Positions 1 to 64,000 of a DNA stretch of 64,000 nt are shown here, in pieces. Origin of the DNA: a virus; the IMG/VR virus record IMGVR_UViG_3300008116_000014, positions 26,659-90,658 of that record; one strand, written 5' to 3'. The position numbers and the translations under genes were made by a program. A model generated the notes under the pieces. That model saw only the letters and a program-made list of their open reading frames with translations, ran no database searches and was not told the origin of the DNA. Each line of letters opens with the position of its first letter. Within the stretch, counting starts at the first letter, position 1.

Positions 1-30
1 TGCCGCTACACGTCCATTCCTAAGTGAACT
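1..30 (+). other. Out-of-frame remnant of DnaE PHP motif I
   Basis: Frame 3 from position 3 reads P-L-H-V-H-S and then stops (TAA at 21-23). DnaE proteins normally begin with a motif like LHVHS-xx-SLLDG, and the next gene begins M-F-S-L-L-D-G at 31. Removing the ten bases 21-30 would join LHVHS to MFSLLDG in one frame. This is either the end of an upstream N-terminal fragment of the polymerase, a real small insertion, a translational bypass, or a sequence error. The window edge hides the upstream part. Confidence 0.5.
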
Positions 31-1416
31 ATGTTTTCACTTTTGGATGGACTATCCAAACCAGAGCAAATAGCAGAAAGATGCAAAGAGATCGGAGCAT
101 CTGCTTGTGCGTTAACAGATCATGGTAACATAGCAGGAACCATCAAGTTTTATACTGCTATGAAAAAAGCTGGACTAAAGCCTATACTTGGATGTGAACT
201 TTACATTTGTAGTCAAAACCCAAAAATCAAAGAAAAAGATAACAAAAAACTAAGTCATTTTCTGGTATTGGCTAAGAATTATTCAGGATGGAGAAATCTT
301 ATCAAGATAGTTTCATCATCCAATAATCCAGAATATTATTATCATAAGCCGAGATTGGATTTACCAACACTAAAAGATCTTCATTCAGGGGATTTGATCG
401 GAATAACTGGTCATCTTGGATCAACACTAGCAGATCAAATACTAGACGGGGATGCTCTTAGAGATGATTGGCAAAATATAGGAGTACAACATATATCTTA
501 TCTTAAGACTATATTTGGTGATCATTTGTTTTTGGAAGCTCAATTAATAGATAAAGATAATCTGCCAATCCAAGAAATCCTCACAAACTGCATCAGAAAA
601 TTGGGACAATTAACCAATACTAAAGTTATATGTACTCCTGATGCTCATTATTGTCGCAAAGAGGATGCTGTTGATCAGCGAGTATTATTGTGCAACAATC
701 TTAAGATTACATTCTCTGATATTAGTCGTAAAATCATAAACGATCAAGATATTCCTATGGGGTGCTTTTTTACATCAGATAATTATCATATTCCATCTCA
801 GGAGGAAATGAAGAACATACACACAGAAGAAGAAATCAATAATACAAATTTTGTGTGTGATTTAGTGGAAGAATATAACATACTAAGTAAACCTAAATTA
901 CCATTATTTAAATGTCCACCAAATTTCTCTCAGGATGAATATTTAAGAGAACTGTGTAGAAACGGATGGAGAGATAAAATAGCAAATGTTGTACCTAAAG
1001 AAGATCAACAACCATACTTGGATCGTATCAAATACGAACTAGAGGTTTTACAGGGTGCTGGGCTGAGTAGTTATTTTTTAATAGTACAAGATATTGTGAA
1101 CTATGTTAAAAGAGAAGGATGGCTTCCGGGACCGGGACGAGGTTGTTTTATACCAGAAACAAGAGTTAAAATGGCTTCTGGTGAATTGATGCCTATCTAT
1201 AATATAGAAATAGGAGATCAAGTAATAGATGCTTTTGGAAATAAACAAAGAGTCTATGATATAATGAGATATGAAATAGATGAAGAAATACTGGAAATAG
1301 AATTAGAAAATGGTAAAATCATAAGATGTACAAAAGATCATAGATTTTTAACACTAAATAGGGGTTGGGTTGAAGCCCAGTATCTATCAGAAAATGATGA
1401 TTTGGCCAAAATATAA
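31..1416 (+). CDS. dnaE: DnaE N-terminal fragment (PHP domain) fused to N-half of split intein
   Basis: This is the N-terminal piece of a bacterial-type DNA polymerase III alpha subunit. Residues 1-371 match the PHP domain and the start of the palm: TDHGN (about 30), GCELY (about 54), HFLVLA (about 76) and PDAHYC (about 205) are PHP metal-site motifs, and the extein ends at LPGPGRG. From Cys372 to 461 the protein is an intein N-half with block A (CFIPETRVKMASGE, then IEIGDQV) and block B (IRCTKDHRF). The frame then stops. The rest of the polymerase follows as separate genes. Splicing in trans with the protein from 2258 would rebuild the conserved GPGRG-SAAG junction. Start ATG 31 leaves out the usual first HxH pair of PHP, which lies just upstream in another frame. 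The assignment is very secure; activity of the PHP site is not known. Confidence 0.95.
   Translation: MFSLLDGLSKPEQIAERCKEIGASACALTDHGNIAGTIKFYTAMKKAGLKPILGCELYICSQNPKIKEKDNKKLSHFLVLAKNYSGWRNLIKIVSSSNNPEYYYHKPRLDLPTLKDLHSGDLIGITGHLGSTLADQILDGDALRDDWQNIGVQHISYLKTIFGDHLFLEAQLIDKDNLPIQEILTNCIRKLGQLTNTKVICTPDAHYCRKEDAVDQRVLLCNNLKITFSDISRKIINDQDIPMGCFFTSDNYHIPSQEEMKNIHTEEEINNTNFVCDLVEEYNILSKPKLPLFKCPPNFSQDEYLRELCRNGWRDKIANVVPKEDQQPYLDRIKYELEVLQGAGLSSYFLIVQDIVNYVKREGWLPGPGRGCFIPETRVKMASGELMPIYNIEIGDQVIDAFGNKQRVYDIMRYEIDEEILEIELENGKIIRCTKDHRFLTLNRGWVEAQYLSENDDLAKI
1144..1413 (+). other. Split intein, N-half (Int-N) in DnaE
   Basis: Ninety codons, starting at the Cys codon TGT at 1144-1146 and ending at the stop. 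The residues show Cys1, block A with GDQV, and block B with the T-x-x-H pattern (CTKDHRF). The gene stops where an endonuclease domain or the intein linker would begin, so this half must work in trans with the C-half at 2258-2362. The length of about 90 residues is usual for natural split-intein N-halves. Confidence 0.92.
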
Positions 1417-1473
1417 TAAGAACCTCTTCCTGGACCACTTTTGGTGTATCCTACTATGAAAGGACAATCTTGT

Positions 1474-2292
1474 ATGGAATATATAGCATTTAAATCTTTA
1501 CAAGACAATAATTTTGAATACAGGGGATTAAGCAATAAACCTATTAAAGACATATGTATAAAATGCAATAAAACTTTTGAATACGCTAAACTTAAGAAAT
1601 TTATTAGGAGCAGAGTAAACATCCCAAAAATATATTGGTGTCAATGTCAGAAATGTTTTTTGCGATATAGAACTATTGATAATTCAGACTGGATAGAAAA
1701 AAATAGGAAAGCACAACTTATAGCGCAAAATAAAGAAGAACAAAAGAAAAAGAACGCGGAGGCAGTATCAAAATCTTGGACAAGAACAAGAAAAAATAAA
1801 GCTTCTGAATATCTTAAAGAAAGATGGGTTAATGATGAGGCTTTTAAAAATAAGGCTACTCTTAATTTAACCAATAATAGAAGATATAATTTTACAAACG
1901 GAATTGCTACTGGGGGTCTTAGAGGATTATATAACGATATATACTATGATAGTGCGCTAGAACTATCTTTTATATTGTGGTGTGAATACAATAGTATGCC
2001 GATTAAAAGATATGATCAAGATTCTATTAAGTATGTAGATGAAAATACTATCGAAAGAGAATATTTTCCTGATTTTATTATCAATAACACAACTATTGTC
2101 GAAATAAAAGGAAAAGGAATTTGGTATAATCGACACTTTGAACGCAATAAATTAAAAATGATAGCAGCAAAGACCAAATTTAATGCAAAGTATTGCATAT
2201 ATTACGACTGGGATGAACAAACAAAATTATTTTATCGAAAGGCTAGAAAATTACATCATGAAAATAAAAAGAAAAACGTCGCTATCATATAA
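1474..2292 (+). CDS. Free-standing homing endonuclease between split intein halves (PD-(D/E)XK type)
   Basis: This gene lies exactly between the two intein halves of the split dnaE. The C-terminal part has a PD-(D/E)XK-like core: YDSALELSF, then YFPDFI, then VEIKGKG, followed by conserved Asn and Lys positions. This resembles Vsr-like or phage-type nicking/cleaving folds. The N-terminal half has a CxxC pair (ICIKCNK) and a second one (CQCQKC), a probable zinc ribbon, and a long basic helical stretch that may bind DNA. I place the start at ATG 1474 because AAAGGA lies nine bases before it; ATG 1456 and TTG 1441 are in frame too. The end overlaps the start of the next dnaE piece. The role, spreading the fractured intein locus by cutting intein-free dnaE, is inferred from position and from the known 'fractured gene' arrangement. 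Confidence 0.8.
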   Translation: MEYIAFKSLQDNNFEYRGLSNKPIKDICIKCNKTFEYAKLKKFIRSRVNIPKIYWCQCQKCFLRYRTIDNSDWIEKNRKAQLIAQNKEEQKKKNAEAVSKSWTRTRKNKASEYLKERWVNDEAFKNKATLNLTNNRRYNFTNGIATGGLRGLYNDIYYDSALELSFILWCEYNSMPIKRYDQDSIKYVDENTIEREYFPDFIINNTTIVEIKGKGIWYNRHFERNKLKMIAAKTKFNAKYCIYYDWDEQTKLFYRKARKLHHENKKKNVAII

Positions 2293-2362
2293 GGGTACTG
2301 TGTGCGATTTGTCTGTAACCAATACAGCATCTTATAATGTTGAAGGGATTGGAGTACACAAT
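2258..2362 (+). other. Split intein, C-half (Int-C) in DnaE
   Basis: Thirty-five codons from ATG 2258 to the Asn codon at 2360-2362. Block F (VCDLSVTNTASYNVEG) and block G (IGVHN) are clear, with the usual penultimate His and terminal Asn. The next codon AGT (2363) is Ser+1, the nucleophile for the second splicing step. Confidence 0.92.
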
Positions 2363-3091
2363 AGTGCGGCGGGGTGTTTGGTATCCTATCTCATCGGCAT
2401 AACTAATATTGATCCTATAAAATATAGTCTGCTTTTTGAAAGATTCTATAATGAGGGTCGTAACACAGCAGACAATATTTCCATGCCAGATATTGATGTA
2501 GATATACCTATCGAAAAGCGAGAAATGGTTATTCAATATATCAAAGACAAATATGGTTCGGACAAAGTTTCTCAAATGGTTACTTTCAATACGATCAAGG
2601 GTAGGGGCGCACTAAAAGACGTATTAAGAGTATATGGTAATATTACATTTGAAGAAATGAATAAGATAACCAAAAATATCCCCGATGAGTCTAAGATTGC
2701 CGATGATCTTCAAGAGATGAAAGAAGAAACTGGCGAAGCATCCATCGTTCGATGGGCTTTGGAAAACGATAATGATAAGCTTAAAGAATGGTGCTTTATT
2801 GATGAAAAAGGACAACTACAAGGCCTCTTGTCAAAAAGGTTTGAACAGGCTATTAGACTAGAGGGCACCAAGTCAAATCAGTCCAAACATGCTGCTGGTA
2901 TTGCTATCAGTAGTGAACCATTAAATGAATTATGTCCTATGGTTTATGATAGTAAGAATGATCAGTTAATAGCAGGAATGGAGATGCAAGACTTGGAAAG
3001 CATAGGAATTATTAAGTTTGATATTCTTGGTGTTGCTCTTCTTGATAAAGTGATGACAATCAGAGACCTTTTAAATGAAGGAGTTCAATAA
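2258..3091 (+). CDS. dnaE: C-half of split intein fused to DnaE catalytic middle fragment
   Basis: Residues 1-35 are an intein C-half ending in V-H-N, and residue 36 is the +1 Ser of the C-extein, continuing SAAGCLVSYLIG. The palm domain follows: PDIDVDI at 77-83 carries Asp80 and Asp82, equivalent to the catalytic Asp401/Asp403 of E. coli DnaE, and IKFDILG near the end carries the third Asp. All three catalytic aspartates thus sit in this fragment. The start ATG 2258 overlaps the endonuclease gene and gives a C-half of normal size. After splicing the product would be about 613 residues (371 + 242). The protein ends at DLLNEGVQ, before the fingers region, which lies in the gene at 3955. GAAGGAG before the stop serves the next gene. 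Confidence 0.93.
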   Translation: MKIKRKTSLSYKGTVCDLSVTNTASYNVEGIGVHNSAAGCLVSYLIGITNIDPIKYSLLFERFYNEGRNTADNISMPDIDVDIPIEKREMVIQYIKDKYGSDKVSQMVTFNTIKGRGALKDVLRVYGNITFEEMNKITKNIPDESKIADDLQEMKEETGEASIVRWALENDNDKLKEWCFIDEKGQLQGLLSKRFEQAIRLEGTKSNQSKHAAGIAISSEPLNELCPMVYDSKNDQLIAGMEMQDLESIGIIKFDILGVALLDKVMTIRDLLNEGVQ

Positions 3092-3276
3092 TGATGGTTA
3101 AGTTTAAAGATGTGGCTGAAAATACATTATTTAGCAAAGATGGTGTGGAATTCAAAAAAATACAACTAGTAAAAATTAGTTGTTGTAAAACAATAAATGC
3201 TATACAAGTATTAGATCCTAGAAATAGAGTGCTTTTTAATCAAGAAGATGAAGTAGAAGTGAATGATCAACTATAA
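3091..3276 (+). CDS. Small protein of unknown function inserted in split dnaE
   Basis: A 61-residue protein with a beta-rich look (MVKFKDVAENTLFSKDGVEFKK...). It starts with ATG overlapping the TAA of the dnaE middle fragment and has AAGGAG seven bases upstream, so it is translated in the same operon. Its end overlaps the exonuclease start. I do not recognise a family with confidence. It resembles small SH3-like phage proteins in pattern only. No intein sequence is visible in it. Confidence 0.7.
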   Translation: MMVKFKDVAENTLFSKDGVEFKKIQLVKISCCKTINAIQVLDPRNRVLFNQEDEVEVNDQL

Positions 3277-3958
3277 TAAGATTTGTGTTTTTGATTTTGA
3301 GACAGACGGATCGGATCCATCAGAATGCAGTCCTGTACAGATTGCTGCTATTATGATAGATCCATTAAATTTGGACATTATACCCGGCTCAGAGTTCAAT
3401 ATAAACTTTAGGCCAGAAGTTTTGGAAAACAACGAAAACTACAAATACGAAACAGATATATTAGATTTTCATTCAAAGGTTAAAGGGTGTTCTCAAGACG
3501 AGGTTTTAGCCTCGTGGTATAAATATCCTAAACAGGATCATTCTTGGAAATTATTCACAGCCTATTTGGATAAATACCATTCACGAGCAACTAAAAAAAG
3601 TCAATTTTCTGCACCTATTGCTGCTGGTTATAATATACATAGATTTGATCTACATATCATAGACAGATTAAGCAAAAAGTATGGTAATTTGAACAAAGAA
3701 AAAAGAACAGATTTATTTTATCCTAGAGACACTATAGATGCTATGCAATTAATGTTTTATTGGTTTGAGCATAGTAGTGATCTTAAAAGTTATTCGTTAG
3801 ATACTGTGAGAGATTATCTGGGAATTAGCAAAGATGGTGCTCACGATGCTCTAAAAGATGTTCAGGATACAGCAGCAATAATAATTAGGTTTTTAAAGTT
3901 ACATCGTAATTTGGGACAAAAGGTAAAGTTTAAGAATTCTTTTGCAAATCAGGCATGA
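3263..3958 (+). CDS. DnaQ-like 3'-5' exonuclease (DEDDh)
   Basis: A 231-residue exonuclease of the DnaQ/epsilon superfamily. Motif Exo I is FDFETDG at about 9-15. Exo II is in AGYNIHRFDLHII at about 120. Exo III is HDALKDVQDTAA at about 195 with the His of the DEDDh class. It most likely proofreads for the phage DnaE, which lacks its own exonuclease. It sits between the middle and C-terminal pieces of dnaE and overlaps both neighbours (ATG 3955 of the next gene overlaps its TGA), so it probably assembles with the polymerase while being made. Confidence 0.9.
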   Translation: MINYNKICVFDFETDGSDPSECSPVQIAAIMIDPLNLDIIPGSEFNINFRPEVLENNENYKYETDILDFHSKVKGCSQDEVLASWYKYPKQDHSWKLFTAYLDKYHSRATKKSQFSAPIAAGYNIHRFDLHIIDRLSKKYGNLNKEKRTDLFYPRDTIDAMQLMFYWFEHSSDLKSYSLDTVRDYLGISKDGAHDALKDVQDTAAIIIRFLKLHRNLGQKVKFKNSFANQA

Positions 3959-5562
3959 CTAAAAAATATCAATATCCTTGTGGATGTTCTTTTGAGTTAA
4001 ATGATAACAATGGATTAGTTTTTGATCCAGATATTAACTCTATAAATTTGGACTGTTCCAGAACATGGGGTCTAATTTCGGATGGTAATACTAAGGGTTG
4101 TTTTCAATTAGAATCTCGTCTAGGACGATCCATAGCCAAAAAACTTAAGCCAGAAAATATAGAGCAGCTTTCTGCACTAATTGCTGTGTTAAGACCCGGC
4201 TCATTAGAGGCTATTAGAGATGGTAAAAGTGTAACCAATCATTATATCGATAAAAAGAATGGTCAAGAAACACTAGATAACTTTCATCCCGTTCTTGAGC
4301 CAATCCTAAATTCAACATACGGAGAGATGATATATCAAGAACAAGCAATGGAAATTGCTAAGATAGTTGCTGGTTTTAATTTGCGAGAAGCAGATATGTT
4401 AAGAAAAGCTATTGGTAAGAAAAAACCAGAAGAAATGGCAAAGGTTAAGTCAAAGTTTTTAGAAGGATCATCAAAACTGAATATCTTAAGCACAAATGAG
4501 GCAGAACAGGTGTTTGGTTGGATTGAAAAAAGTCAAAGATATTCTTTCAATAAGTCCCATTCTGTTAGTTATGCTATTAATGCGTACTTATCAGCATATG
4601 CCAAAGCACATTTTCCAAAAATATTTTTTGCATCATATCTCAGATTTGCCAAAGATAAAAAAGATCCTCAAGCAGAGATAAAAGAATTGGTACAAAATGC
4701 TAATGAAATGGATATTACTGTTCATACTCCTGATATTAGAAATCTTAATGAGTTCTTTATATTGAAGAACGATAAGATATATTTTGGTTTAACAGATATT
4801 AAGGGTGTGGGCAAATCGGTATTTGATAAGCTTAGAGGAATATCTTTGAATGTTAAATTTGATTCATCTAATTGGCTTCAGTTTTTATTCTTAGTTTTGA
4901 ATAGAATTAATTCTACAGCAGCCAAAGCTTTGATCCAAAGCGGGGCGCTTAGTTTTATACCAATAACCAGAAGTAAGATGTTGTATGAATATAATCTTGT
5001 TAGCACTTTAACAGCCAAAGAGATTGAGCATATTTGTAATAACTTGACCAAATTCACCACACTAAAGGAATGTTTGGGATTTGTGATGGGTTTACCTAGA
5101 GTTAATAAGAATAGACAAAATTCTATCAGAGATTCTTTGTATGCTTTAGATTTTCCACCACATTCATTGGATGATAGTCCGGAGTGGATAGCAGACTGCG
5201 AAGATGCCTTACTTGGATGCTCTATTACTTGTTCCAAGCTGGATATGTATGATATTAGTATGACCAATATAACATGTAGAGAATTAAAGAATACGTCTAT
5301 GAAAGATAATCTTATTCTTGGCGGAGAAATAGATAATATCAATATTGTAAAGACCAAAAGTGGTAAAAATCCCGGTCAAGAAATGGCTTTTGTTACAATG
5401 ACAGATCAAACTGGTTGTGTTGACTCTATAGTATTTTTTCCTGAACAATACAAAACTTTCAAGAATTTACTATTTTTGGGCAATATTGTTATTGTGAAAG
5501 GATCTAAGTCCAAGAACGGAGATGGTATCATAGTAGAAAAGGGTTATATAGCAAAAACTTGA
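3955..5562 (+). CDS. dnaE: DnaE C-terminal fragment (fingers, HhH, OB fold)
   Basis: The remaining part of the polymerase III alpha subunit. Residues 1-40 hold YPCGCSF and a linker. GLISDGNTKGCFQLESRLG at about 38-56 equals the conserved VFQLES segment of DnaE. ALIAVLRPGSLE and YGEMIYQEQAMEIA are fingers motifs. A helix-hairpin-helix is seen at GLTDIKGVGKSVFDKL (about 279), and an OB fold at about 465-535 (MAFVTMTDQTGCVDSIVFF). With the spliced N-terminal product of 613 residues the total is about 1,150, the normal length for DnaE. There is no intein at this break, so the fragment must join the catalytic part non-covalently. Confidence 0.93.
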   Translation: MTKKYQYPCGCSFELNDNNGLVFDPDINSINLDCSRTWGLISDGNTKGCFQLESRLGRSIAKKLKPENIEQLSALIAVLRPGSLEAIRDGKSVTNHYIDKKNGQETLDNFHPVLEPILNSTYGEMIYQEQAMEIAKIVAGFNLREADMLRKAIGKKKPEEMAKVKSKFLEGSSKLNILSTNEAEQVFGWIEKSQRYSFNKSHSVSYAINAYLSAYAKAHFPKIFFASYLRFAKDKKDPQAEIKELVQNANEMDITVHTPDIRNLNEFFILKNDKIYFGLTDIKGVGKSVFDKLRGISLNVKFDSSNWLQFLFLVLNRINSTAAKALIQSGALSFIPITRSKMLYEYNLVSTLTAKEIEHICNNLTKFTTLKECLGFVMGLPRVNKNRQNSIRDSLYALDFPPHSLDDSPEWIADCEDALLGCSITCSKLDMYDISMTNITCRELKNTSMKDNLILGGEIDNINIVKTKSGKNPGQEMAFVTMTDQTGCVDSIVFFPEQYKTFKNLLFLGNIVIVKGSKSKNGDGIIVEKGYIAKT

Positions 5563-5587
5563 CCTGTCGCCGTGGTCAATATACTAT
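5559..5587 (+). promoter_or_regulatory. Sigma-70-like promoter for ssb
   Basis: TTGACC at 5559-5564, a 17-base spacer, and TACTAT at 5582-5587. It lies just before the ssb gene, which has AAAGGAG upstream of its ATG, and overlaps the end of the dnaE C-terminal gene. Confidence 0.55.
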
Positions 5588-5632
5588 ACTGTTAGTTGGC
5601 GTTGGTTCGTTTTATTTTTCAAAGGAGAATTT

Positions 5633-5995
5633 ATGAATATTGTTATGTTGCGTGGTAATCTTGCTAGGGATCCTGAGATCAGAGTTGTTGGTGATAAGCA
5701 AACTTCGGTTGCTAACTTTACAATTGCTGTATCTCGTGAGTTTGTAAAAGCAAACGGAGAGCAGGACAAGATTACATCGTTTATTCAGTGTGAAGCATGG
5801 GATAGTGGTGCCGAGGCTATTGGATCATCTTTTAAGAAGGGTGATCTCGTGATGGTCGAAGGATCGTTACGAAATGATAGTTGGGAGAAGGATGGTGTTA
5901 AGCATAGTACTCTTAAGGTAAGAGTTAACAACTTTGCTAAAATTACCAAAACCAAGAAAGTTGAGAAGTCCGCCGAAACAACGGTAGCTTTCTGA
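5633..5995 (+). CDS. ssb: Single-stranded DNA-binding protein
   Basis: A 120-residue bacterial-type SSB with one OB fold: MNIVMLRGNLARDPEIR at the start, VANFTIAVSRE (about 26-36), FIQCEAW (about 51) and GDLVMVEGSLR (about 70). It protects single-stranded DNA in replication. The C-terminal tail is short and ends in AETTVAF; the acidic DDDIPF-type tail of host SSBs is missing. Codon use is more GC-tolerant than in neighbouring genes, as expected for strong expression. It has its own promoter, an AAAGGAG ribosome site and a hairpin after the stop, so it is a separate unit. Confidence 0.95.
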   Translation: MNIVMLRGNLARDPEIRVVGDKQTSVANFTIAVSREFVKANGEQDKITSFIQCEAWDSGAEAIGSSFKKGDLVMVEGSLRNDSWEKDGVKHSTLKVRVNNFAKITKTKKVEKSAETTVAF

Positions 5996-6010
5996 ACATT
6001 AATCTAAGAG

Positions 6011-6042
6011 AATCTCTAGCAGCTTTTGTTGCTAGAGATTTT
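6011..6042 (+). terminator. Hairpin terminator after ssb
   Basis: AATCTCTAGCA at 6011-6021 pairs with TGCTAGAGATT at 6030-6040 around a T-rich loop. A short T stretch follows. It lies between the ssb stop and the glycosyltransferase start. Confidence 0.75.
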
Positions 6043-6060
6043 ACTTAGGTCTATTAAATT

Positions 6061-7713
6061 ATGAATAAAAAAAGAATTTTAATTGCCAATGATGCTAGTT
6101 TTCTCGATACCGGATACGGAGTATACGGTAAAGAAATCATTTCACGCATTCATAACAGCGACAAATATGAAGTAGCAGAATTAGGATGTTATGCTGGTAT
6201 AGGTGATTCAAGAATAAAAAATATTCCTTGGAAATTCTATCCAAATGCTGTTAAAACTGATGATCCTAGGTTTCAGCAGTATTCATCTAATAATCTCAAT
6301 CAATTTGGATTATGGAGATTCAATAGATGCTTGGTGGATTTCAAACCACATATTGTTTTTGATGTTAGAGACTATTGGATGTACTCTTATCAAGATACTA
6401 GTCCATATAGATCATATTTTAGTTGGGTTATAATGCCAACTACCGATTCTGATCCTCCAAAGATAGAATGGCTATATACCTATCAAAATGCTGAATTAGT
6501 AGTACCATATACTAATTTTGCTAAAAATGTCTTACAGCGATCTTGTGGAAATAAAATAAATCTATTTCCAAAAATAGCTAATGCTGGTATTAATCCTAAT
6601 GAATTTTATCCTATAGAAAATAAATTAGCACATAAGATTAAATATCTAGGAAGAGATCTAAATATAGTAGGTGTTGTTATGCGTAATCAAAAACGCAAAT
6701 TAATAGCTGAACTATTGCTAGCATTTAAAATGTTTCTGGAACAATTGAAGACTTCCAAGCAAGACGATATATATAATAAAACATATCTTTATTTGCATAC
6801 ATCTTATCCTGAAGAAAATGGGTGGGATATTCCATCTTTACTATTAGAATATGGTTTATTAGATAAAGTATACTTTACATACAAATGTAGATTTTGTAAT
6901 AATGTTTCTGTAGGAAAATTTCATCCATCATTAAAAATATGTTCTAAATGCAATAATAGATCAGTATCATTAGCTGCGTCAAACAATGGTATTACAACCA
7001 GTGAACTAAATGAGATATATAATTTATTTGATATTTTCATACAGTATGCTATTTGTGAAGGATTTGGTATGCCACAGGTAGAAGCGGCAGCATGCGGCTT
7101 ACAAATAGCTTCTGTTGATTATAGTGCTATGAGTGAAATCGCAGAAAATTTAAATGGTATAAAAATACCTGTTCAAAAGATGTTTAGAGAAATGGAAATT
7201 AATGCTAATAGGGCATATCCAGATAATAATTTTACTGCTAATATGTTATATAACTTTTTTGTAAACACATCAGATGATATTAAAGCAACTAATAGTGATC
7301 TTATTAGAGAAAAATGTTTATTAACTTATACTTGGGATAATGTTTATAGAGTTTGGGAAGAAGCATTTGATACTATAGATATTAATAGTAAATTACCATG
7401 GTATCATAAGAATATGTCAAATATAGAAAATACATCAATTAAAGTACCAATCAATATAAGTGGAAAAGAGTTTATAGAGTTTATTTGCTTAAAAGTTATT
7501 AATGATCCACATTTATTAAAAACAGCAAATATACAATCTCTAATAAAAGACATTACCAATACTTTAATTACTAGATCTGGTTCTATAGGAATTTTTGATA
7601 AAAAAGAAGCATTAGAAATACTAGAGGGATTTTTCAATAATAAAATTATATGTGAAAAAATGAGAACTAATCCAGAACTTATAACTAAAGAAGACTTTAT
7701 CAATGCTCAATGA
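6061..7713 (+). CDS. GT-B glycosyltransferase (GT4-like) with zinc-ribbon insert
   Basis: A 550-residue glycosyltransferase of the GT-B fold. The N-terminal Rossmann-like domain starts with RILIANDASFLDTGYGVYGKE. The donor-binding domain has EGFGMPQVEAAACG at about 338-351, the E-x7-E pattern of GT4 enzymes. A four-cysteine zinc ribbon (CRFCNN ... CSKCNN, about 280-300) is inserted between the domains. The last 100 residues look helical and are not part of the catalytic fold. The sugar and acceptor are unknown. It is followed with overlap by two further genes, so they form an operon. Function as a glycosyltransferase is firm; the substrate is open. Confidence 0.85.
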   Translation: MNKKRILIANDASFLDTGYGVYGKEIISRIHNSDKYEVAELGCYAGIGDSRIKNIPWKFYPNAVKTDDPRFQQYSSNNLNQFGLWRFNRCLVDFKPHIVFDVRDYWMYSYQDTSPYRSYFSWVIMPTTDSDPPKIEWLYTYQNAELVVPYTNFAKNVLQRSCGNKINLFPKIANAGINPNEFYPIENKLAHKIKYLGRDLNIVGVVMRNQKRKLIAELLLAFKMFLEQLKTSKQDDIYNKTYLYLHTSYPEENGWDIPSLLLEYGLLDKVYFTYKCRFCNNVSVGKFHPSLKICSKCNNRSVSLAASNNGITTSELNEIYNLFDIFIQYAICEGFGMPQVEAAACGLQIASVDYSAMSEIAENLNGIKIPVQKMFREMEINANRAYPDNNFTANMLYNFFVNTSDDIKATNSDLIREKCLLTYTWDNVYRVWEEAFDTIDINSKLPWYHKNMSNIENTSIKVPINISGKEFIEFICLKVINDPHLLKTANIQSLIKDITNTLITRSGSIGIFDKKEALEILEGFFNNKIICEKMRTNPELITKEDFINAQ

Positions 7714-8455
7714 AAATATAAATAAAATCCATACTCCGTGTAAAGATTGTGTATTTGCAAAATATGAAAATAATACCCAGATAGATTGTGAACTAGACTA
7801 TATATCCAAATACAAAACTAAAAATATAGAGATACTAGAAGCCTATGATAATAGTAAAGAATTCTACATTATTAATGGGAAAAAATGTATTGGATACAGA
7901 GAAGATAAGTGGTTCGATAGGTTTGATTTGAAAGATAGTTCTATAAAGGATAAGATTGATAAATATAATGAGCTTAATAATCTTGATTATTTATTAGTAG
8001 TTGATCTTAAAAAGATAAGTATAAATCAATTAGAGGATATTCTAGAACAAGTTGATACACTGGATATCAAGCCTAAAAAATTAGTTATTATTAGATATGC
8101 TGATAATATGGGTTTTCCATATGAAATGTTAAAAAACCTACTGGATAAATATGCTAAGAATTATGTGTGGCGTATTCAAACTATATTGGATCCATTATTA
8201 ACATTTGATAATATACTAAAAAATATTGTGTCATTAAATTCTAATCGATTTATTGTATCTCTTACTAACTATAATACAGACCTAAAGAAACTTATTGATC
8301 ACACAAACAAAGTTGTCCATTATGACCTGGATCAATTCAATATTGTTTCCAATCAAAATAAAGACTGCTTAGTATTTAGTCGTGGCATTTATGCTTTTGA
8401 AATTTTTAATGGTCAAAACCTACTGGATAATGAATCTAATTATACAATCATATGA
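7703..8455 (+). CDS. Unknown protein, Cys-containing N-terminus, glycan operon
   Basis: A 250-residue protein that overlaps the glycosyltransferase before it by 11 bases and the nucleotidyltransferase after it by 4. The N-terminus has CKDCVFAKY and later Cys residues (IDCELD, KKCIGY), a possible metal or Fe-S site. The middle (LVIIRYADNMGFPYEML ...) has the alternating pattern of an alpha/beta glycosyltransferase-like domain, but I see no DxD. I do not recognise the family. Its place suggests work in the same glycan pathway. Confidence 0.6.
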   Translation: MLNENINKIHTPCKDCVFAKYENNTQIDCELDYISKYKTKNIEILEAYDNSKEFYIINGKKCIGYREDKWFDRFDLKDSSIKDKIDKYNELNNLDYLLVVDLKKISINQLEDILEQVDTLDIKPKKLVIIRYADNMGFPYEMLKNLLDKYAKNYVWRIQTILDPLLTFDNILKNIVSLNSNRFIVSLTNYNTDLKKLIDHTNKVVHYDLDQFNIVSNQNKDCLVFSRGIYAFEIFNGQNLLDNESNYTII

Positions 8456-9084
8456 ATATTATTATTCTTGGCGATAAATATCAGAAAAGAATGAAATCAC
8501 GAGGCTGTGTTGGTTTAATAAAGTTACAAAATAAGAACATATTACATCACCAATATAAAATACTTACCAATAAGTTTGCACTATCAAAAATAGTATATAT
8601 CTACGGGTTTGATAATAAGAGATTACTATCTTATCTTGAAAAAAATAATCAAGCATATAGTCAACTTGAATTTGTTCATAATAACAGATATGATCAATAT
8701 AATAATGCTTACAGTCTTTCTTTAGTTAAGGAATATCTAGACGATGATCTTTTAATAATGTTTGGAGATAAAATTCTAACCGCTAATACCTTTAGTAAGT
8801 TTGATAGTAGTAAGTTTTCACAAATTTTTATAGATCATAATTCGCAGTCTAAACTAGGATGTATTATTCATAATAATAAAGTAGAGAATATTTGTTATGA
8901 TCTTGACAATAACCTATCTGAAATTTACTTTATTTCACGGGATCAAGCACAAGATCTAAAAAAAATAGTATCTAATCCATCATTTTACAATTACTTTGTA
9001 TTTGAGCTATTAAATAAAATGATTGATTCAAATCAAACCATAGTTCCACATTTCATTAACAAAAAGACCTCTAATGCGATATAG
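8452..9084 (+). CDS. Sugar/choline nucleotidyltransferase-like protein
   Basis: A 210-residue protein with the outline of a GT-A-type nucleotidyltransferase: MNIIILGDKYQKRMKSRG at the N-terminus in place of the usual glycine-rich signature with a basic residue, then NNRYDQYNNAYSLSLVKEYL (about 77-96) and DDLLIMFGDKIL (about 98-109). This pattern is seen in LicC-like cytidylyltransferases and sugar-1-phosphate nucleotidyltransferases. The N-terminal loop is not canonical, so activity is uncertain. It may supply an activated sugar or alcohol to the neighbouring transferases. Confidence 0.6.
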   Translation: MNIIILGDKYQKRMKSRGCVGLIKLQNKNILHHQYKILTNKFALSKIVYIYGFDNKRLLSYLEKNNQAYSQLEFVHNNRYDQYNNAYSLSLVKEYLDDDLLIMFGDKILTANTFSKFDSSKFSQIFIDHNSQSKLGCIIHNNKVENICYDLDNNLSEIYFISRDQAQDLKKIVSNPSFYNYFVFELLNKMIDSNQTIVPHFINKKTSNAI

Positions 9085-9436
9085 TATATTTTCAACAGAT
9101 ATAGCAAAAGATATTGATCTAATAGAAAGAATAAAAACTTTTCTTTACAATAATACTGATATAGAAGACTTTTTTATTTTTAGTGATGAGACTATGTGTT
9201 TATTGCATGATCATAGTTCATTGCCAACTTTTTATACTGTAGGATATAATGGCACTATAATATTTTTGACGGTTCAAGACTATCTGTTATTCAGAGATAA
9301 GGCGAATGGGGATATAGCAGTATTTCTAAATAAAGAAGACCTATCAAATATTGATCGTAGTACGATAAAAAATCACAAAATCATTATTGAGGATGTTGAT
9401 TCGACTTTAAAATGGGTGCCGAGCTATGGATTATAA
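9074..9436 (+). CDS. Hypothetical protein, glycan operon
   Basis: A 120-residue protein that starts inside the end of the preceding gene and ends inside the start of the endonuclease gene at 9426. It reads as a mixed alpha/beta fold (FFIFSDETMCLLHDHS, GTIIFLTVQDYLLF, HKIIIEDVDST). I do not recognise it. The pattern 'strand then D' might suggest a small Rossmann-like domain acting with the nucleotidyltransferase, but nothing in it proves this. Confidence 0.55.
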   Translation: MRYSIFSTDIAKDIDLIERIKTFLYNNTDIEDFFIFSDETMCLLHDHSSLPTFYTVGYNGTIIFLTVQDYLLFRDKANGDIAVFLNKEDLSNIDRSTIKNHKIIIEDVDSTLKWVPSYGL

Positions 9437-10220
9437 CAAACTGTCTGATAAACAAAAAAGAGAGCTGCTTAGTAAAGAATATGAAACCAATAATAAAAGC
9501 TTTAAAGATATAGCCGATAGTGTTGGTACATACGCTAATAAGATAAGACGAGATGCTATTAAATTAGGAATAAAAATCAGAGATAAAAGCGAGGCCCAAA
9601 AGAATGCTCTTCAACGTGGAAAAGCAGTTCATCCAACAAAAGGAACAACAAGACCAGAAAGCATAAAAACTAAGATAGGGCTTGGTGTTATGCAATCATG
9701 GGAGGATATGGATGATCAAACACTGAATGATAGAAAAAATAAAGCCAGAATAAATTGGGAAAGTTTATCGCAGGATAAAAAAGATAATATTCTAAGAGAA
9801 GCTAATAGCGCTGTAAGAGAAGCTAGTAAACAAGGATCAAAACTTGAAAAGTTTCTACTGCAACAGTTGATTCAAGACGGATACAAGGTTGAATTTCATA
9901 AAGAGCAATCATTATTAAATACCAAATTGCAGATTGATCTATTTCTACCTACTCTGAATATAGCCATAGAGGTTGATGGACCATCGCACTTTAAGCCCGT
10001 ATGGGGTGATGATAATCTTAAGCGTAATAAGGGTTATGATAATAAAAAGACAGGATTAATTCTTGGTAAAGGACTCGTGCTAATAAGAATCAAACAAACC
10101 AAAGATTTTTCTAAAGCGCGAGGAATAACAATCTATAATGAACTAAAAATCCATATAGAGTCTATCAAAAACAAATTTCCGGATAAAGATAATAGGAACT
10201 TAGAAATAGGAGACAATTAA
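9426..10220 (+). CDS. Free-standing homing endonuclease, Vsr/DUF559-like
   Basis: A 264-residue protein with an N-terminal helix-turn-helix-like part (NKSFKDIADSVGTYANKIRRDA, about 22-43), a basic linker like those of homing enzymes (GTTRPESIKTKIG), and a C-terminal nuclease core: LQIDLFLP, then IAIEVDGPSHF (about 178-188), then VLIRIK. The Asp, Glu-x-Asp-Gly and His pattern is that of Vsr-like and DUF559 nucleases, the fold also reported for endonucleases tied to fractured, split-intein genes. It stands between the glycan operon and a recombination gene. Whether it homes into a nearby site or belongs to another intein is not visible here. Confidence 0.7.
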   Translation: MDYNKLSDKQKRELLSKEYETNNKSFKDIADSVGTYANKIRRDAIKLGIKIRDKSEAQKNALQRGKAVHPTKGTTRPESIKTKIGLGVMQSWEDMDDQTLNDRKNKARINWESLSQDKKDNILREANSAVREASKQGSKLEKFLLQQLIQDGYKVEFHKEQSLLNTKLQIDLFLPTLNIAIEVDGPSHFKPVWGDDNLKRNKGYDNKKTGLILGKGLVLIRIKQTKDFSKARGITIYNELKIHIESIKNKFPDKDNRNLEIGDN

Positions 10221-10954
10221 TGGCCAGACCCAAAAAAGAAGTTACACAAACCGTTAACGATGGCATATCTTTTGAGGTTGAGGTCAATGCAAAAACTGTA
10301 TCACCTAATGATTTGGAATGGACTGATCATGTATTGGGATTATTAAATGAAGATGAAAAAATTAGTGGTAATCCTACCACAGATGGATTAAGGCGTATAT
10401 TTGAAAAGGTCTTAAATTGTACAGTTATAGAAGCCAGACCAGAAGTTGTTCAATCACCAGATTTGGCAAATGAACGTCGAGCCACCGTAGTTTATAGTAT
10501 AGGCTATGTTTTAAATGATCCTGATCTACCAGAGTCACTTAAATATCGGTCTGTTAGTGCCGCAGCAGACGTTTACTGGGGCAACTGTGATAAGATTTAT
10601 CGTAATCATCCTGTTGCTGTTGCAGAAACGCGTGCAGAAGGACGAGCATTAAGAAAAGCTCTTAAATTACGAAAAGTTGTTACCGCTGACGAAATTGCTA
10701 AGGAAGTTGTGGATCATAGTAGCGAAAGTAGTAATAACACCATAAATACTAGCCAATTAAATTTCTTTGATGTTTTTGGTAAACGGCTAAACGTAAACAT
10801 CAAAAAACTGCTAGATCACCTTGCTATTAATAGTTCTAATGTTTATAATATCTCATACGATGATGCTGTAAAAACTATAGCCACATTGTCAGGATATCAA
10901 CAAAGTAATGATATTCCAACAGAAGTTCTTGGATATGACTCCAACTGGAAGTAG
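10220..10954 (+). CDS. Conserved phage protein, possible recombination/ssDNA annealing role
   Basis: A 244-residue protein beginning MARPKKE and preceded by AGGAGA. The centre has DGLRRIFEKVL, RATVVYSIGYVL and AVAETRAEGRALRKALKL (about 134-151). The last motif, an aligned helix rich in Ala, Arg and Glu, resembles the helix found in Rad52/Erf-type annealing proteins and in a widespread phage family of unknown role. It sits upstream of a zinc-ribbon gene often seen beside recombination genes. I would call it recombination-associated with low confidence; the family itself is clearly conserved in phages. Confidence 0.55.
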   Translation: MARPKKEVTQTVNDGISFEVEVNAKTVSPNDLEWTDHVLGLLNEDEKISGNPTTDGLRRIFEKVLNCTVIEARPEVVQSPDLANERRATVVYSIGYVLNDPDLPESLKYRSVSAAADVYWGNCDKIYRNHPVAVAETRAEGRALRKALKLRKVVTADEIAKEVVDHSSESSNNTINTSQLNFFDVFGKRLNVNIKKLLDHLAINSSNVYNISYDDAVKTIATLSGYQQSNDIPTEVLGYDSNWK

Positions 10955-10961
10955 GTGAATT

Positions 10962-11291
10962 ATGAAAGTTAAATATAAAGTTAGCGATAAACTAGAATTT
11001 GAATTAGAGGGAAGTGGACAAAAAGAAGTTTTTAAGGAATTAGCATTAATTCAGGAAATCTTTGGTGAGGAATATTGTGGACTTTGTAAAAGTCATAATC
11101 TAAAGTTTGTGGTTCGTAATGTGGAAGGTAATGACTATTATGAATTAAGATGTTCAGAATGTGGAGCATTATTAGCTTTTGGTCAACACAAAAAAGGAGG
11201 CACATTATTTCCAAAACGTAAAGATGATGATGGAAACTACTTACCAAATAAAGGTTGGCACAAATGGAGCAAAGACTCTAAGGATAAATAA
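10962..11291 (+). CDS. Zinc-ribbon phage protein
   Basis: A 109-residue protein with CGLC at 39-42 and CSEC at 62-65, a four-cysteine zinc ribbon, in a pattern known from many phage proteins: a beta-rich N-terminus, IQEIFG, the ribbon, and a basic tail with LPNKGWHKW. It is seven bases after the preceding gene and has AGGTG before the ATG. It is probably a nucleic-acid-binding partner of the recombination protein upstream. Its true role is unknown. Confidence 0.65.
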   Translation: MKVKYKVSDKLEFELEGSGQKEVFKELALIQEIFGEEYCGLCKSHNLKFVVRNVEGNDYYELRCSECGALLAFGQHKKGGTLFPKRKDDDGNYLPNKGWHKWSKDSKDK

Positions 11292-14200
11292 TGAGCCCGC
11301 TTTATCTGTTGAATGGTAAATTGCTTATCAAAGACTCTAAATTGGCAACTAATGCTAATTGTTGTTGCTATATATGTAAACAACGTGGAACTTGCTCATG
11401 TGCAGGCGGACTAGAGATTACATATCAACAATTGTGGACAGAGGTTCAAAAATGGATAACTCTTGTAGGATCACTATGTGAACATAGTGGTATAGTAACT
11501 CCGATAGTATGCGGAGAATGGAAACCAAATGATGCCTATCTATCTAGAGGATGTTGTACACAACAGTGTTATGATATTTGGTATCGTCTATTAACGGATA
11601 TTGGGTATGACGAACAAACTATCAACAGCACATCCCCTGCTCAATTTGATATTTTGTGTAGTGGAACGACTTTAGACCCGGCTCAGGTTCCTGGATTGCC
11701 TATTGGAATAGGCTCATGTTCGGGTTTTGCTGGCATTCCATTCGACCGGGACTATGACTATGAGTACGGAGGGTATACTGACTCATGTATCATGGATAAA
11801 TATAAGCTGTTCATGCTAAGTATTGATCCAAAATTATCTGGACTACCAGTACCAAGAGCACGTATACACCCAACACTATTCTATTTTAGTGATGGTTTTT
11901 CTAGGGAGGATAGACCAGTCACTTCATATAATGATATAGAATTTGCACATATAAAAATAGATCCTTTAGCTTTTGATGGTAACTTATGTTTTTCTAATAC
12001 AGAACAAAATGTAGTTACACAATTATTTAGTTCAGGATCATATGCGCCATATTCTGGTACTACATATTATGAAAATCGGGGTGATTGTATAAGATGTTTT
12101 GGTTCTTTATATAAATTAGGTACACCTGATTTTCTAGATAGAGATACTACTGAATCATTCATGAGCGGATGCTTAATGAATCAAACTAGCGGAGATATGG
12201 TAGGTTACACAGAATTTTTTATTGGTACAAATATTATGTTATCAGGATCAGAATGTACTCAATCAAGATTTAAAGATGATATTCCTATCAAACCATATGG
12301 CATATTATTAAATGAATTAGGAAATCCAGATAATGTATTTCCAGAAGAAAATAGGGGGGAGCTTAATAATCAAGATGATAGTGAATATAAACCTGGATAT
12401 ATGAACCCAGCATTTACACCATCAGATATTGGAAATTTTTATTATGAAATAAATACGATAAAAAGCTCAACATCGGGCGCAATTGTTGATGATCAACTAT
12501 TTAGTGATAATCCTTATGATTATTTTTATGAATTTGAAGTATCCTATAAATATGCTATTACTTGGGATAATCCTGATAGCCTTGATCCTCCTCCGGTTTA
12601 CTATCCATTTACTAATAAATGGAATATAAAATACGGTCCAATTTATCCTAATCCTAATTATACTCCAAGACATATTATAACATCACACAACGCTAATTAT
12701 GAAAATGATCCTAGAATTCCACGACCAAGCGAATGGTGGACAAGTTCAAAATATTATCAATCTGATTCTGTATTAGTTAGTGATTATAATTTTAAGGATA
12801 TTTTATTAGAATCGGGGGTTCATTGGGGAACCACAATGACTTTAAAATGGGATAGTCCTATATTCGTAGGAAATAATAATTATGACTATGAAGATATTCC
12901 TTTTAGATCAATCAGCGGAACAACGTTTCCTCCTGTGATAACACTTAGTACAACAGGATTAGATACTGGAGCCACATTTAGTCCCATACTAATCGAAAAA
13001 TTAGGGGTATGGAGCATATCGGGTGTTGAAATATCTGGTAATGCCAATAACTATGAAAATAATCAGAAGTTAAAAATAGAAGTATCAGATGGTGATACTA
13101 TTGAAGAAAATGCTATTATAAAACTATTAACACAACCTTCTGGTACAATATCAGATGAGCAACCCTCATTAATTGCTAAAATTAGTGGCTCAAATCAATC
13201 GGCTAATATTACTACTACATGGAGTAAATTAGAAAATAACCATTGGCAACCATCTTTCGAGTTGACTAATAAAGGAGCTAATTATAGCGATTTAATCATA
13301 CCAATAGTATTTCATACTGGCATAGCAACACAAACAGTAATTCCATCAGTTGGAAGTGCGGTACTAAATACTGTAGTTCCTACATTTACTATAAATATAA
13401 TTACTAGTACCGGATCTGGGGCACAGTTAAATATAAATAATATACTAAAAAACATACCGGAGGGCCCGTATCGTAATCCTTGGGACCCGGCGGATCAATG
13501 GAAATTACGCCCAAAATCATGGTTTTTTGAATTTAGAAGTTATGCTTACCCTGGAGAAGGTCCATGGATTAGTACTGGTTCTGGTTATACTAATCAAGAT
13601 TATATAGAAATTATTGTGCAGCCAGAGTCAACCATACTAGGCAATAATGTTGGATCTACGATTCAAAGATCTGCTCCTAATATATGGAGAATAAATTTAG
13701 ATGTAAATAATAATGGAAGTATTAAAACCGTATTTCCAGGATTACCCATCAACCCATATACAGAAAATTTTTGTCTCAAAACACAACAAATAAATAGTAT
13801 ATATTTTATAGATACAATAGGCTATTATGATTATTATGAACCCCCCAGAACAACTTATGGGGAATATTATAGAGAATCATTAGGTGAAATTCCTGCTACG
13901 ATACTAATTGAAAATAGTGGGAAATATTATAGAGAGATGGTTGATAAAAATTTCTCTATAAAACCTATTAGCGGTCCATGTATTAAAAATATTAAGATGG
14001 ATATATGGCATCCTGGACCATGTGGGATAAATGAAGAACTCAAAGCAGAAACTAGTATTGGAACTCCATGGGAATCACCTCATAGTGGAATGAATATTAC
14101 TATACAAAATTCTGAATTAATAGATCCTAACGCCAATTTTTTAAATACAAAATGGTTAAAAAATCATACATTTATAGATCCACAAAGAAGTGTATCATCA

Positions 14201-15136
14201 TCTGGCTATGATTTGGATAATCAATATCTATTACTATTCAAGGAAGATACGACACTAAAATATAGAGTAAAACAAGTATTAAGTAATACTAGACTTAAAC
14301 TAGAAACCTTGGCGGGCGAACCAGCATATGATGAGATAAATAGTAATAATTCTTACTATATTGGCGGTAAATATTATGGTAATTTAGAACAATTTTATTA
14401 TTTTAAAACTTGGCAAAATGATCTCGGAGTAGACCAGTGCCCCGCTTTTGTGGGTAGCTATGGGTACAATTATATAATAAATCCTGGTGGTAGTGAGCTA
14501 TATAATGGCGCTACTTTCGAACCAATGTATTGGGAATATGCATGTCCTTGTGGTTTCTTAACAAATATGGTTCTAAGAGTGATTAAAACTGAGGCGTGTA
14601 ATGCTGCATATTATGATAATGATAAGTATTTCTTTCCTAGAGAGTGGTGGACCATATATGTTCAACACGATGGAACAAATTTGCTAACCAATAATTCTTT
14701 TCCCCTTAAGATATTTAAAACTAGTTGTCAAGAATCTACTAATAGTAATACTTTTTTCTGTAGTATGGCTACTGATTTTACATTAACTGGTGCGGCTCCG
14801 GATAATAAAGTGATACCGTGGGGAACTTTTGAAAATTATGGTGTAAATCCTTGTAGATATGACCTGGAAAACGATCCCTATTTTTGGGAAGATGATACTT
14901 ACATTAGCATACTACCATCAACAAATATTGAACTTATTGATGATCAGTTAGCTTGTATCGATCTGGAAGATTGTATTGCGAATGGGTACGGCTATTATCA
15001 TCACCCAACGGTCCCGGATTATGCCGACATGGAAGATCTTTTTATCAGATGTGATCAAACAGAACCAACAGGCGTATGGGCATCTGGCTATTATATCACA
15101 AGCTACTCACTCTTCCCATGTTCTGGAGGATATTAG
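11291..15136 (+). CDS. Very large Cys/Tyr/Asn-rich protein, probable virion or adhesin component
   Basis: A 1,281-residue protein. The N-terminus (LLNGKLLIKDSKLATNANCC...) has a Cys cluster: three adjacent Cys, then CKQRGTCSC. Further Cys pairs (RGCCTQQC at about 89-96, CPCGF near 1095) suggest disulfides or metal sites. The body is rich in Tyr, Asn, Ser and Gly with beta-strand repeats (for example ISGNANNYENN, TGSGAQLNINN), typical of fibre or surface proteins. I see no signal peptide or membrane segment. It is the only virion-like gene on the plus strand and directly precedes the glycosyltransferase cluster. It could be a receptor-binding or decoration protein. The family is not recognised. 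Confidence 0.6.
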   Translation: MSPLYLLNGKLLIKDSKLATNANCCCYICKQRGTCSCAGGLEITYQQLWTEVQKWITLVGSLCEHSGIVTPIVCGEWKPNDAYLSRGCCTQQCYDIWYRLLTDIGYDEQTINSTSPAQFDILCSGTTLDPAQVPGLPIGIGSCSGFAGIPFDRDYDYEYGGYTDSCIMDKYKLFMLSIDPKLSGLPVPRARIHPTLFYFSDGFSREDRPVTSYNDIEFAHIKIDPLAFDGNLCFSNTEQNVVTQLFSSGSYAPYSGTTYYENRGDCIRCFGSLYKLGTPDFLDRDTTESFMSGCLMNQTSGDMVGYTEFFIGTNIMLSGSECTQSRFKDDIPIKPYGILLNELGNPDNVFPEENRGELNNQDDSEYKPGYMNPAFTPSDIGNFYYEINTIKSSTSGAIVDDQLFSDNPYDYFYEFEVSYKYAITWDNPDSLDPPPVYYPFTNKWNIKYGPIYPNPNYTPRHIITSHNANYENDPRIPRPSEWWTSSKYYQSDSVLVSDYNFKDILLESGVHWGTTMTLKWDSPIFVGNNNYDYEDIPFRSISGTTFPPVITLSTTGLDTGATFSPILIEKLGVWSISGVEISGNANNYENNQKLKIEVSDGDTIEENAIIKLLTQPSGTISDEQPSLIAKISGSNQSANITTTWSKLENNHWQPSFELTNKGANYSDLIIPIVFHTGIATQTVIPSVGSAVLNTVVPTFTINIITSTGSGAQLNINNILKNIPEGPYRNPWDPADQWKLRPKSWFFEFRSYAYPGEGPWISTGSGYTNQDYIEIIVQPESTILGNNVGSTIQRSAPNIWRINLDVNNNGSIKTVFPGLPINPYTENFCLKTQQINSIYFIDTIGYYDYYEPPRTTYGEYYRESLGEIPATILIENSGKYYREMVDKNFSIKPISGPCIKNIKMDIWHPGPCGINEELKAETSIGTPWESPHSGMNITIQNSELIDPNANFLNTKWLKNHTFIDPQRSVSSSGYDLDNQYLLLFKEDTTLKYRVKQVLSNTRLKLETLAGEPAYDEINSNNSYYIGGKYYGNLEQFYYFKTWQNDLGVDQCPAFVGSYGYNYIINPGGSELYNGATFEPMYWEYACPCGFLTNMVLRVIKTEACNAAYYDNDKYFFPREWWTIYVQHDGTNLLTNNSFPLKIFKTSCQESTNSNTFFCSMATDFTLTGAAPDNKVIPWGTFENYGVNPCRYDLENDPYFWEDDTYISILPSTNIELIDDQLACIDLEDCIANGYGYYHHPTVPDYADMEDLFIRCDQTEPTGVWASGYYITSYSLFPCSGGY

Positions 15137-15199
15137 TTATTTATATTTCGCAAGATGTTGTATTGATCCATCTTAACCACAAATGAAATAGAAAATAAA

Positions 15200-16840
15200 A
15201 TGAATAAAAACAATAATAGAATAGTATTCATAACAGGTATCTGGGATCTAAATAGAGATACTAGCAAACCTGAATGGCAGAGATCCTTTGATCATTATGT
15301 AACTAATTTTATTAGATTATTATCTGAAATGAAAGATCATAATTTAATTATTTTTATAGATCCATCATTAGAAGATTTGATATGGAAATATAGAGAAAAA
15401 AATAATACAAAAATCTATTATCATTCTAAGGACCAGTTTAAAGGATCTTTTTTTCCATTTTTTGATCAAGTTCAAGAGATTAGAAATAATCCAGAGTGGT
15501 ATAATCAAGTTGGCTGGTTAAAAGATAGTACTCAAGCCTCACTGGAATATTATAATCCCATGGTAATGAGTAAGATGTTTTTATTACACAATGCTAAACT
15601 ATTTAATCCATTTGATAGTGAATATTTTTATTGGATAGATGGTGGAATAACCAATACTCTGAGTTTGGGTTATTTTCATAATCAAACAGTATTAAATAAT
15701 CTAATTAGTCTTAGTTCTAAATTTTTATTCATATGTTTTCCATATGAAACAAATAGCGAGATTCATGGATTTAATATTGACGGAATGAGAAAATATGCCA
15801 ACAATGAAAATGTTAATAGAGTAGCTCGTGGTGGATTTTTTGGAGGTCACAAAAGCCATATTAGTGAAGCAAATAACCTATACTACAATTTACTAAATTC
15901 TACTCTTAATGACGGATATATGGGAACTGAAGAAAGTATCTTTACGTTGATGACATATTTAGATCCGTATACCTATAATTTTGAAACTATTAATGATGAT
16001 GGATTAATATATACTTTCTTTGAGAAGTTACAAAATAATAGTTATAGTAATAGAATTAAAAATAGAGTTAATCTATATATCAATACATTTAACTCTCCTG
16101 ATCAATTACAGCTATTATTAGACTCTTTTGAAAAATATACTCCGGAATTTCTAAATAATTCTGTAGAAAAAATACTAATAAATAATAGTACACATACTGA
16201 TCTATTTGAACAATATGATACTATATCAGCAAAATATAATTTAGCAGAAAAAAGGATGGGGAATTTAGGAATTTGTGGGGCCAGACAATGGGCCGCAGAA
16301 CATTTTGATCAATCATCCTCTGACTTTATGGTGTTTTTTGAGGATGATATGCTTATGGACCTGAATGGTTTTTGTGCATTTGGATTCAATAAGAACACGA
16401 ATAGATTGTATAGTACCGTTATAGATATTATGAATAAAGAAAATTATGACTTTCTGAAATTCAGTTTTAGTGAATTTTATGGTCATAATGGAGATCAGTG
16501 GAGTTGGCATAATGTTCCAGAAACTAGAAAAAATGAATATTTTGGCAACAATTTAACAAAAAAACCACCAACACTATTTCATAATATTAAGAGCTTAAAT
16601 GGAATACCATATGCTGCTGGAGAGATTTACTATAGTAACTGGCCTCTTATAATAAATAAAGAAGGTAATAGGAAATGTTTTTTGGATACAAAATGGGCTC
16701 GGCCATATGAACAAACATGGATGAGTCATATTTATACTTTAACTAAAGAGAAAAGAGTAAAACCAGCAATACTATTAGCTAGTCCCATAACACATAATAG
16801 AGTATATCATTATCATGGATCAGAACGAAAAGAAAATTGA
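15200..16840 (+). CDS. HtrL/YibB-like plus GT-A-like two-domain glycosyltransferase
   Basis: A 546-residue protein. Residues 1-270 match the HtrL/YibB type: NNRIVFITGIWDLNRD, then VGWLKDSTQASLEYYNPMVM, YFYWIDGGI and ARGGFFGG. Residues 290-546 form a second, GT-A-like domain with VNLYINTFNSPDQLQLLLDS and the metal-binding acidic motif FFEDDM at about 374-379. The two domains suggest a bifunctional transferase. The end overlaps the start of the next glycosyltransferase by 26 bases. The sugar and acceptor are unknown. Confidence 0.75.
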   Translation: MNKNNNRIVFITGIWDLNRDTSKPEWQRSFDHYVTNFIRLLSEMKDHNLIIFIDPSLEDLIWKYREKNNTKIYYHSKDQFKGSFFPFFDQVQEIRNNPEWYNQVGWLKDSTQASLEYYNPMVMSKMFLLHNAKLFNPFDSEYFYWIDGGITNTLSLGYFHNQTVLNNLISLSSKFLFICFPYETNSEIHGFNIDGMRKYANNENVNRVARGGFFGGHKSHISEANNLYYNLLNSTLNDGYMGTEESIFTLMTYLDPYTYNFETINDDGLIYTFFEKLQNNSYSNRIKNRVNLYINTFNSPDQLQLLLDSFEKYTPEFLNNSVEKILINNSTHTDLFEQYDTISAKYNLAEKRMGNLGICGARQWAAEHFDQSSSDFMVFFEDDMLMDLNGFCAFGFNKNTNRLYSTVIDIMNKENYDFLKFSFSEFYGHNGDQWSWHNVPETRKNEYFGNNLTKKPPTLFHNIKSLNGIPYAAGEIYYSNWPLIINKEGNRKCFLDTKWARPYEQTWMSHIYTLTKEKRVKPAILLASPITHNRVYHYHGSERKEN

Positions 16841-18089
16841 TACAATCTTTATTCAGATAGCCTCCTACAGAGATCCTCAATTATTATACACAATTAAAGA
16901 TTGTTTAGATAAAGCACAATATCCAGAAAATTTAAGATTTGCTATTTGTTGGCAGCATTGTGATAATGATACTTGGGATCATCTTAATGACTATATTTAT
17001 GATAGTAGATTTAAAATTATAGATATAGACTACAAAGACAGTAAAGGAGTTTGTTGGGCTAGAAATTTGGTTCAAAACTTATACCAGGGAGAAACCTATA
17101 CGCTACAAATAGATAGTCATCATAGGTTTGCACAAAATTGGGATACAACACTAATAGAGATGTTGAAATCACTACAGGATAAAGGATATCACAAACCACT
17201 TATTACTGCCTATATTCCAAGTTTTGATCCAGATAATGATCCTGCGGCCAGAGTTCAGGAACCTTGGAAGATGACCTTTGATAGATTTATACCAGAAGGA
17301 GCAGTATTCTTCCTTCCTGCGTCATTTAATCCAACAATCGATAAATTAGATGAACCATTAATGGGACGGTTCTATAGTGCTCATTTTGCGTTTACTCTTG
17401 GAATATTTTCTAAAGAAGTAAAACATGATCCAGAATACTATTTTCATGGTGAAGAAATTAGCATAGCAGCAAGAGCATTTACTCATGGTTATGATATCTT
17501 TTATCCTCATAAAGTAGTTTGCTGGCATGAATATACCAGAAAAGGACGAAGCAAACAGTGGGATGATGATAAATATTGGGTAGATCGTAATAATCATTGT
17601 CACCTAAGAAATAGAAAACTATTTGGTATGGATGGATTAGTTAACGATATTGATTTTGGTAAATATGGATTTGGCGATATACGATCATTAAGAGATTATG
17701 AAAAATATGCTGGATTAAATTTTAGTACCAGATCAATTACTCAAGATGTGGTTGATCATAAACCTCCCAAATTGGACAATATGCTTATTGATGATTCCAC
17801 CTTTAAGGGTAGTCTATTAAATATTTTTAAACATTGTATTGATATAGGATATAATCAAGTTCCACTAGAAGACTATGATTTTTGGGCTGTTGCTTTTAAG
17901 GATGAAAATGGACACGATATGTATAGACACGATGCTGATAAAGATGAAATTATAAGAATGAAAAATGATCCTGATGGATATTGTAAAGTATGGAGAACCT
18001 TTGAAACCTCTAAAAGACCATCTAGTTGGTTAGTTTGGCCTCATAGTGCTAGCCAAGGATGGAGTGAACCAATAATAGGAAATATATAA
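16815..18089 (+). CDS. GlcNAc-transferase-like enzyme (GT60-type)
   Basis: A 424-residue protein with the features of the GlcNAc transferase family that includes Skp1-hydroxyproline GlcNAc transferase: IFIQIASYRDPQLLYTIKDC (about 11-30), GVCWARNLVQNLY (about 77-89), YTLQIDSHHRF with the DxH site (about 95-105) and HGEEISIAARAFTHGYD (about 214). Such enzymes add GlcNAc to hydroxyl groups of proteins. A phage copy next to Ser/Thr-rich virion proteins suggests a protein acceptor, which is inference. It is the second gene of the overlapping cluster and shares bases with both neighbours. Confidence 0.8.
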   Translation: MDQNEKKIDTIFIQIASYRDPQLLYTIKDCLDKAQYPENLRFAICWQHCDNDTWDHLNDYIYDSRFKIIDIDYKDSKGVCWARNLVQNLYQGETYTLQIDSHHRFAQNWDTTLIEMLKSLQDKGYHKPLITAYIPSFDPDNDPAARVQEPWKMTFDRFIPEGAVFFLPASFNPTIDKLDEPLMGRFYSAHFAFTLGIFSKEVKHDPEYYFHGEEISIAARAFTHGYDIFYPHKVVCWHEYTRKGRSKQWDDDKYWVDRNNHCHLRNRKLFGMDGLVNDIDFGKYGFGDIRSLRDYEKYAGLNFSTRSITQDVVDHKPPKLDNMLIDDSTFKGSLLNIFKHCIDIGYNQVPLEDYDFWAVAFKDENGHDMYRHDADKDEIIRMKNDPDGYCKVWRTFETSKRPSSWLVWPHSASQGWSEPIIGNI

Positions 18090-18700
18090 TGAATGGTGGA
18101 TTTGTATATAATAACCTTTATATTAGTCAGCATCCTGATACTCCAAAGGTTTTTAAAACTTTTTTGAATACTGTTAGACCAAATAGAATATTAGAAATTG
18201 GTACTTTTCATGGAGGATTAACAATATTATTAAGAGATATTCTAGATGAGTTAGGTTTACAAGACAACACAATAAGAACCTATGATATTAATGAACAAAT
18301 TTTTCTAAAGCCATTAATACAAGATAGAAATATTGATATTTTTACCAAAAATTTATTTACTGTGAATTATGCTGATTGGTATAACGAATCTAGTAAACAG
18401 GAAATATACGATTACTTAATTCAAGATGGAGTTTCTTTGATTTTATGTGATGGTGGTTGTAAAAGGTGCGAATTTAATCTAATTTCTCCGCTCCTTAAAA
18501 GTGGAGATATTATTATGGCACACGATTATGCTCCAAATAGTGAATATTTTGAAAAATATATAAAAGATAAGATATGGAATTGGCATGAGATACAAGATAA
18601 AGATATAATAGAAGTAAGTGAACAATATGGCTTAGAGCCCTTTTGTCAAGAACTAATGCAAAATATAGCGTGGTGCAGTAGAAGGAGGGAAAATGGATGA
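18089..18700 (+). CDS. SAM-dependent methyltransferase-like protein
   Basis: A 203-residue protein of the class I methyltransferase fold. ILEIGTFHGGLT at about 34-45 is the SAM-binding motif I; a second acidic strand ends in TYDIN, and LILCDGGCKR and IIMAHDYAP follow. The layout resembles CmcI-like/Methyltransf_24 enzymes found in polysaccharide clusters. It starts at the ATG overlapping the TAA of the gene before it and overlaps the next gene by 8 bases. It probably methylates a sugar in the same pathway. Confidence 0.72.
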   Translation: MNGGFVYNNLYISQHPDTPKVFKTFLNTVRPNRILEIGTFHGGLTILLRDILDELGLQDNTIRTYDINEQIFLKPLIQDRNIDIFTKNLFTVNYADWYNESSKQEIYDYLIQDGVSLILCDGGCKRCEFNLISPLLKSGDIIMAHDYAPNSEYFEKYIKDKIWNWHEIQDKDIIEVSEQYGLEPFCQELMQNIAWCSRRRENG

Positions 18701-19724
18701 GATATGGGTGGCCGGGTATCCTTCATTTGTTGGCGGTGCAGATACTGAGCTTGATCATAATATAGACTTATGGAGAATGCACAACATCGATGTTAATCTT
18801 GTGCCTATGTTTGGTTGTGATAAAAAAATGAAATCTTTATGTGATAAAAGAGGGTGCAAAACTATCGAATATAGTAAAGATATCTTTAGGGATAAAGTTG
18901 TAGTATCTTTTTGTAATGGAGAGTTCTTAAAAAAATTACCAGAAATAATGGAGTATGGAAAACCTAAAAGGGTCATATGGTTCAACTGTATGACATGGTT
19001 ATTTGATAATGAAATAATAGCAATTAATAATAATTGGATAGATTTTCATGGGTTTGTTTCAGAATATCAAAAAAATATGCTATTAGAACAAATTCAACAA
19101 AAGACTGATAAAAATATCAATATTCTTGAAGGATATAAACCATACTTTAATCCTAATAATTTAAGTCAAAATTTAGTATTTTCTTATCGAAAACCAAGTG
19201 ATTATTTTTGTATGGGTAGGGTTTCAAGGGATGATGCGTCAAAATTTTCTTCAGATATGTGGAATATATTTTATAAGGTTAATTCTCCGTTACCTACAAA
19301 AACTTTTATATTGGGTTTTGGAGAGAATGCATTTAAAAAATGTGGTCAGGCACCAAACGGATTAGATTGGCAAACATGGAGTCCCGGAGCGATACCAGTT
19401 AAAGAACTATATAATAAATTGCATTGTTTGATTCATAAAACAGGCGGCAGTAGAGAAAGTTATTGTAGGATTGTGCCTGAATGTTATGCTGCTGGAGTTC
19501 CTATTATAGCAGAGAATAACTATGCATTTAAAGAATTGGTAATAAATGAAGAAACCGGATTTCTCTGTGAAAGTTCAGACGAAATGAGTTATAGAGCAAG
19601 CGAACTAGCATTTGATGAAAAATTAAGAAAAAAAATAATTTATAATGCTTATAATTATCTGATGGATTGTATATCTAACAAAAAACAATGCATAAGATGT
19701 TGGATGAATATATTTAATCAATAA
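18693..19724 (+). CDS. Glycosyltransferase, GT4-like
   Basis: A 343-residue GT-B-type transferase. The C-terminal donor-binding part shows FCMGRVSRDDASKFSS (about 169-184), then SRESYCRIVPECYAAGVPII (about 254-273), which has the E-x7-E like GT4 pattern, and ELVINEETGFLC. The N-terminal domain is degenerate compared with bacterial enzymes. AAGGAGGG lies before its ATG. It is part of the tightly overlapping cluster 15200-20491. Confidence 0.78.
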   Translation: MDEIWVAGYPSFVGGADTELDHNIDLWRMHNIDVNLVPMFGCDKKMKSLCDKRGCKTIEYSKDIFRDKVVVSFCNGEFLKKLPEIMEYGKPKRVIWFNCMTWLFDNEIIAINNNWIDFHGFVSEYQKNMLLEQIQQKTDKNINILEGYKPYFNPNNLSQNLVFSYRKPSDYFCMGRVSRDDASKFSSDMWNIFYKVNSPLPTKTFILGFGENAFKKCGQAPNGLDWQTWSPGAIPVKELYNKLHCLIHKTGGSRESYCRIVPECYAAGVPIIAENNYAFKELVINEETGFLCESSDEMSYRASELAFDEKLRKKIIYNAYNYLMDCISNKKQCIRCWMNIFNQ

Positions 19725-19735
19725 AGGAGAAATAA

Positions 19736-20491
19736 ATGAATGAATTACCAAGCATATCATGTAAATGTATAACTTATGGTAGAGTAGATCTTTTGGAAGA
19801 AAGCATTCAGTCTTTTTTAAGACAGAAATATAGTGGAAAAAAAGAATTAGTTATTATTAATGATTATCCATTACAAAAGCTTTACTATGATCATCCTGAG
19901 ATTCGAATTATTAATTTAGATACCACGTTTCCAACAATTGGACATAAAGAAAATTTTGCTGTTAATAGTTGTCAATACGATATCATAGCTGTATGGGATG
20001 ATGACGATATAGCACTACCTAATCATTTATCAAATATAGCTCAATATTTTAAAGATGGTAGTGATCTGTTACACTGGGGTAGGGGTGTATTTTTTAATGA
20101 GCCAGATAATCTAGTAATTACAGGCTTAGGAAATTCTGGGATCGTATATAGCAAAAAAATTTGGAAAAAAATTGGTGGACATTTTCTAGAAAATGCTGGA
20201 TACGATATGAGTTTTGTTATTAAGATTAAAGAAATATCAGATAAAATTATTATAGCTAATCCACCAGATAACGAAGTAAGTTGGTTTTATATGTGGGGAG
20301 ATAGATGCTATCATATGAGTGGTCAAGGCGCTGATACAGGTCAGGGCCCGTCTGCATTAGAAAGACACATGGAATATATAGAAAAACTTAGACTAGAGGA
20401 TAAAATTCAAATAGGTGATATAGTACTTAACCCACACTGGAAAAAAGATTATATTGAATTATTAAAATTAAAATTAACTATAAAATACTAG
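19736..20491 (+). CDS. Glycosyltransferase, GT2 (GT-A fold)
   Basis: A 251-residue family 2 transferase. The N-terminal part reads SCKCITYGRVDLLEESIQSF, typical of GT2, and the metal site is VWDDDDIALP at about 85-94. HWGRGVFF and GGHFLENAGYDMSF follow as acceptor/catalytic-base region. AAAGGAG lies before the start. It is the last gene of the cluster; it ends facing the minus-strand late genes. Confidence 0.82.
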   Translation: MNELPSISCKCITYGRVDLLEESIQSFLRQKYSGKKELVIINDYPLQKLYYDHPEIRIINLDTTFPTIGHKENFAVNSCQYDIIAVWDDDDIALPNHLSNIAQYFKDGSDLLHWGRGVFFNEPDNLVITGLGNSGIVYSKKIWKKIGGHFLENAGYDMSFVIKIKEISDKIIIANPPDNEVSWFYMWGDRCYHMSGQGADTGQGPSALERHMEYIEKLRLEDKIQIGDIVLNPHWKKDYIELLKLKLTIKY

Positions 20492-20541
20492 ATGGAACAG
20501 TATATGATATAATCAATATTTTTGTTTATTAACAAGCCATT

Positions 20542-21231
20542 TTAAGGACAAGGAGAGCTAGATACCGAAGGTGTTACTGTTGGTGTTGTTGTTGGAGAAA
20601 CAAGGGGTGTGCCCGTAACACTATTTGTTGGGGTTTGGCTTAATGTTGGTAATGGCGTGCTAGTTATCGTTGGAGACATAGCTGGTGTTGCTGGAGGAGT
20701 TGCTGTTGGAGTTTTTGTAAATCCTTTACTAGAATCAGGAGTGCCCGATAATGATACTGTTGGTGTTGCTGTATTAGAAGCAGAAATACTTATTGTTGGA
20801 GTACTTGTTACTGTCAAAGAAACTGTTCCTGTTTTTGTAAAACTAATAGTAGGAGTACCAGTAAAAGATCTAGAAGGCGTAGGAGTTAAGGTAATAGTTG
20901 ATGATGGTGTTCTAGTAGGAGTTAATGTTGGCTGTGGCGTTTTAGTACGTGTAGGTGTAGGTGTTCCACTATTTGGTGGAGACGATGTTGGCGTACTAGA
21001 AGACGCTGGACTAGAACCCGCCGAAACCACTGGCACAGCAGTTCCAGCAACAGGAGTTGTATAAGAACAATTAGCAGCAGCACTCTGAGATAGTGATGGA
21101 GTTGTAGTAGGTGTGGATGTAGGGGTTTTAGCTAATGATTTAGATGGAGTGGCTGTTCTTGTTAAGGTCACAGATGGTGTAACACTGTTTGTTGGGGTTC
21201 TAGTTATTGTTGGTGTTGGACAAGTAGCCAT
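20542..21231 (-). CDS. Mucin-like Thr/Pro/Ser-rich protein
   Basis: A 229-residue low-complexity protein built from Thr, Pro and Ser with spaced hydrophobic residues (TPTxS, TPTPTR and similar). A single short Tyr/Cys segment occurs at about 54-60. The minus frame is chosen because it follows 12 bases after the gene at 21244-23931 in the same operon, starts with ATG and has a weak GCGAG site; the plus-strand frame is a Val/Gly-rich mirror of the repeats. It is the last late gene and probably a flexible tail-tip or fibre stalk. Its make-up is that of O-glycosylated linkers, and five phage glycosyltransferase-type genes lie nearby. Confidence 0.6.
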   Translation of the reverse strand: MATCPTPTITRTPTNSVTPSVTLTRTATPSKSLAKTPTSTPTTTPSLSQSAAANCSYTTPVAGTAVPVVSAGSSPASSSTPTSSPPNSGTPTPTRTKTPQPTLTPTRTPSSTITLTPTPSRSFTGTPTISFTKTGTVSLTVTSTPTISISASNTATPTVSLSGTPDSSKGFTKTPTATPPATPAMSPTITSTPLPTLSQTPTNSVTGTPLVSPTTTPTVTPSVSSSPCP

Positions 21232-21243
21232 ATTAATCTCGCT

Positions 21244-23931
<2,688 letters not shown>

Positions 23932-23946
23932 ATTTATCTTTCTATA

Positions 23947-25656
23947 TTATTGTGGAGGTGTAATTGGTGTATCTGATACGGAGCCTTCGCCCTCAGCATG
24001 AACTTTATTTTCTAGCTTTCCTGCCGCTCCACCTTCTGGAATATCAAATTTACCAGCAACATTGAATATAGCAAAAGCATTAATTCTATTATCATCTGAT
24101 CTAAAAAATCCGAGTTCTGGATCTCTAAGACCCAAAACTGGAACATCTCCATCTACCCATCCACCCTCGTTTGTTGGAACATCCGTAAAGATTTTTTCTT
24201 GAAATTTTTCACCCTGATGATAACATATGGTTTGATTTAATGGAACTAACCATTGTTTGCCATAATAGGTTGTGCCTAGATTTTGTACAAATCTATGAAT
24301 AGCCTCTAAGTCCATTAGTTGTTTTGGTTTGCCCATTTCTGCTCCACCTTGTCTTGGATTAAGATACATATCCACTAATTTTTTATATTGTTCAGCGTTA
24401 TTGATATTACCATTAGCCCTAAAAGCTTCTAGAGCTTTTTTTATTTCTTGTTGACACTCTAAATATGTTTGTTTAATAGCGTTATTTAGTGTATTAGCTG
24501 GTGGCTGACCCTCATCAACTTTATCAGTTTCTGGATCTAATGCTCTCTTATGCCATAAGTCAAAAGAGGCCATTGCTGATCTTATATCTAATTCTGATAT
24601 TTCATATGGTCCGTTGGGACCAACCTGAAGTGGTCCTGGTGTTGGATCCCCATCCTCTTCTTCTGGTGGAATATCAGCACCTCTTACGCCACTTAATGGT
24701 TGGAATAAACTAGCATTTAGAGCATCTATTCTTTTTCTAATCCAAAATCCAGTTACTCCTTTTTTTGCATAGGCGACAACTGGTATTAGTTGATCTCCAG
24801 AGATATCTTCGCCAAAAAAGAACTTAAAATTATTTACATAACTAAGATAGTGTTGTTTTTCTCCAAAAATTAATGTTTTAGTTTTTTCATTTCTTAATTC
24901 TTGTCCATAACTTAATTCTGTAGCCTGTCCATTAAACTCAGTAATAATAGAAGCAAAACTGGGTGGAGGTTGTCTTAAGTCTATTAATCCAACAGAAATA
25001 ATAGCTCCAGGATTTAGTGTAACATAAAATTCAAAACCTAAAATATCACAAACATCTTGCAATAGCTGTAAAATAGTGACAGACGGTCCAGAAACTCGAT
25101 AGTAGTCTGGTACGTTTTGTGGAAAAGAATTAAAATCTATACTAAACAAAAATCCTGTGGGACTACATACTATTGGAGACATCTCTTTTAATTTATCGAT
25201 AATTTTATTATATGGCATACCTCTTTCAGACGAACCAGAATCACCAAATACACTGCATTGTTCGCTCAATACCTTTCCCTCATATGCCGCATAAACATTA
25301 AAGTAATTTACGGAAGTAACCGGAGAACCTAAATAAGAATCAACTATTACTATGCAATTTTCTAATAATTGTCTAGGATCAGATACCTTCACATTATATG
25401 TTTTACCAGAACCACCCTGACTAACTGTCCAATTGGTCAATATTCCGCCAAAACTAAAACCATAACCAGTATCAAAATAAACGGGCGCGCCAACATCTAT
25501 TAATCCTGCTATTGGTGAAAAAGCATCTCCTTCTTCGCAGTCGTCTACTAGATCCACATTAAGAGTGCTTTCTGTAGCTCCTACTCCTAAACTAGTATTG
25601 AATGATAATACAGTAGAGTTCAAAAATTTAATCGGTGATGTTATAATATCAGCCAT
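23947..25656 (-). CDS. Baseplate/tail hub-like protein
   Basis: A 569-residue protein directly after two paralogous tail genes. The N-terminal two thirds show strand-rich segments with VKVSDPRQLLENCIVIVDSY (about 90-109) and ILQLLQDVCDILGFEFYVTL (about 195-214); the latter pattern is typical of hub proteins of the gp27/late-control type. A linker with PPEEEDGDPTP divides it from a helical C-terminal domain. It is probably part of the tail tip that joins tube and fibres. The assignment is by pattern and place. Confidence 0.55.
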   Translation of the reverse strand: MADIITSPIKFLNSTVLSFNTSLGVGATESTLNVDLVDDCEEGDAFSPIAGLIDVGAPVYFDTGYGFSFGGILTNWTVSQGGSGKTYNVKVSDPRQLLENCIVIVDSYLGSPVTSVNYFNVYAAYEGKVLSEQCSVFGDSGSSERGMPYNKIIDKLKEMSPIVCSPTGFLFSIDFNSFPQNVPDYYRVSGPSVTILQLLQDVCDILGFEFYVTLNPGAIISVGLIDLRQPPPSFASIITEFNGQATELSYGQELRNEKTKTLIFGEKQHYLSYVNNFKFFFGEDISGDQLIPVVAYAKKGVTGFWIRKRIDALNASLFQPLSGVRGADIPPEEEDGDPTPGPLQVGPNGPYEISELDIRSAMASFDLWHKRALDPETDKVDEGQPPANTLNNAIKQTYLECQQEIKKALEAFRANGNINNAEQYKKLVDMYLNPRQGGAEMGKPKQLMDLEAIHRFVQNLGTTYYGKQWLVPLNQTICYHQGEKFQEKIFTDVPTNEGGWVDGDVPVLGLRDPELGFFRSDDNRINAFAIFNVAGKFDIPEGGAAGKLENKVHAEGEGSVSDTPITPPQ

Positions 25657-27472
25657 TATTTTTATCCTCGTATAATGTACAAGCTGGATTGCATGTATAA
25701 CTCAAATTAATAGTAAAAGACCCATTTAATGGATTTGAGGTATATTGTTTTTGTGTTATAGTATATGTTCCTGGTGGTGGCAAGGTGATTGGTAAGTATC
25801 CAGCATCATAACAATTTACATCAAAATTATCTAATATATAATCCATATCAATTTTTGAGGGTTTTCCTTTTGGACTTTTATCTATTCCTTGGATGGTAAT
25901 TGTTACCTTTTTCGATGTGTATGTACCAAGTTCTTGAATAATCGCACAACTGTTACTGTTTGGTATATTAAATACAGCAGTAACTTTTGTAGGATTAGTT
26001 ATTTGTATCGATATATCTTGAAATTTGGATGAACAATACTTGCTATTAGTATATTCTATACTATAATTAATAGTACCAGCATTATAATCGTGTGTCAAGT
26101 TAAAAGTACTAGGATGTGGTGGATCCGGTATGCAATCCTGAATTTGTGGTGTTGTACCTAGTTTATCTGCGGTTATTCCTAAATTATCTTTATATTGCTT
26201 CTTTAAGTCTCTTTTATCGCATTCTCCAGTATTATTCCCATAAACTTGTATCAGCTTATCTAATAAATTTTTAGCATTATTATACTTATTACTATTGGCC
26301 TCTCTGTGTATAAATAGATTTCCTTTATTTGGTAATTCTATTGGAGTTGGATTATTAATAATTCCACCTTCTATTAATCCTTCAATAGTGCCATTAAGAC
26401 TTATACTAATATTTTTCTTATTAGATTCCATTGTATTTTTAATAGACTTATTAATTGTGTGTTTAGTTTCCGGCGAACTCCAAGCTCCGTGAGTATTGGT
26501 TGTTTTTACAATAGCTGTATATGTTGCAGAAAAGGAGCCCTCGGATTCTGAAATATCACATGAAATTTTTTCATTAAATACCTTATATTCCGCTAATCCG
26601 CCCATAAGTCCTGATCCACTAGGGACTATGTTATTGGATAGGGTTTGCAAGCCACTACATGCTGAAATACTGTTATCTTTCAGTACATTCTGAATCAGTC
26701 CTTTTACTTGTGTGAATAATCTTTCTTGCACAAAATTTTTAGCTTGTTCATATGCTGGTAATAATTTAGCATCGTGATTTGTTGTAGAATCTTCTGTTTC
26801 ATTATAATCCCAATGATGTTTGCCAGTAGCAGAAATAGTGTACTGAATATTAAATGCACTATTATTAATATTCATATCTATATTTTCATCATTTTTTCGT
26901 AATTTATTAAATGCTTCATTTTCATCAAAAGTAAAAGACCAACTATCACTAAATATCTTTAATTTATATTTATCTAATAAGAAACTATAGCTAGAATTAT
27001 CTAGAAAAACAGAACAGTTATCCGAAGAAGGAGTGTCTCCAAAATCAATGTGGTTGAACTCTATAGAAGCACTATATTCAGCATAGTGTATCCAGTTATT
27101 ACTCGATGGTTCTATACTAAAAGATCTAAGTATACCACCCCTGGCTCTAAGAATATGTGTTGAATTAGTATCGTTTTTAATAACATGTAAAACACTACCA
27201 TTTTGACTAAGTATTTTTCTAAGAGTATGTATATGATCAATCACAGCACCAATGCCGTAAGTTTCACTTTCTACCACAGCATTGTCTGTATGATTTCTTA
27301 GATCAAGTCCAGTAATAACACCTTTTAAATTAATAATATATGTATATCCTATAATAGTTTCATTACTATAGTTGAATTCTACAGAAATATCCATATCTGG
27401 CGCTGGAATTAGCCTATTCTCATTTTTTATAGGCCCATAATATATTTTGATATCTGGTTTATATGTACTCAT
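25649..27472 (-). CDS. Tail-tip protein, paralogue of the next upstream gene
   Basis: A 607-residue protein that overlaps the hub-like gene by 8 bases. It is related over most of its length to the product of 27479-29224: both have IIGYTY near residue 40, ISATGK followed by an aromatic/charged stretch, PAYEQAKNFVQERLFTQVKG versus PAWQQARLFVQDKLYKQINN, and YKVFNEKISCDISESEGSF versus YDVYNEKITCNTSESDGTF. The tandem copy shows an old gene duplication. The position between tape measure and hub fits a distal tail or baseplate component. Asn- and Ser-rich, no membrane segments. Confidence 0.6.
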   Translation of the reverse strand: MSTYKPDIKIYYGPIKNENRLIPAPDMDISVEFNYSNETIIGYTYIINLKGVITGLDLRNHTDNAVVESETYGIGAVIDHIHTLRKILSQNGSVLHVIKNDTNSTHILRARGGILRSFSIEPSSNNWIHYAEYSASIEFNHIDFGDTPSSDNCSVFLDNSSYSFLLDKYKLKIFSDSWSFTFDENEAFNKLRKNDENIDMNINNSAFNIQYTISATGKHHWDYNETEDSTTNHDAKLLPAYEQAKNFVQERLFTQVKGLIQNVLKDNSISACSGLQTLSNNIVPSGSGLMGGLAEYKVFNEKISCDISESEGSFSATYTAIVKTTNTHGAWSSPETKHTINKSIKNTMESNKKNISISLNGTIEGLIEGGIINNPTPIELPNKGNLFIHREANSNKYNNAKNLLDKLIQVYGNNTGECDKRDLKKQYKDNLGITADKLGTTPQIQDCIPDPPHPSTFNLTHDYNAGTINYSIEYTNSKYCSSKFQDISIQITNPTKVTAVFNIPNSNSCAIIQELGTYTSKKVTITIQGIDKSPKGKPSKIDMDYILDNFDVNCYDAGYLPITLPPPGTYTITQKQYTSNPLNGSFTINLSYTCNPACTLYEDKNNG

Positions 27473-27478
27473 ATACGT

Positions 27479-29224
27479 TTACCTTGACACATATTCTAAG
27501 GAAATACTATACGAACCGTCGAGCATATTATGATTGTAATCTTCTTTGGTTTTGATCCAATTATTATTATTTAGATTAATTAGATCATCTATGTTAGACA
27601 TTGGAATTTCAAAAGGACTATTACAAAAATCATCAATATTGCATCTTCTATTAGATGGTGATGCTCCTTCTATTGATATGGATATGGTTCTTGATGTTTT
27701 CATGCCTAAATTTTGGATTATTGGTCCGCCAATACGACCAGGAACCACAAACTCCTGTATAATATCAACAGGATCGTTTCTAACTATACTTATATTATTA
27801 AATCCCGAATCTATCGATAATGTATTAGCTCTATCATAAGTAGCATTGTATGTAATAGTACCATTATGATAATTATGATCTAGACTAAAATTAGATGGTT
27901 TTGGATATTCTCCTGTGGCATTAGGAACATCTATAAATAATGCTGCTTTATTTATACCTAATTTATTTTTAATATCATCTCTAAGATCAGAAGTGTCACC
28001 AACATTATCTATATAGTAACTATAAGCATTGCTGTATTTACTTTCTAATCCACTAACGCTAGTGATTAAAGTGCCAGTTTGTGGTAATATAAAATCACTA
28101 ACATTATAATATATAAATCCTCCTCTAACTAATCCTGTTATGGTCCCTTGTATGGCCAAGGATGCAGTTTTACCACCTCCATCATTTCCTTCATTATCTG
28201 TTTTACTAAAAGTGTGCAATGCCGCATTAGACAGTGGATTCTTGGTTTTATCATATCTCTTTATTAAAGCTTCATACTGAATAGAGAATGTTCCATCTGA
28301 CTCCGAAGTATTACATGTAATTTTTTCATTATATACATCATATAAAGGATTAGTTCCACAGTCCTTTATAGTTTCAAAGGTGTTAGCATCCATAGAGTCA
28401 AACATTCCAGATTCTCGTGGAAGAACACCAGATGCTGAAAGTTTGTGCAAAATAGATATATTTCTGGTGGCATCACAACTAGAAATAATATCTTTTTCAA
28501 TAGGCAGAATGCCCTGAATAAGATTATTTATTTGTTTATATAGCTTATCTTGTACAAACAGTCTGGCTTGTTGCCATGCTGGTACTATTTTATCATTCAC
28601 ATAATACTGTTTACCTGTGGCAGATATGTCATAATTTACTCTAAAAGTATTGTTATAAAATCCCAGCGATTGATTATAGATATCATCTTCTATATTAATA
28701 GTCCATTGATCATTAAATGCTTTTATTTTAAATTTTTTGAAGTCTACTAAATGATCTGAAACCACATTATAGTTTTGCAGTTGGTGAAAAATACTAGTAT
28801 CACAAGAAATATTTGGGTTGCCAGAACATCCTGTAAGATTGACCTCATTAAATTCTAATTCTATGGTAAAGGGAGAGTAATTGATCCACTTATCATCAGA
28901 TTGATTAAACTGAATAGTTTTTATACTAGCGCCACTAGCGGCGAATATAGTACTATCTCCATCTTTTACTAATAAATTTTTACCATTAAGATTAAATATC
29001 TCGGTAATCGTTTTGATATGATCAACAGTATATTCTGGCCCGTACTGTAAATTACTATTCTCTGATGGTATACCTGTAGCCGCAATAGCATTTGCATATC
29101 CGTTTAATGTAACATTATATGTATATCCTATGATATTATCATTAGCATAATAAATTTCAGGATTAATTGAAATCGACGGTGCGGGTTTTATAATTTTATT
29201 ATTATAACTAACTATAATAGACAT
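27479..29224 (-). CDS. Tail-tip protein, first of two paralogues
   Basis: A 581-residue protein starting MSIIVSYNNK at 29224, only one base past the tape-measure stop. A longer reading from 29320 would lie inside the tape-measure gene and is not likely. Shared motifs with the next gene (ISATGK, the PAWQQARLFVQ helix, YNEKITC) show they are duplicates. It is probably the first distal-tail protein after the tape measure. Its C-terminal third carries a beta-rich repeat (FNNISIVRNDPVDIIQEFVV) also found in the paralogue. Confidence 0.6.
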   Translation of the reverse strand: MSIIVSYNNKIIKPAPSISINPEIYYANDNIIGYTYNVTLNGYANAIAATGIPSENSNLQYGPEYTVDHIKTITEIFNLNGKNLLVKDGDSTIFAASGASIKTIQFNQSDDKWINYSPFTIELEFNEVNLTGCSGNPNISCDTSIFHQLQNYNVVSDHLVDFKKFKIKAFNDQWTINIEDDIYNQSLGFYNNTFRVNYDISATGKQYYVNDKIVPAWQQARLFVQDKLYKQINNLIQGILPIEKDIISSCDATRNISILHKLSASGVLPRESGMFDSMDANTFETIKDCGTNPLYDVYNEKITCNTSESDGTFSIQYEALIKRYDKTKNPLSNAALHTFSKTDNEGNDGGGKTASLAIQGTITGLVRGGFIYYNVSDFILPQTGTLITSVSGLESKYSNAYSYYIDNVGDTSDLRDDIKNKLGINKAALFIDVPNATGEYPKPSNFSLDHNYHNGTITYNATYDRANTLSIDSGFNNISIVRNDPVDIIQEFVVPGRIGGPIIQNLGMKTSRTISISIEGASPSNRRCNIDDFCNSPFEIPMSNIDDLINLNNNNWIKTKEDYNHNMLDGSYSISLEYVSR

Positions 29225-29225
29225 T

Positions 29226-32200
29226 TTATTTATTTCCCTTGGATGATGGTTTTGATCCTGGTCTAACTCCCAATGCACCACCAGTAGTATTCCAGAGAGA
29301 TGCCATTTTTTCACTAACAACGGTATTAATCATATCTTTGATACCTTGTTGTAGAGCTTCAAAAGCTGCTGCTCCACTAACTCGAACATCAACCACATGA
29401 TTACCTTCCATCTTAATAGATTCTGGTATAGTTGGGAATTGAAAACTAACTAATTGATTAACATATTCACCAAATTTAGCATTGAACTCATTCAATCCTT
29501 TTAGCGATGCTGGATCTAGAGTTAGTAATTGACCAGTTTGTTCTGTGGGCTGAGTTGTTGTGAAGGCTGTTTGTCTTCTAACTTGATTATCGTTTTGTAC
29601 AGTTTGTGGTAAACTTGAGGGGACTGGTGGTGATGAAACTGGACTACCATAACGAGAAACAGATTCGGTTGCTGGTTGAACTGCATTGTCTACAGATAGT
29701 GCATTTTGTTCTTGACTAGTTAGTGTTTCTCCTGCTGCTTTTCTACGTCTCAATTCATCCATATCTTTTTGGTGTTGTTGTGCAATAACACCGGCTCTAT
29801 TCATAGCTTCTTGTTGCTGTGGTGTTAATTGGGATAATGCGGTTTGAGAAACTTGAACTTCTGGTTTAGTTCCACTAACTGTTGCGGATATCTGGCCTTC
29901 TTGTTGTGGTTTTAATATTTGTTCTTGTTCTGAAATTAGCATATTTTGTTTTTCTAATGTTTTTTTATCAAGATCTACTTGTCTTTGGGCTTCTTCAACA
30001 TTCTTATTGCCCTTTAGAGTTCCAGCGCCCATAGCAGCAATTCTAGCATATTTTAAGCGTTTTTCATTTTTTGCTAATTGTTTTTTTCTATCATCTCTAA
30101 TTTTGCTAATTCTTGATATTTCAGATTTTGCTATCTTTTCTAGTTCTTGTTTCGCTTTCGCTTTTCGTTGCTCGCTTGGAGATAATTGAGCTGTTGTTGT
30201 TGATGGTGTGGTACTAGTTGTTGTTTGTGGTTTTTGTTGAGCGGAAGTCTGTTGTAGTCTTTTTCTAATTTCTTCTTTTCTCTTGTTTAACTCATCTAGA
30301 GTTGCTGGTGGATTTTGTCTAGCTTGCGCACTTTGAGCTGTTGCTGTGGATACTCTTTGTGCTCTGGTTGCATCTTCTTGTTTTTTCTGTTCAGCCTTGG
30401 TTTTTTCTTTTTCTTGCTTCTCTTGCTGTATCATAGTATCAGCAGCAGCAGATTCGGCTTCAGCTTGTTGCTTAATTGTTTTTTGTGTATCTCTCTTGCG
30501 TTTTAGATCTTTAAGTTCACGTTCTTTAATAGCAACTTCTGTTGATGCTCCTTGTTCCCATCCTAATTTACTTTTTGCTTTTGTAACCTCTGTTTCTTTA
30601 TCTTTAATTTTTTGATCTAATTTAGCTGTCTGTTTTTCAGCATCTTGTTTTTTCTTTTCCGCTTCTGCTTTGGCACTTTCTGCTTTGGATGTTGGTTTAG
30701 TCTCTGGTTTAGTCTCTGCATCAGTTCTTGCATCTTTAACAGCTTCTGTTAATATTCTGGGAAATTCTGTGGCTAAAAATGTTTGTAAGCCGATCATGGC
30801 TTCTTGAATATGTAGTGCTTGTAATTCATTAAGCATAGCAAGCTCTTCATTCGCCTTGACTTGAGTTGCAACAGCTTCTCTATAAGCTTTAACATTTGGG
30901 TCCTCTTCACTAACACCACCTTCGATACGTTTGATAAAATCATCCACGGTCATGCTAATTCCGCCCTTTTGAATCATACTTTGTCCAGTAAGACCTTGGG
31001 CTTCTAAACTTTTTCTCATCAACATACCACGTTGTTTACGATATTCCTCTGTGCTAAGGAACTCTTTATCTTGTTCTAGTCCGGCAAAAGCATCTTGCCT
31101 GAAAGTTCTACTCTTAAATTGTTCTGCTCCAGCAGTTTTAGCCAATTCAAGCGCTGCTGATTGTCTATTCATCTTGAACAGTTCTTCTGGACCAGAAGTA
31201 AATATTTTTTCGAATCTATTTCCTATGCCCTCTATTTGACGTTGTTGTTCCTGAATTTTAGATAATGCATTAGCCGCTTTAGTACCATCATTAGCTAATT
31301 TTTCCAGTGCTTGTCTACCTTCATTTATAGCTACGTTATTAGCTCCAATAGCAGCAATATTTTTTTGTTGTTCTGCTAAGAGCTGCGCGCCAGCATCAGG
31401 TCCACCACCAGCCATACCCACATTACCCAGCGTTACATTAGCAGCTTGTAATTGTTGATTTTGTGCTGTTGCGGCTACTATACCATTAGCTATTGCTGTT
31501 GGATCAGTTGTTCCGCCAGGCACAAGACCCTGTGTGAGATTTCTAACCTCAAAATCAAACGGTTCATTCAGCTGTTGTAATGTTGGACTATTACCTAGCG
31601 CTTTGGCCAAATCTAGCTCTGCATTAATTCTAATTGATCCGGCTTTACGCATATACTCGTTACTTTGCATTATAACCTGATTATATTGATTTTGTAGATC
31701 AATACTCTGTTGTAAAGCATCATTATAAGTTTTAGATAGATTTTGTAAAGTTTTAGCCGCTTCAGCTGCTGTTGATGATAATTTGTCTATACCACCCTGA
31801 GCTATTTCATCTGCTAATGTTCCTAATCCTCCCTCTCTTTCTTTACCCATTTGAATTTCTAGATCTTTTAGCATCTGATTAACAGCATCTCCACCTATGC
31901 CCATTGTACCCATTTGATCTCGTAAACTCTTAATAATATCTCCAGCATCAGCTCCAGGGGCCCTTAGCATTGCTGGTAATTTATCTTGTAAAAATTTTGC
32001 GGCTTGGGCTTGTTGTCCAAGATTTTTAGCTTCTTCAGTGCCTCCAAGTTTGCCTACCATCTCATCTGTAGCCATCTTAACTTGATCAGACGAATAAGCG
32101 GCCATATTACCAAGGATTCTTTCTGATCCACTACGATCAACTTTCTGAACACTGGCTTTACCTCCCAAACTATCAATTGTTGATTGGGTTTTATCCATCA

Positions 32201-35200
32201 TATCAGAAATTTCATCGCCAAATTTTTGAGCTCTGGCTCCAACTCGTCTATAAACATCTAATAAGCTTTCGGTAGCTAGTGCTATTTCTTTTGTTGAACG
32301 AGCTAATAATTGTTGTTTAGCAAAAAGTTCTCCTTGAACTCTTACTGCTTCTTGGCCTTCTTTAATCGCAGCAGATCTATTTGATGAAATTTCCTTAGTT
32401 ATTTGCTCATCTGTTGCTCCGGACTCTTTTCTCTTTTTCATATAGGCATCAAGAGCCGCTCTTTCTTTTGCTTGAGCTGTAATAGCTTTTTCTTGTGCTG
32501 CTGTAAGTTGTTTTGTTCCATTTGCTGCTTCTGCTGCTTTGAGAGCTCCTTGAACATATTGATCAACAATAGGATTAAGTTCTCCGGTACCATTTTTAAG
32601 ACTATCAAATATTTTTCCAAGTTCCTCAGTTGACTTGCCTTTCATCTGAGTTTCTGCAAGTTTAACTGCGGATTCTTGTCGTTGTCCTGCTCCACTAACC
32701 ATTACTCCCATAGCTTCAGTGCGTTGAGCTTCTGATGGAGTAGATAAATAGTCCATTAGCATTCCACCGGGACTAAGACCAAAACCAGTTTGTAATCCGC
32801 CCATAAGTATTTTACCAATATCGCCTTCTTTAATTCCAGATGATAGTTGATCGGTACCACTAGATAAGGTAGAACCGATATTTTCAAAACCAACTTTACT
32901 GAATGCTATAGACTCAATATCTTTGCTTGCATCTAGTACTGAACCAAATGCTTTTTGAGCATTTTGGAAATTAACATCACTAGCATCAGCATCTAATTTC
33001 TTAAATGCTTCATCTAGATTTCCAGTACTTTTAGCCATATTTTCTAAAGCATTAGTGAATATAGCTTGATTTTTAGCACTAAACCAACCATTAATACCAC
33101 CAATAAGAGCGCCTCCTATACCACCAATCAAAGTACCTATTGGTCCAGCAAAAGATCCTAACTGAGCACCCATAGCAGCTCCAGCACCGGCTCCACCAAG
33201 TGCGCCCAAAGCTCCAGCAGTATTAGGGTCCGATGTTACTGATTTTGGTAAAAGTTGTTTAAGACCTTCTGCCCCAACAGCAACAGCGCTTCCTATACCA
33301 CCAAATCCACCCATCTTAGCAAAAAGTTGACTACCAGCCCCTCCTTTGCCACTGATAAAATCTGCCCCAGTTCCAAGTGCTTTACCAACACGAGTTCCAG
33401 CAAATGATTTGGTTAATCCTGGAGCAAACTGAGCAAAAGCGCCAAATCTTTGACCCTCTCTACTTTGAACAAATTCTTGAGTCTTAGCCATTCTAGCATT
33501 AACGCCACGCTCACCAAATTGTCTTTCTAATAACCCAATATCTGTGCCAGTTTCTTTAGATACTTGGGCTCTGGCCGCAGCTTGTGCTTCTGTTCGTGAA
33601 AGTCCTCCATTTTTTCCTGTGCCTTGTACCGCTTTATTCAAAGCTTCTTGAGCTGATTGTAAATTACCAGTTGATAATTCTTGTGCTACTTCTTTAGCTC
33701 CTGCTGCTAATTTATCCATACCATCTTTAGTAGCAGCTAAATCTGGTCTTAATTCAATCATTTGTTGTAATACCGCTTCACTCTCAGCAGCCAATCTACT
33801 TTGAGCATCTGCTAAACGAGTAGCCGCAGCTGCTGCTTCTGCTGAACCTTTTGGTGCTGATTCTAGTTGTTTTTGTGCCTCAGTTATGGTTTGACCAATT
33901 TTCATTGCCGATTCTCTTCTAGCAACTAGTCCAGTTTGTGCTTCTGAAACTTTACCCTTGAAGAAAGTTTGATTTTCATATGTCTTTTTACCTAATTTTT
34001 GAGCTAAATCTAGTTTAATAGCAGATTCGGAGGTTCCAGTCTGTTGAGCTTTATATTTGAAAAATTCTTCGTCCGCATACGATTGTTGAGCAGCTTTGCT
34101 GTTGGTGAAGTCGAATTCATCTGGTGGGCCGCCACCGCCGCCCCCACCACTCTTAAATAAAGACTTTTCTCCTGTTTGGAGAGTTGATTGAACATATTCT
34201 GAGGCTACTGATTTTTGTGTTCTAGCTTGTTTAATCAAATTAGTTTTATCTTTTTGAGCTTGATTTAAAGACTCTTCTGTTTGTAGAGACTGTAGTATAA
34301 TGCTTTCTTGCTGTTGTACTAATTCCTTTTGTCTTTTATGTGCTTCTCTCAATTCTCCTGATACTTTTTGACCAGCAGAATTTTGTGCTTGTAGTTGTTT
34401 AATCGAATTTGTCTCTTTGAGTATTTCAGCACTTAGTCTGCTTGTTTCAGCTTTTAATCCAATAAGCGTGGAGGTTATTTCTTTTATAACTTGTGACATT
34501 TTTTTGATATTATTCTGTAAATCTGGATCACCAGATGTGGCAGATATAGACGCAACATTGGCAGCAACACTTTTACGAGTAACAGACGCAGCCTTCTGTT
34601 GTGGAGCCATAGATTTTTTTACATCAATGAAAGGATCTATATCAGATGCTTCTAGTCCTCCAACAGTATGAGTTCCTAACTCATGTAAATGATCGGCTAA
34701 TAAAGCCATGCCTTTTTTAGAATCAGTTGTTGAAGTTATGATAGCTCTTACTTCGGGGCTTGCTTTGGCAAAAAATTCTGCAAATAGTTCTTTACCAGTA
34801 CTCAAATATCCTGCAATATCCGAAGAACTTTTACCCGCTGCTTTCCATTCATCTTCCATATCTTTTCTAATTTTATCAACCAAGGCAAACTGAAATGTTC
34901 CTTCCATTTCACTTGCAAATGCTTCACCTCCACCAAGCGCAACATCAGCAAGATGTCCAGTTTCGTGAGCAACTGTTTCTGTTGTTGCTCCTCCTTTTTC
35001 ACCAGTAATTTGCAAACCAATAGCAGAGGCTTTAACGTTTTGGATAGCCTGACCTCTGGTAGTTTTTTCAAATGCTTTATTAGACCTAACATCGGGTGCA
35101 GATAGGGTTTCTCCAGCTTTTATGTCTTTTATACCTTTGAATTTACTACGAATAATATTTGCTATATTTTCAGACATATCGCCAAGAACATTTTCTAAAA

Positions 35201-38200
35201 CAGCTTCAGCTTCTTGTACGCTTTCTAAAACTTTACCTTGTCCTCTTACTATATCTTTTTTTGCTTGTCCGCCAACTTTAAATCCCCTTATTGCACTAAT
35301 TATACCACCACTATTATATTTAGAATTCAAAGCATCAACAGCTTTTTTTCTAATAACATAACCACCAACCGGTAAATCAATTGGTCCAATACTATCGCTA
35401 GTTCCACTACCTGGACCTTTGAATATTCCTCCCCCAACAGCAAAACCATTCATTCCGTTACGATCAGCCTGATTTATCTTATTAAGTTTAGAGTATCCAA
35501 TTTTCTTGGCTTGAGACGGAGGAATAAATGCCTCTCCATTACTAACCATAGCTGGTATAGTACCACCAGATGCAAAACTAGATAAAGGACCGCCAGCAGC
35601 CATTCTAACTCCAGATAATCTAGCAGCAATACCCTCTATAGCATGACCTACATTATCTGAGTTGAGAGTTCTTTTAGCCTGTGTGAATACGCCCGATGGA
35701 ACACCAAATAAAGCAGCAAGATCTGGTGGTAATCCTCCTTCAAAATCTACTGCTCTATTTCTTTCATTGTATTCTCCTCCGGCAGCCCCTAATAGTGCTA
35801 ATATAGCTTCTAATTGATATCCTTCGGCATTGGATCTACCGAGTCTATTAAGATCCTGATCTGTTAAATTAACCAAAAGTCTGTCCGGTAATAGTTCGCT
35901 AGCTGCTTCTTGTAAATTAGCAAAATCTTTTGTTCTAAGTTTAGCTAATACTTCTTCGGATTTAGCTCCACTTAAAGAGCCTATAGATACACTAAAAGGA
36001 ACACCCCCTACCTTTTTATAAACTTGTCTAGAAGCAGCCTTATAGTCAGAAGCTATGCCAACAACAGCTATAGATCGAGCAAGTCTTTTTTCTTCTTCTG
36101 TTAGATTAAATGGGTCTGCCTCGTCTACTTCTTGTCGTCCAGATAAATATTCTTTTATGATATTTTCTCTCAACGATGCTAATGTTTTGATTGTTGTTTC
36201 ATTATTTCCAACAGCTTTACCAACTATAGTACCAGCTCTTAATTGAGTTGGTGTTAAAGCTTTTGATAAACTAATTGTTCTACCGCCTATTACTAAGCTA
36301 CCACTATCAATTGCTAAATCTAATTCTCTAGCCCTTTTTGTAAGAATTTGAGACCATGTTTCTCCTTGTGAAGATGTTCTGCCTTTGGGGAATGGCCCTC
36401 CAACTAATTGTTGAGGGGTTAGTGATCCACCTCCGGCGAATCCTTGAACTAGACCACCTTTTAATATTTGATTAATTGTCTCTGCAAAATGTGTGGCGTG
36501 GGCGGGTTTAGCTGCTGTTCCACCATTAATAAAATCATCAAAGTATTTTAGTGCGGTTTGAGCTTTTCCAGCTTTTTGAGTTTCGTTTTCTTTCTTCAAC
36601 GATTCAATATATGCTGGAATAGCCGCTTTTATCTTCTCTGCTGCTGCTGGTGGTATAACTCCAGCCAAACTAGTTTGACCTCCGCTTTTTCTAAATTCGG
36701 ACAGAGGATCTTTTATGGATGCTAATAGTGTGGAAGATGCTGAAGCAACTGGAGCCTCCTCTGATTTAAGTCTAGGAGTACCAGATAATCCTAAAGCATA
36801 GTCACCTGTTACCATCTTTAAGAAAGGAGATATAGCATCTTGTTTAGCTTTTGGCAAAGCGCTACCGGGTGCCATAATCCCTTGCATAGACGCTGTTAAT
36901 AGGTCTCTACTAGTTCTAAAGAATTTTTCTCTTCTTTGTTGTTGTTCTGATTTTTTAGATTTTGCAACTTTTTCAGAGCCAAACGCAGCAATTTTTTCTC
37001 TATAAAATCCTCTTCTACCATCCGGGAGGGTTACTAAGTCTTGTTCAAGTTCTGACGTTATTCTTGATTCTGGTACTTCCACAAATTCTTTGCCAAGAGA
37101 TATACCGCTGCCACCGGTGGTCATAATATGATACATTTGTCTGTTAGCATAATCAATCAGTTCATCGGTAGAAAGAGACTCAAGTTGACTTGAAGTTAGA
37201 TGTTCAAATTTTCCTCGTGCTCCTTTTTTAACCTTTTTGCCTCGTCCTTTACCGCTGGGAACATTAATGCCTCCGGGAGATCCGGCCATAAATTTTTGAA
37301 TTATTTCACCACTATATAGTTGCTCAATACCAAGTTGTCTTTGTTTTTGTCCTTCTTTCTTAGAAATATTGTCTAAATTTGTAACATCTTGAAATACATA
37401 AACTTTACCAAAATTTACTTTATCATTATTATTAGTTAGTATACTAGATTTTAAATATTCGGATGCTTTTTTTTCAGCTGGGCTTTGTGAAAGCAATGAT
37501 CCAGAAACAACTTTTCTAGAAAGAATACTATCAGAAAGTCTTGAAGACGTACTTCTAATCTCTGCTAAATTTCCATGATATAATCCATCTAGTCTAGAGA
37601 ACTGATCTGATGATGATGATGATTCAAAATCAGCATTAAATTGTTTATTTACTATATTCTCAAAAGCTAACCCTCTATCCATCGGTTTATTTTCTGCTAC
37701 TGTTTTTTGATATTTTCTATATACCGGATCTTTTTTATTTGGATATTGAGAGACATCAATATCTTTATTTTCTCTTTGAAAATTAAATTTATCTCCAGAA
37801 CTAAACTTCATAAATCCCGATTTAAAGTTCACTCCCTCTTTTTTATCAAAAGTATATGTTTGTTTTTTGGGAATAATATTACTTTGAACTATATTATCAT
37901 TAATATCAATAATACCACCACTAGCATAACTATTCATTCTTAATAAGTTATTAGCGCCGTATTTTTTAACAGCTTTCCTATTCATTACTATCTCACCACC
38001 CTCTAAGAATGCTGGCACAGTATCTCCACCACCATTACCTGGAACCATACCACCCTTATTAAATCCTAATATTTTTCCACCATCTTTAAGTTTGCTTGGT
38101 CCCTTAATATTTATGGCGCTGGTTAATGAATTAACAGCAGTAGTAAGAGTTTTCAAAGCATTTGTATTTTCGGTGATAGCAGTTGTGGCTTTGGCTCTAA

Positions 38201-39800
38201 CATCATTGGCTTCTTTTTCTTTGGCGCCACTTAGTGTTGATCCTATATTAGATCCAACCTCTTTAGCGCCGCCACCCTTTCTAATCCCTCCAAAAAATCC
38301 ACTAGCAAACTGACCAATGGCACTAACACCCTTTATGGCTGTAAATACTGCTAATATCGGTAGAATAGGTTTAAAAGCGCTAGCTAAACTTAAAAAACTA
38401 CTAGTCAAACCTATAACAATCTTAAATAAACTTTGAAAAACTGTACTCTGTCCTATATCTCTTATAAGGGCTAAAAATTGTTCTCTTACTTTGGCTAATT
38501 GATTAGCTAGACTTTGTTGAGCTTTTATTTGAGCATCAGTTAAGCTACCAGATCCTTTTTGAGCTATTGCTAATGCTTGTTGTGCTGTAGCAAATTGTTG
38601 AATAAGAGGGATAACTTTACCAATCTGTCTAAATCCGCCGAGTTCCTCGACTATAGCACTAAATCTAACATCTCTAGGATCCAACTGACTTAATCCCTCA
38701 CTAAGTCTTTTAACCGCTTCATAAGGACCAACGAATTTACCTTCTAAATCTTGTAAATTAATACCAAAATTTTTCAATAAATTTATTGTACTGCTTCTTT
38801 GTATTCTTGTAAAAATTGTTCTAAGACCAGTAGCAATAGTCTCAGCGCTTTCACGAGTTGTGGCACGAACACTTGTAAATACGGCAATAAATTCATTGAG
38901 CGCATCTTTGCCTTGAGTCACACCTTTACTAGCAGCAGCAAATACGCCACCGGTACGTTGTATAGCTGTAATTATATCAGCAGATTCAACAGCGAATGCG
39001 GCGGCCACAGCATTAATACTACCCAAAACTGGTTCGAGATCTTCTGCTTGTAATTGAAACTGTCTCAAAGCAGCAATAGCGCCTTCTGTTGTTTCGGCTA
39101 AACTATCAAATGATGGTGCTAGTTCAGTTTTAGCCAAAGCAGCAAGTGCTATTCGTGTTTCTTTTGCTGATAAACCAGCTTGTGCTAATGTACTAGCTAC
39201 TGATATCAAGCTTTCACTACTAACACCAAGAGATGTTGCTAGTCTAGTTATTTCATTTTCTAAAGACTTGATACCTATTGAACCTTGACCAGTAACCTGT
39301 TGTAGTTTTACTAATTCTTTATCGAATGAAACGAAAGCTTTAAAACCAGAAGTAATAGCATTAGTTAATGCAAAAATTCCTGTTGTAACAAAAGAAAATG
39401 CAGCAAATCTTTTAACTGCTAATGCAGACTGTTTGCCAAATTCTTCAATAGCGGTTGATGCTACTTGTATATTTTTTGCAACTTGACTGGTAGTGGTAAC
39501 AGCACCCTTATCAATAGATATAGATTTATTACCTTTATTCATAGAAGATAATGACGATGATAAAGCAGCAAAAGACGCATTCAAAGAATCTGCATTTCCT
39601 TTGGCGGAAATAAGGATGTCATTCATTGCTCTGAGTCTGTTAGTAACTACTGATATAGATCTTTCAGATCGATTATCTAGTTTAACCTGCACATTACTCT
39701 GTATGGAACCAATCTCTCTTTTAATCTCTGCAACTATTGGCTTGAGATTACCGGGGCCTCTAAGATTGATTTGTGCTGTTAGATTAAAACCTTTAGCCAT
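29226..39800 (-). CDS. Tail tape measure protein with embedded zincin domain
   Basis: A 3,524-residue tape measure protein. The N-terminal 430 residues match the TP901-type tape-measure core (FDKELVKLQQVTGQGSIGIK, LAQAGLSAKETRIALAAL, AIQRTGGVFAAASKG). Typical Gly-rich turns recur (GGDTVPAFLEGGEIVMNRKA, GGTIPAMVSNGEAFIPPSQA). A zinc-peptidase motif HETGH is at residues 1612-1616 with ELFAEFFA at about 1671-1678 as the third-ligand helix. A possible nuclease-like segment lies at about 690-860. Glycine-zipper helices that may enter membranes are at about 2200-2240 (GAGAGAAMGAQLGSFAGPIG). Long coiled coils rich in Lys, Glu and Gln lie near 2950-3200. At about 0.15 nm per residue the tail would be near 500 nm, less if the inserted domains do not count. 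Confidence 0.93.
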   Translation of the reverse strand: MAKGFNLTAQINLRGPGNLKPIVAEIKREIGSIQSNVQVKLDNRSERSISVVTNRLRAMNDILISAKGNADSLNASFAALSSSLSSMNKGNKSISIDKGAVTTTSQVAKNIQVASTAIEEFGKQSALAVKRFAAFSFVTTGIFALTNAITSGFKAFVSFDKELVKLQQVTGQGSIGIKSLENEITRLATSLGVSSESLISVASTLAQAGLSAKETRIALAALAKTELAPSFDSLAETTEGAIAALRQFQLQAEDLEPVLGSINAVAAAFAVESADIITAIQRTGGVFAAASKGVTQGKDALNEFIAVFTSVRATTRESAETIATGLRTIFTRIQRSSTINLLKNFGINLQDLEGKFVGPYEAVKRLSEGLSQLDPRDVRFSAIVEELGGFRQIGKVIPLIQQFATAQQALAIAQKGSGSLTDAQIKAQQSLANQLAKVREQFLALIRDIGQSTVFQSLFKIVIGLTSSFLSLASAFKPILPILAVFTAIKGVSAIGQFASGFFGGIRKGGGAKEVGSNIGSTLSGAKEKEANDVRAKATTAITENTNALKTLTTAVNSLTSAINIKGPSKLKDGGKILGFNKGGMVPGNGGGDTVPAFLEGGEIVMNRKAVKKYGANNLLRMNSYASGGIIDINDNIVQSNIIPKKQTYTFDKKEGVNFKSGFMKFSSGDKFNFQRENKDIDVSQYPNKKDPVYRKYQKTVAENKPMDRGLAFENIVNKQFNADFESSSSSDQFSRLDGLYHGNLAEIRSTSSRLSDSILSRKVVSGSLLSQSPAEKKASEYLKSSILTNNNDKVNFGKVYVFQDVTNLDNISKKEGQKQRQLGIEQLYSGEIIQKFMAGSPGGINVPSGKGRGKKVKKGARGKFEHLTSSQLESLSTDELIDYANRQMYHIMTTGGSGISLGKEFVEVPESRITSELEQDLVTLPDGRRGFYREKIAAFGSEKVAKSKKSEQQQRREKFFRTSRDLLTASMQGIMAPGSALPKAKQDAISPFLKMVTGDYALGLSGTPRLKSEEAPVASASSTLLASIKDPLSEFRKSGGQTSLAGVIPPAAAEKIKAAIPAYIESLKKENETQKAGKAQTALKYFDDFINGGTAAKPAHATHFAETINQILKGGLVQGFAGGGSLTPQQLVGGPFPKGRTSSQGETWSQILTKRARELDLAIDSGSLVIGGRTISLSKALTPTQLRAGTIVGKAVGNNETTIKTLASLRENIIKEYLSGRQEVDEADPFNLTEEEKRLARSIAVVGIASDYKAASRQVYKKVGGVPFSVSIGSLSGAKSEEVLAKLRTKDFANLQEAASELLPDRLLVNLTDQDLNRLGRSNAEGYQLEAILALLGAAGGEYNERNRAVDFEGGLPPDLAALFGVPSGVFTQAKRTLNSDNVGHAIEGIAARLSGVRMAAGGPLSSFASGGTIPAMVSNGEAFIPPSQAKKIGYSKLNKINQADRNGMNGFAVGGGIFKGPGSGTSDSIGPIDLPVGGYVIRKKAVDALNSKYNSGGIISAIRGFKVGGQAKKDIVRGQGKVLESVQEAEAVLENVLGDMSENIANIIRSKFKGIKDIKAGETLSAPDVRSNKAFEKTTRGQAIQNVKASAIGLQITGEKGGATTETVAHETGHLADVALGGGEAFASEMEGTFQFALVDKIRKDMEDEWKAAGKSSSDIAGYLSTGKELFAEFFAKASPEVRAIITSTTDSKKGMALLADHLHELGTHTVGGLEASDIDPFIDVKKSMAPQQKAASVTRKSVAANVASISATSGDPDLQNNIKKMSQVIKEITSTLIGLKAETSRLSAEILKETNSIKQLQAQNSAGQKVSGELREAHKRQKELVQQQESIILQSLQTEESLNQAQKDKTNLIKQARTQKSVASEYVQSTLQTGEKSLFKSGGGGGGGPPDEFDFTNSKAAQQSYADEEFFKYKAQQTGTSESAIKLDLAQKLGKKTYENQTFFKGKVSEAQTGLVARRESAMKIGQTITEAQKQLESAPKGSAEAAAAATRLADAQSRLAAESEAVLQQMIELRPDLAATKDGMDKLAAGAKEVAQELSTGNLQSAQEALNKAVQGTGKNGGLSRTEAQAAARAQVSKETGTDIGLLERQFGERGVNARMAKTQEFVQSREGQRFGAFAQFAPGLTKSFAGTRVGKALGTGADFISGKGGAGSQLFAKMGGFGGIGSAVAVGAEGLKQLLPKSVTSDPNTAGALGALGGAGAGAAMGAQLGSFAGPIGTLIGGIGGALIGGINGWFSAKNQAIFTNALENMAKSTGNLDEAFKKLDADASDVNFQNAQKAFGSVLDASKDIESIAFSKVGFENIGSTLSSGTDQLSSGIKEGDIGKILMGGLQTGFGLSPGGMLMDYLSTPSEAQRTEAMGVMVSGAGQRQESAVKLAETQMKGKSTEELGKIFDSLKNGTGELNPIVDQYVQGALKAAEAANGTKQLTAAQEKAITAQAKERAALDAYMKKRKESGATDEQITKEISSNRSAAIKEGQEAVRVQGELFAKQQLLARSTKEIALATESLLDVYRRVGARAQKFGDEISDMMDKTQSTIDSLGGKASVQKVDRSGSERILGNMAAYSSDQVKMATDEMVGKLGGTEEAKNLGQQAQAAKFLQDKLPAMLRAPGADAGDIIKSLRDQMGTMGIGGDAVNQMLKDLEIQMGKEREGGLGTLADEIAQGGIDKLSSTAAEAAKTLQNLSKTYNDALQQSIDLQNQYNQVIMQSNEYMRKAGSIRINAELDLAKALGNSPTLQQLNEPFDFEVRNLTQGLVPGGTTDPTAIANGIVAATAQNQQLQAANVTLGNVGMAGGGPDAGAQLLAEQQKNIAAIGANNVAINEGRQALEKLANDGTKAANALSKIQEQQRQIEGIGNRFEKIFTSGPEELFKMNRQSAALELAKTAGAEQFKSRTFRQDAFAGLEQDKEFLSTEEYRKQRGMLMRKSLEAQGLTGQSMIQKGGISMTVDDFIKRIEGGVSEEDPNVKAYREAVATQVKANEELAMLNELQALHIQEAMIGLQTFLATEFPRILTEAVKDARTDAETKPETKPTSKAESAKAEAEKKKQDAEKQTAKLDQKIKDKETEVTKAKSKLGWEQGASTEVAIKERELKDLKRKRDTQKTIKQQAEAESAAADTMIQQEKQEKEKTKAEQKKQEDATRAQRVSTATAQSAQARQNPPATLDELNKRKEEIRKRLQQTSAQQKPQTTTSTTPSTTTAQLSPSEQRKAKAKQELEKIAKSEISRISKIRDDRKKQLAKNEKRLKYARIAAMGAGTLKGNKNVEEAQRQVDLDKKTLEKQNMLISEQEQILKPQQEGQISATVSGTKPEVQVSQTALSQLTPQQQEAMNRAGVIAQQHQKDMDELRRRKAAGETLTSQEQNALSVDNAVQPATESVSRYGSPVSSPPVPSSLPQTVQNDNQVRRQTAFTTTQPTEQTGQLLTLDPASLKGLNEFNAKFGEYVNQLVSFQFPTIPESIKMEGNHVVDVRVSGAAAFEALQQGIKDMINTVVSEKMASLWNTTGGALGVRPGSKPSSKGNK

Positions 39801-39823
39801 AATACTTTATGTCTCCGTTAAAT

Positions 39824-39860
39824 AAAAATCCCCACAATACCATAAAGATATTGAGGGGAT
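39824..39860 (-). terminator. Hairpin terminator between tail assembly gene and tape measure
   Basis: On the minus strand ATCCCC and CAATA pair with TATTG and GGGGAT around a nine-base loop, followed by a T run (39824-39828). It lies 28 bases after the stop of the gene at 39888 and before the tape-measure start. It may reduce read-through into the long tape-measure gene. Confidence 0.8.
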
Positions 39861-39887
39861 AATTTATCAGATATTAATTGATGATTA

Positions 39888-40775
39888 TTATTCTTTAGAT
39901 TCGCTATTAGAAGGTTCCGTAACTTCTTCGGTTTCATTTTTAACATCTGTGACTACTTCCTTATCCTTTGGTTTTTCATTTTCAATAACAATTGGTTTAC
40001 CACTATCGTCTAAAAATGGACTAAATTCAACGATATAATCACCGTCTTGATCGACCAAATTACCATCTTTATCGATGAGCTGACCTTGTTCATTGATAAA
40101 TCTACCATTCTCATTAATTAATCTTCCTTTTTCATCAACTAGTTTACCGTCTTTATTGATTAGTCTTAATTTACTGTCAATAAACTTATATTGTTTTAAG
40201 AACTTATTTTCTGGTAGTTTTTCTTCATAATTATCATCCAAACCATAAAGCATATTTGCTAAATTTTGAGCTGCCAATATAGCCACTGAGTCTGTTGATC
40301 TATTGTTATAGTCCTCATAACTCTTAAAATATGGCTCTTTAGTATCATTATACACCGTACAGGCTGAAACTAAGTAGTTAAATCTAGCATTATCGGCCTG
40401 GCCTTCGGCAGTATGGGTATCAAGATTAGTTTTGACACTAATCAATTCTCTAAGTTCTTCTCGTGTTTTTTTCATACTAAGAGCTATATCTCTGGCACTA
40501 TTTAGTGATATGCCGCCCTTAGCCAATTTACGTTCACCATCTAATATTTCTGATTGAAGTTCTGTAAATTTAGCCTGTTTAACTCCATCCCACAATCCTT
40601 GTTCAATCAATAAATCATCTAATTTAGCTCTTACTACAGCTTTGGATTTTAAAGCTTCACTAAAACTTTGATTATAAACTTTAGTAGCTTCTTTTTGATC
40701 CTGTAATGATGGAGATCTTACTAAGATTTCTCTTTCTTTTCCGTCAATTGTTATCTTAAATGTTTTAGTTTTCAT
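39888..40775 (-). CDS. Tail assembly chaperone-like protein with DG heptad repeats
   Basis: A 295-residue protein upstream of the tape measure, where tail assembly chaperones are found. The N-terminus (FKITIDGKEREILVRSPSLQDQ) fits such a protein. At about 205-255 there is a run of six 7-residue repeats of the form [KR]-L-[IV]-[ND]-x-x-G (for example KLVDEKG, RLINENG, QLIDKDG). The tail is acidic and Lys/Glu-rich. It overlaps the 97-residue gene upstream by four bases (ATGA). I see no obvious slippery site, so a frameshift product is not claimed. Confidence 0.6.
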   Translation of the reverse strand: MKTKTFKITIDGKEREILVRSPSLQDQKEATKVYNQSFSEALKSKAVVRAKLDDLLIEQGLWDGVKQAKFTELQSEILDGERKLAKGGISLNSARDIALSMKKTREELRELISVKTNLDTHTAEGQADNARFNYLVSACTVYNDTKEPYFKSYEDYNNRSTDSVAILAAQNLANMLYGLDDNYEEKLPENKFLKQYKFIDSKLRLINKDGKLVDEKGRLINENGRFINEQGQLIDKDGNLVDQDGDYIVEFSPFLDDSGKPIVIENEKPKDKEVVTDVKNETEEVTEPSNSESKE

Positions 40776-41065
40776 AGTTCGTCCTCTTTTCTATAAGTAT
40801 TAAATCTATATTTATATGTAATCTTACCGTGATTTTTAGCAAGATCGGCTAGCGTTTTTCTTAGTTGATTATTGCCATTATTTAGGATCTGATTTCTAAC
40901 CATATCCCACCTATCTAAAAAATCTAACTCTTTTTCAGTTAGATCTTTTTCGTCTTTATCGTGACCCCATAGGTATCCAAAAGATTTTTCAAATTCATAA
41001 AGTGCTCCTATCATAGTTGTCTGAAATCTTTTAGTCAATAGATTTTTTGTATATAAATCATCCAT
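40772..41065 (-). CDS. Small tail-module protein of unknown function
   Basis: A 97-residue helical, charged protein between the 348-residue tail gene and the chaperone-like gene, in the same operon with overlap of four bases to the latter. It begins MDDLYTKNLLTKRFQTT. In siphophages the two genes before the tape measure are usually the assembly chaperones, so this may be one of the pair. No family recognised. Confidence 0.6.
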   Translation of the reverse strand: MDDLYTKNLLTKRFQTTMIGALYEFEKSFGYLWGHDKDEKDLTEKELDFLDRWDMVRNQILNNGNNQLRKTLADLAKNHGKITYKYRFNTYRKEDEL

Positions 41066-41068
41066 AAA

Positions 41069-42115
41069 TTATTTCCTATTTTTAAATTGTTCGTTTGATA
41101 ATACTGTTAAATCTCTTTGAGTATCCGGTAATTGAGTTACGTCTATTGTTCCTTCTGATTGTTTAATTACAGATTCTCTTTCTCTTATTATATGTCTGGA
41201 TGAATTTTCATTCAAGTCATAAATACTATTAGCCTCTTCTTGTGAATTTGCCATTATAAAGACCTCTCCAGCTTTATTTAATTTTTTCCCCTCTAATAGT
41301 TTTTCTGTTCTATTCTTATTTCTGGTCTTTTCGTTTTCACGTTTTTGTACTACCATCCATCCATCAAACATATCGTCATCTTCTATAACAGAATCCGGAG
41401 GGCATTCTGGATGTTGATATGCGCTATCATACATTTTTGTTAGTACAACTAACGTTTTTTGTTCGTCTGTCCAGTTAACAACAGATTTATCAAATAAACT
41501 ATCATTATTAGCACTCCAATAATTACGCCAAATATCACTTCTAGCTATTTGTCTAAAAATTGAGATATCAATAGTATGTTCAGATATACTATTAGAAAGA
41601 TAATTTAATAAATTAGGATCTGTATCTTCTATACTCTTAAAAATTCTTTCATTGTTAATGTTATATAAACTATGAATTAGAATATATTGATTTTTAATAT
41701 ATTGACTATATCCACTAGCTGTATATTGGTCCAATGAATGTCTAATACCATATTGTGTATTAAAAGCTCTTTTAGTATTAGCTAATGTGCGTCTTAGTGT
41801 TTTTAATTTGGTAGGATTTAAAAAATTCTTAAAAATATCTACTTTAAGATCATCTATTTGTTTTTCTAGATTTTTAAGATTATCATCTCCACCATAATTC
41901 CATACTCCCATACTAACTAAACTATCTATGATATTGTCTTCAGTAATCCAATCATTAAATTTATTATCCTCATATTCCTGTTCAGCATAAAGTTCCGCTT
42001 CATATTTTATGTTTATATCAGGATATACTAGTTTATATTTAGTATTATTGTAAACAAATAAATAAAATCCAGATAGTATTCTGGATAGATATATTTGAAG
42101 CGTTCTTTGATCCAT
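41069..42115 (-). CDS. Tail-module protein of unknown function
   Basis: A 348-residue mostly helical protein following the tail tube gene. It contains a long central coiled-coil-like stretch (LKNLEKQIDDLKVDIFKNFL) and an Asp/Glu-rich part with DDDMFDGWMVVQKRE, then a charged tail. Such proteins between tube and tape measure are often chaperones that help form the tube-tape complex. The family is unknown to me. No Shine-Dalgarno site of good spacing is seen; GGGGA is only two bases from the ATG. Confidence 0.6.
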   Translation of the reverse strand: MDQRTLQIYLSRILSGFYLFVYNNTKYKLVYPDINIKYEAELYAEQEYEDNKFNDWITEDNIIDSLVSMGVWNYGGDDNLKNLEKQIDDLKVDIFKNFLNPTKLKTLRRTLANTKRAFNTQYGIRHSLDQYTASGYSQYIKNQYILIHSLYNINNERIFKSIEDTDPNLLNYLSNSISEHTIDISIFRQIARSDIWRNYWSANNDSLFDKSVVNWTDEQKTLVVLTKMYDSAYQHPECPPDSVIEDDDMFDGWMVVQKRENEKTRNKNRTEKLLEGKKLNKAGEVFIMANSQEEANSIYDLNENSSRHIIRERESVIKQSEGTIDVTQLPDTQRDLTVLSNEQFKNRK

Positions 42116-42172
42116 AGTCCCCGATAATATCCATCGTCTTTTGTCTCAATCGAAACCAATCTAGTACTATTA

Positions 42173-43273
42173 CTAGACTGGTGTGTAGGTACTATTAGCA
42201 AGTTGGCTATAGAAATTACCACCACTATGAGCAACTACGAAATCGTTAAATGTACTATAACTATATGTTACACTAACATTACCACCGCCAGTATCGCCAC
42301 CAGTATAGTTAACACTAGTAAGTTTATTCTTGGTACCAAGATAAATTCTTGTACCTTCGCAGGTTTCTAGGAAGATAGTTTGATCTAGTAGATTGTGTCT
42401 ACCAGAGCATTGTGGAAGACTTGGACTTGCTACAGTAGTACCAGTTAAGCCAGCGTAATAGCCGCTTTCTGTAGCATTAATACCATCGCCACTAACTGCA
42501 ACAACCTCAAATTCGCAAGTTACTTCTACGGGAAATGTTACGAATCTGTGATATGGAGCAAAAGTACCGAGTTCTTGGATAGCATCACGGCCAAAATCAC
42601 AACTTACTGTGATATTTTGGAAATGTACCGCAAAACCACTACCATTACCAATAGCTTCATTTGTCCCACTACTACTAATGCCAGGAATTTGTGTTGGAAA
42701 ACGACAATTAGCCATGCTTAAGAATTGTCTACGAGCAACACCTTGAGCAGCGATTGGGGCATCGGTATTATTGAAAGCTCCAGTAACAGTACCACCCCAT
42801 ACCTTATTATTACCAACCAAGGTCACATCTTCTGTAAAATTACCATCAACCGGGAATGTGTAACTAACACTACTAACATACATACCAGAACATGTTACTG
42901 CACTAAAGGAATTACCACTAGCTGATGTATTGGTATCACTATAAATTGCTAGTCTCATGTCAGTACGAGCATTTTGACGGCCAGGAATTGTTGGATTAAC
43001 AGCAGTTAAGCCTGTGCCTACACTTGTGCCTGTTTCTGTTGCTAGCACATATAGTAGTGGATAACCATCAAGCACCTTATTGAGAGTTACTTCAATATCT
43101 GGTACATTTTCAACGTTTTGATAAATGGCCAATTGACCCATTTCGAATACTTGTTCTAGATTAAAGTTTGTTGTTACTCCAACAGTTTGTAATCCATGAA
43201 CTGCTGTCATACTACTAGCAGCTGGGCCTAGTTGTACCTGTTGGATTGCATAATAAATACGATTATTGGCCAT
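42173..43273 (-). CDS. Major tail tube protein
   Basis: A 366-residue beta-rich protein with NRIYYAIQQVQLGPAASS at the start and VFEMGQLAIYQNVENVPDIE (about 44-63), VTLNKVLDGYPLLY and VSSVSYTFPVDGNFTEDV, the pattern of phage tail tube proteins. It polymerises into the tail tube. It is the only tube-like gene between neck and tape measure and there is no sheath gene. It has its own promoter (43337-43365), GGAG before the ATG, and codon use of a strongly expressed gene, more like that of the capsid gene than its neighbours. Confidence 0.85.
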   Translation of the reverse strand: MANNRIYYAIQQVQLGPAASSMTAVHGLQTVGVTTNFNLEQVFEMGQLAIYQNVENVPDIEVTLNKVLDGYPLLYVLATETGTSVGTGLTAVNPTIPGRQNARTDMRLAIYSDTNTSASGNSFSAVTCSGMYVSSVSYTFPVDGNFTEDVTLVGNNKVWGGTVTGAFNNTDAPIAAQGVARRQFLSMANCRFPTQIPGISSSGTNEAIGNGSGFAVHFQNITVSCDFGRDAIQELGTFAPYHRFVTFPVEVTCEFEVVAVSGDGINATESGYYAGLTGTTVASPSLPQCSGRHNLLDQTIFLETCEGTRIYLGTKNKLTSVNYTGGDTGGGNVSVTYSYSTFNDFVVAHSGGNFYSQLANSTYTPV

Positions 43274-43336
43274 AATTAATCTCCACTAAGAGTAGATTTG
43301 AAAGTTTATTGTATTGTGCTTTGTTAGACCTATGAT

Positions 43337-43365
43337 CTTATATACACAAAAAAAAGTAAAATCAA
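43337..43365 (-). promoter_or_regulatory. Promoter for tail tube gene
   Basis: On the minus strand TTGATT (43360-43365), a 17-base spacer with a T run, and TATAAG (43337-43342). The -35 box overlaps the stop codon of the upstream gene. The -10 context GTGTATATAAG is similar to GTGTATAAT downstream of the capsid gene. Confidence 0.65.
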
Positions 43366-44315
43366 GTTGAAATTATCTCCAAAGTGGCCCGAACCATGCC
43401 TTGATGTAAATTAGGAACAGGAGAATCTATTTCAAATAGGCTAATATTCTTAATAAAACATTTTCTCCAAGGGTAGGTTGATACTATATCTGGATACATT
43501 ATCATATTATTTTTGATATCTCCATTATAATCTAATGGATAATTATCATTTTGAGCTAATTCATTAGTATCAAACAGTTGTAATGTAGCGTCTTGTTGTA
43601 GTCTTAATATATCAAGTAGCTTATTACGATCATTTTTATTTTCGGCTAATATATAAAAAGCAATATCTTGTTCTAACCATAGTAAACTATTTCCTATTTC
43701 ATAGGGTCGTGATCGTGATCGTGATAGAGGTTCAATAATTATGCAAGGCATTTGTATTCTATGATGGCCACCTATTGACCACTCACCATCGTCATTTAAT
43801 TTAATGTCTGCATTAGATGTATTAAGAGAACTATATTGAAGAACATTAAACCAAGGACTTTCACTTGATCTATGAGTTTGCACAAACCTATAACTATAAT
43901 TTAAATTGACATTTGAAGCTATGTTTATCGGGGTATTAAATATAATTCTACCCAATGGATAATTAATACTAAAATTATCAGATTTATTTATAGTATTAGA
44001 GCCAACAACAACACTAGAAATTGGTAGTGGACTAGAACTATTAAATGTAATGTCTGTTTCCCATACCCAGTCTTTTCGTATACCCTGCCAAACTCTACCA
44101 TCTTGATATGATGGATCATGTACGGGTAATAGTTTAGAGTGTTGATTTATACCATATAAGGTACTAGTATTAATACTAGCATCAAACCAGCCGCCTATAT
44201 TTAAAAACGCCCAATCGAGATACATCTTAAAATTTGCTTCTAGTATATTTAGAAGCAAGTCCTGAGAAATACTATTTACTCCCTTGAATACAATATTATG
44301 TTCGCAATTAGTCAT
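43362..44315 (-). CDS. Neck/tail completion protein candidate
   Basis: A 317-residue beta-rich protein in the neck module between the gp10-like gene and the tail tube. Segments such as SWGV-like strands are absent, but QHSKLLPVHDP, NYPLGRIIFNTPI and VNLNYSYRFVQTHR suggest a tail completion or terminator protein. Its start overlaps the stop of the upstream gene by four bases. The assignment rests on gene order. Confidence 0.5.
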   Translation of the reverse strand: MTNCEHNIVFKGVNSISQDLLLNILEANFKMYLDWAFLNIGGWFDASINTSTLYGINQHSKLLPVHDPSYQDGRVWQGIRKDWVWETDITFNSSSPLPISSVVVGSNTINKSDNFSINYPLGRIIFNTPINIASNVNLNYSYRFVQTHRSSESPWFNVLQYSSLNTSNADIKLNDDGEWSIGGHHRIQMPCIIIEPLSRSRSRPYEIGNSLLWLEQDIAFYILAENKNDRNKLLDILRLQQDATLQLFDTNELAQNDNYPLDYNGDIKNNMIMYPDIVSTYPWRKCFIKNISLFEIDSPVPNLHQGMVRATLEIIST

Positions 44316-44950
44316 GATATAAATACCTTATCTAATAAAGCATATATTTGATTTTCATTATTATCTATAGCTCTTGTGATCCAGTTGTTTGTTATCGTTC
44401 CAGAAAATTCTGATGGAACTTTCCACGATTTATTAGACATTCTCATAATAGCGTTTCCAGTACGAGATGCTTTATTAGGACCAAATTCAACCTGTTGTTT
44501 ACGCACTAAAATTTTATTTCCTTCTAATAATAACCATTCTAACCAAGGCAGACTATATCCTCTTAAATTATCTATAACTAGCGCATCATTCGATGACAAT
44601 ACGTCTGCATAGTCGCTTCGTATTAATGAAACACTAAAAGATGCTTTGATTCTATCATTTGAAATTTTTGGACCATTATATTCGATCTTAATATTAGTTG
44701 ACCATATATTAATAATATTCACTAAAGAACTTGATGGATCAGGAATACCTAGTTCAAATTGAAGTTGCCCTCCGATTAAGGAATTATATTCTGGAGTATT
44801 TTGTATTATAGATTTTATATTACTGGGTAATATTTTGCGTAGTTCATTTAAAGATGTTTTAAGATAATTATCTATCTCAGGAACTAATGCTTGTAGAATT
44901 TTAGCACTAATTTGTTTATCTGTTTCTATGAGTTTAAGATCAAATTGCAT
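44312..44950 (-). CDS. Neck protein (HK97 gp10-like)
   Basis: A 212-residue protein with KSWKVPSEFSGTITNNWITR at about 170-189, a C-terminal pattern seen in tail-completion/neck proteins of many siphophages, and PWLEWLLLEGNK before it. The N-terminal half is helical. It lies in a run of overlapping neck genes (four-base overlap to the next one; ATG overlaps the end of the previous gene). Confidence 0.65.
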   Translation of the reverse strand: MQFDLKLIETDKQISAKILQALVPEIDNYLKTSLNELRKILPSNIKSIIQNTPEYNSLIGGQLQFELGIPDPSSSLVNIINIWSTNIKIEYNGPKISNDRIKASFSVSLIRSDYADVLSSNDALVIDNLRGYSLPWLEWLLLEGNKILVRKQQVEFGPNKASRTGNAIMRMSNKSWKVPSEFSGTITNNWITRAIDNNENQIYALLDKVFIS

Positions 44951-45540
44951 TATAGACCACTTGGGGTTGGCGTCGGAGTCGGAGTTGGGGTTGGGGTTGG
45001 AGTTAGTGTGACTGGTACTTTATTACTTGAGCCAGTAAGTTCCCACATACAAAATAAGTAGTTATTATCACCCAAACCAGCAGGGTTGGGTTCTCCATAT
45101 AGTCTAAAAACTGGATTAGATCCAGTGCTATCATAAATTACAGTCATATCCTTACACTGTCGTATATCTGATAAATAAGTTTTATCACAAATAGTTTGTA
45201 TAAAACCATTAGGATTATTAATTTGAGGAGGGGGGTTGATCCATTTTTTATAATCCCATATAACAGCTAAATATCCAGTAGTAATTTTTTCAATTCCATA
45301 TGACCCAACACCATTGCAATATGGACATATTTTTCCTAACACAAATGGTACTGGACCACCACTTTTATATTTACCAGATGATTTTTTTAAACTAACATCA
45401 TATATACAATTTGGACAAACATTCAGATTTGTGGTACCAAAATTAAAATCACATCTGGTAGCTAAGCCAGTACTAGCTAGAATTGAATCAATATGGTTAT
45501 TATAAACTTTTTTAAGGGCTGAGAAATCAGGATATACCAT
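44950..45540 (-). CDS. Head closure/neck protein with zinc motif and TP-repeat tail
   Basis: A 196-residue protein with CPNC at about 42-45 and CPYC at about 73-76, two CxxC pairs likely to bind one zinc ion, followed by GVGSYGIEKI. This layout is common in small phage head-tail connector proteins. It ends with an odd low-complexity tail of alternating Thr and Pro (about 15 residues) before SGL, like the mucin-like protein at 20542. Start ATG 45540 follows the adaptor gene by eight bases. Confidence 0.65.
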   Translation of the reverse strand: MVYPDFSALKKVYNNHIDSILASTGLATRCDFNFGTTNLNVCPNCIYDVSLKKSSGKYKSGGPVPFVLGKICPYCNGVGSYGIEKITTGYLAVIWDYKKWINPPPQINNPNGFIQTICDKTYLSDIRQCKDMTVIYDSTGSNPVFRLYGEPNPAGLGDNNYLFCMWELTGSSNKVPVTLTPTPTPTPTPTPTPSGL

Positions 45541-45548
45541 AAATTATC

Positions 45549-46073
45549 TCACGAATAAAAGTCATTATTACCAACATTTCTAAATGGACCAACATTAAGA
45601 TAACGAGGATCATATCTATTATTAACGAATGGACTAAGCACAGCAGCAAAAGCACTAGCATTTCTAACATCCCAATGACTCGTTAATTCATCATATACTG
45701 CGCAGGAACCTCTATCTAAAATAGCCTGCCACCCCGTTAATGATCCACCAATATCTAAACTAGCGGCCCCTAGCGAGGTTCTAATACCCTCTAATGCTGC
45801 TTTGGTTCTTAAATTACCTTGATCAACTATGCATGCTGCTTTCAAGCAACACATGCTGATAAAAATACTATCATTATTTATTGTCGGATCTGGAGTAATA
45901 TTTATTCCCACAACATCAATAGTATAAGAATATTCAACATTAATATCAAATTGTACATATTTACCAGCAACTACTAAAACTTGTGCTAATCTTTCATCAC
46001 TAAAATCATAAGGAGTATCTAGATCATTAATAAGAACCCTTGTGGTAATAACCATTTCATCTTGCCACGCCAT
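45549..46073 (-). CDS. Head-tail adaptor protein
   Basis: A 174-residue helical protein just downstream of the capsid gene: MVITTRVLINDLDTPYDFSD, LAQVLVVAGKYV and SMCCLKAACIVDQGNLR fit gp6/gp15-type adaptors that bind the portal ring. AAAGGA lies before the ATG. It is the first gene after the capsid terminator and has its own possible promoter at 46113. Confidence 0.65.
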   Translation of the reverse strand: MAWQDEMVITTRVLINDLDTPYDFSDERLAQVLVVAGKYVQFDINVEYSYTIDVVGINITPDPTINNDSIFISMCCLKAACIVDQGNLRTKAALEGIRTSLGAASLDIGGSLTGWQAILDRGSCAVYDELTSHWDVRNASAFAAVLSPFVNNRYDPRYLNVGPFRNVGNNDFYS

Positions 46074-46112
46074 AAATAGGTCCTTTCAGATATTTAAAAG
46101 AGGGTACAGTAT

Positions 46113-46118
46113 ATTATA
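46113..46118 (-). promoter_or_regulatory. Possible promoter (-10 box) for neck genes
   Basis: TATAAT on the minus strand in the context GTGTATAATATAC, 40 bases before the adaptor ATG. No good -35 hexamer is seen at 16-18 bases, since the capsid terminator lies there. It may need an activator or the phage sigma factor. Confidence 0.4.
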
Positions 46119-46123
46119 CACCT

Positions 46124-46156
46124 AAAAAAAAAGGCCGGCACAAGGCCAGCCTTTTT
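46124..46156 (-). terminator. Strong terminator after capsid gene
   Basis: AAGGC-N-GGC pairs with GCC-N-GCCTT around a five-base loop (46131-46153), followed on the minus strand by nine T. It can also act on the plus strand because of the T run on the other side. It would limit transcription past the capsid gene. Confidence 0.85.
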
Positions 46157-46182
46157 CTTAAAGTAACATTAATCTTCTCAGA

Positions 46183-47211
46183 TTAGAGAGCGCCAAGTAG
46201 TACTCTGCGGTTGTCTAGAACAGCAAAGCCTTGTTCTGCCCAGCCATAGAAGCCGGCTCTTTTCTGACGATGTAGTGTATCATCTTCAAAGATTTGAACT
46301 TCTTGACGAACTGGCATAATGAAACTGTCTCTCTTGCGAAGATCAAGACCAACAACAATTTCAACCTTGTCGTTATTACTGTCACCACCAGCATTTTGTG
46401 GTAATGTGCCACTAAGAACGTTACTATAGAATAGTTGATATTGTTGACCTTCACCGAGCTCGTCTCTATCATGAAGATTAACACTGAAAACGCGATTAAC
46501 ACTGCCATCAGCGGCTGTATAGATTTCGCGACGAGTAACTTCGTCGATTTGATCTAGACCCCAGTTGCGAATGTCTTCCATTGCCTCTGGACTAACATAA
46601 AGATCTGTTAGCATACCACGATTGTTACTAGCACTGTTACCACCGCCGTTTCTGCGCATTACTGTCTTCATAAGAGAAACTAGTCTCTTGCTGAACTGAC
46701 CAGCACTGGCATCAGCGTCGTAAACAACGATGTTACGATCAACACCAGCAGCAAGTAGAGTATGCCAGCCGTCATCATTCATTTTCTTAACAAATTGAGC
46801 TTCGAGAACTTCCATAGCACGACCAACAACGTCCCAACGGGCGTCACGAGCATACTTTAGAAGATAATCGATACTGGCACCAATGTCATAGGTTGGAACC
46901 ATAACATAGTCGCCTTCAACGTGCTTCTGTGGAATATAACCATGATTAGGAATGGTATAAGCCACAAAGTCTTTTTCAGTACCTGGAGCAAGGAAGTCTA
47001 GTGGGAACTCTGGAGTGGCACTTTGAGCTAATTGAATTGGCTCGAAAATGTCATCAAGAATATTACCACTAAGTACGCCTTGACGAAGAGGAAGTTCTAG
47101 AGCCTTTGCAAATTCATGATTAGCAGCTAAAGCTTCTTCTTTGTGTAACGAACCAGACTTAACAAGAAGATTTGTTAGTTCTGGAGTAGGATCAAATTTT
47201 CTATTGGCCAT
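46183..47211 (-). CDS. Major capsid protein (HK97 fold)
   Basis: A 342-residue capsid protein starting MANRKFDPTPELTNLL. Motifs of the HK97 type include DIFEPIQLAQSATPEFPLDF (about 55-74), TDLYVSPEAMEDIRNWGLDQ (about 207-226) and the C-terminal QKRAGFYGWAEQGFAVLDNR. I place the start at 47211 because AAGGGAG is six bases upstream; a TTG start at 47229 would add six residues only. Codon use is that of a highly expressed gene. It follows the decoration protein and ends before a strong terminator. Confidence 0.93.
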   Translation of the reverse strand: MANRKFDPTPELTNLLVKSGSLHKEEALAANHEFAKALELPLRQGVLSGNILDDIFEPIQLAQSATPEFPLDFLAPGTEKDFVAYTIPNHGYIPQKHVEGDYVMVPTYDIGASIDYLLKYARDARWDVVGRAMEVLEAQFVKKMNDDGWHTLLAAGVDRNIVVYDADASAGQFSKRLVSLMKTVMRRNGGGNSASNNRGMLTDLYVSPEAMEDIRNWGLDQIDEVTRREIYTAADGSVNRVFSVNLHDRDELGEGQQYQLFYSNVLSGTLPQNAGGDSNNDKVEIVVGLDLRKRDSFIMPVRQEVQIFEDDTLHRQKRAGFYGWAEQGFAVLDNRRVLLGAL

Positions 47212-47225
47212 GTTTTTCTCCCTTA

Positions 47226-47702
47226 TCAAGTTATATTAATGTCTACTTTGATGTAACCATCGGCATCTAGAACACTTAGGAAACGACCAACCTTAACACC
47301 AGATGATGTGGCACCAGCTGTGCTAACATTGGTTAGTTTGCCATTAACACCAAAGTAAGCATCTTGACCCACTGTTGGTGCTACGCCAGAAACAACCATA
47401 TTTGTTGTTACTTGACCTTGGCGTAATAGTGTTACTTTACTACCAGTTTGTACTTCATCACGATGCCAGTTGGTGTGTTGTCTTGTTAGATCAAGAGTAA
47501 CAACATCATTGAGCAATAGCCCAGCAGGAATTTTGCCAGATGGACTAGCAACTGTTGCTGTGACTACAGCACCGGAATCGTCCATAGCAATGCCGCTTCC
47601 GCCGGTGCTATGAACAGCAATAACGCCACGCTCTGCACTGGCATCATTGCAGAAAAAAGAAATATCTGTGTAAGCTTCAATTCTATCTGATTTTAAAGCC
47701 AT
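47226..47702 (-). CDS. Capsid decoration protein
   Basis: A 158-residue Gly/Val/Thr-rich beta protein (GKIPAGLLLNDVVTLDLTRQ, GQDAYFGVNGKLTNV, KVGRFLSVLDADGYIKVDI) located between scaffold and capsid genes, the place and pattern of gpD-like decoration proteins. It likely binds the outside of the expanded capsid and stabilises it. Codon use is like the capsid gene. The short distance (15 bases) to the capsid start supports one transcript. Confidence 0.75.
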   Translation of the reverse strand: MALKSDRIEAYTDISFFCNDASAERGVIAVHSTGGSGIAMDDSGAVVTATVASPSGKIPAGLLLNDVVTLDLTRQHTNWHRDEVQTGSKVTLLRQGQVTTNMVVSGVAPTVGQDAYFGVNGKLTNVSTAGATSSGVKVGRFLSVLDADGYIKVDINIT

Positions 47703-47704
47703 GT

Positions 47705-48307
47705 TTACTCTCCCTTATTTAGTTTTTTGCCTAATCTAATACAAACAAAGTCAACTAAGGCAGCTCTAGTACTTTGCGCTTCTGTTTCACTCTCACTACC
47801 AACACTAAGATCAATTTCTTGATCATCTGTTTCAACATTTTCTAAAGCTAGTGAAACATCTTCTTTTTCAGGAGCGGTTTCTTCTGCTTTGGAATCTTTT
47901 TTCATCTCTTCTTCATCTTTCTTGGGTGGCTTAACAGCAGCCACTAGAGCAGCAATACTTTCAAATGTGGCATCATCAAGACTTTCTAGCTTATCAACTG
48001 TGGCGCTAGCGAGTTCTTCTGATAATCCACCTTCTAGAAGAGAGGCCATTCTTTTCATCTTCTTTTCTTTCTTGGCCATTTCTTCTTCTTTCATTTTGTA
48101 GCCAGCTAAAACTTCATGTGTGGCTTCTAGTTCTGTTTGAATAGCTTCTAAAGCAGCTTTCATTTTCTTCATCTCTTCTTCTTTCTTACTCATTTCTTCT
48201 TGCATCTTTTTAGCTGCTTCGGCTTCTTGAGTATCAACAACAGTTGTAACTTCTGGTTCTGATACTGTGGTTACTTCTGATGTTGGGGCTGTGGATTCAA
48301 CACTCAT
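47705..48307 (-). CDS. Nested scaffold protein, internal start
   Basis: An in-frame ATG at 48307, with AAAGGAG six bases upstream, would give a 200-residue protein starting MSVESTAPTSEV. It is a coiled coil (AAKKMQEEMSKKEEEMKKMK and onward) with an acidic linker and a helical C-terminus that would bind the capsid protein. This is the lambda C/Nu3 type of arrangement, where the protease carries a scaffold end and the free scaffold is made in excess. The strong ribosome site within a coding region is the direct evidence. Confidence 0.75.
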   Translation of the reverse strand: MSVESTAPTSEVTTVSEPEVTTVVDTQEAEAAKKMQEEMSKKEEEMKKMKAALEAIQTELEATHEVLAGYKMKEEEMAKKEKKMKRMASLLEGGLSEELASATVDKLESLDDATFESIAALVAAVKPPKKDEEEMKKDSKAEETAPEKEDVSLALENVETDDQEIDLSVGSESETEAQSTRAALVDFVCIRLGKKLNKGE

Positions 48308-49156
48308 ATTTGTCTCCTTTAAGTTGGCTTGATTTGAAAATACACCTTCTTCTGTAGAATCGTCATTTTTTTCGTTTGATTTTTTTGTTATATTTAACAA
48401 CTCACTGGTTTGTTTAAGATTTTCTTTGGTAAAAATAATACTTTCTGGATTAGCGGGTCTGTTAACAAAGCCTTTTCCAGAGAATGTTATATTGCGTAAT
48501 ACTCTTCCTATCTTATAATTTTCGTGTTCGCCTTGTCCACCATATGCTCTTAAGTGTTTTGTTAAAAATGATGTTTCTTCATTTCGTGGTAAAATATGAT
48601 AACTACCATTAGCCTTATTAACTAAACCATAATCAAAATTCTTAAAAAAGCACTCCATACTAACGTACTTTTCACCAGCTTCTATTTCTTCTATAAGATT
48701 TAAAGCTCTTTCTCTTAATTCTGGCTCTGTAAAACCCTTATATATTACTGAACCAGTTAAAATATGAAACTTTTCTGGTAAGCTATCTAATGGTAAAGAT
48801 TCATCAATTAGTTCACCATCAATATCTATTGGCCAATTAGATGTTATATGACCAACAATTGTCTTCTCATCATGCTCAAGATTTGTGGGCTTGTGCATGG
48901 GCGTGGATCTTGCGAGCCAGACCTCTTTGGCATCAAAAATATCATCATTTTTATTCCATGATGTTGTTACAAGAATAGATTGAGTGTAATATAGATCAGT
49001 ATCCTCTATTCCGGCCAAAGCTTGATTTTCTTTTCTGGCTTTGGAATTAGAAATCTCATTGATTGATTGCTCTAATAAAGATGCATAAACTATAGAGGAT
49101 TTAGCAGAAAGAAGCTCTGAAAGACCATCAATTTTTTCAAAATTATAAATATGCAT
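47705..49156 (-). CDS. Prohead protease-scaffold fusion
   Basis: A 483-residue protein. The N-terminal 260 residues are a prohead protease: KTIVGHITSNWPID (about 97-110), FHILTGSVIYKGF (about 130-142), YVSMECFFKNFDYG (about 165) and NITFSGKGFVNRPANPESII (about 222-241), motifs of herpesvirus-like/T4 gp21-like capsid maturation proteases. The C-terminal 200 residues are a Glu/Lys-rich coiled coil typical of scaffolds. An ATG at codon 284 with AAAGGAG upstream can make the scaffold part alone. The protease cuts scaffold and itself during maturation in related phages. Confidence 0.85.
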   Translation of the reverse strand: MHIYNFEKIDGLSELLSAKSSIVYASLLEQSINEISNSKARKENQALAGIEDTDLYYTQSILVTTSWNKNDDIFDAKEVWLARSTPMHKPTNLEHDEKTIVGHITSNWPIDIDGELIDESLPLDSLPEKFHILTGSVIYKGFTEPELRERALNLIEEIEAGEKYVSMECFFKNFDYGLVNKANGSYHILPRNEETSFLTKHLRAYGGQGEHENYKIGRVLRNITFSGKGFVNRPANPESIIFTKENLKQTSELLNITKKSNEKNDDSTEEGVFSNQANLKETNMSVESTAPTSEVTTVSEPEVTTVVDTQEAEAAKKMQEEMSKKEEEMKKMKAALEAIQTELEATHEVLAGYKMKEEEMAKKEKKMKRMASLLEGGLSEELASATVDKLESLDDATFESIAALVAAVKPPKKDEEEMKKDSKAEETAPEKEDVSLALENVETDDQEIDLSVGSESETEAQSTRAALVDFVCIRLGKKLNKGE

Positions 49157-49179
49157 AATAGCCTCTTTTGTTAGTTTTC

Positions 49180-51384
49180 TTATTCGGAATACACCGTTTG
49201 ATAAAAATAGGCTTTAGTATACTTGATTTCGTCTGAGGTCGGTGCCCTATTAATATCAATGCTTATAGCCTTGATAAATTTATTATATTGGGCGGTTTTA
49301 TTATTAATATCAATACTATTAATAGTATTGAGTTTTGCTAAAACTACTTCTTCACTTAATGTTGACAATGGATCTAATGATAAAAAGATTTTAGTTTTTG
49401 TTACTTCTGCTTCATCATACTCTGCTTTAGATAAACTGCGCATATTTTTTTTATTATAGAATTCTAGAAATTGTGGATTTAAAATTTCTGCAATTTTATC
49501 TTGAGCTTCTATGGCCCATAGATATAATGATGCCCCGGTTTGAGGAGCAAATTCTTTTGTTTTACGCTTCTTAGAGTCTTTAACGTTTTTTGGACGACCT
49601 TGTTGTGGTTGTCCCTTTGGTTGATCATTACCGATAGGAGGTGTACCAAATGCTGGTTTAGGAGGAGCAAATGCTGTTTTAACTTCTATCGCATTCATCT
49701 CTCCTTTCTTTTTGGGTTCTAGTTCTAATCCAACTTGACTCGGAGTAGCAAGACCAAGCTGCATAGCCATCTTCTTCATGCTATTTTCAATAGTACCACC
49801 ATCGAAAAATGGACCAGCTTTGGGAACCATACGCTCACTATCTCTTTCTCTATTTTCTCTATTAAGTCTATTCTTTTCCATATCAGCATCAAGACCAAAC
49901 GCTTTTTGAATCATCTCATCGCTGATAAGATTTCTATCTGCTAGTTGAATTAGTAATGCTTTTTCTGCATCTTCATTACTCAGATCCATTCTATCAAACT
50001 CAATTTTTGCCGGTAATTTAAAACCCATAGCCTTTTGAACTAGAGCTATCTCATTTTTCCAAAAAGCTGTTAATACTTTTCTTCCATATTGTAATCTTTG
50101 TGTTAGTGTTTTTAGACTAATGAAATTATTAGTTGTACCAGCAGCACCGAATGTTCCTGTTAGTGTTGGAGGAATACCAAGACCAGCATAAATAGCATTT
50201 AAATGAGGAACATATTTAGCTTCTCCTAGAAACTGATGAACAGCTGTTTTGCTTTCTATAAGCTCAATATCTGGTCCCCATACTAAATCCATTGTGCCAC
50301 CACCAACATTAGCCTGTAATATATTACTTAGTTTACTAGCGGCAGCTTGTGTTGGAGCGATCTTGTGCTCTAGACTACCTAGTTTGAAAATTCTTATATT
50401 AGAGATAGCACCATCAAGAGCTGCTAAGTCTGCTAATTTAAGTTTTTCCACAATACTAATATCATCCATAATACTGTAGATCATTGGAAATGCCCATGTT
50501 TTCCAATCATCTTTTTTGTAATGGAATACTAGTGTTTTATTTGGATCTAGAAGATATGGTTTCTTGGACTTAGCAGATTCAACAATGGCTTCTGGTAACT
50601 GAGCTACGATAGCTGCTTCAGCTTCATTCTTTGGACTATTAATAATTTTACGTAATGATGCTGGTATACTGATATAATAATTTTTCTTACCAACAAAGGA
50701 TGCTAATGATGCGCCAGCAATATCAACTACTCTTGGATCAATAAAAGTATACTTCCAAGGTATTTCTCTTTTTTCTACTACCTCTTCATCACTATTAATA
50801 ATTAAATCTGGAGAAGCTTTTGTTCTATACATACTTTCAGCAACTTTAACACCAATTTTTGCTGTTTGTTTATTAACTACCACATTGCCTACTCTATATA
50901 AATGATTAAGAAAGCGTTCACTACGTTCCTCGCCCTTTACTTTCTCAAACCAATTACGATAAAATCTTTCTATTCTTTTATTGGGATGAACTAATCTTAT
51001 GCCCTGACTAGCAAAATCGCCCATAAGATCAATAACGTTTTTAACTAATCCAACTCTGTTATAGATCTGATCAGCCATAGCAAAGATCGCTTTGATCTCT
51101 GTGGGAACAGCTTCGTCTGGTCTAAAATAGTCATAATCACTCTTTGTTAAACCTGGACGGCCAGATATCGGCCCATCCAAATTCATAAAGTTTCTGAAAC
51201 GACTAGTTGCTGCTGTGGACTTGTTGGCAAATAAGCCAAATTCTTCTAAACTACGAGATGATTCATCCAGAGCTTGTTGTTTACTATTTAGGTCATTATC
51301 GTCCCATGTAACATATGCTTTTTCTGGCATAGTATTGGGAGCTTCTGGAATACTCTCACTCTTTGGATATTTTTTTCTAGGCAT
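49180..51384 (-). CDS. Portal protein
   Basis: A 734-residue portal protein between TerL and the protease. Typical segments include IYNRVGLVKNVIDLMGDFAS (about 110-129), RNWFEKVKGEERSERFLNHL, then YTFIDPRVVDIAG, NKTLVFHYKKDDWKTWAFPM and NAIYAGLGIPPTLTGTFGAA. The dodecameric ring forms the vertex for packaging and tail joining. The C-terminal part is rich in charged and Pro/Gln residues (GNDQPKGQPQQGRPKN). It is larger than many portals (500-600) but within the range of large phages. Confidence 0.9.
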   Translation of the reverse strand: MPRKKYPKSESIPEAPNTMPEKAYVTWDDNDLNSKQQALDESSRSLEEFGLFANKSTAATSRFRNFMNLDGPISGRPGLTKSDYDYFRPDEAVPTEIKAIFAMADQIYNRVGLVKNVIDLMGDFASQGIRLVHPNKRIERFYRNWFEKVKGEERSERFLNHLYRVGNVVVNKQTAKIGVKVAESMYRTKASPDLIINSDEEVVEKREIPWKYTFIDPRVVDIAGASLASFVGKKNYYISIPASLRKIINSPKNEAEAAIVAQLPEAIVESAKSKKPYLLDPNKTLVFHYKKDDWKTWAFPMIYSIMDDISIVEKLKLADLAALDGAISNIRIFKLGSLEHKIAPTQAAASKLSNILQANVGGGTMDLVWGPDIELIESKTAVHQFLGEAKYVPHLNAIYAGLGIPPTLTGTFGAAGTTNNFISLKTLTQRLQYGRKVLTAFWKNEIALVQKAMGFKLPAKIEFDRMDLSNEDAEKALLIQLADRNLISDEMIQKAFGLDADMEKNRLNRENRERDSERMVPKAGPFFDGGTIENSMKKMAMQLGLATPSQVGLELEPKKKGEMNAIEVKTAFAPPKPAFGTPPIGNDQPKGQPQQGRPKNVKDSKKRKTKEFAPQTGASLYLWAIEAQDKIAEILNPQFLEFYNKKNMRSLSKAEYDEAEVTKTKIFLSLDPLSTLSEEVVLAKLNTINSIDINNKTAQYNKFIKAISIDINRAPTSDEIKYTKAYFYQTVYSE

Positions 51385-51393
51385 AATATTTTC

Positions 51394-51948
51394 TTAAATA
51401 TATTTAAGTCTACAGTTTGTGTTGTCTTTTGGTAATAAATATCCTAAAAATTCTAAATAATTTCTAAGTTTATCTTCATATAGATCTTGTTCTATAAACG
51501 ATCCAACGCTGAATAAATCAAATCTAATTGGTTTATGTTCAGATATATTGTGATATTGACTAAATCTATTAAAAGGATTTACTGTTTGTCCAATTTTTAA
51601 TAAGTTTTTTTTGCCATCAGAAACAAGATATAAAAAGGGCTGATTAACAAAATTCTTAAATTTATAAAGTTTATTATCAGAAATAACATGATTAATATTA
51701 TTAAATTTATCAATTATTTTTTGTATGATTTGTTTTGTATATTTTATTTTTGTAAATCCATTCCAATAATCTCCATCAATAGCATCTTCAAAAGAAGTAT
51801 TAATAAAATTGGAAGAGGATGAGTATCTTGTGTATGGATTACGACCAATATTAGCTGCACATTTAGTACAATAATTAGTTCTATTTTTATTGGAGACTAA
51901 ATTTGGCTTACGACATCTTTTACAGTAATTTAGATCGGTTATAATCAT
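51394..51948 (-). CDS. GIY-YIG/T5orf172-type endonuclease (mobile)
   Basis: A 184-residue protein with an N-terminal zinc ribbon (CKRC ... YCTKCA, about 9-33) and a C-terminal domain with FLYLVSDGKKNLLKIGQTVN (about 105-124), RFSQYHN and DLYEDKLRNYLEFLGYLLP. This is the pattern of GIY-YIG-related T5orf172/MUG113 nucleases: Y, KIG, R and a downstream Glu. It lies between TerL and portal genes, a usual place for a mobile endonuclease. Its low GC is stronger than that of neighbours. Confidence 0.7.
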   Translation of the reverse strand: MIITDLNYCKRCRKPNLVSNKNRTNYCTKCAANIGRNPYTRYSSSSNFINTSFEDAIDGDYWNGFTKIKYTKQIIQKIIDKFNNINHVISDNKLYKFKNFVNQPFLYLVSDGKKNLLKIGQTVNPFNRFSQYHNISEHKPIRFDLFSVGSFIEQDLYEDKLRNYLEFLGYLLPKDNTNCRLKYI

Positions 51949-52002
51949 AAAATTAATACAATCATGATTGATTCGTTAATGATATTATTATTTTTACACC
52001 AA

Positions 52003-55000
52003 TTAGCGATAAATCCCACCATATATATTAGTGTTTGCGTTTTCTGTAAACCAGTTTGGTCCTTTATACATTTGACCATCTGTTTTGGCCACTTCTGCTA
52101 AGTTATTACCAATTATATCAAATGAAACTGGTTCTAAACTTCTGCTCATTTGTCTAGCTATCATATTAGCTATTAATAAAGCACTGTATCTATCTTTTCT
52201 TAATTTACCCTTTTTACCATTGGGTAGTTTAACTTCTGGAGTATCCCATCGATCTCTAGCATTTGGACCAGTGCTAGTTTGAGTCATGACTATTGTTGTT
52301 AATTCATTTTTGAGTTCTTCAATTTCTAGCACACACTCACTTTCGCTATCGTACACATTATTAATATCGCTATTTAATATATCCTTATTTTCTCTATCCA
52401 ATGCTAGTGCTAGAGTAACAGCATCAAATCGTGGAAATAGTAAAACTTTATCCTCAAGATCTTTACGCAATCCATGATTAGCTTGACTTGTCCAATCTGC
52501 TCGTGCAAACTGAATTAGTTCCAGAATATGCAAACCGCTTTGATCATCAGTATCTTTTGGTTTATTCATATCTATTACTGGCCAGATTAAATTTTCACCT
52601 TCTTCTAGTTTGCCAGGATCGTGTAGTGCTTCTTCGATAGCCACACCACCACCCTGAGCATCTAACCCTATTCTGGCACAAGGAAAAATTTTCATCAAAT
52701 TACGAATTTTTCTAGCACAAAAACTATAGAAATCATATTCATTAACTAATCCTGTTTTTTGACGATCCTTAAAGTTATTACGATTGGTGCTCCAACCATA
52801 AACTATTCTGTTATGATCTTTGTGTAGTTCTATAATAACTATAGTAAAATTATCTTTTTCGCTAGCTGGATCTATACCATAAACATATTGAAGATCAGGA
52901 TTCCCTTTTGTTGATACATCAAATAAAACATTATGACCATTAACAATGATTGGTTTAGATTCATTAGTAACACAACTTTCTATTAGACTACGACGAAAAA
53001 ATCCATCACTATCTTCTGTGAAACAAGCCGCATATTCCATATTATAGATACCAGTATGAATAGTAGCTTTGGCTCTGCTTACCTGTTTATCGTCCATGAA
53101 TCCTTTGGGAATGAGTTCGTATGGAATACGAATAATACTATAGTCTCTCCAGTTAAAACTATCTGGAACCTCACCTTTAAATATTTCCTCTAATTGACGC
53201 TGATCTCCCCTGCTATTAATAATAGCTTTGTATCTTTTCCAATAACTAGCAAAATGCTTGAAACTATAATCTGCTGTACCAGCTATAATAGCTTGATTTC
53301 CCTTTTTAATTTGTACCGCTTCTAATTCAGCATTCCATAATCCAGCCTCTGTCATAGCTGCTTTTTTAGCTTCTTCTTTAACATTTTGAATAGGACTAGC
53401 ACTAACAGCAGCGAAACCTGATACTACCGTTTCATAAATTTCTGGACTAATTGATGCGAACTCGTCTGCGATGATAATATGTGCTCTTAAACCTCTGATC
53501 TTGCTACCATCACCCATAGGAACCGCTATTGTCCAACTTTCGCCCAATCTCATTGTGCATCTGTCCACATCACGACGCGGACCATCATCGTTTCCATTAA
53601 AGATGCTACGGAGAATAGGACTATTTCGCCACAATGTTTCCATATATTCAAATATGATTTTACTCTGTCTAAAAGCTGCACCAACCACCACAATCTTGGT
53701 GCCCGGCACAAAGATACATTTTAATGTGCAATACATAGCCATTAAAAATGAATTATGAGTAACGATATAATCTTTAGTAATATAGGTACTATCATCATTA
53801 TCAACCATTATACAATAGCCACTACCTTTACCAATATGCTCTATATTTGTAATAAATACCTTGTCGTATTTTGATTGACCTTGTTTTGATATTGTGTGTT
53901 TAAGATAATCTAATTTTCTAGGCAAACTAAAAATAGCCTCGTTTGTATACATTGAAATCCTATGACAATCAGCATATTTTTTACCACGAAACATAGATGA
54001 TTTCTTAGTAGATTTACAGTGAATACCTAAAGACCTAGCTAAATCTAAAGTATCTCTATTCAAATCTGATGATACCGTATAATACTCTATAACCGATTCT
54101 CCATTAGAATATCCGTCTGTATCCATCAGTCCTTGTAATAGAGCTATTTTTTGATCATATGAACCATATAAATAATTTAATGGTATGTGTTTATTGTGAC
54201 TGTTTAATTTATGTATACCAATTTGTTCTATAATCTTATAGAATGGTATATTAGTAGTAGTATTAATACCATGAGTAATACCATCTGCCTGGGTGGACAC
54301 ATAATATCCCATGGGTAGTAAACTATTGATTCTATTTACAATATGTTGATCCGTACTACTAAAAGTTATTCTATTTTGTGTCAAACATCCATCCCCCAAA
54401 AGCACACCAACAATATATGGGTGTAATGGAAGATCTTGGGGTTCTTCCTCTATTAAAGGCTTATTAATAGGAAGAGCATACAAATATTCTTTTCCATTGC
54501 TCTTGCCTCCAATTCTATCTCTTTTAAAATCTAGCATTTCTTTAGTCTTCAATACATTCCATTTTTTATTTTTTTGACTATATACTTTCCACTGATGATC
54601 TCCACAACATTCTATGGTTCTACCATCTCTTAGCGTTATTTTATACATATCTAAATTATTTTGTAGATCTGTTTTATTAATAACTGTTGTTAATTTACCG
54701 TCTCCGCCATAAATTTTATCTCCAACTTTAATATTTTTCATTGTGGTCCAGCCATTCGGGGTTCTTAGTTGTTCGTCTGGTCTTAACATTTTACCAAAAC
54801 CACGACTAGCCACAAACATAGGAAATGGTCGAATCCAAAATTCTTGTAATATAGCTATCTGAATAGGATGAAGTTCTATATCGAATAATAGTTTTACTGT
54901 GGTACCAAAATATCGTGGGTCTTTTAATAGTCGTAATAAATGTAAATCAGGATTTTCTATATCTTCTTTGCTTCGGCCAATCATATGATTGGTCGGAATA

Positions 55001-55059
55001 ACTATTTTATCGAGATCTCCCAGATCTAGCCAGGCATTGTCAAATATTAGGTTTGCCAT
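52003..55059 (-). CDS. terL: Large terminase subunit with intein in Walker A
   Basis: A 1,018-residue precursor. Residues 91-436 are an intein; the mature protein has 672 residues. The ATPase domain has GFGK-[intein]-SFLM as Walker A, and IIIADEF as Walker B (Asp532, Glu533). The RNase H-like nuclease domain has YGIDPASEKDNF, IGLDAQGGG and KDRYSALLIA. The enzyme cuts and packages DNA with the portal. Without intein removal Walker A is broken, so packaging depends on splicing. The start overlaps the ERCC4 nuclease gene by 20 bases. Confidence 0.95.
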   Translation of the reverse strand: MANLIFDNAWLDLGDLDKIVIPTNHMIGRSKEDIENPDLHLLRLLKDPRYFGTTVKLLFDIELHPIQIAILQEFWIRPFPMFVASRGFGKMLRPDEQLRTPNGWTTMKNIKVGDKIYGGDGKLTTVINKTDLQNNLDMYKITLRDGRTIECCGDHQWKVYSQKNKKWNVLKTKEMLDFKRDRIGGKSNGKEYLYALPINKPLIEEEPQDLPLHPYIVGVLLGDGCLTQNRITFSSTDQHIVNRINSLLPMGYYVSTQADGITHGINTTTNIPFYKIIEQIGIHKLNSHNKHIPLNYLYGSYDQKIALLQGLMDTDGYSNGESVIEYYTVSSDLNRDTLDLARSLGIHCKSTKKSSMFRGKKYADCHRISMYTNEAIFSLPRKLDYLKHTISKQGQSKYDKVFITNIEHIGKGSGYCIMVDNDDSTYITKDYIVTHNSFLMAMYCTLKCIFVPGTKIVVVGAAFRQSKIIFEYMETLWRNSPILRSIFNGNDDGPRRDVDRCTMRLGESWTIAVPMGDGSKIRGLRAHIIIADEFASISPEIYETVVSGFAAVSASPIQNVKEEAKKAAMTEAGLWNAELEAVQIKKGNQAIIAGTADYSFKHFASYWKRYKAIINSRGDQRQLEEIFKGEVPDSFNWRDYSIIRIPYELIPKGFMDDKQVSRAKATIHTGIYNMEYAACFTEDSDGFFRRSLIESCVTNESKPIIVNGHNVLFDVSTKGNPDLQYVYGIDPASEKDNFTIVIIELHKDHNRIVYGWSTNRNNFKDRQKTGLVNEYDFYSFCARKIRNLMKIFPCARIGLDAQGGGVAIEEALHDPGKLEEGENLIWPVIDMNKPKDTDDQSGLHILELIQFARADWTSQANHGLRKDLEDKVLLFPRFDAVTLALALDRENKDILNSDINNVYDSESECVLEIEELKNELTTIVMTQTSTGPNARDRWDTPEVKLPNGKKGKLRKDRYSALLIANMIARQMSRSLEPVSFDIIGNNLAEVAKTDGQMYKGPNWFTENANTNIYGGIYR
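53752..54789 (-). other. Class 3-type maxi-intein with LAGLIDADG endonuclease in TerL
   Basis: A 346-residue intein between Lys90 and Ser437 of TerL. Its first residue is Met, not Cys, Ser or Ala. It has block A (MLRPDEQLRT ... IKVGDKI), block B with GDHQW (His65, Trp67), block F with Cys326 at the usual Asp place (GYCIMVDNDDSTYIT) and ends in V-T-H-N (Thr344, Asn346). The set Trp-Cys-Thr at these places defines class 3 inteins, which use the block F Cys as nucleophile. A homing endonuclease of the LAGLIDADG type is inserted (YIVGVLLGDGCL and LLQGLMDTDGYS). Confidence 0.88.
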
Positions 55060-55513
55060 ATTTTTCGTATATTCTTTTCATTAAACTTACGGCCACTCTT
55101 TCGGCATTTTCAGCATCATCACAAAATAACACATGAATATTATAGTTTAGTTGAGCTTCTAATAAACACTTGATTATATAGTTTCCACTAATACGCAATT
55201 TATCCCACATCTTTTTGGGAACATCACTGCCCACAGGAAACTGATAAATTTCATCTATGCTAAATTCCATAATCATGAAACTGTGTGGAATACGTCCCAG
55301 TCGCTCTAATACATCTTTGAATCGATTTTCGCTTAAATTATTAGCAATTTCGCTCACGCTGCGCTTGCGCTCTATGGTAAACAAACTTTCGTATCCTTCC
55401 ATACTATAATCACCCGTGTCCAATTTTCTTTTAGCCGTATTATGGAAACCAAATTCCCACGGAGTTTGTTCTCGCGTATCAACAATTATGGTAAAAGGAT
55501 CATGATTTTTCAT
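55040..55513 (-). CDS. ERCC4-type nuclease
   Basis: A 157-residue nuclease of the XPF/Mus81 type: IIVDTREQTPW (about 8-18), KLDTGDYS (about 30-37), TIERKRSVSEIANNL (about 46-60) with the ERK catalytic motif, then NRFKDVLERL. There is no HhH tandem, so it is the nuclease domain only. It probably cuts branched DNA before or during packaging, or acts in recombination. It is just upstream of terL in the same operon. Confidence 0.85.
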   Translation of the reverse strand: MKNHDPFTIIVDTREQTPWEFGFHNTAKRKLDTGDYSMEGYESLFTIERKRSVSEIANNLSENRFKDVLERLGRIPHSFMIMEFSIDEIYQFPVGSDVPKKMWDKLRISGNYIIKCLLEAQLNYNIHVLFCDDAENAERVAVSLMKRIYEKYGKPNI

Positions 55514-55527
55514 TATTTTTTCTCAAT

Positions 55528-56226
55528 CTATTTTTTTTGAAAATGAATAAATTGATCGAATTGAACTTTTGTATTAAGTTTTTTCCCATACATTTTATGA
55601 AATGTCATATGGCAGCCGTTTCGATGTCCACAAAGAGTAACAGCGTTATTGGGATCAAATCTTCCTTGAGGATACCAATGCCAGCCATTAAGATGATGAG
55701 CGTTAAGTTTTTTAGTACTGCCACAAATAATACACTTATAATTATCTCTTTGAAAAACTTGTTTAGCAAATGTCTTGTATTCTGTTGAGTCTCTTCTGTT
55801 GTATCTATCACTAAGAGGATTATAATTGTGATGCTGCTCTCCTTTTGGTCTAGAGCATTTACCACAACTATTAATATCTCCTCGTAATAGAAGATCTTGT
55901 AGATAGCTTTTTTCTACTCCACATTCACATCTACCTATCCATTTAGGACGTTTACGACCATATCTAAAATCATATCCATCATTTTTTATAATAGTAATTT
56001 TTCCAAATTTTCTATCAAGTAAATTAGTTTGATTACATTTCTGACATTTTTTCAATTTTGATAGATCATTAGCAGCTACGATTCTACGTTTTTTACATTT
56101 TTTACATTCTAAAATATAGTGCAAATGAACACCGTTCATATTTGAACGAAGTCTAGATTCGTCTAGATCAATTACTATCCAATCTCCATATTCTTCATTA
56201 ATTCTACGATTATAGTTTTTATTCAT
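55528..56226 (-). CDS. HNH homing endonuclease with zinc ribbons
   Basis: A 232-residue protein. Two ribbon-like pieces (CKKCKKR ... CQKC; CECG ... CGKC) are followed by an HNH domain: FQRDNYKCIICGSTKKLNAH at about 159-178, LNGWHWYP, NNAVTLCGHRNGCHMTFHK. The ribbons bind DNA in such homing enzymes. It sits between TerS and the ERCC4 nuclease genes, overlaps TerS by eight bases and is likely a mobile insertion. Confidence 0.85.
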   Translation of the reverse strand: MNKNYNRRINEEYGDWIVIDLDESRLRSNMNGVHLHYILECKKCKKRRIVAANDLSKLKKCQKCNQTNLLDRKFGKITIIKNDGYDFRYGRKRPKWIGRCECGVEKSYLQDLLLRGDINSCGKCSRPKGEQHHNYNPLSDRYNRRDSTEYKTFAKQVFQRDNYKCIICGSTKKLNAHHLNGWHWYPQGRFDPNNAVTLCGHRNGCHMTFHKMYGKKLNTKVQFDQFIHFQKK

Positions 56227-57034
56227 TAGAATGGTTCTCTAGTGCTTCTGGATTGAGTATGGGAATATCCACATTTTTATCTGCAAAATTATGATATTCA
56301 TATAATTTACTTTTAGCTTTGTCTGTGGCTAATGCTAGTATTTCCATTTCGCGCCCCTCTTTTTCTCTTATGGCCTCGTCCTCTAGCATTCTTATCAAAC
56401 CCACCCAGCTACTTTTTCCATCTTCTATTCTTTTGATTCTTTGCTCTCTGGTGGCCTTAAGATCTTTGCTAATTTTTTGTTGTTCGTTGAGCAGCTTGGT
56501 ATATTCGTTTGTGTAACTAGCTATACTATTTCGGGCAAAACTAAGTTGAGTTTCCAGGTTGGCCAATTTCGGGACATCTCTTTGGTCTTCGGGCTTTTCA
56601 TATTCTTTGTCAACTAATTTTTGAAGTTTTTCAGTTTCGCTAATGTGGCGTTTTCGCTCTTTCATGCTTCGATTAATAAGAATATCAATAGTTATAAATT
56701 GTTTGATCTGAAGTTCTTCAGCGGGCAAAACGTCCTCTCTAAATTGTTTGATTAGTCCCACCCAAGTATCCTCAAAGTATTCTAATTCGCCGCTATCACT
56801 ATCAAATTGTCGTAGTATCTCGTTCCAGAAAGTTTTACTATGCAACTTGCGTTTTAGATTTTCGTTTTCATTTTTATCTTCGCTGCTAAATAACTTTTCT
56901 TCATCAATATATCTTTTAACAGGATCGATATTTCTATTTAATTGATCCGCTATATTTTGTATGGATAGTGTGTTTATATTATCTCTTATAAACTTTTCTT
57001 CGTCTAAACTAAGCTGACCTCTTTTCTTAGCCAT
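56219..57034 (-). CDS. terS: Small terminase subunit candidate
   Basis: A 271-residue protein with an N-terminal HTH (LSLDEEKFIRDNINTLSIQN ... QLNRNIDPVKRYI, about 8-45) and a long helical part, including a coiled coil at about 130-200. It is upstream of TerL in the packaging operon, the normal place for TerS, which binds DNA and starts packaging. The FIRDNIN string is also present in the small HTH protein at 57825, so the two HTH domains may be related. The sequence does not match a TerS family directly; the call is by domain and place. Confidence 0.6.
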   Translation of the reverse strand: MAKKRGQLSLDEEKFIRDNINTLSIQNIADQLNRNIDPVKRYIDEEKLFSSEDKNENENLKRKLHSKTFWNEILRQFDSDSGELEYFEDTWVGLIKQFREDVLPAEELQIKQFITIDILINRSMKERKRHISETEKLQKLVDKEYEKPEDQRDVPKLANLETQLSFARNSIASYTNEYTKLLNEQQKISKDLKATREQRIKRIEDGKSSWVGLIRMLEDEAIREKEGREMEILALATDKAKSKLYEYHNFADKNVDIPILNPEALENHSNE

Positions 57035-57632
57035 CTTTGTTTATTATCTCCCTTAATTTAGCTGTTAATTTATCCATATCGCTTTTGTGAACTTTTATGC
57101 CGCTTTTAACTTTGAGATAAATTGTGCGATATTCGCCATTAAGATTGTTTTCTACTAGTTCTAGAATTTCTTTGGTCATAATATTATCAGCTAATAAATC
57201 ATCGTTACTACAAAAATCTTTTGTATCTTCTATGTTGGTAAGATGCATCAGATTCTTTTTAGTATTATTTCTGTTTATCCAACTTTCGTATAATGAACAA
57301 TCATTTTTGTTAGAGTACTGTTCACATTCGCTGTTGCTCTTTTTACAGTGAGGGTCGTATAGGGGGCAAGTTAAGCATGGTTTATTGGGTCTTTGATAGT
57401 TATCTCTCTTATAGTTAAAGAGTCTATTTCTAACGTGGGTCCATAAGAAATTTTCTAGTGGCCTAGAGTGATCATAATTTTTAAGACCCTCAAGAGCAAA
57501 AATACTAATCTGTTGCTTCATATCATCATAATCATGATATCCAAATTTAAACTTATATGCTAATTTTTTGCTAATAATGTCTAGTACTCTTAAGAATTCA
57601 TTTTCATCAATCGTCTTCTTTTTTTTCTTCAT
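57027..57632 (-). CDS. Phage sigma-like factor with Cys-rich insert
   Basis: A 201-residue protein with a sigma-70 region 2-like segment (YHDYDDMKQQISIFALEGLK, then HSRPLENFLWTHVRNRLFNY, about 36-76), followed by a Cys cluster (CLTCPLYDPHC ... CEQY ... CSLY) that may bind zinc, and a C-terminal helical part that could replace region 4. It is the start of the late operon, so it may direct transcription of late genes. It overlaps TerS by eight bases. Family assignment is good for region 2 only. Confidence 0.65.
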   Translation of the reverse strand: MKKKKKTIDENEFLRVLDIISKKLAYKFKFGYHDYDDMKQQISIFALEGLKNYDHSRPLENFLWTHVRNRLFNYKRDNYQRPNKPCLTCPLYDPHCKKSNSECEQYSNKNDCSLYESWINRNNTKKNLMHLTNIEDTKDFCSNDDLLADNIMTKEILELVENNLNGEYRTIYLKVKSGIKVHKSDMDKLTAKLREIINKDG

Positions 57633-57744
57633 TTAATAGTTCGGCTATGGTTTTGGAACCTTCTTGTTTAAGATCTTCGCTAACATCCAAGTTGTTTGAT
57701 GCAGTAACGTGAAGTATGCTGGGGGAAATTTGGTCAATATTCAT
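57607..57744 (-). CDS. Small 45-residue protein at start of late operon
   Basis: An ORF of 45 codons (MNIDQISPSILHVTAS ... ELLNEEKKEDD) with AAGAGG six bases before its ATG, directly after a strong minus-strand promoter. Its end overlaps the start of the sigma-like gene by 26 bases, so translation may be coupled. Acidic C-terminus, mostly helical. No known family. Confidence 0.6.
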   Translation of the reverse strand: MNIDQISPSILHVTASNNLDVSEDLKQEGSKTIAELLNEEKKEDD

Positions 57745-57781
57745 AATAACCTCTTGCTTTTAAAAAGACCAACTCTACTAT

Positions 57782-57809
57782 ATATTATGTTTTGTACACT
57801 TTTTGTCAA
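57782..57809 (-). promoter_or_regulatory. Promoter of the late (minus-strand) operon
   Basis: On the minus strand TTGACA (57804-57809), a 16-base spacer, TAATAT (57782-57787). It lies in the divergent gap between the late operon and the early gene at 57825. A host sigma-70 enzyme should read it, so the sigma-like gene behind it can be made before late promoters are used. Confidence 0.7.
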
Positions 57810-57824
57810 ATAAGGAAACTATTT

Positions 57825-58025
57825 ATGGCAACTTATAAAAAATGGAACGATGCGGAACTTCAGTTTATACGGGATAATATCAATTCTTTTAGTGATTTGG
57901 AGTTGGCCAAAAAACTAAGCGAAATGACGGGCGAAAATGTTACTTATGGTATGGTTCGTCGTCAACGACGCAAGCTGGGTGTGAACAAGCCAAGAGGTCG
58001 TCGCAAAAAATCAAGCGCTGTTTGA
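57825..58025 (+). CDS. Small HTH DNA-binding protein
   Basis: A 66-residue basic protein starting MATYKKWNDAEL with AAGGAA before the ATG. An HTH-like core spans FIRDNINSFSDLELAKKLSE to VRRQRRKLG, with a basic tail (KPRGRRKKSS). It resembles Myb/HTH domains that other phage proteins use as regulators, and shares the FIRDNIN string with the TerS candidate. Placed at the divergent control region, it may regulate the switch between the early and late units. It is followed by a good terminator, so it is a one-gene unit. Confidence 0.7.
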   Translation: MATYKKWNDAELQFIRDNINSFSDLELAKKLSEMTGENVTYGMVRRQRRKLGVNKPRGRRKKSSAV

Positions 58026-58054
58026 GTCATTTTAAAAGATTCGTGGTACTAAAG

Positions 58055-58086
58055 GGGCAAGCTTCACAGAGGCTTGCTCTTTTTTA
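58055..58086 (+). terminator. Terminator after small HTH gene
   Basis: GGCAAGC (58056-58062) pairs with GCTTGCT (58072-58078) around a nine-base loop and is followed by six T (58080-58086). Confidence 0.85.
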
Positions 58087-58279
58087 TAGATAGTGGCTAA
58101 TAAACTGGCCAATTCTATATGGGATGGCTTATTGTTTTTAGACCACCGCCGCCGCCGCGGCCACAATCCCCACTATTGGGGGGAAACAGAAAAACCCCAT
58201 CGGCCACACAAGCAAATAGCATACCAAAAAACTCGAGCGATGAAATTTTCCCCACTATCATTTTCCCTATTTTTTTTTC
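58087..58279 (+). other. Gene-free leader region with GC-rich stretch
   Basis: This gap of about 190 bases before the first early promoter holds a GCC/CCG-rich stretch (58142-58164), a small hairpin CCCC-N6-GGGG near 58167-58182, one copy of the 19-bp element (58210-58228, AAGCAAATAGCATACCAAA) and a T-rich run before the promoter. An open frame crosses it but has no ribosome site and odd composition, so I do not take it as a gene. Confidence 0.5.
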
Positions 58280-58307
58280 TTGCAATTGCCGATACCTATG
58301 ATAGACT
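58280..58307 (+). promoter_or_regulatory. Early promoter P1 (CCGATA type)
   Basis: TTGCAA (58280-58285), spacer of 16 with GCCGATA, TAGACT (58302-58307). A T-rich run lies just upstream. Confidence 0.75.
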
Positions 58308-58347
58308 TGTGGCAGAACGAAACGAAACCTTAGCAGGAGAAACAAAA

Positions 58348-58581
58348 ATGTATATGACTATCCAGGCCGTTCCGGGAATGTATTTCAGTGCCATCCGCAA
58401 CCGGGACGATAAAGTTTTTACGGGTGAAATTGCCAAGGTTCAACATATGGGGGATAAGGGGAGAATGATCGTTGTGAAATTGCAAGACACTAGCAAGTAT
58501 GCTACCGTGTACCTTGACGAGTGCTATGATTATGCTTGGAGTGACTTTCCCCTTCCCGCACTTGTCGGCCGTGGGGAGTGA
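58348..58581 (+). CDS. Small early protein of unknown function
   Basis: A 77-residue protein (MYMTIQAVPGMYFSAIRN ... LPALVGRGE). The start at 58348 is chosen because the promoter is at 58280-58307 and AGGAG stands six to ten bases upstream; a longer frame upstream would start before the promoter. It is beta-rich with KVFTGEIAKVQHMG and MIVVKLQD, which might form an SH3-like barrel. The family is not recognised. Confidence 0.7.
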   Translation: MYMTIQAVPGMYFSAIRNRDDKVFTGEIAKVQHMGDKGRMIVVKLQDTSKYATVYLDECYDYAWSDFPLPALVGRGE

Positions 58582-58760
58582 CCAAAAGTATAGACCGACG
58601 TTTTTCGGGACGCTTTGACCCTCCCCCCTATGGGGGTAGAAAGTTTATCATGCGACACTATCTTAGCCTTTACTGTTTCGATGACGTTTTTTCGTCCGCG
58701 GTCGCGGATGGTATGGATACTTGGGATGCAATCTGGTACACTCTAAACTATTTACCATAA
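58578..58760 (+). CDS. Small early protein, start uncertain
   Basis: A frame of 60 codons with a GTG start overlapping the TGA of the gene before. An internal ATG at 58650 would give 36 residues, MRHYLSLYCFDDVFSS and onward. A CCCCC-N3-TGGGGG hairpin lies between the two starts. The end (DGMDTWDAIWYTLNYLP) is of the kind seen in small phage proteins. Confidence 0.5.
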   Translation: MTKSIDRRFSGRFDPPPYGGRKFIMRHYLSLYCFDDVFSSAVADGMDTWDAIWYTLNYLP

Positions 58761-58795
58761 GGAAAACTGTAGTACCCAAACCGCACGATTCGAGC

Positions 58796-58953
58796 CTGCC
58801 ATAATGGCAGACTAGCAAATATCGTGCCAAATGCCAAAATGACAGATTAACTGCCAAAATGGCAGATGGAGCGGGCCAACTGCCAAAATGGCAGATGTAG
58901 CAAATCTTGTGCCAAATATCCTGCCAAATTGGCATAGCAAATATCGTGCCAAA
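58796..58953. repeat. Palindrome cluster A
   Basis: Perfect or near copies of CTGCCA-N3-TGGCAG at 58796-58810, 58851-58865, 58880-58894 and 58921-58934, plus a degenerate one at 58831-58845. The pair 58851/58880 has starts 29 bp apart with a 14-bp GC-rich spacer. The 19-bp element GCAAAT-N4-TGCCAAA occurs three times (58813-58831, 58898-58916, 58935-58953). Confidence 0.9.
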
Positions 58954-58983
58954 GAAAAATATTTTTTCCCTTATTTTTTTTGT

Positions 58984-59011
58984 TTGCAATTGCCGATAAG
59001 GTATGTATAAC
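58984..59011 (+). promoter_or_regulatory. Early promoter P2 (CCGATA type)
   Basis: TTGCAA (58984-58989), 16-base spacer with GCCGATA, TATAAC (59006-59011). A T-rich run stands before it. Confidence 0.75.
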
Positions 59012-59037
59012 AGGAGTAAAGAAAGAGAGAAAGAAAA

Positions 59038-59265
59038 ATGGAAAACTCCACGAACGTCAACAGTTTTATCGGTAGCCTCCCGCGTCTGGAGAAAAAGAAG
59101 GTTTGGAATGTAATCGACAAGGATGGTAACGTGGTTCAAGGTGTGAGTGCCACCGATAATCGCAAGAGTACGGCAGCCGAGTACATTGCCAAAAAGTATC
59201 CGGGCATGTACTTTACGCTTATGTTCTCACACTGTAAGAATGAAAGGGTCGCCGTTAGTCGGTGA
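59038..59265 (+). CDS. Small early protein
   Basis: A 75-residue protein (MENSTNVNSFIGSLPRLE ... NERVAVSR), with a purine-rich AGAGAG before the ATG. KKKVWNVIDKDGNVVQGVSA is a beta hairpin pattern. AAEYIAKKYPGMYFT reads like a small helix-strand unit. It is the first gene of the unit behind P2. The role is unknown. Confidence 0.7.
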   Translation: MENSTNVNSFIGSLPRLEKKKVWNVIDKDGNVVQGVSATDNRKSTAAEYIAKKYPGMYFTLMFSHCKNERVAVSR

Positions 59266-59273
59266 ATAGTAAC

Positions 59274-59423
59274 ATGACAATTCAAGTCCAAAATACGCTT
59301 AGTCGATTGGTCGCCCGTCATGGATATTCGGCTACGTTTGTTCGACACTTGGGCGAAGGTATAAGTCTGTATAGTATCGGCGGTATTATGTATCGTATTC
59401 GTGGTGATGGTAATATCATTTAG
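59274..59423 (+). CDS. Small early protein, 49 residues
   Basis: Starts MTIQVQNTLSRLVARHGYSA and ends in RGDGNII. Nine bases after the previous stop, so translation is probably coupled. Rich in Gly, Arg and Ile; the middle may be a short HTH-like helix pair, but this is only a pattern. Confidence 0.6.
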   Translation: MTIQVQNTLSRLVARHGYSATFVRHLGEGISLYSIGGIMYRIRGDGNII

Positions 59424-59437
59424 TAAAAGGAATAGAA

Positions 59438-59665
59438 ATGAAACTTTCGCAACTCATCAAGACCCTGCAAGCCGCACAAAATCGCCTTGGCGATGTGCCT
59501 GTAAATCTCATGGATGAGGAAGCCGGTAGGTGGCATCCCGTTGCGGAAGTGGTGAAACTCCACCCGTACACTGGGCCGCATGGCTGTGCGAATCGCGACG
59601 AGCCAGCGAACGCCGTCGGGCTTCATAGGCTCGGAGGAAGCCCCAGCGACTTGGTGATTGGCTAA
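59438..59665 (+). CDS. Small early protein, conserved phage type
   Basis: A 75-residue protein with AAAAGGAA before its ATG: MKLSQLIKTLQAAQNRLGDV ... PVNLMDEEAGRWHPVAEVV. The pattern 'LIxxLQxxxxxxGDxPVxxxD' is common in small phage and prophage proteins of unknown role. Third gene of the P2 unit. Confidence 0.7.
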   Translation: MKLSQLIKTLQAAQNRLGDVPVNLMDEEAGRWHPVAEVVKLHPYTGPHGCANRDEPANAVGLHRLGGSPSDLVIG

Positions 59666-59699
59666 CGTACTATCGTGCCGATTGCTTGTTGCATTGCAA

Positions 59700-59771
59700 A
59701 TGCTGAAAGAATTAGGATATTTGCCAGAGTATGATAGACTGATCGAGAAGTTTATTACAGAAAAGGAATAG
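59700..59771 (+). CDS. Very small ORF (23 residues), uncertain
   Basis: MLKELGYLPEYDRLIEKFITEKE between two better genes. A TTG at 59658 in the same frame would extend it to 37 residues. No clear ribosome site lies before the ATG. It may be a remnant or a short helical peptide. Confidence 0.35.
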   Translation: MLKELGYLPEYDRLIEKFITEKE

Positions 59772-59775
59772 TAAC

Positions 59776-60021
59776 ATGATTCTTTCTGGTATGGTTGTGG
59801 ATAGTAAGGTGCCGGTTTATAGTTATGATTGGCTTTGCCAAAAGATGATGGATAGGGGGCGTGTTGCAATCGTGCTACATGATCCACAGGGGGCTATCAT
59901 TCGTGGTATTATAAATGGCATTCGGCCCGAGGATGGTAGCGGACGACACTGGCTTGTTACTATTTGTGATAACAGTGTTATGCCGAGTGTTACTAATGAA
60001 GTATATGTTAGAACAGCATAG
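59776..60021 (+). CDS. Small early protein
   Basis: An 81-residue protein (MILSGMVVDSKVPVYSYDWL ... VTNEVYVRTA) with AAAAGGAA before its ATG. Beta-rich at the middle (VAIVLHDPQGAIIRGIINGI), no known family. Last gene of the P2 unit. Confidence 0.7.
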   Translation: MILSGMVVDSKVPVYSYDWLCQKMMDRGRVAIVLHDPQGAIIRGIINGIRPEDGSGRHWLVTICDNSVMPSVTNEVYVRTA

Positions 60022-60037
60022 TAATATTACTGTAACA

Positions 60038-60207
60038 GCCGATCCTATCGGCTGACATAATGGCAGTAGCCAGCCAAAACGGCAGCCAAGCTGCCAAAAT
60101 GGCAGGCGCCGCGCGCCAACTGCCAAAATGGCAGGCGCTGCAAATTTCATGCCAAAAATAAAATATTTTTTCGGCACACTTTTTGCACGAGCAAATCCTA
60201 TGCCAAA
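60038..60207. repeat. Palindrome cluster B
   Basis: CTGCCAAAATGGCAG at 60091-60105 and 60120-60134 (starts 29 bp apart, 14-bp spacer GCGCCGCGCGCCAA). Degenerate copies at 60052-60066 and 60071-60085, a GCCGAT-N3-ATCGGC hairpin at 60038-60052, and two 19-bp elements (60138-60156, 60189-60207). Confidence 0.9.
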
Positions 60208-60237
60208 AATAATCTTTTTCCCTCTAATTTTTTCCAG

Positions 60238-60265
60238 TTGACATTGCCGATACTAAATGTAGACT
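60238..60265 (+). promoter_or_regulatory. Early promoter P3 (CCGATA type)
   Basis: TTGACA (60238-60243), 16-base spacer with GCCGATA, TAGACT (60260-60265). CTAATTTTTTCCAG lies directly upstream, an UP-element-like tract. Confidence 0.85.
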
Positions 60266-60294
60266 TAGGGAAAGAAAGCAAGAGGAGAAAGAAA

Positions 60295-60444
60295 ATGCAA
60301 AACGATATTCTTATTGTTTCGGATTGCTGCGGAGAAATGATGACCCCGATTTGTGCAGAACAGGGAGTTTGTCCGCGGTGCGGAGAGCATTGTGAGGCTG
60401 AAATAGAGGTTTGGCCAATTCCCGAATGGGGGGTTGATTATTAG
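60295..60444 (+). CDS. Small zinc-ribbon protein
   Basis: A 49-residue protein starting MQNDILIVSDCCGEMM at 60295 with GAGGAG upstream. Cys pairs (CC, C-x6-CPRCGEHC) fit one zinc site. A frame reading from 60238 begins inside the promoter, so the later ATG is used. The role is unknown. Confidence 0.7.
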   Translation: MQNDILIVSDCCGEMMTPICAEQGVCPRCGEHCEAEIEVWPIPEWGVDY

Positions 60445-60486
60445 TCTCTAGTCCCTATAATCCCGGTATCCTTTGGAGAAAAAGTC

Positions 60487-60864
60487 ATGGCAAAGTATAA
60501 GATCATCGAAGATGCAAAGCGTCAAGTCAGAAAGTGTTTCTTGGGGATTGCCGTCCCGATGCTCGTTGAGATTCCCGATGATAGGGTGATTGAGGACGAG
60601 GACGCATACTACGTTTATAGTGTGGACGGTGCGAAGCGACACCTTGTAACCGAAAAGGTTCTCAAGTTCAACCGCAAGAGTCTTTCCCGTATGGGCAAGA
60701 GTATCAAGTCTAAGACCGATCCTCGATATAACGGTGGCGAGGATACTATGATCGTAAAGGTGGGCAAGCCCGGTAGTGCCGAACGCAAGGCAGCACTGGC
60801 CGAACAGTATGCTGCGATTCTTGCCAGCGGCGAGGAAGTTTCCCCCTTTGGGTGGGAGGGATGA
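60487..60864 (+). CDS. Early protein of unknown function
   Basis: A 125-residue protein starting MAKYKIIEDAKRQVRKCF with TTTGGAG before it. It shows a beta-rich middle (VPMLVEIPDDRVIEDEDAYY, VTEKVLKFNRKSL) and a helical C-terminus (SAERKAALAEQYAAILAS). No family recognised. Balanced codon use like the other early genes. Confidence 0.7.
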   Translation: MAKYKIIEDAKRQVRKCFLGIAVPMLVEIPDDRVIEDEDAYYVYSVDGAKRHLVTEKVLKFNRKSLSRMGKSIKSKTDPRYNGGEDTMIVKVGKPGSAERKAALAEQYAAILASGEEVSPFGWEG

Positions 60865-60895
60865 AATAAACGCCACCCCCACTACGGTAGGGGAA

Positions 60896-60939
60896 CTGCC
60901 AAAATGGCAGGCGGCGCGCCCGGCCTGCCAAAATGGCAG
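60896..60939. repeat. Palindrome pair C
   Basis: CTGCCAAAATGGCAG at 60896-60910 and again at 60925-60939. The starts are 29 bp apart and the spacer is GCGGCGCGCCCGGC. Confidence 0.95.
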
Positions 60940-60967
60940 AGGAAAATTTCTCCACTATTTTTTCCGT

Positions 60968-60995
60968 TTGACATTCAAGGTTCGGAGTGTAGAAT
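60968..60995 (+). promoter_or_regulatory. Early promoter P4
   Basis: TTGACA (60968-60973), 16-base spacer, TAGAAT (60990-60995). The spacer here lacks the CCGATA seen in the other early promoters. ACTATTTTTTCCG stands upstream. Confidence 0.8.
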
Positions 60996-61022
60996 ACCGA
61001 TATAAGAAGTAAGGAGAGAACA

Positions 61023-61166
61023 ATGTACGAGATGATGTGGAAGATGTTTCAGAATGGCACGATCACTCAAGAGGGATGGATCACTTTCTGCAAGTGGTAT
61101 ATGTGGGAGTGTGTGATGGTTCAGCCCGAAGTGGTTGAGATTATGGTTCGGATGAAGTATAACTAA
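61023..61166 (+). CDS. Small Met/Trp-rich early protein
   Basis: A 47-residue protein (MYEMMWKMFQNGTITQ ... MVRMKYN) with AAGGAGAG before the ATG. It has seven or more Met and several Trp residues. It could be an amphipathic helix pair. First gene behind P4. No family recognised. Confidence 0.65.
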   Translation: MYEMMWKMFQNGTITQEGWITFCKWYMWECVMVQPEVVEIMVRMKYN

Positions 61167-61183
61167 AGAAAAAGGAAAAGAAG

Positions 61184-61492
61184 ATGACTCACGCCGAAGC
61201 GGTCAAGATGGTACAGGGTAAGCGTAATCGTAGTAATCGTAAGATTGGTAATAATACTTGGGCTTATATTCTGCCCAATAATAGTGTGGTGATCGAACTA
61301 CATAGTACGCCCGTTGTAACTATTCATGAGGATGGCACCTATACCCTTCGTTCGGGGGGATGGACAACCAGCACCACAAAGGATAGAATTAACAAGTATA
61401 GTCCCGTCAAGGTGTACCAGCGTAAGTTTGAATGGTTCGTTCGGTTGAATGGTAAGGATTATCCTTTCATGGAAGGTATGGTGGTTTCATGA
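61184..61492 (+). CDS. Conserved small early protein
   Basis: A 102-residue protein (MTHAEAVKMVQGKRNRSNRK ... PFMEGMVVS) with AAAAGGAAAAG upstream. The pattern NNTWAYILPNNSVVIELHST, VTIHEDGTYTLRSGGWTT and RINKYSP is common among small phage proteins of unknown role. Its stop overlaps the next start (ATGA). Confidence 0.75.
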   Translation: MTHAEAVKMVQGKRNRSNRKIGNNTWAYILPNNSVVIELHSTPVVTIHEDGTYTLRSGGWTTSTTKDRINKYSPVKVYQRKFEWFVRLNGKDYPFMEGMVVS

Positions 61493-61650
61493 TTCCTGTT
61501 TATCTTTTTTGTATGCTTATGTTTGTAATTTTTGCCGGATTTGTTATGGCCATTTTAGGTATCGCAGAAGATGCCTATAATGAGCGGCAAAAGTTTACAA
61601 AGATTGATTATGAAAGCGAAGTTCAAAAATTGCTGAAAGAAAAATTCTAA
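61489..61650 (+). CDS. Small membrane protein, 53 residues
   Basis: Starts MIPVYLFCMLMFVIFAGF, an N-terminal transmembrane helix of about 24 residues, followed by a charged helical tail (EDAYNERQKFTKIDYESEVQ). ATG overlaps the stop of the preceding gene. Probably an inner-membrane protein with the tail in the cytoplasm. Confidence 0.65.
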   Translation: MIPVYLFCMLMFVIFAGFVMAILGIAEDAYNERQKFTKIDYESEVQKLLKEKF

Positions 61651-61665
61651 AGAAAGGGGCCAAGG

Positions 61666-61767
61666 ATGGTCGATAATAACTGGGTACTAATGGGTGTGGG
61701 ATTTATTGTTGGTGTTGTTTGTGTTTATAGTGTTTGTGATCTTATTTTTCCAGTAAGGAAAGAATAA
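61666..61767 (+). CDS. Tiny membrane protein, 33 residues
   Basis: MVDNNWVLMGVGFIVGVVCV is followed by YSVCDLIFPVRKE. It is one transmembrane helix with a short charged end. GGGG and AAGG lie just upstream. Its TAA shares one base with the next ATG. Confidence 0.6.
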   Translation: MVDNNWVLMGVGFIVGVVCVYSVCDLIFPVRKE

Positions 61768-61850
61768 TGAGTCTTACTATTGGCGACAAGGTTTTACTTA
61801 GTGTTTCTTTCATTTTTGGTTGCGTTGTTGCTTGGGTTGTAAATATGTAA
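61767..61850 (+). CDS. Tiny membrane protein, 27 residues
   Basis: MSLTIGDKVLLSVSFIFGCV continues as VAWVVNM. One hydrophobic helix. AAGGAAAG stands before the ATG inside the preceding gene. It forms with the two genes before it a set of three small membrane proteins. Confidence 0.55.
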   Translation: MSLTIGDKVLLSVSFIFGCVVAWVVNM

Positions 61851-61861
61851 CAAAAGGCTGC

Positions 61862-61926
61862 CTGCCAAAATGGCAGGGGCCGCGGCCAATCTGCCAAAAT
61901 GGCAGGCTAGCAAATAGTGTGCCAAA
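61862..61926. repeat. Palindrome pair D
   Basis: CTGCCAAAATGGCAG at 61862-61876 and 61891-61905, starts 29 bp apart, spacer GGGCCGCGGCCAAT. A 19-bp element follows at 61908-61926 (TAGCAAATAGTGTGCCAAA). Confidence 0.95.
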
Positions 61927-61957
61927 GAAATTCTTTTTTTCGACTAATTTTTTCTAG

Positions 61958-61985
61958 TTGACAAACCGATAACGTATGGTAGAAC
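61958..61985 (+). promoter_or_regulatory. Early promoter P5 (CCGATA type)
   Basis: TTGACA (61958-61963), 16-base spacer with ACCGATA, TAGAAC (61980-61985). CTAATTTTTTCTAG lies directly before it. Confidence 0.85.
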
Positions 61986-62010
61986 AGTAGCATACAAGGG
62001 AGAAAAAACC

Positions 62011-62184
62011 ATGCTGAAAGATTTTGATAGCGTGAACATGATTCTTGCTTCTATGCGTGATGAGGGTATGATCGAGCCTATCGACGATCCTGCTATGGCT
62101 GTTGACTTTTGGGATTGGGCCGATATCATCGGCATTGTGGACGAAGTTGTTCCTAGTGAGCCCTTTTGGGCAAACGCTAACTGA
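62011..62184 (+). CDS. Small acidic early protein
   Basis: A 57-residue protein (MLKDFDSVNMILASMRDEGM ... EPFWANAN) with AAGGGAG before the ATG. Acidic, with Trp-rich FWDWADIIGIVDE. First gene behind P5. Not recognised. Confidence 0.65.
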   Translation: MLKDFDSVNMILASMRDEGMIEPIDDPAMAVDFWDWADIIGIVDEVVPSEPFWANAN

Positions 62185-62195
62185 AAGGAAAAGTC

Positions 62196-62408
62196 ATGAG
62201 TCACCCCGATTACCTTTATGACGATTATGATGATTTCCACGAGGATGATATGGAACTGTACGATCACGAGGATGAATTTGATGATTTTGAGGACGATGAT
62301 AGTATGGATGGCGATGCTGAATCTTCGTTCGGCTCTTGTGGATGGGGTGTTGACGAGTACTACAATAGCGACACGCCAATGTATGATGATTACTATGGCG
62401 GAGAATAA
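62196..62408 (+). CDS. Highly acidic protein without Lys or Arg
   Basis: A 70-residue protein (MSHPDYLYDDYDDFHEDDME ... YDDYYGGE), with GAAAGGAAAAG before its ATG. About 40% of residues are Asp or Glu, many Tyr, three His, no Lys or Arg. Such composition is known from DNA-mimic proteins of phages (Ocr type), which block host DNA-binding enzymes. The frame is supported by the ribosome site and the place in the P5 unit; a DNA-mimic role is inference. The other overlapping frame (62218 on) lacks a ribosome site. Confidence 0.7.
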   Translation: MSHPDYLYDDYDDFHEDDMELYDHEDEFDDFEDDDSMDGDAESSFGSCGWGVDEYYNSDTPMYDDYYGGE

Positions 62409-62424
62409 CTAAAGACCATAAGTC

Positions 62425-62467
62425 CTGCCAAAATGGCAGGCCGGCCGCGAAAACTGCCAAATTGGCA
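62425..62467. repeat. Palindrome pair E
   Basis: CTGCCAAAATGGCAG at 62425-62439 and CTGCCAAATTGGCA at 62454-62467, starts 29 bp apart, spacer GCCGGCCGCGAAAA. The second copy is only 14 bases before the next -35 box. Confidence 0.93.
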
Positions 62468-62481
62468 TAATGTTTTACCTC

Positions 62482-62509
62482 TTGACAAGCCGATATTCTA
62501 CTGTAGAAT
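62482..62509 (+). promoter_or_regulatory. Early promoter P6 (CCGATA type)
   Basis: TTGACA (62482-62487), 16-base spacer with GCCGATA, TAGAAT (62504-62509). Confidence 0.85.
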
Positions 62510-62534
62510 CAGAACATAACCCGAGGAAAAGAAA

Positions 62535-62780
62535 ATGACCTACAACGGCTTCAAGAATTATGAGACTTGGAATGTGGTTCTTTGGATCAATAATGATGAG
62601 GGTTTGTATAATCTTGCTAGACAGTGTTCCTCATACGATGAATTTATTGATTGTATGAAAGATTTGGGCGGTGATATTGGCTACGAAACCCCGGACAATG
62701 TTGCGTGGAATGATAGTGGTATCGACCGCGATGCTATCAATGCGGATTGGGTTCAAGATTTTGTTGAAGATGCCGCTTGA
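62535..62780 (+). CDS. Conserved phage protein (NYETWNV family)
   Basis: An 81-residue protein starting MTYNGFKNYETWNVVLWINN with GAGGAAAAG upstream. The segment 'GxKNYETWNVxLWINNDEGLY' is widespread in small phage proteins. The C-terminal part is acidic. Function unknown. The stop codon lies inside the next -35 box. Confidence 0.8.
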   Translation: MTYNGFKNYETWNVVLWINNDEGLYNLARQCSSYDEFIDCMKDLGGDIGYETPDNVAWNDSGIDRDAINADWVQDFVEDAA

Positions 62781-62805
62781 CAATTGCCGATCTATACTGT
62801 AGACT
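62777..62805 (+). promoter_or_regulatory. Early promoter P7 (CCGATA type)
   Basis: TTGACA (62777-62782) overlapping the stop of the preceding gene, 17-base spacer with GCCGAT, TAGACT (62800-62805). No palindrome pair before this one. Confidence 0.8.
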
Positions 62806-62856
62806 TTAGGCATCGGTCGATCATAGAGTATAATCAGAGAAACGAAAGGAACAAAA

Positions 62857-63090
62857 ATGCTTGGCGGATATAGTAAACAGTTTAAATTTGACAATGGCTA
62901 CGGTGCTAGCGTTGTTTGTAATAGCATGTCCTATGGTAATAGTGATGGACTTTTTGAGGTTGCCGTTACTAAGGGTGACGATCTGTGTTATACAACGCCC
63001 GTTACTAACGATGTGGAGGGATTTCTTGATTTTGCTGGAGTTGCTGAGATTCTGGAGAAGATTAAGAAACTTCCTAAAGTTGAGGCTTGA
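62857..63090 (+). CDS. Small early protein
   Basis: A 77-residue protein (MLGGYSKQFKFDNGYGASVV ... KKLPKVEA) with GAAAGGAA before the ATG. Beta-rich N-terminus (GASVVCNSMSYGNSDGLFEV) and helical end (VAEILEKIKKLP). The stop overlaps the next -35 box. Not recognised, but the layout of a small regulator or enzyme inhibitor fits. Confidence 0.7.
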   Translation: MLGGYSKQFKFDNGYGASVVCNSMSYGNSDGLFEVAVTKGDDLCYTTPVTNDVEGFLDFAGVAEILEKIKKLPKVEA

Positions 63091-63115
63091 CAAGTGCCGA
63101 TAAGAGATGTATGAT
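63087..63115 (+). promoter_or_regulatory. Early promoter P8 (CCGATA type)
   Basis: TTGACA (63087-63092) overlapping the stop before it, 17-base spacer with GCCGATA, TATGAT (63110-63115). No palindrome pair before it. Confidence 0.8.
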
Positions 63116-63154
63116 TGGTGCATTGAGTGAATCTTCTATACGAAAGGTTTGATT

Positions 63155-63562
63155 ATGAACGATACGATGCTGTTTGCTTCTCTGTTTGCTGGTGTTGCTG
63201 GTTTGCTGGTTGGTTTTGCCGCTTTTCATATCTACTCCGGCTTGCGTGATAATCTGAGCAATGCTAGGGTTGGTAAGGTCTATAATTTTGAGTATCTTCA
63301 GCCCGTTACTGGAAAGCCCGAGCGTTTCATGGCAAAGGTGCTGGAAGTGCATCGTTTTTCGGAAGATTACATTGCACGACTCAATGCTAAGAGCAACTAT
63401 CGTCGATATGATCCGATGTTCCAGCGTAGTAAGCATCTTATTACCGCACAGACTTGTGATGGTAAGATTCGCAACTTCTATGCGGAGCGTACCCGTAACG
63501 TGCGTCGTCCACTGCTGGGTGGCGTGATGTTCAAGACCGGCTTGGCCAGCCTCCTCTTTTGA
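63155..63562 (+). CDS. Membrane-anchored early protein
   Basis: A 135-residue protein. The start at ATG 63155 has GAAAGG eight bases upstream. An N-terminal helix (LFASLFAGVAGLLVGFAAFH, about 6-25) looks like a membrane anchor. The rest is basic (KVLEVHRFSEDYIARLNAKS, RTRNVRRPLLGG) and probably cytoplasmic. Not recognised. Followed by a hairpin. Confidence 0.65.
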   Translation: MNDTMLFASLFAGVAGLLVGFAAFHIYSGLRDNLSNARVGKVYNFEYLQPVTGKPERFMAKVLEVHRFSEDYIARLNAKSNYRRYDPMFQRSKHLITAQTCDGKIRNFYAERTRNVRRPLLGGVMFKTGLASLLF

Positions 63563-63575
63563 GGGGGTTCTGGCC
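63544..63575 (+). terminator. Strong hairpin at end of the P8 unit
   Basis: GGCCAG (63544-63549) with CTGGCC (63570-63575) and CCTCCTC with GAGGGGG around a TTTTG loop. It covers the stop codon of the preceding gene. No T run follows directly, so it may work together with palindrome pair F. Confidence 0.6.
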
Positions 63576-63619
63576 CTGCCATCTTGGCAGCCGGGCCGCA
63601 CGACCTGCCAAATTGGCAG
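63576..63619. repeat. Palindrome pair F
   Basis: CTGCCATCTTGGCAG at 63576-63590 and CTGCCAAATTGGCAG at 63605-63619, starts 29 bp apart, spacer CCGGGCCGCACGAC. Followed by a T run and promoter P9. Confidence 0.95.
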
Positions 63620-63643
63620 GAATTTTTTTCTAATTTTCTTCTG

Positions 63644-63671
63644 TTGACAAACCGATACTAGAGTGTAGAAT
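63644..63671 (+). promoter_or_regulatory. Promoter P9 (CCGATA type) for the structured RNA
   Basis: TTGACA (63644-63649), 16-base spacer with ACCGATA, TAGAAT (63666-63671). Transcription should begin near 63679. No ribosome site or ORF follows. Confidence 0.85.
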
Positions 63672-63678
63672 GAAAGAG

Positions 63679-64000
63679 TAAGACAAAACAAAACGTGATG
63701 CTGGCAAAGTAGAGGCTACAGCCTAGTTGTCGGGCAAAACCAACCCTCGCCTTTAGGGTAAAGAGACAACCATCACAAGAACTTTCGTGGGTCCATGCCT
63801 TGGACTAGATAGGGATAAGCCATTATGAAAGCCTCTGCCTGAAAGATTGGTGTGGTTGACAGCGGGCTTATACGCTGTATAGTAATGCCTGTCTATGGGG
63901 GATAGCGTCCTCACCACGACCAATACAACTTTATGGGTGACGGTTTACCGTATGACGAGGCAAAGCACAACAGAGCGAAGGTAACTTCCATGTGGCCTCC
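63679..64000 (+). ncRNA. Candidate large structured non-coding RNA (truncated by window end)
   Basis: More than 320 bases without a convincing ORF follow a strong promoter. Clear pairings include GTGATG (63695-63700) with CATCAC (63771-63776); GTTGTC (63726-63731) with GACAAC (63765-63770); the hairpins AGGC/GCCT (63713-63724), ACCCT/AGGGT (63743-63759) and GTCCA/TGGAC (63791-63805); ATTGGT-GTGGT (63846-63856) with ACCAC-G-ACCAAT (63913-63924) enclosing ACAGCG/CGCTGT (63859-63878) and CTAT/ATAG (63893-63905); and ACGG/CCGT (63940-63951). It forms a multibranch fold. It could be of the GOLLD/ROOL kind of phage ornate RNAs or something new. I do not recognise RNase P RNA, tmRNA, or group I or II intron cores. 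Confidence 0.65.

Follow-up and report, generated by a model that had tools for sequence, protein, structure and literature searches.

The early region of an uncultured phage contains six pairs of the palindrome CTGCCA-N3-TGGCAG, each of which is probably a single bipartite DNA operator of a type-specific regulator that controls the early transcription units. The analysed window (64,000 nucleotides) is the terminal part of a 90.7-kb contig (record of 90,658 bp), and the records with which it was compared are fragments of uncultured phages. The six pairs reported in the initial annotation between 58851 and 63619 are all present, with starts exactly 29 bp apart in every case, and the one shortened stem that it mentioned belongs to the copy at 62454-62468 (CTGCCAAATTGGCAT); the centre of the copy at 63576 is TCT. 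The pairs and their surroundings comprise the following features:

57782-57809, minus strand: sigma70-like promoter of the leftward structural-gene operon, without an operator pair
58796-58810, plus strand: single exact palindrome CTGCCATAATGGCAG, an outlier of the first cluster
58814-58830, minus strand: sigma54-like -24/-12 element TTGGCACGATATTTGCT, antisense to the early genes
58851-58894, plus strand: operator pair 1 (58851 and 58880), spacer ATGGAGCGGGCCAA
58899-58915, minus strand: sigma54-like element TTGGCACAAGATTTGCT
58921-58935, plus strand: degenerate extra copy CTGCCAAATTGGCAT, 41 bp past 58880
58936-58952, minus strand: sigma54-like element TTGGCACGATATTTGCT
58984-59011, plus strand: sigma70-like early promoter TTGCAATTGCCGATAAGGTATGTATAAC, read by eye
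60052-60085, plus strand: two degenerate copies (60052 and 60071) adjoining pair 2
60091-60134, plus strand: operator pair 2 (60091 and 60120), spacer GCGCCGCGCGCCAA
60139-60155, minus strand: sigma54-like element TTGGCATGAAATTTGCA
60190-60206, minus strand: sigma54-like element TTGGCATAGGATTTGCT
60238-60265, plus strand: sigma70-like early promoter, TTGACA-16-TAGACT
60896-60939, plus strand: operator pair 3 (60896 and 60925), spacer GCGGCGCGCCCGGC
60968-60995, plus strand: sigma70-like early promoter, TTGACA-16-TAGAAT
61862-61905, plus strand: operator pair 4 (61862 and 61891), spacer GGGCCGCGGCCAAT, starting about 10 bp past the upstream stop codon
61909-61925, minus strand: sigma54-like element TTGGCACACTATTTGCT
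61958-61985, plus strand: sigma70-like early promoter TTGACAAACCGATAACGTATGGTAGAAC, read by eye
62425-62468, plus strand: operator pair 5 (62425 and the degenerate 62454), spacer GCCGGCCGCGAAAA
62482-62509, plus strand: sigma70-like early promoter, TTGACA-16-TAGAAT
63149-63562, plus strand: 137-aa early protein with an N-terminal TM helix and a possible SH3/WYL-like domain, a lead only
63576-63619, plus strand: operator pair 6 (63576 and 63605), spacer CCGGGCCGCACGAC
63644-63671, plus strand: sigma70-like early promoter, -35 box 24 bp beyond pair 6

Palindrome copies are concentrated in the early region: at two mismatches or fewer, 17 matches lie within 58796-63619 and one more elsewhere in the window, against 0.92 expected from shuffled windows, none of 100 of which reached 18. 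The entire 90,658-bp record has no exact copy beyond the 58851-63619 region and its flanking extras. Five additional copies near pairs 1 and 2, overlooked in the initial annotation (58796, which is exact, 58831, 58921, 60052 and 60071), are mostly degenerate and are spaced by 19, 20, 35 and 41 bp. A search for the unit in other genomes indicates that its spacing is not random and that the 29-bp register is general across related viral loci: 75 such loci, with 292 exact copies, gave 280 neighbour matches at 29 bp versus 12 at the next distance, 41 bp. When viral contigs were scanned with the spacer left free at 0-30 bp, the matches were mostly 44 bp long, corresponding to the same register, and in 80 loci picked solely by their D5-like gene, 93 of the 103 exact copies had a partner at 29 bp. 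None of the bacterial matches listed (88 stretches) has this register, and bacterial tandem palindromes with the identical stem have other spacings and are seemingly unrelated to the phage pairs. Isolated phages and plasmids yielded no relatives of the element beyond short chance matches, Rfam and tRNA searches gave nothing at the gathering threshold and chance-level matches below it, and a literature search on the motif returned no relevant description.

The earlier impression that only the central bases vary does not hold across the wider set, in which variation occurs at positions 4/12 and 6/10 and at the final base of copy 2, while stem positions 3, 5, 11 and 13 are essentially invariant. 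The tolerated stem substitutions (C4T/G12A and A6G/T10C) are position-specific and symmetric between half-sites, as may be expected for the half-site cTGyCr of a dimer, and the outer edge of copy 2 is less constrained than the inner edges of the pair. Substitutions affect one side of a stem, with almost no compensation (6 compensated double changes within a stem versus approximately 180 single changes), and the antisense strand is where most transitions would leave a G-U pair (87 versus 27). The spacers, as initially noted, differ between pairs and yet are GC-rich, being variable overall with a G/C-only centre (positions 4-10, 85-100% G/C; flanks, 39-46%); the dyad of the spacer is a pyrimidine-purine (YR) step in 85% and an RY step in none, and the sequence outside the G/C centre is not self-complementary. 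The central AAA of the palindrome shares its strand with the sigma70 promoter that follows at a ratio of 213:9 (99:4 and 114:5 for promoter-oriented pairs).

The early genes have near-consensus sigma70 promoters, and in this family of large phages a pair precedes most of the early gene units. Of 110 cassettes that lack a sigma54-like element, 56 have 23-25 bp between the end of the pair and the -35 box, the commonest distance, and the sequence between pair and -35 box is only 45% identical. The upstream stop codon, by contrast, lies at widely varying distances from the pair (-10 to 214 bp; median 28 bp).

A survey seeded only by the D5-like neighbour gene identified close relatives with syntenic early genes that carry a different, 82-bp element (type B) at the corresponding junctions, in which CGTAA-N4-TTACG occurs four times at fixed distances (15/38/15) about a G/C-only core. 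Type B and the present pairs (type A) never occur in one locus (0 of 162; 136 A and 26 B), early gene order is largely conserved among relatives, also across operator types, and core genes are not split by type (capsid identity AA 0.90, BB 0.87, AB 0.88). Parsimony on the D5-like tree gives 12 changes of operator type, an uncertain count because the tree is poorly resolved and its starred branches force only one. The different palindrome set at matching places suggests that a regulator which binds DNA has had its specificity swapped wholesale; a trans-acting cognate binder would predict such a replacement of operators at syntenic sites. Immunity groups, which are known from temperate phages, have as their signature operator types that are mutually exclusive in otherwise interleaved relatives, and the present operators are comparable with those of immunity groups or with stoperators.

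Both the double operator proposed in the initial annotation and its argument that the register means joint reading of the two sites are supported by the same six lines of evidence, namely the fixed spacing, the conservation of the inner edges, the YR-centred G/C core, the preferred distance to the -35 box, the scarcity of compensatory changes and the syntenic replacement of types. A sequence-specific DNA-binding protein, probably one dimer per palindrome, would bind in the gap that separates one early unit from the sigma70 promoter of its successor, with two dimers kept in register across the G/C-only, YR-centred core, and approximately 6-20 early units per genome would be controlled together. 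The likeliest role would be that of a repressor, early shut-off factor or roadblock, which may also insulate neighbouring units; the binder is presumably a protein, encoded by the phage, that represses or blocks transcription rather than activating it. Several observations run against the operator model: no cognate regulator was found in the records searched, the site lies ahead of the core promoter, a position from which occlusion would not be expected to repress, and the strong strand bias of AAA is needless for a purely symmetric DNA site.

Cluster A mycobacteriophages, which are temperate and carry an integrase or parABS, have stoperators: asymmetric sites, each standing alone, at which a monomeric repressor binds and blocks elongation, with many sites per genome oriented with transcription and a consensus that differs between related phages with cognate repressors (PMC6550527, PMC9283540). 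The present sites are similarly numerous, have one orientation relative to transcription and follow a type-specific consensus among relatives, but they are 15-bp palindromes, paired at 29 bp with a G/C core between them, and are located where early units meet. Neither a repressor (no HTH_3 protein past the cut-off in 15 records) nor a tyrosine integrase (PF00589, none in 15 partial records) was found. Comparison of gene presence and absence by operator type yielded small, patchy candidates. Among 140 shared families, the best tracker of operator type, though imperfect, is the 137-aa early protein, the predicted structure of which (pLDDT 82) has its best PDB matches to SAWADEE, Plus3 and WYL (PafBC, BrxR) at E values of 0.02-0.09; the SH3/WYL-like assignment is suggestive only. 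The D5-like, sigma-like and small HTH proteins, which track operator type poorly or weakly, were rejected as the binder.

Tandem RNA hairpins at the 3' end of each early transcript, which would stop, protect or process the mRNA, were also offered in the initial annotation and are rather unlikely. Intrinsic terminators, in which a T-run directly follows the stem-loop, are disfavoured, since such a run is present at only 39 of 207 pairs (within the window, only at copies of the last two pairs); an RNA role of another kind has some probability. The often short distance from stop codon to pair, the scarcity of other terminator-like hairpins between them (5 of 207 junctions) and the strand bias of the AAA loop are consistent with such a role, as is folding better than that of shuffled sequence (mean z about -2.9 sense and -3.3 antisense; about -2.5 for type B elements), but folding energy has no discriminating power, since palindromic repeats fold well anyway. 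The stem changes do not support RNA covariation, as compensated changes are nearly absent, tolerated changes are position-specific and transitions favour G-U pairs on the antisense strand, and neither the fixed spacing nor the tight link to the downstream promoter is expected of a 3' end element. The third reading, a mobile repeat, is unlikely because all spacers differ and the sites are syntenic. Shuffling of early gene cassettes at sites of recombination or mobile cassettes (PeSL-like, REP/BIME-like or recombinase sites) would explain why the sites separate small gene cassettes and why cores differ from copy to copy between constant flanks, but is very improbable given the largely conserved gene order, even between operator types, the tight distance to the next promoter, the failure to find a tyrosine integrase in 15 records and the lack of the register among the bacterial matches listed. 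Another comparison is with the PeSL mobile regulatory cassettes of T4-type phages (Arbiol et al. 2010, cited in PMC4177764). Situated between small early genes, PeSLs reportedly combine an early promoter with a palindrome able to form a stem-loop; that much is found here as well, but the fixed 29-bp pair, G/C core, syntenic positions and type switching differ from PeSLs.

A sigma54-like element, TTTGGCAC-N5-TTTGCT, which fits the established sigma54 consensus with GG-N10-GC spacing, is common to types A and B and adjoins many operators, mostly antisense. It does so at a single spacing only, typically 4-6 bp from the pair in type A, and type B relatives keep it at the preferred gap (67 versus 10 or fewer at other gaps). 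NtrC-class enhancers are tandem palindromes approximately three helical turns apart that are used with sigma54 promoters; the promoter in sigma54 systems faces the regulated gene and the enhancer is located roughly 80-200 bp upstream, an arrangement not found at the pairs. The consensus match, single spacing, persistence in type B and resemblance of the paired palindromes, with their neighbouring -24/-12 consensus, to NtrC-class sites would fit enhancers at which a sigma54 activator works from upstream, but this is quite improbable: the elements are mostly directed away from the early genes (78 reverse and 7 forward in type A), which have sigma70 promoters, their distance from the pair is too close for looping, and an exact element is missing beside about two-thirds of the pairs in type A. 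No AAA+ activator (PF00158) was found in 25 phage records, so any activator would have to be the host's.

The operator model may tentatively be extended to large, apparently lytic phages with immunity-group-like operator networks, in which approximately 6-20 early units would each lie behind a bipartite G/C-core operator, often with an antisense sigma54-type element, and in which specificity would have been replaced wholesale, repeatedly, by a phage-encoded regulator of a not-yet-recognised kind, possibly the membrane-anchored WYL-like early protein. If so, early-gene control and superinfection exclusion would become testable in large phages in which a tyrosine integrase was not detected, and what a sigma54-type element does among the early genes of a phage would become a concrete question. 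The orthologous junctions with two unrelated operator types offer an unusually clean natural experiment.

All six pairs of CTGCCA-N3-TGGCAG palindromes described in the initial annotation, with starts 29 bp apart, were confirmed in the window, and five further copies, mostly degenerate, flank the first two pairs; about one match with ≤2 mismatches is expected in the window by chance. A search of the remainder of the contig found no exact palindrome copy outside the pair region. The proposed fixed register also holds elsewhere: in 75 loci seeded by the motif itself, 280 neighbouring matches lie at 29 bp versus 12 at the next distance. Because these loci were motif-seeded, copies were recounted in 80 loci chosen only by a neighbouring gene, D5-like (the two sets overlap in part, some loci being common to both), and 93 of the 103 exact copies were paired at 29 bp, CTGCCA being the only perfect same-stem tandem palindrome at that distance. 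A 28-bp pair occurs in one locus (L219). With the spacer left free at 0-30 bp, viral contigs return mostly the 29-bp register, which is absent from all bacterial matches listed (88 stretches). Tandem CTGCCA-N3-TGGCAG palindromes recur at 42 bp spacing in Longimicrobiales (L126, L146, L152, L177 = OY282361.1, and other Gemmatimonadota MAGs), and these are probably an unrelated bacterial repeat family.

The contig of origin is a 90,658-bp virus contig, of which the window is the final 64 kb. The structural genes, among them a portal identified by a phrog match, run leftward from about 57.7 kb, and small rightward genes, labelled early on the basis of position and promoters, occupy 58-63.7 kb to the right of the structural block. 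A search for a related isolate by portal found none, and the terminase and polymerase have distant relatives only. The terminase at the structural genes looks intein-interrupted; as read from sequence, the terminase and a DnaE-like polymerase (52003-55059 and 31-3091) both contain apparent intein or homing endonuclease-like insertions. The leftward operon is headed by a sigma70-region-2-like protein (57027-57632, minus strand) conserved across the phage group. Downstream of a promoter at 63644, more than 300 nt (63690-64000) contain no convincing ORF and have no Rfam or tRNA match; many relatives, among them L208, L201 and L207, conserve this stretch, which is a candidate for a structured phage RNA truncated where the contig ends.

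The CTGCCA palindrome occurs in only 23 of the 80 loci seeded by the D5-like gene. The remaining loci generally contain CGTAA-N4-TTACG where the stored DNA extends far enough into the early region, arranged as two doublets set 53 bp from one another, each made of two sites at a distance of 15 bp, with a 24-bp stretch between the doublets whose middle positions are 97-100% G/C:

L285, L281, L218, L234, L238 and others: four CGTAA-N4-TTACG sites, 15/38/15 layout, G/C-only core

The two operator types were never found in one locus (136 with CTGCCA pairs, 26 with CGTAA sites; because loci overlap in part, the counts do not represent independent genomes). Synteny of the early genes is largely kept across types, either operator occurs at equivalent junctions, and structural genes show equal similarity within and between types. 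The D5-like tree, which is weakly resolved, requires 12 type changes, near the shuffled mean of 14.6.

Across the group, the stems, described for the six window pairs as invariant but for one shortened copy, tolerate C4T, A6G and their mirror images, the same kinds in every half-site, and positions 3, 5, 11 and 13 hardly change; the last base of the second palindrome is free. AAA lies on the promoter strand by 99:4 and 114:5 in the promoter-oriented members of a set of 215 non-redundant pairs. The 14-bp spacer is variable, as first described, with its G/C richness at positions 4-10 (85-100%) and the remainder varying; the step at its centre is YR in 85% and RY in none, and it has no self-complementarity beyond composition. 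The main rival explanation is that the pairs are RNA hairpins, because they readily fold and their loop shows a strand bias. Double changes that compensate each other in one stem number 6 versus about 180 single changes, a T-run is carried by 39 of 207 pairs, and an intrinsic terminator lies between stop codon and pair in 5 of 207. A trans-acting binder is favoured mainly because one operator type replaces the other wholesale.

A near-consensus sigma70 promoter stands at the head of most early units, with an A/T-rich upstream (UP-like) region, TTGACA and a tendency to a TG-extended -10. The distance from upstream stop codon to pair is broad (median 28 bp). From pair end to -35 box it is most often 23-25 bp (56 of 110 cassettes that have no sigma54-like element), across A/T-rich sequence dissimilar among cassettes; since the window's own pairs span 13 to about 103 bp, this preference applies to the majority in the group and is not strict. 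Because the promoters look strong unaided, it is suggested with moderate confidence that the pairs act in repression, shut-off or roadblock rather than activation.

Beside many pairs, usually 4-6 bp off, lies TTTGGCAC-N5-TTTGCT, with exactly one spacing, which has the -24/-12 consensus of sigma54:

58814-58952, minus strand: sigma54-like elements at 58830, 58915 and 58952
60139-60206, minus strand: sigma54-like elements at 60155 and 60206
61909-61925, minus strand: sigma54-like element at 61925

These elements are conserved with either operator type and are mostly antisense in phage early cassettes, an orientation that argues against an early promoter; they may act as a roadblock, decoy or antisense promoter. 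Some copies in CGTAA-type relatives face each other. Because the element persists in those relatives, its reader is probably distinct from whatever binds the operator. No PF00158 activator is encoded in the 25 phage records searched.

A 137-aa early protein (63149-63562) gives the best separation by operator type among 140 shared families (AUC 0.93 vs. a median of 0.53), and an imperfect one in a larger tree; because it is the best of 140, its tracking of operator type may stem from linkage with that part of the genome where the operators lie. AlphaFold predicts a long N-terminal helix, transmembrane-like by sequence, and a small barrel; WYL regulators are among the closest matches of known structure, with E-values that are not significant. 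The protein has a WYL/SH3-like domain without an HTH. The operator's regulator could be host-encoded.

Cluster A stoperators are many, lie in one orientation and are group-specific (PMC6550527), a logic that the pairs share. Unlike the pairs, they are asymmetric and recognised by a monomer (PMC9283540). Membership among the stoperators fails on this difference in site form, and the likeness stands as a working analogy.
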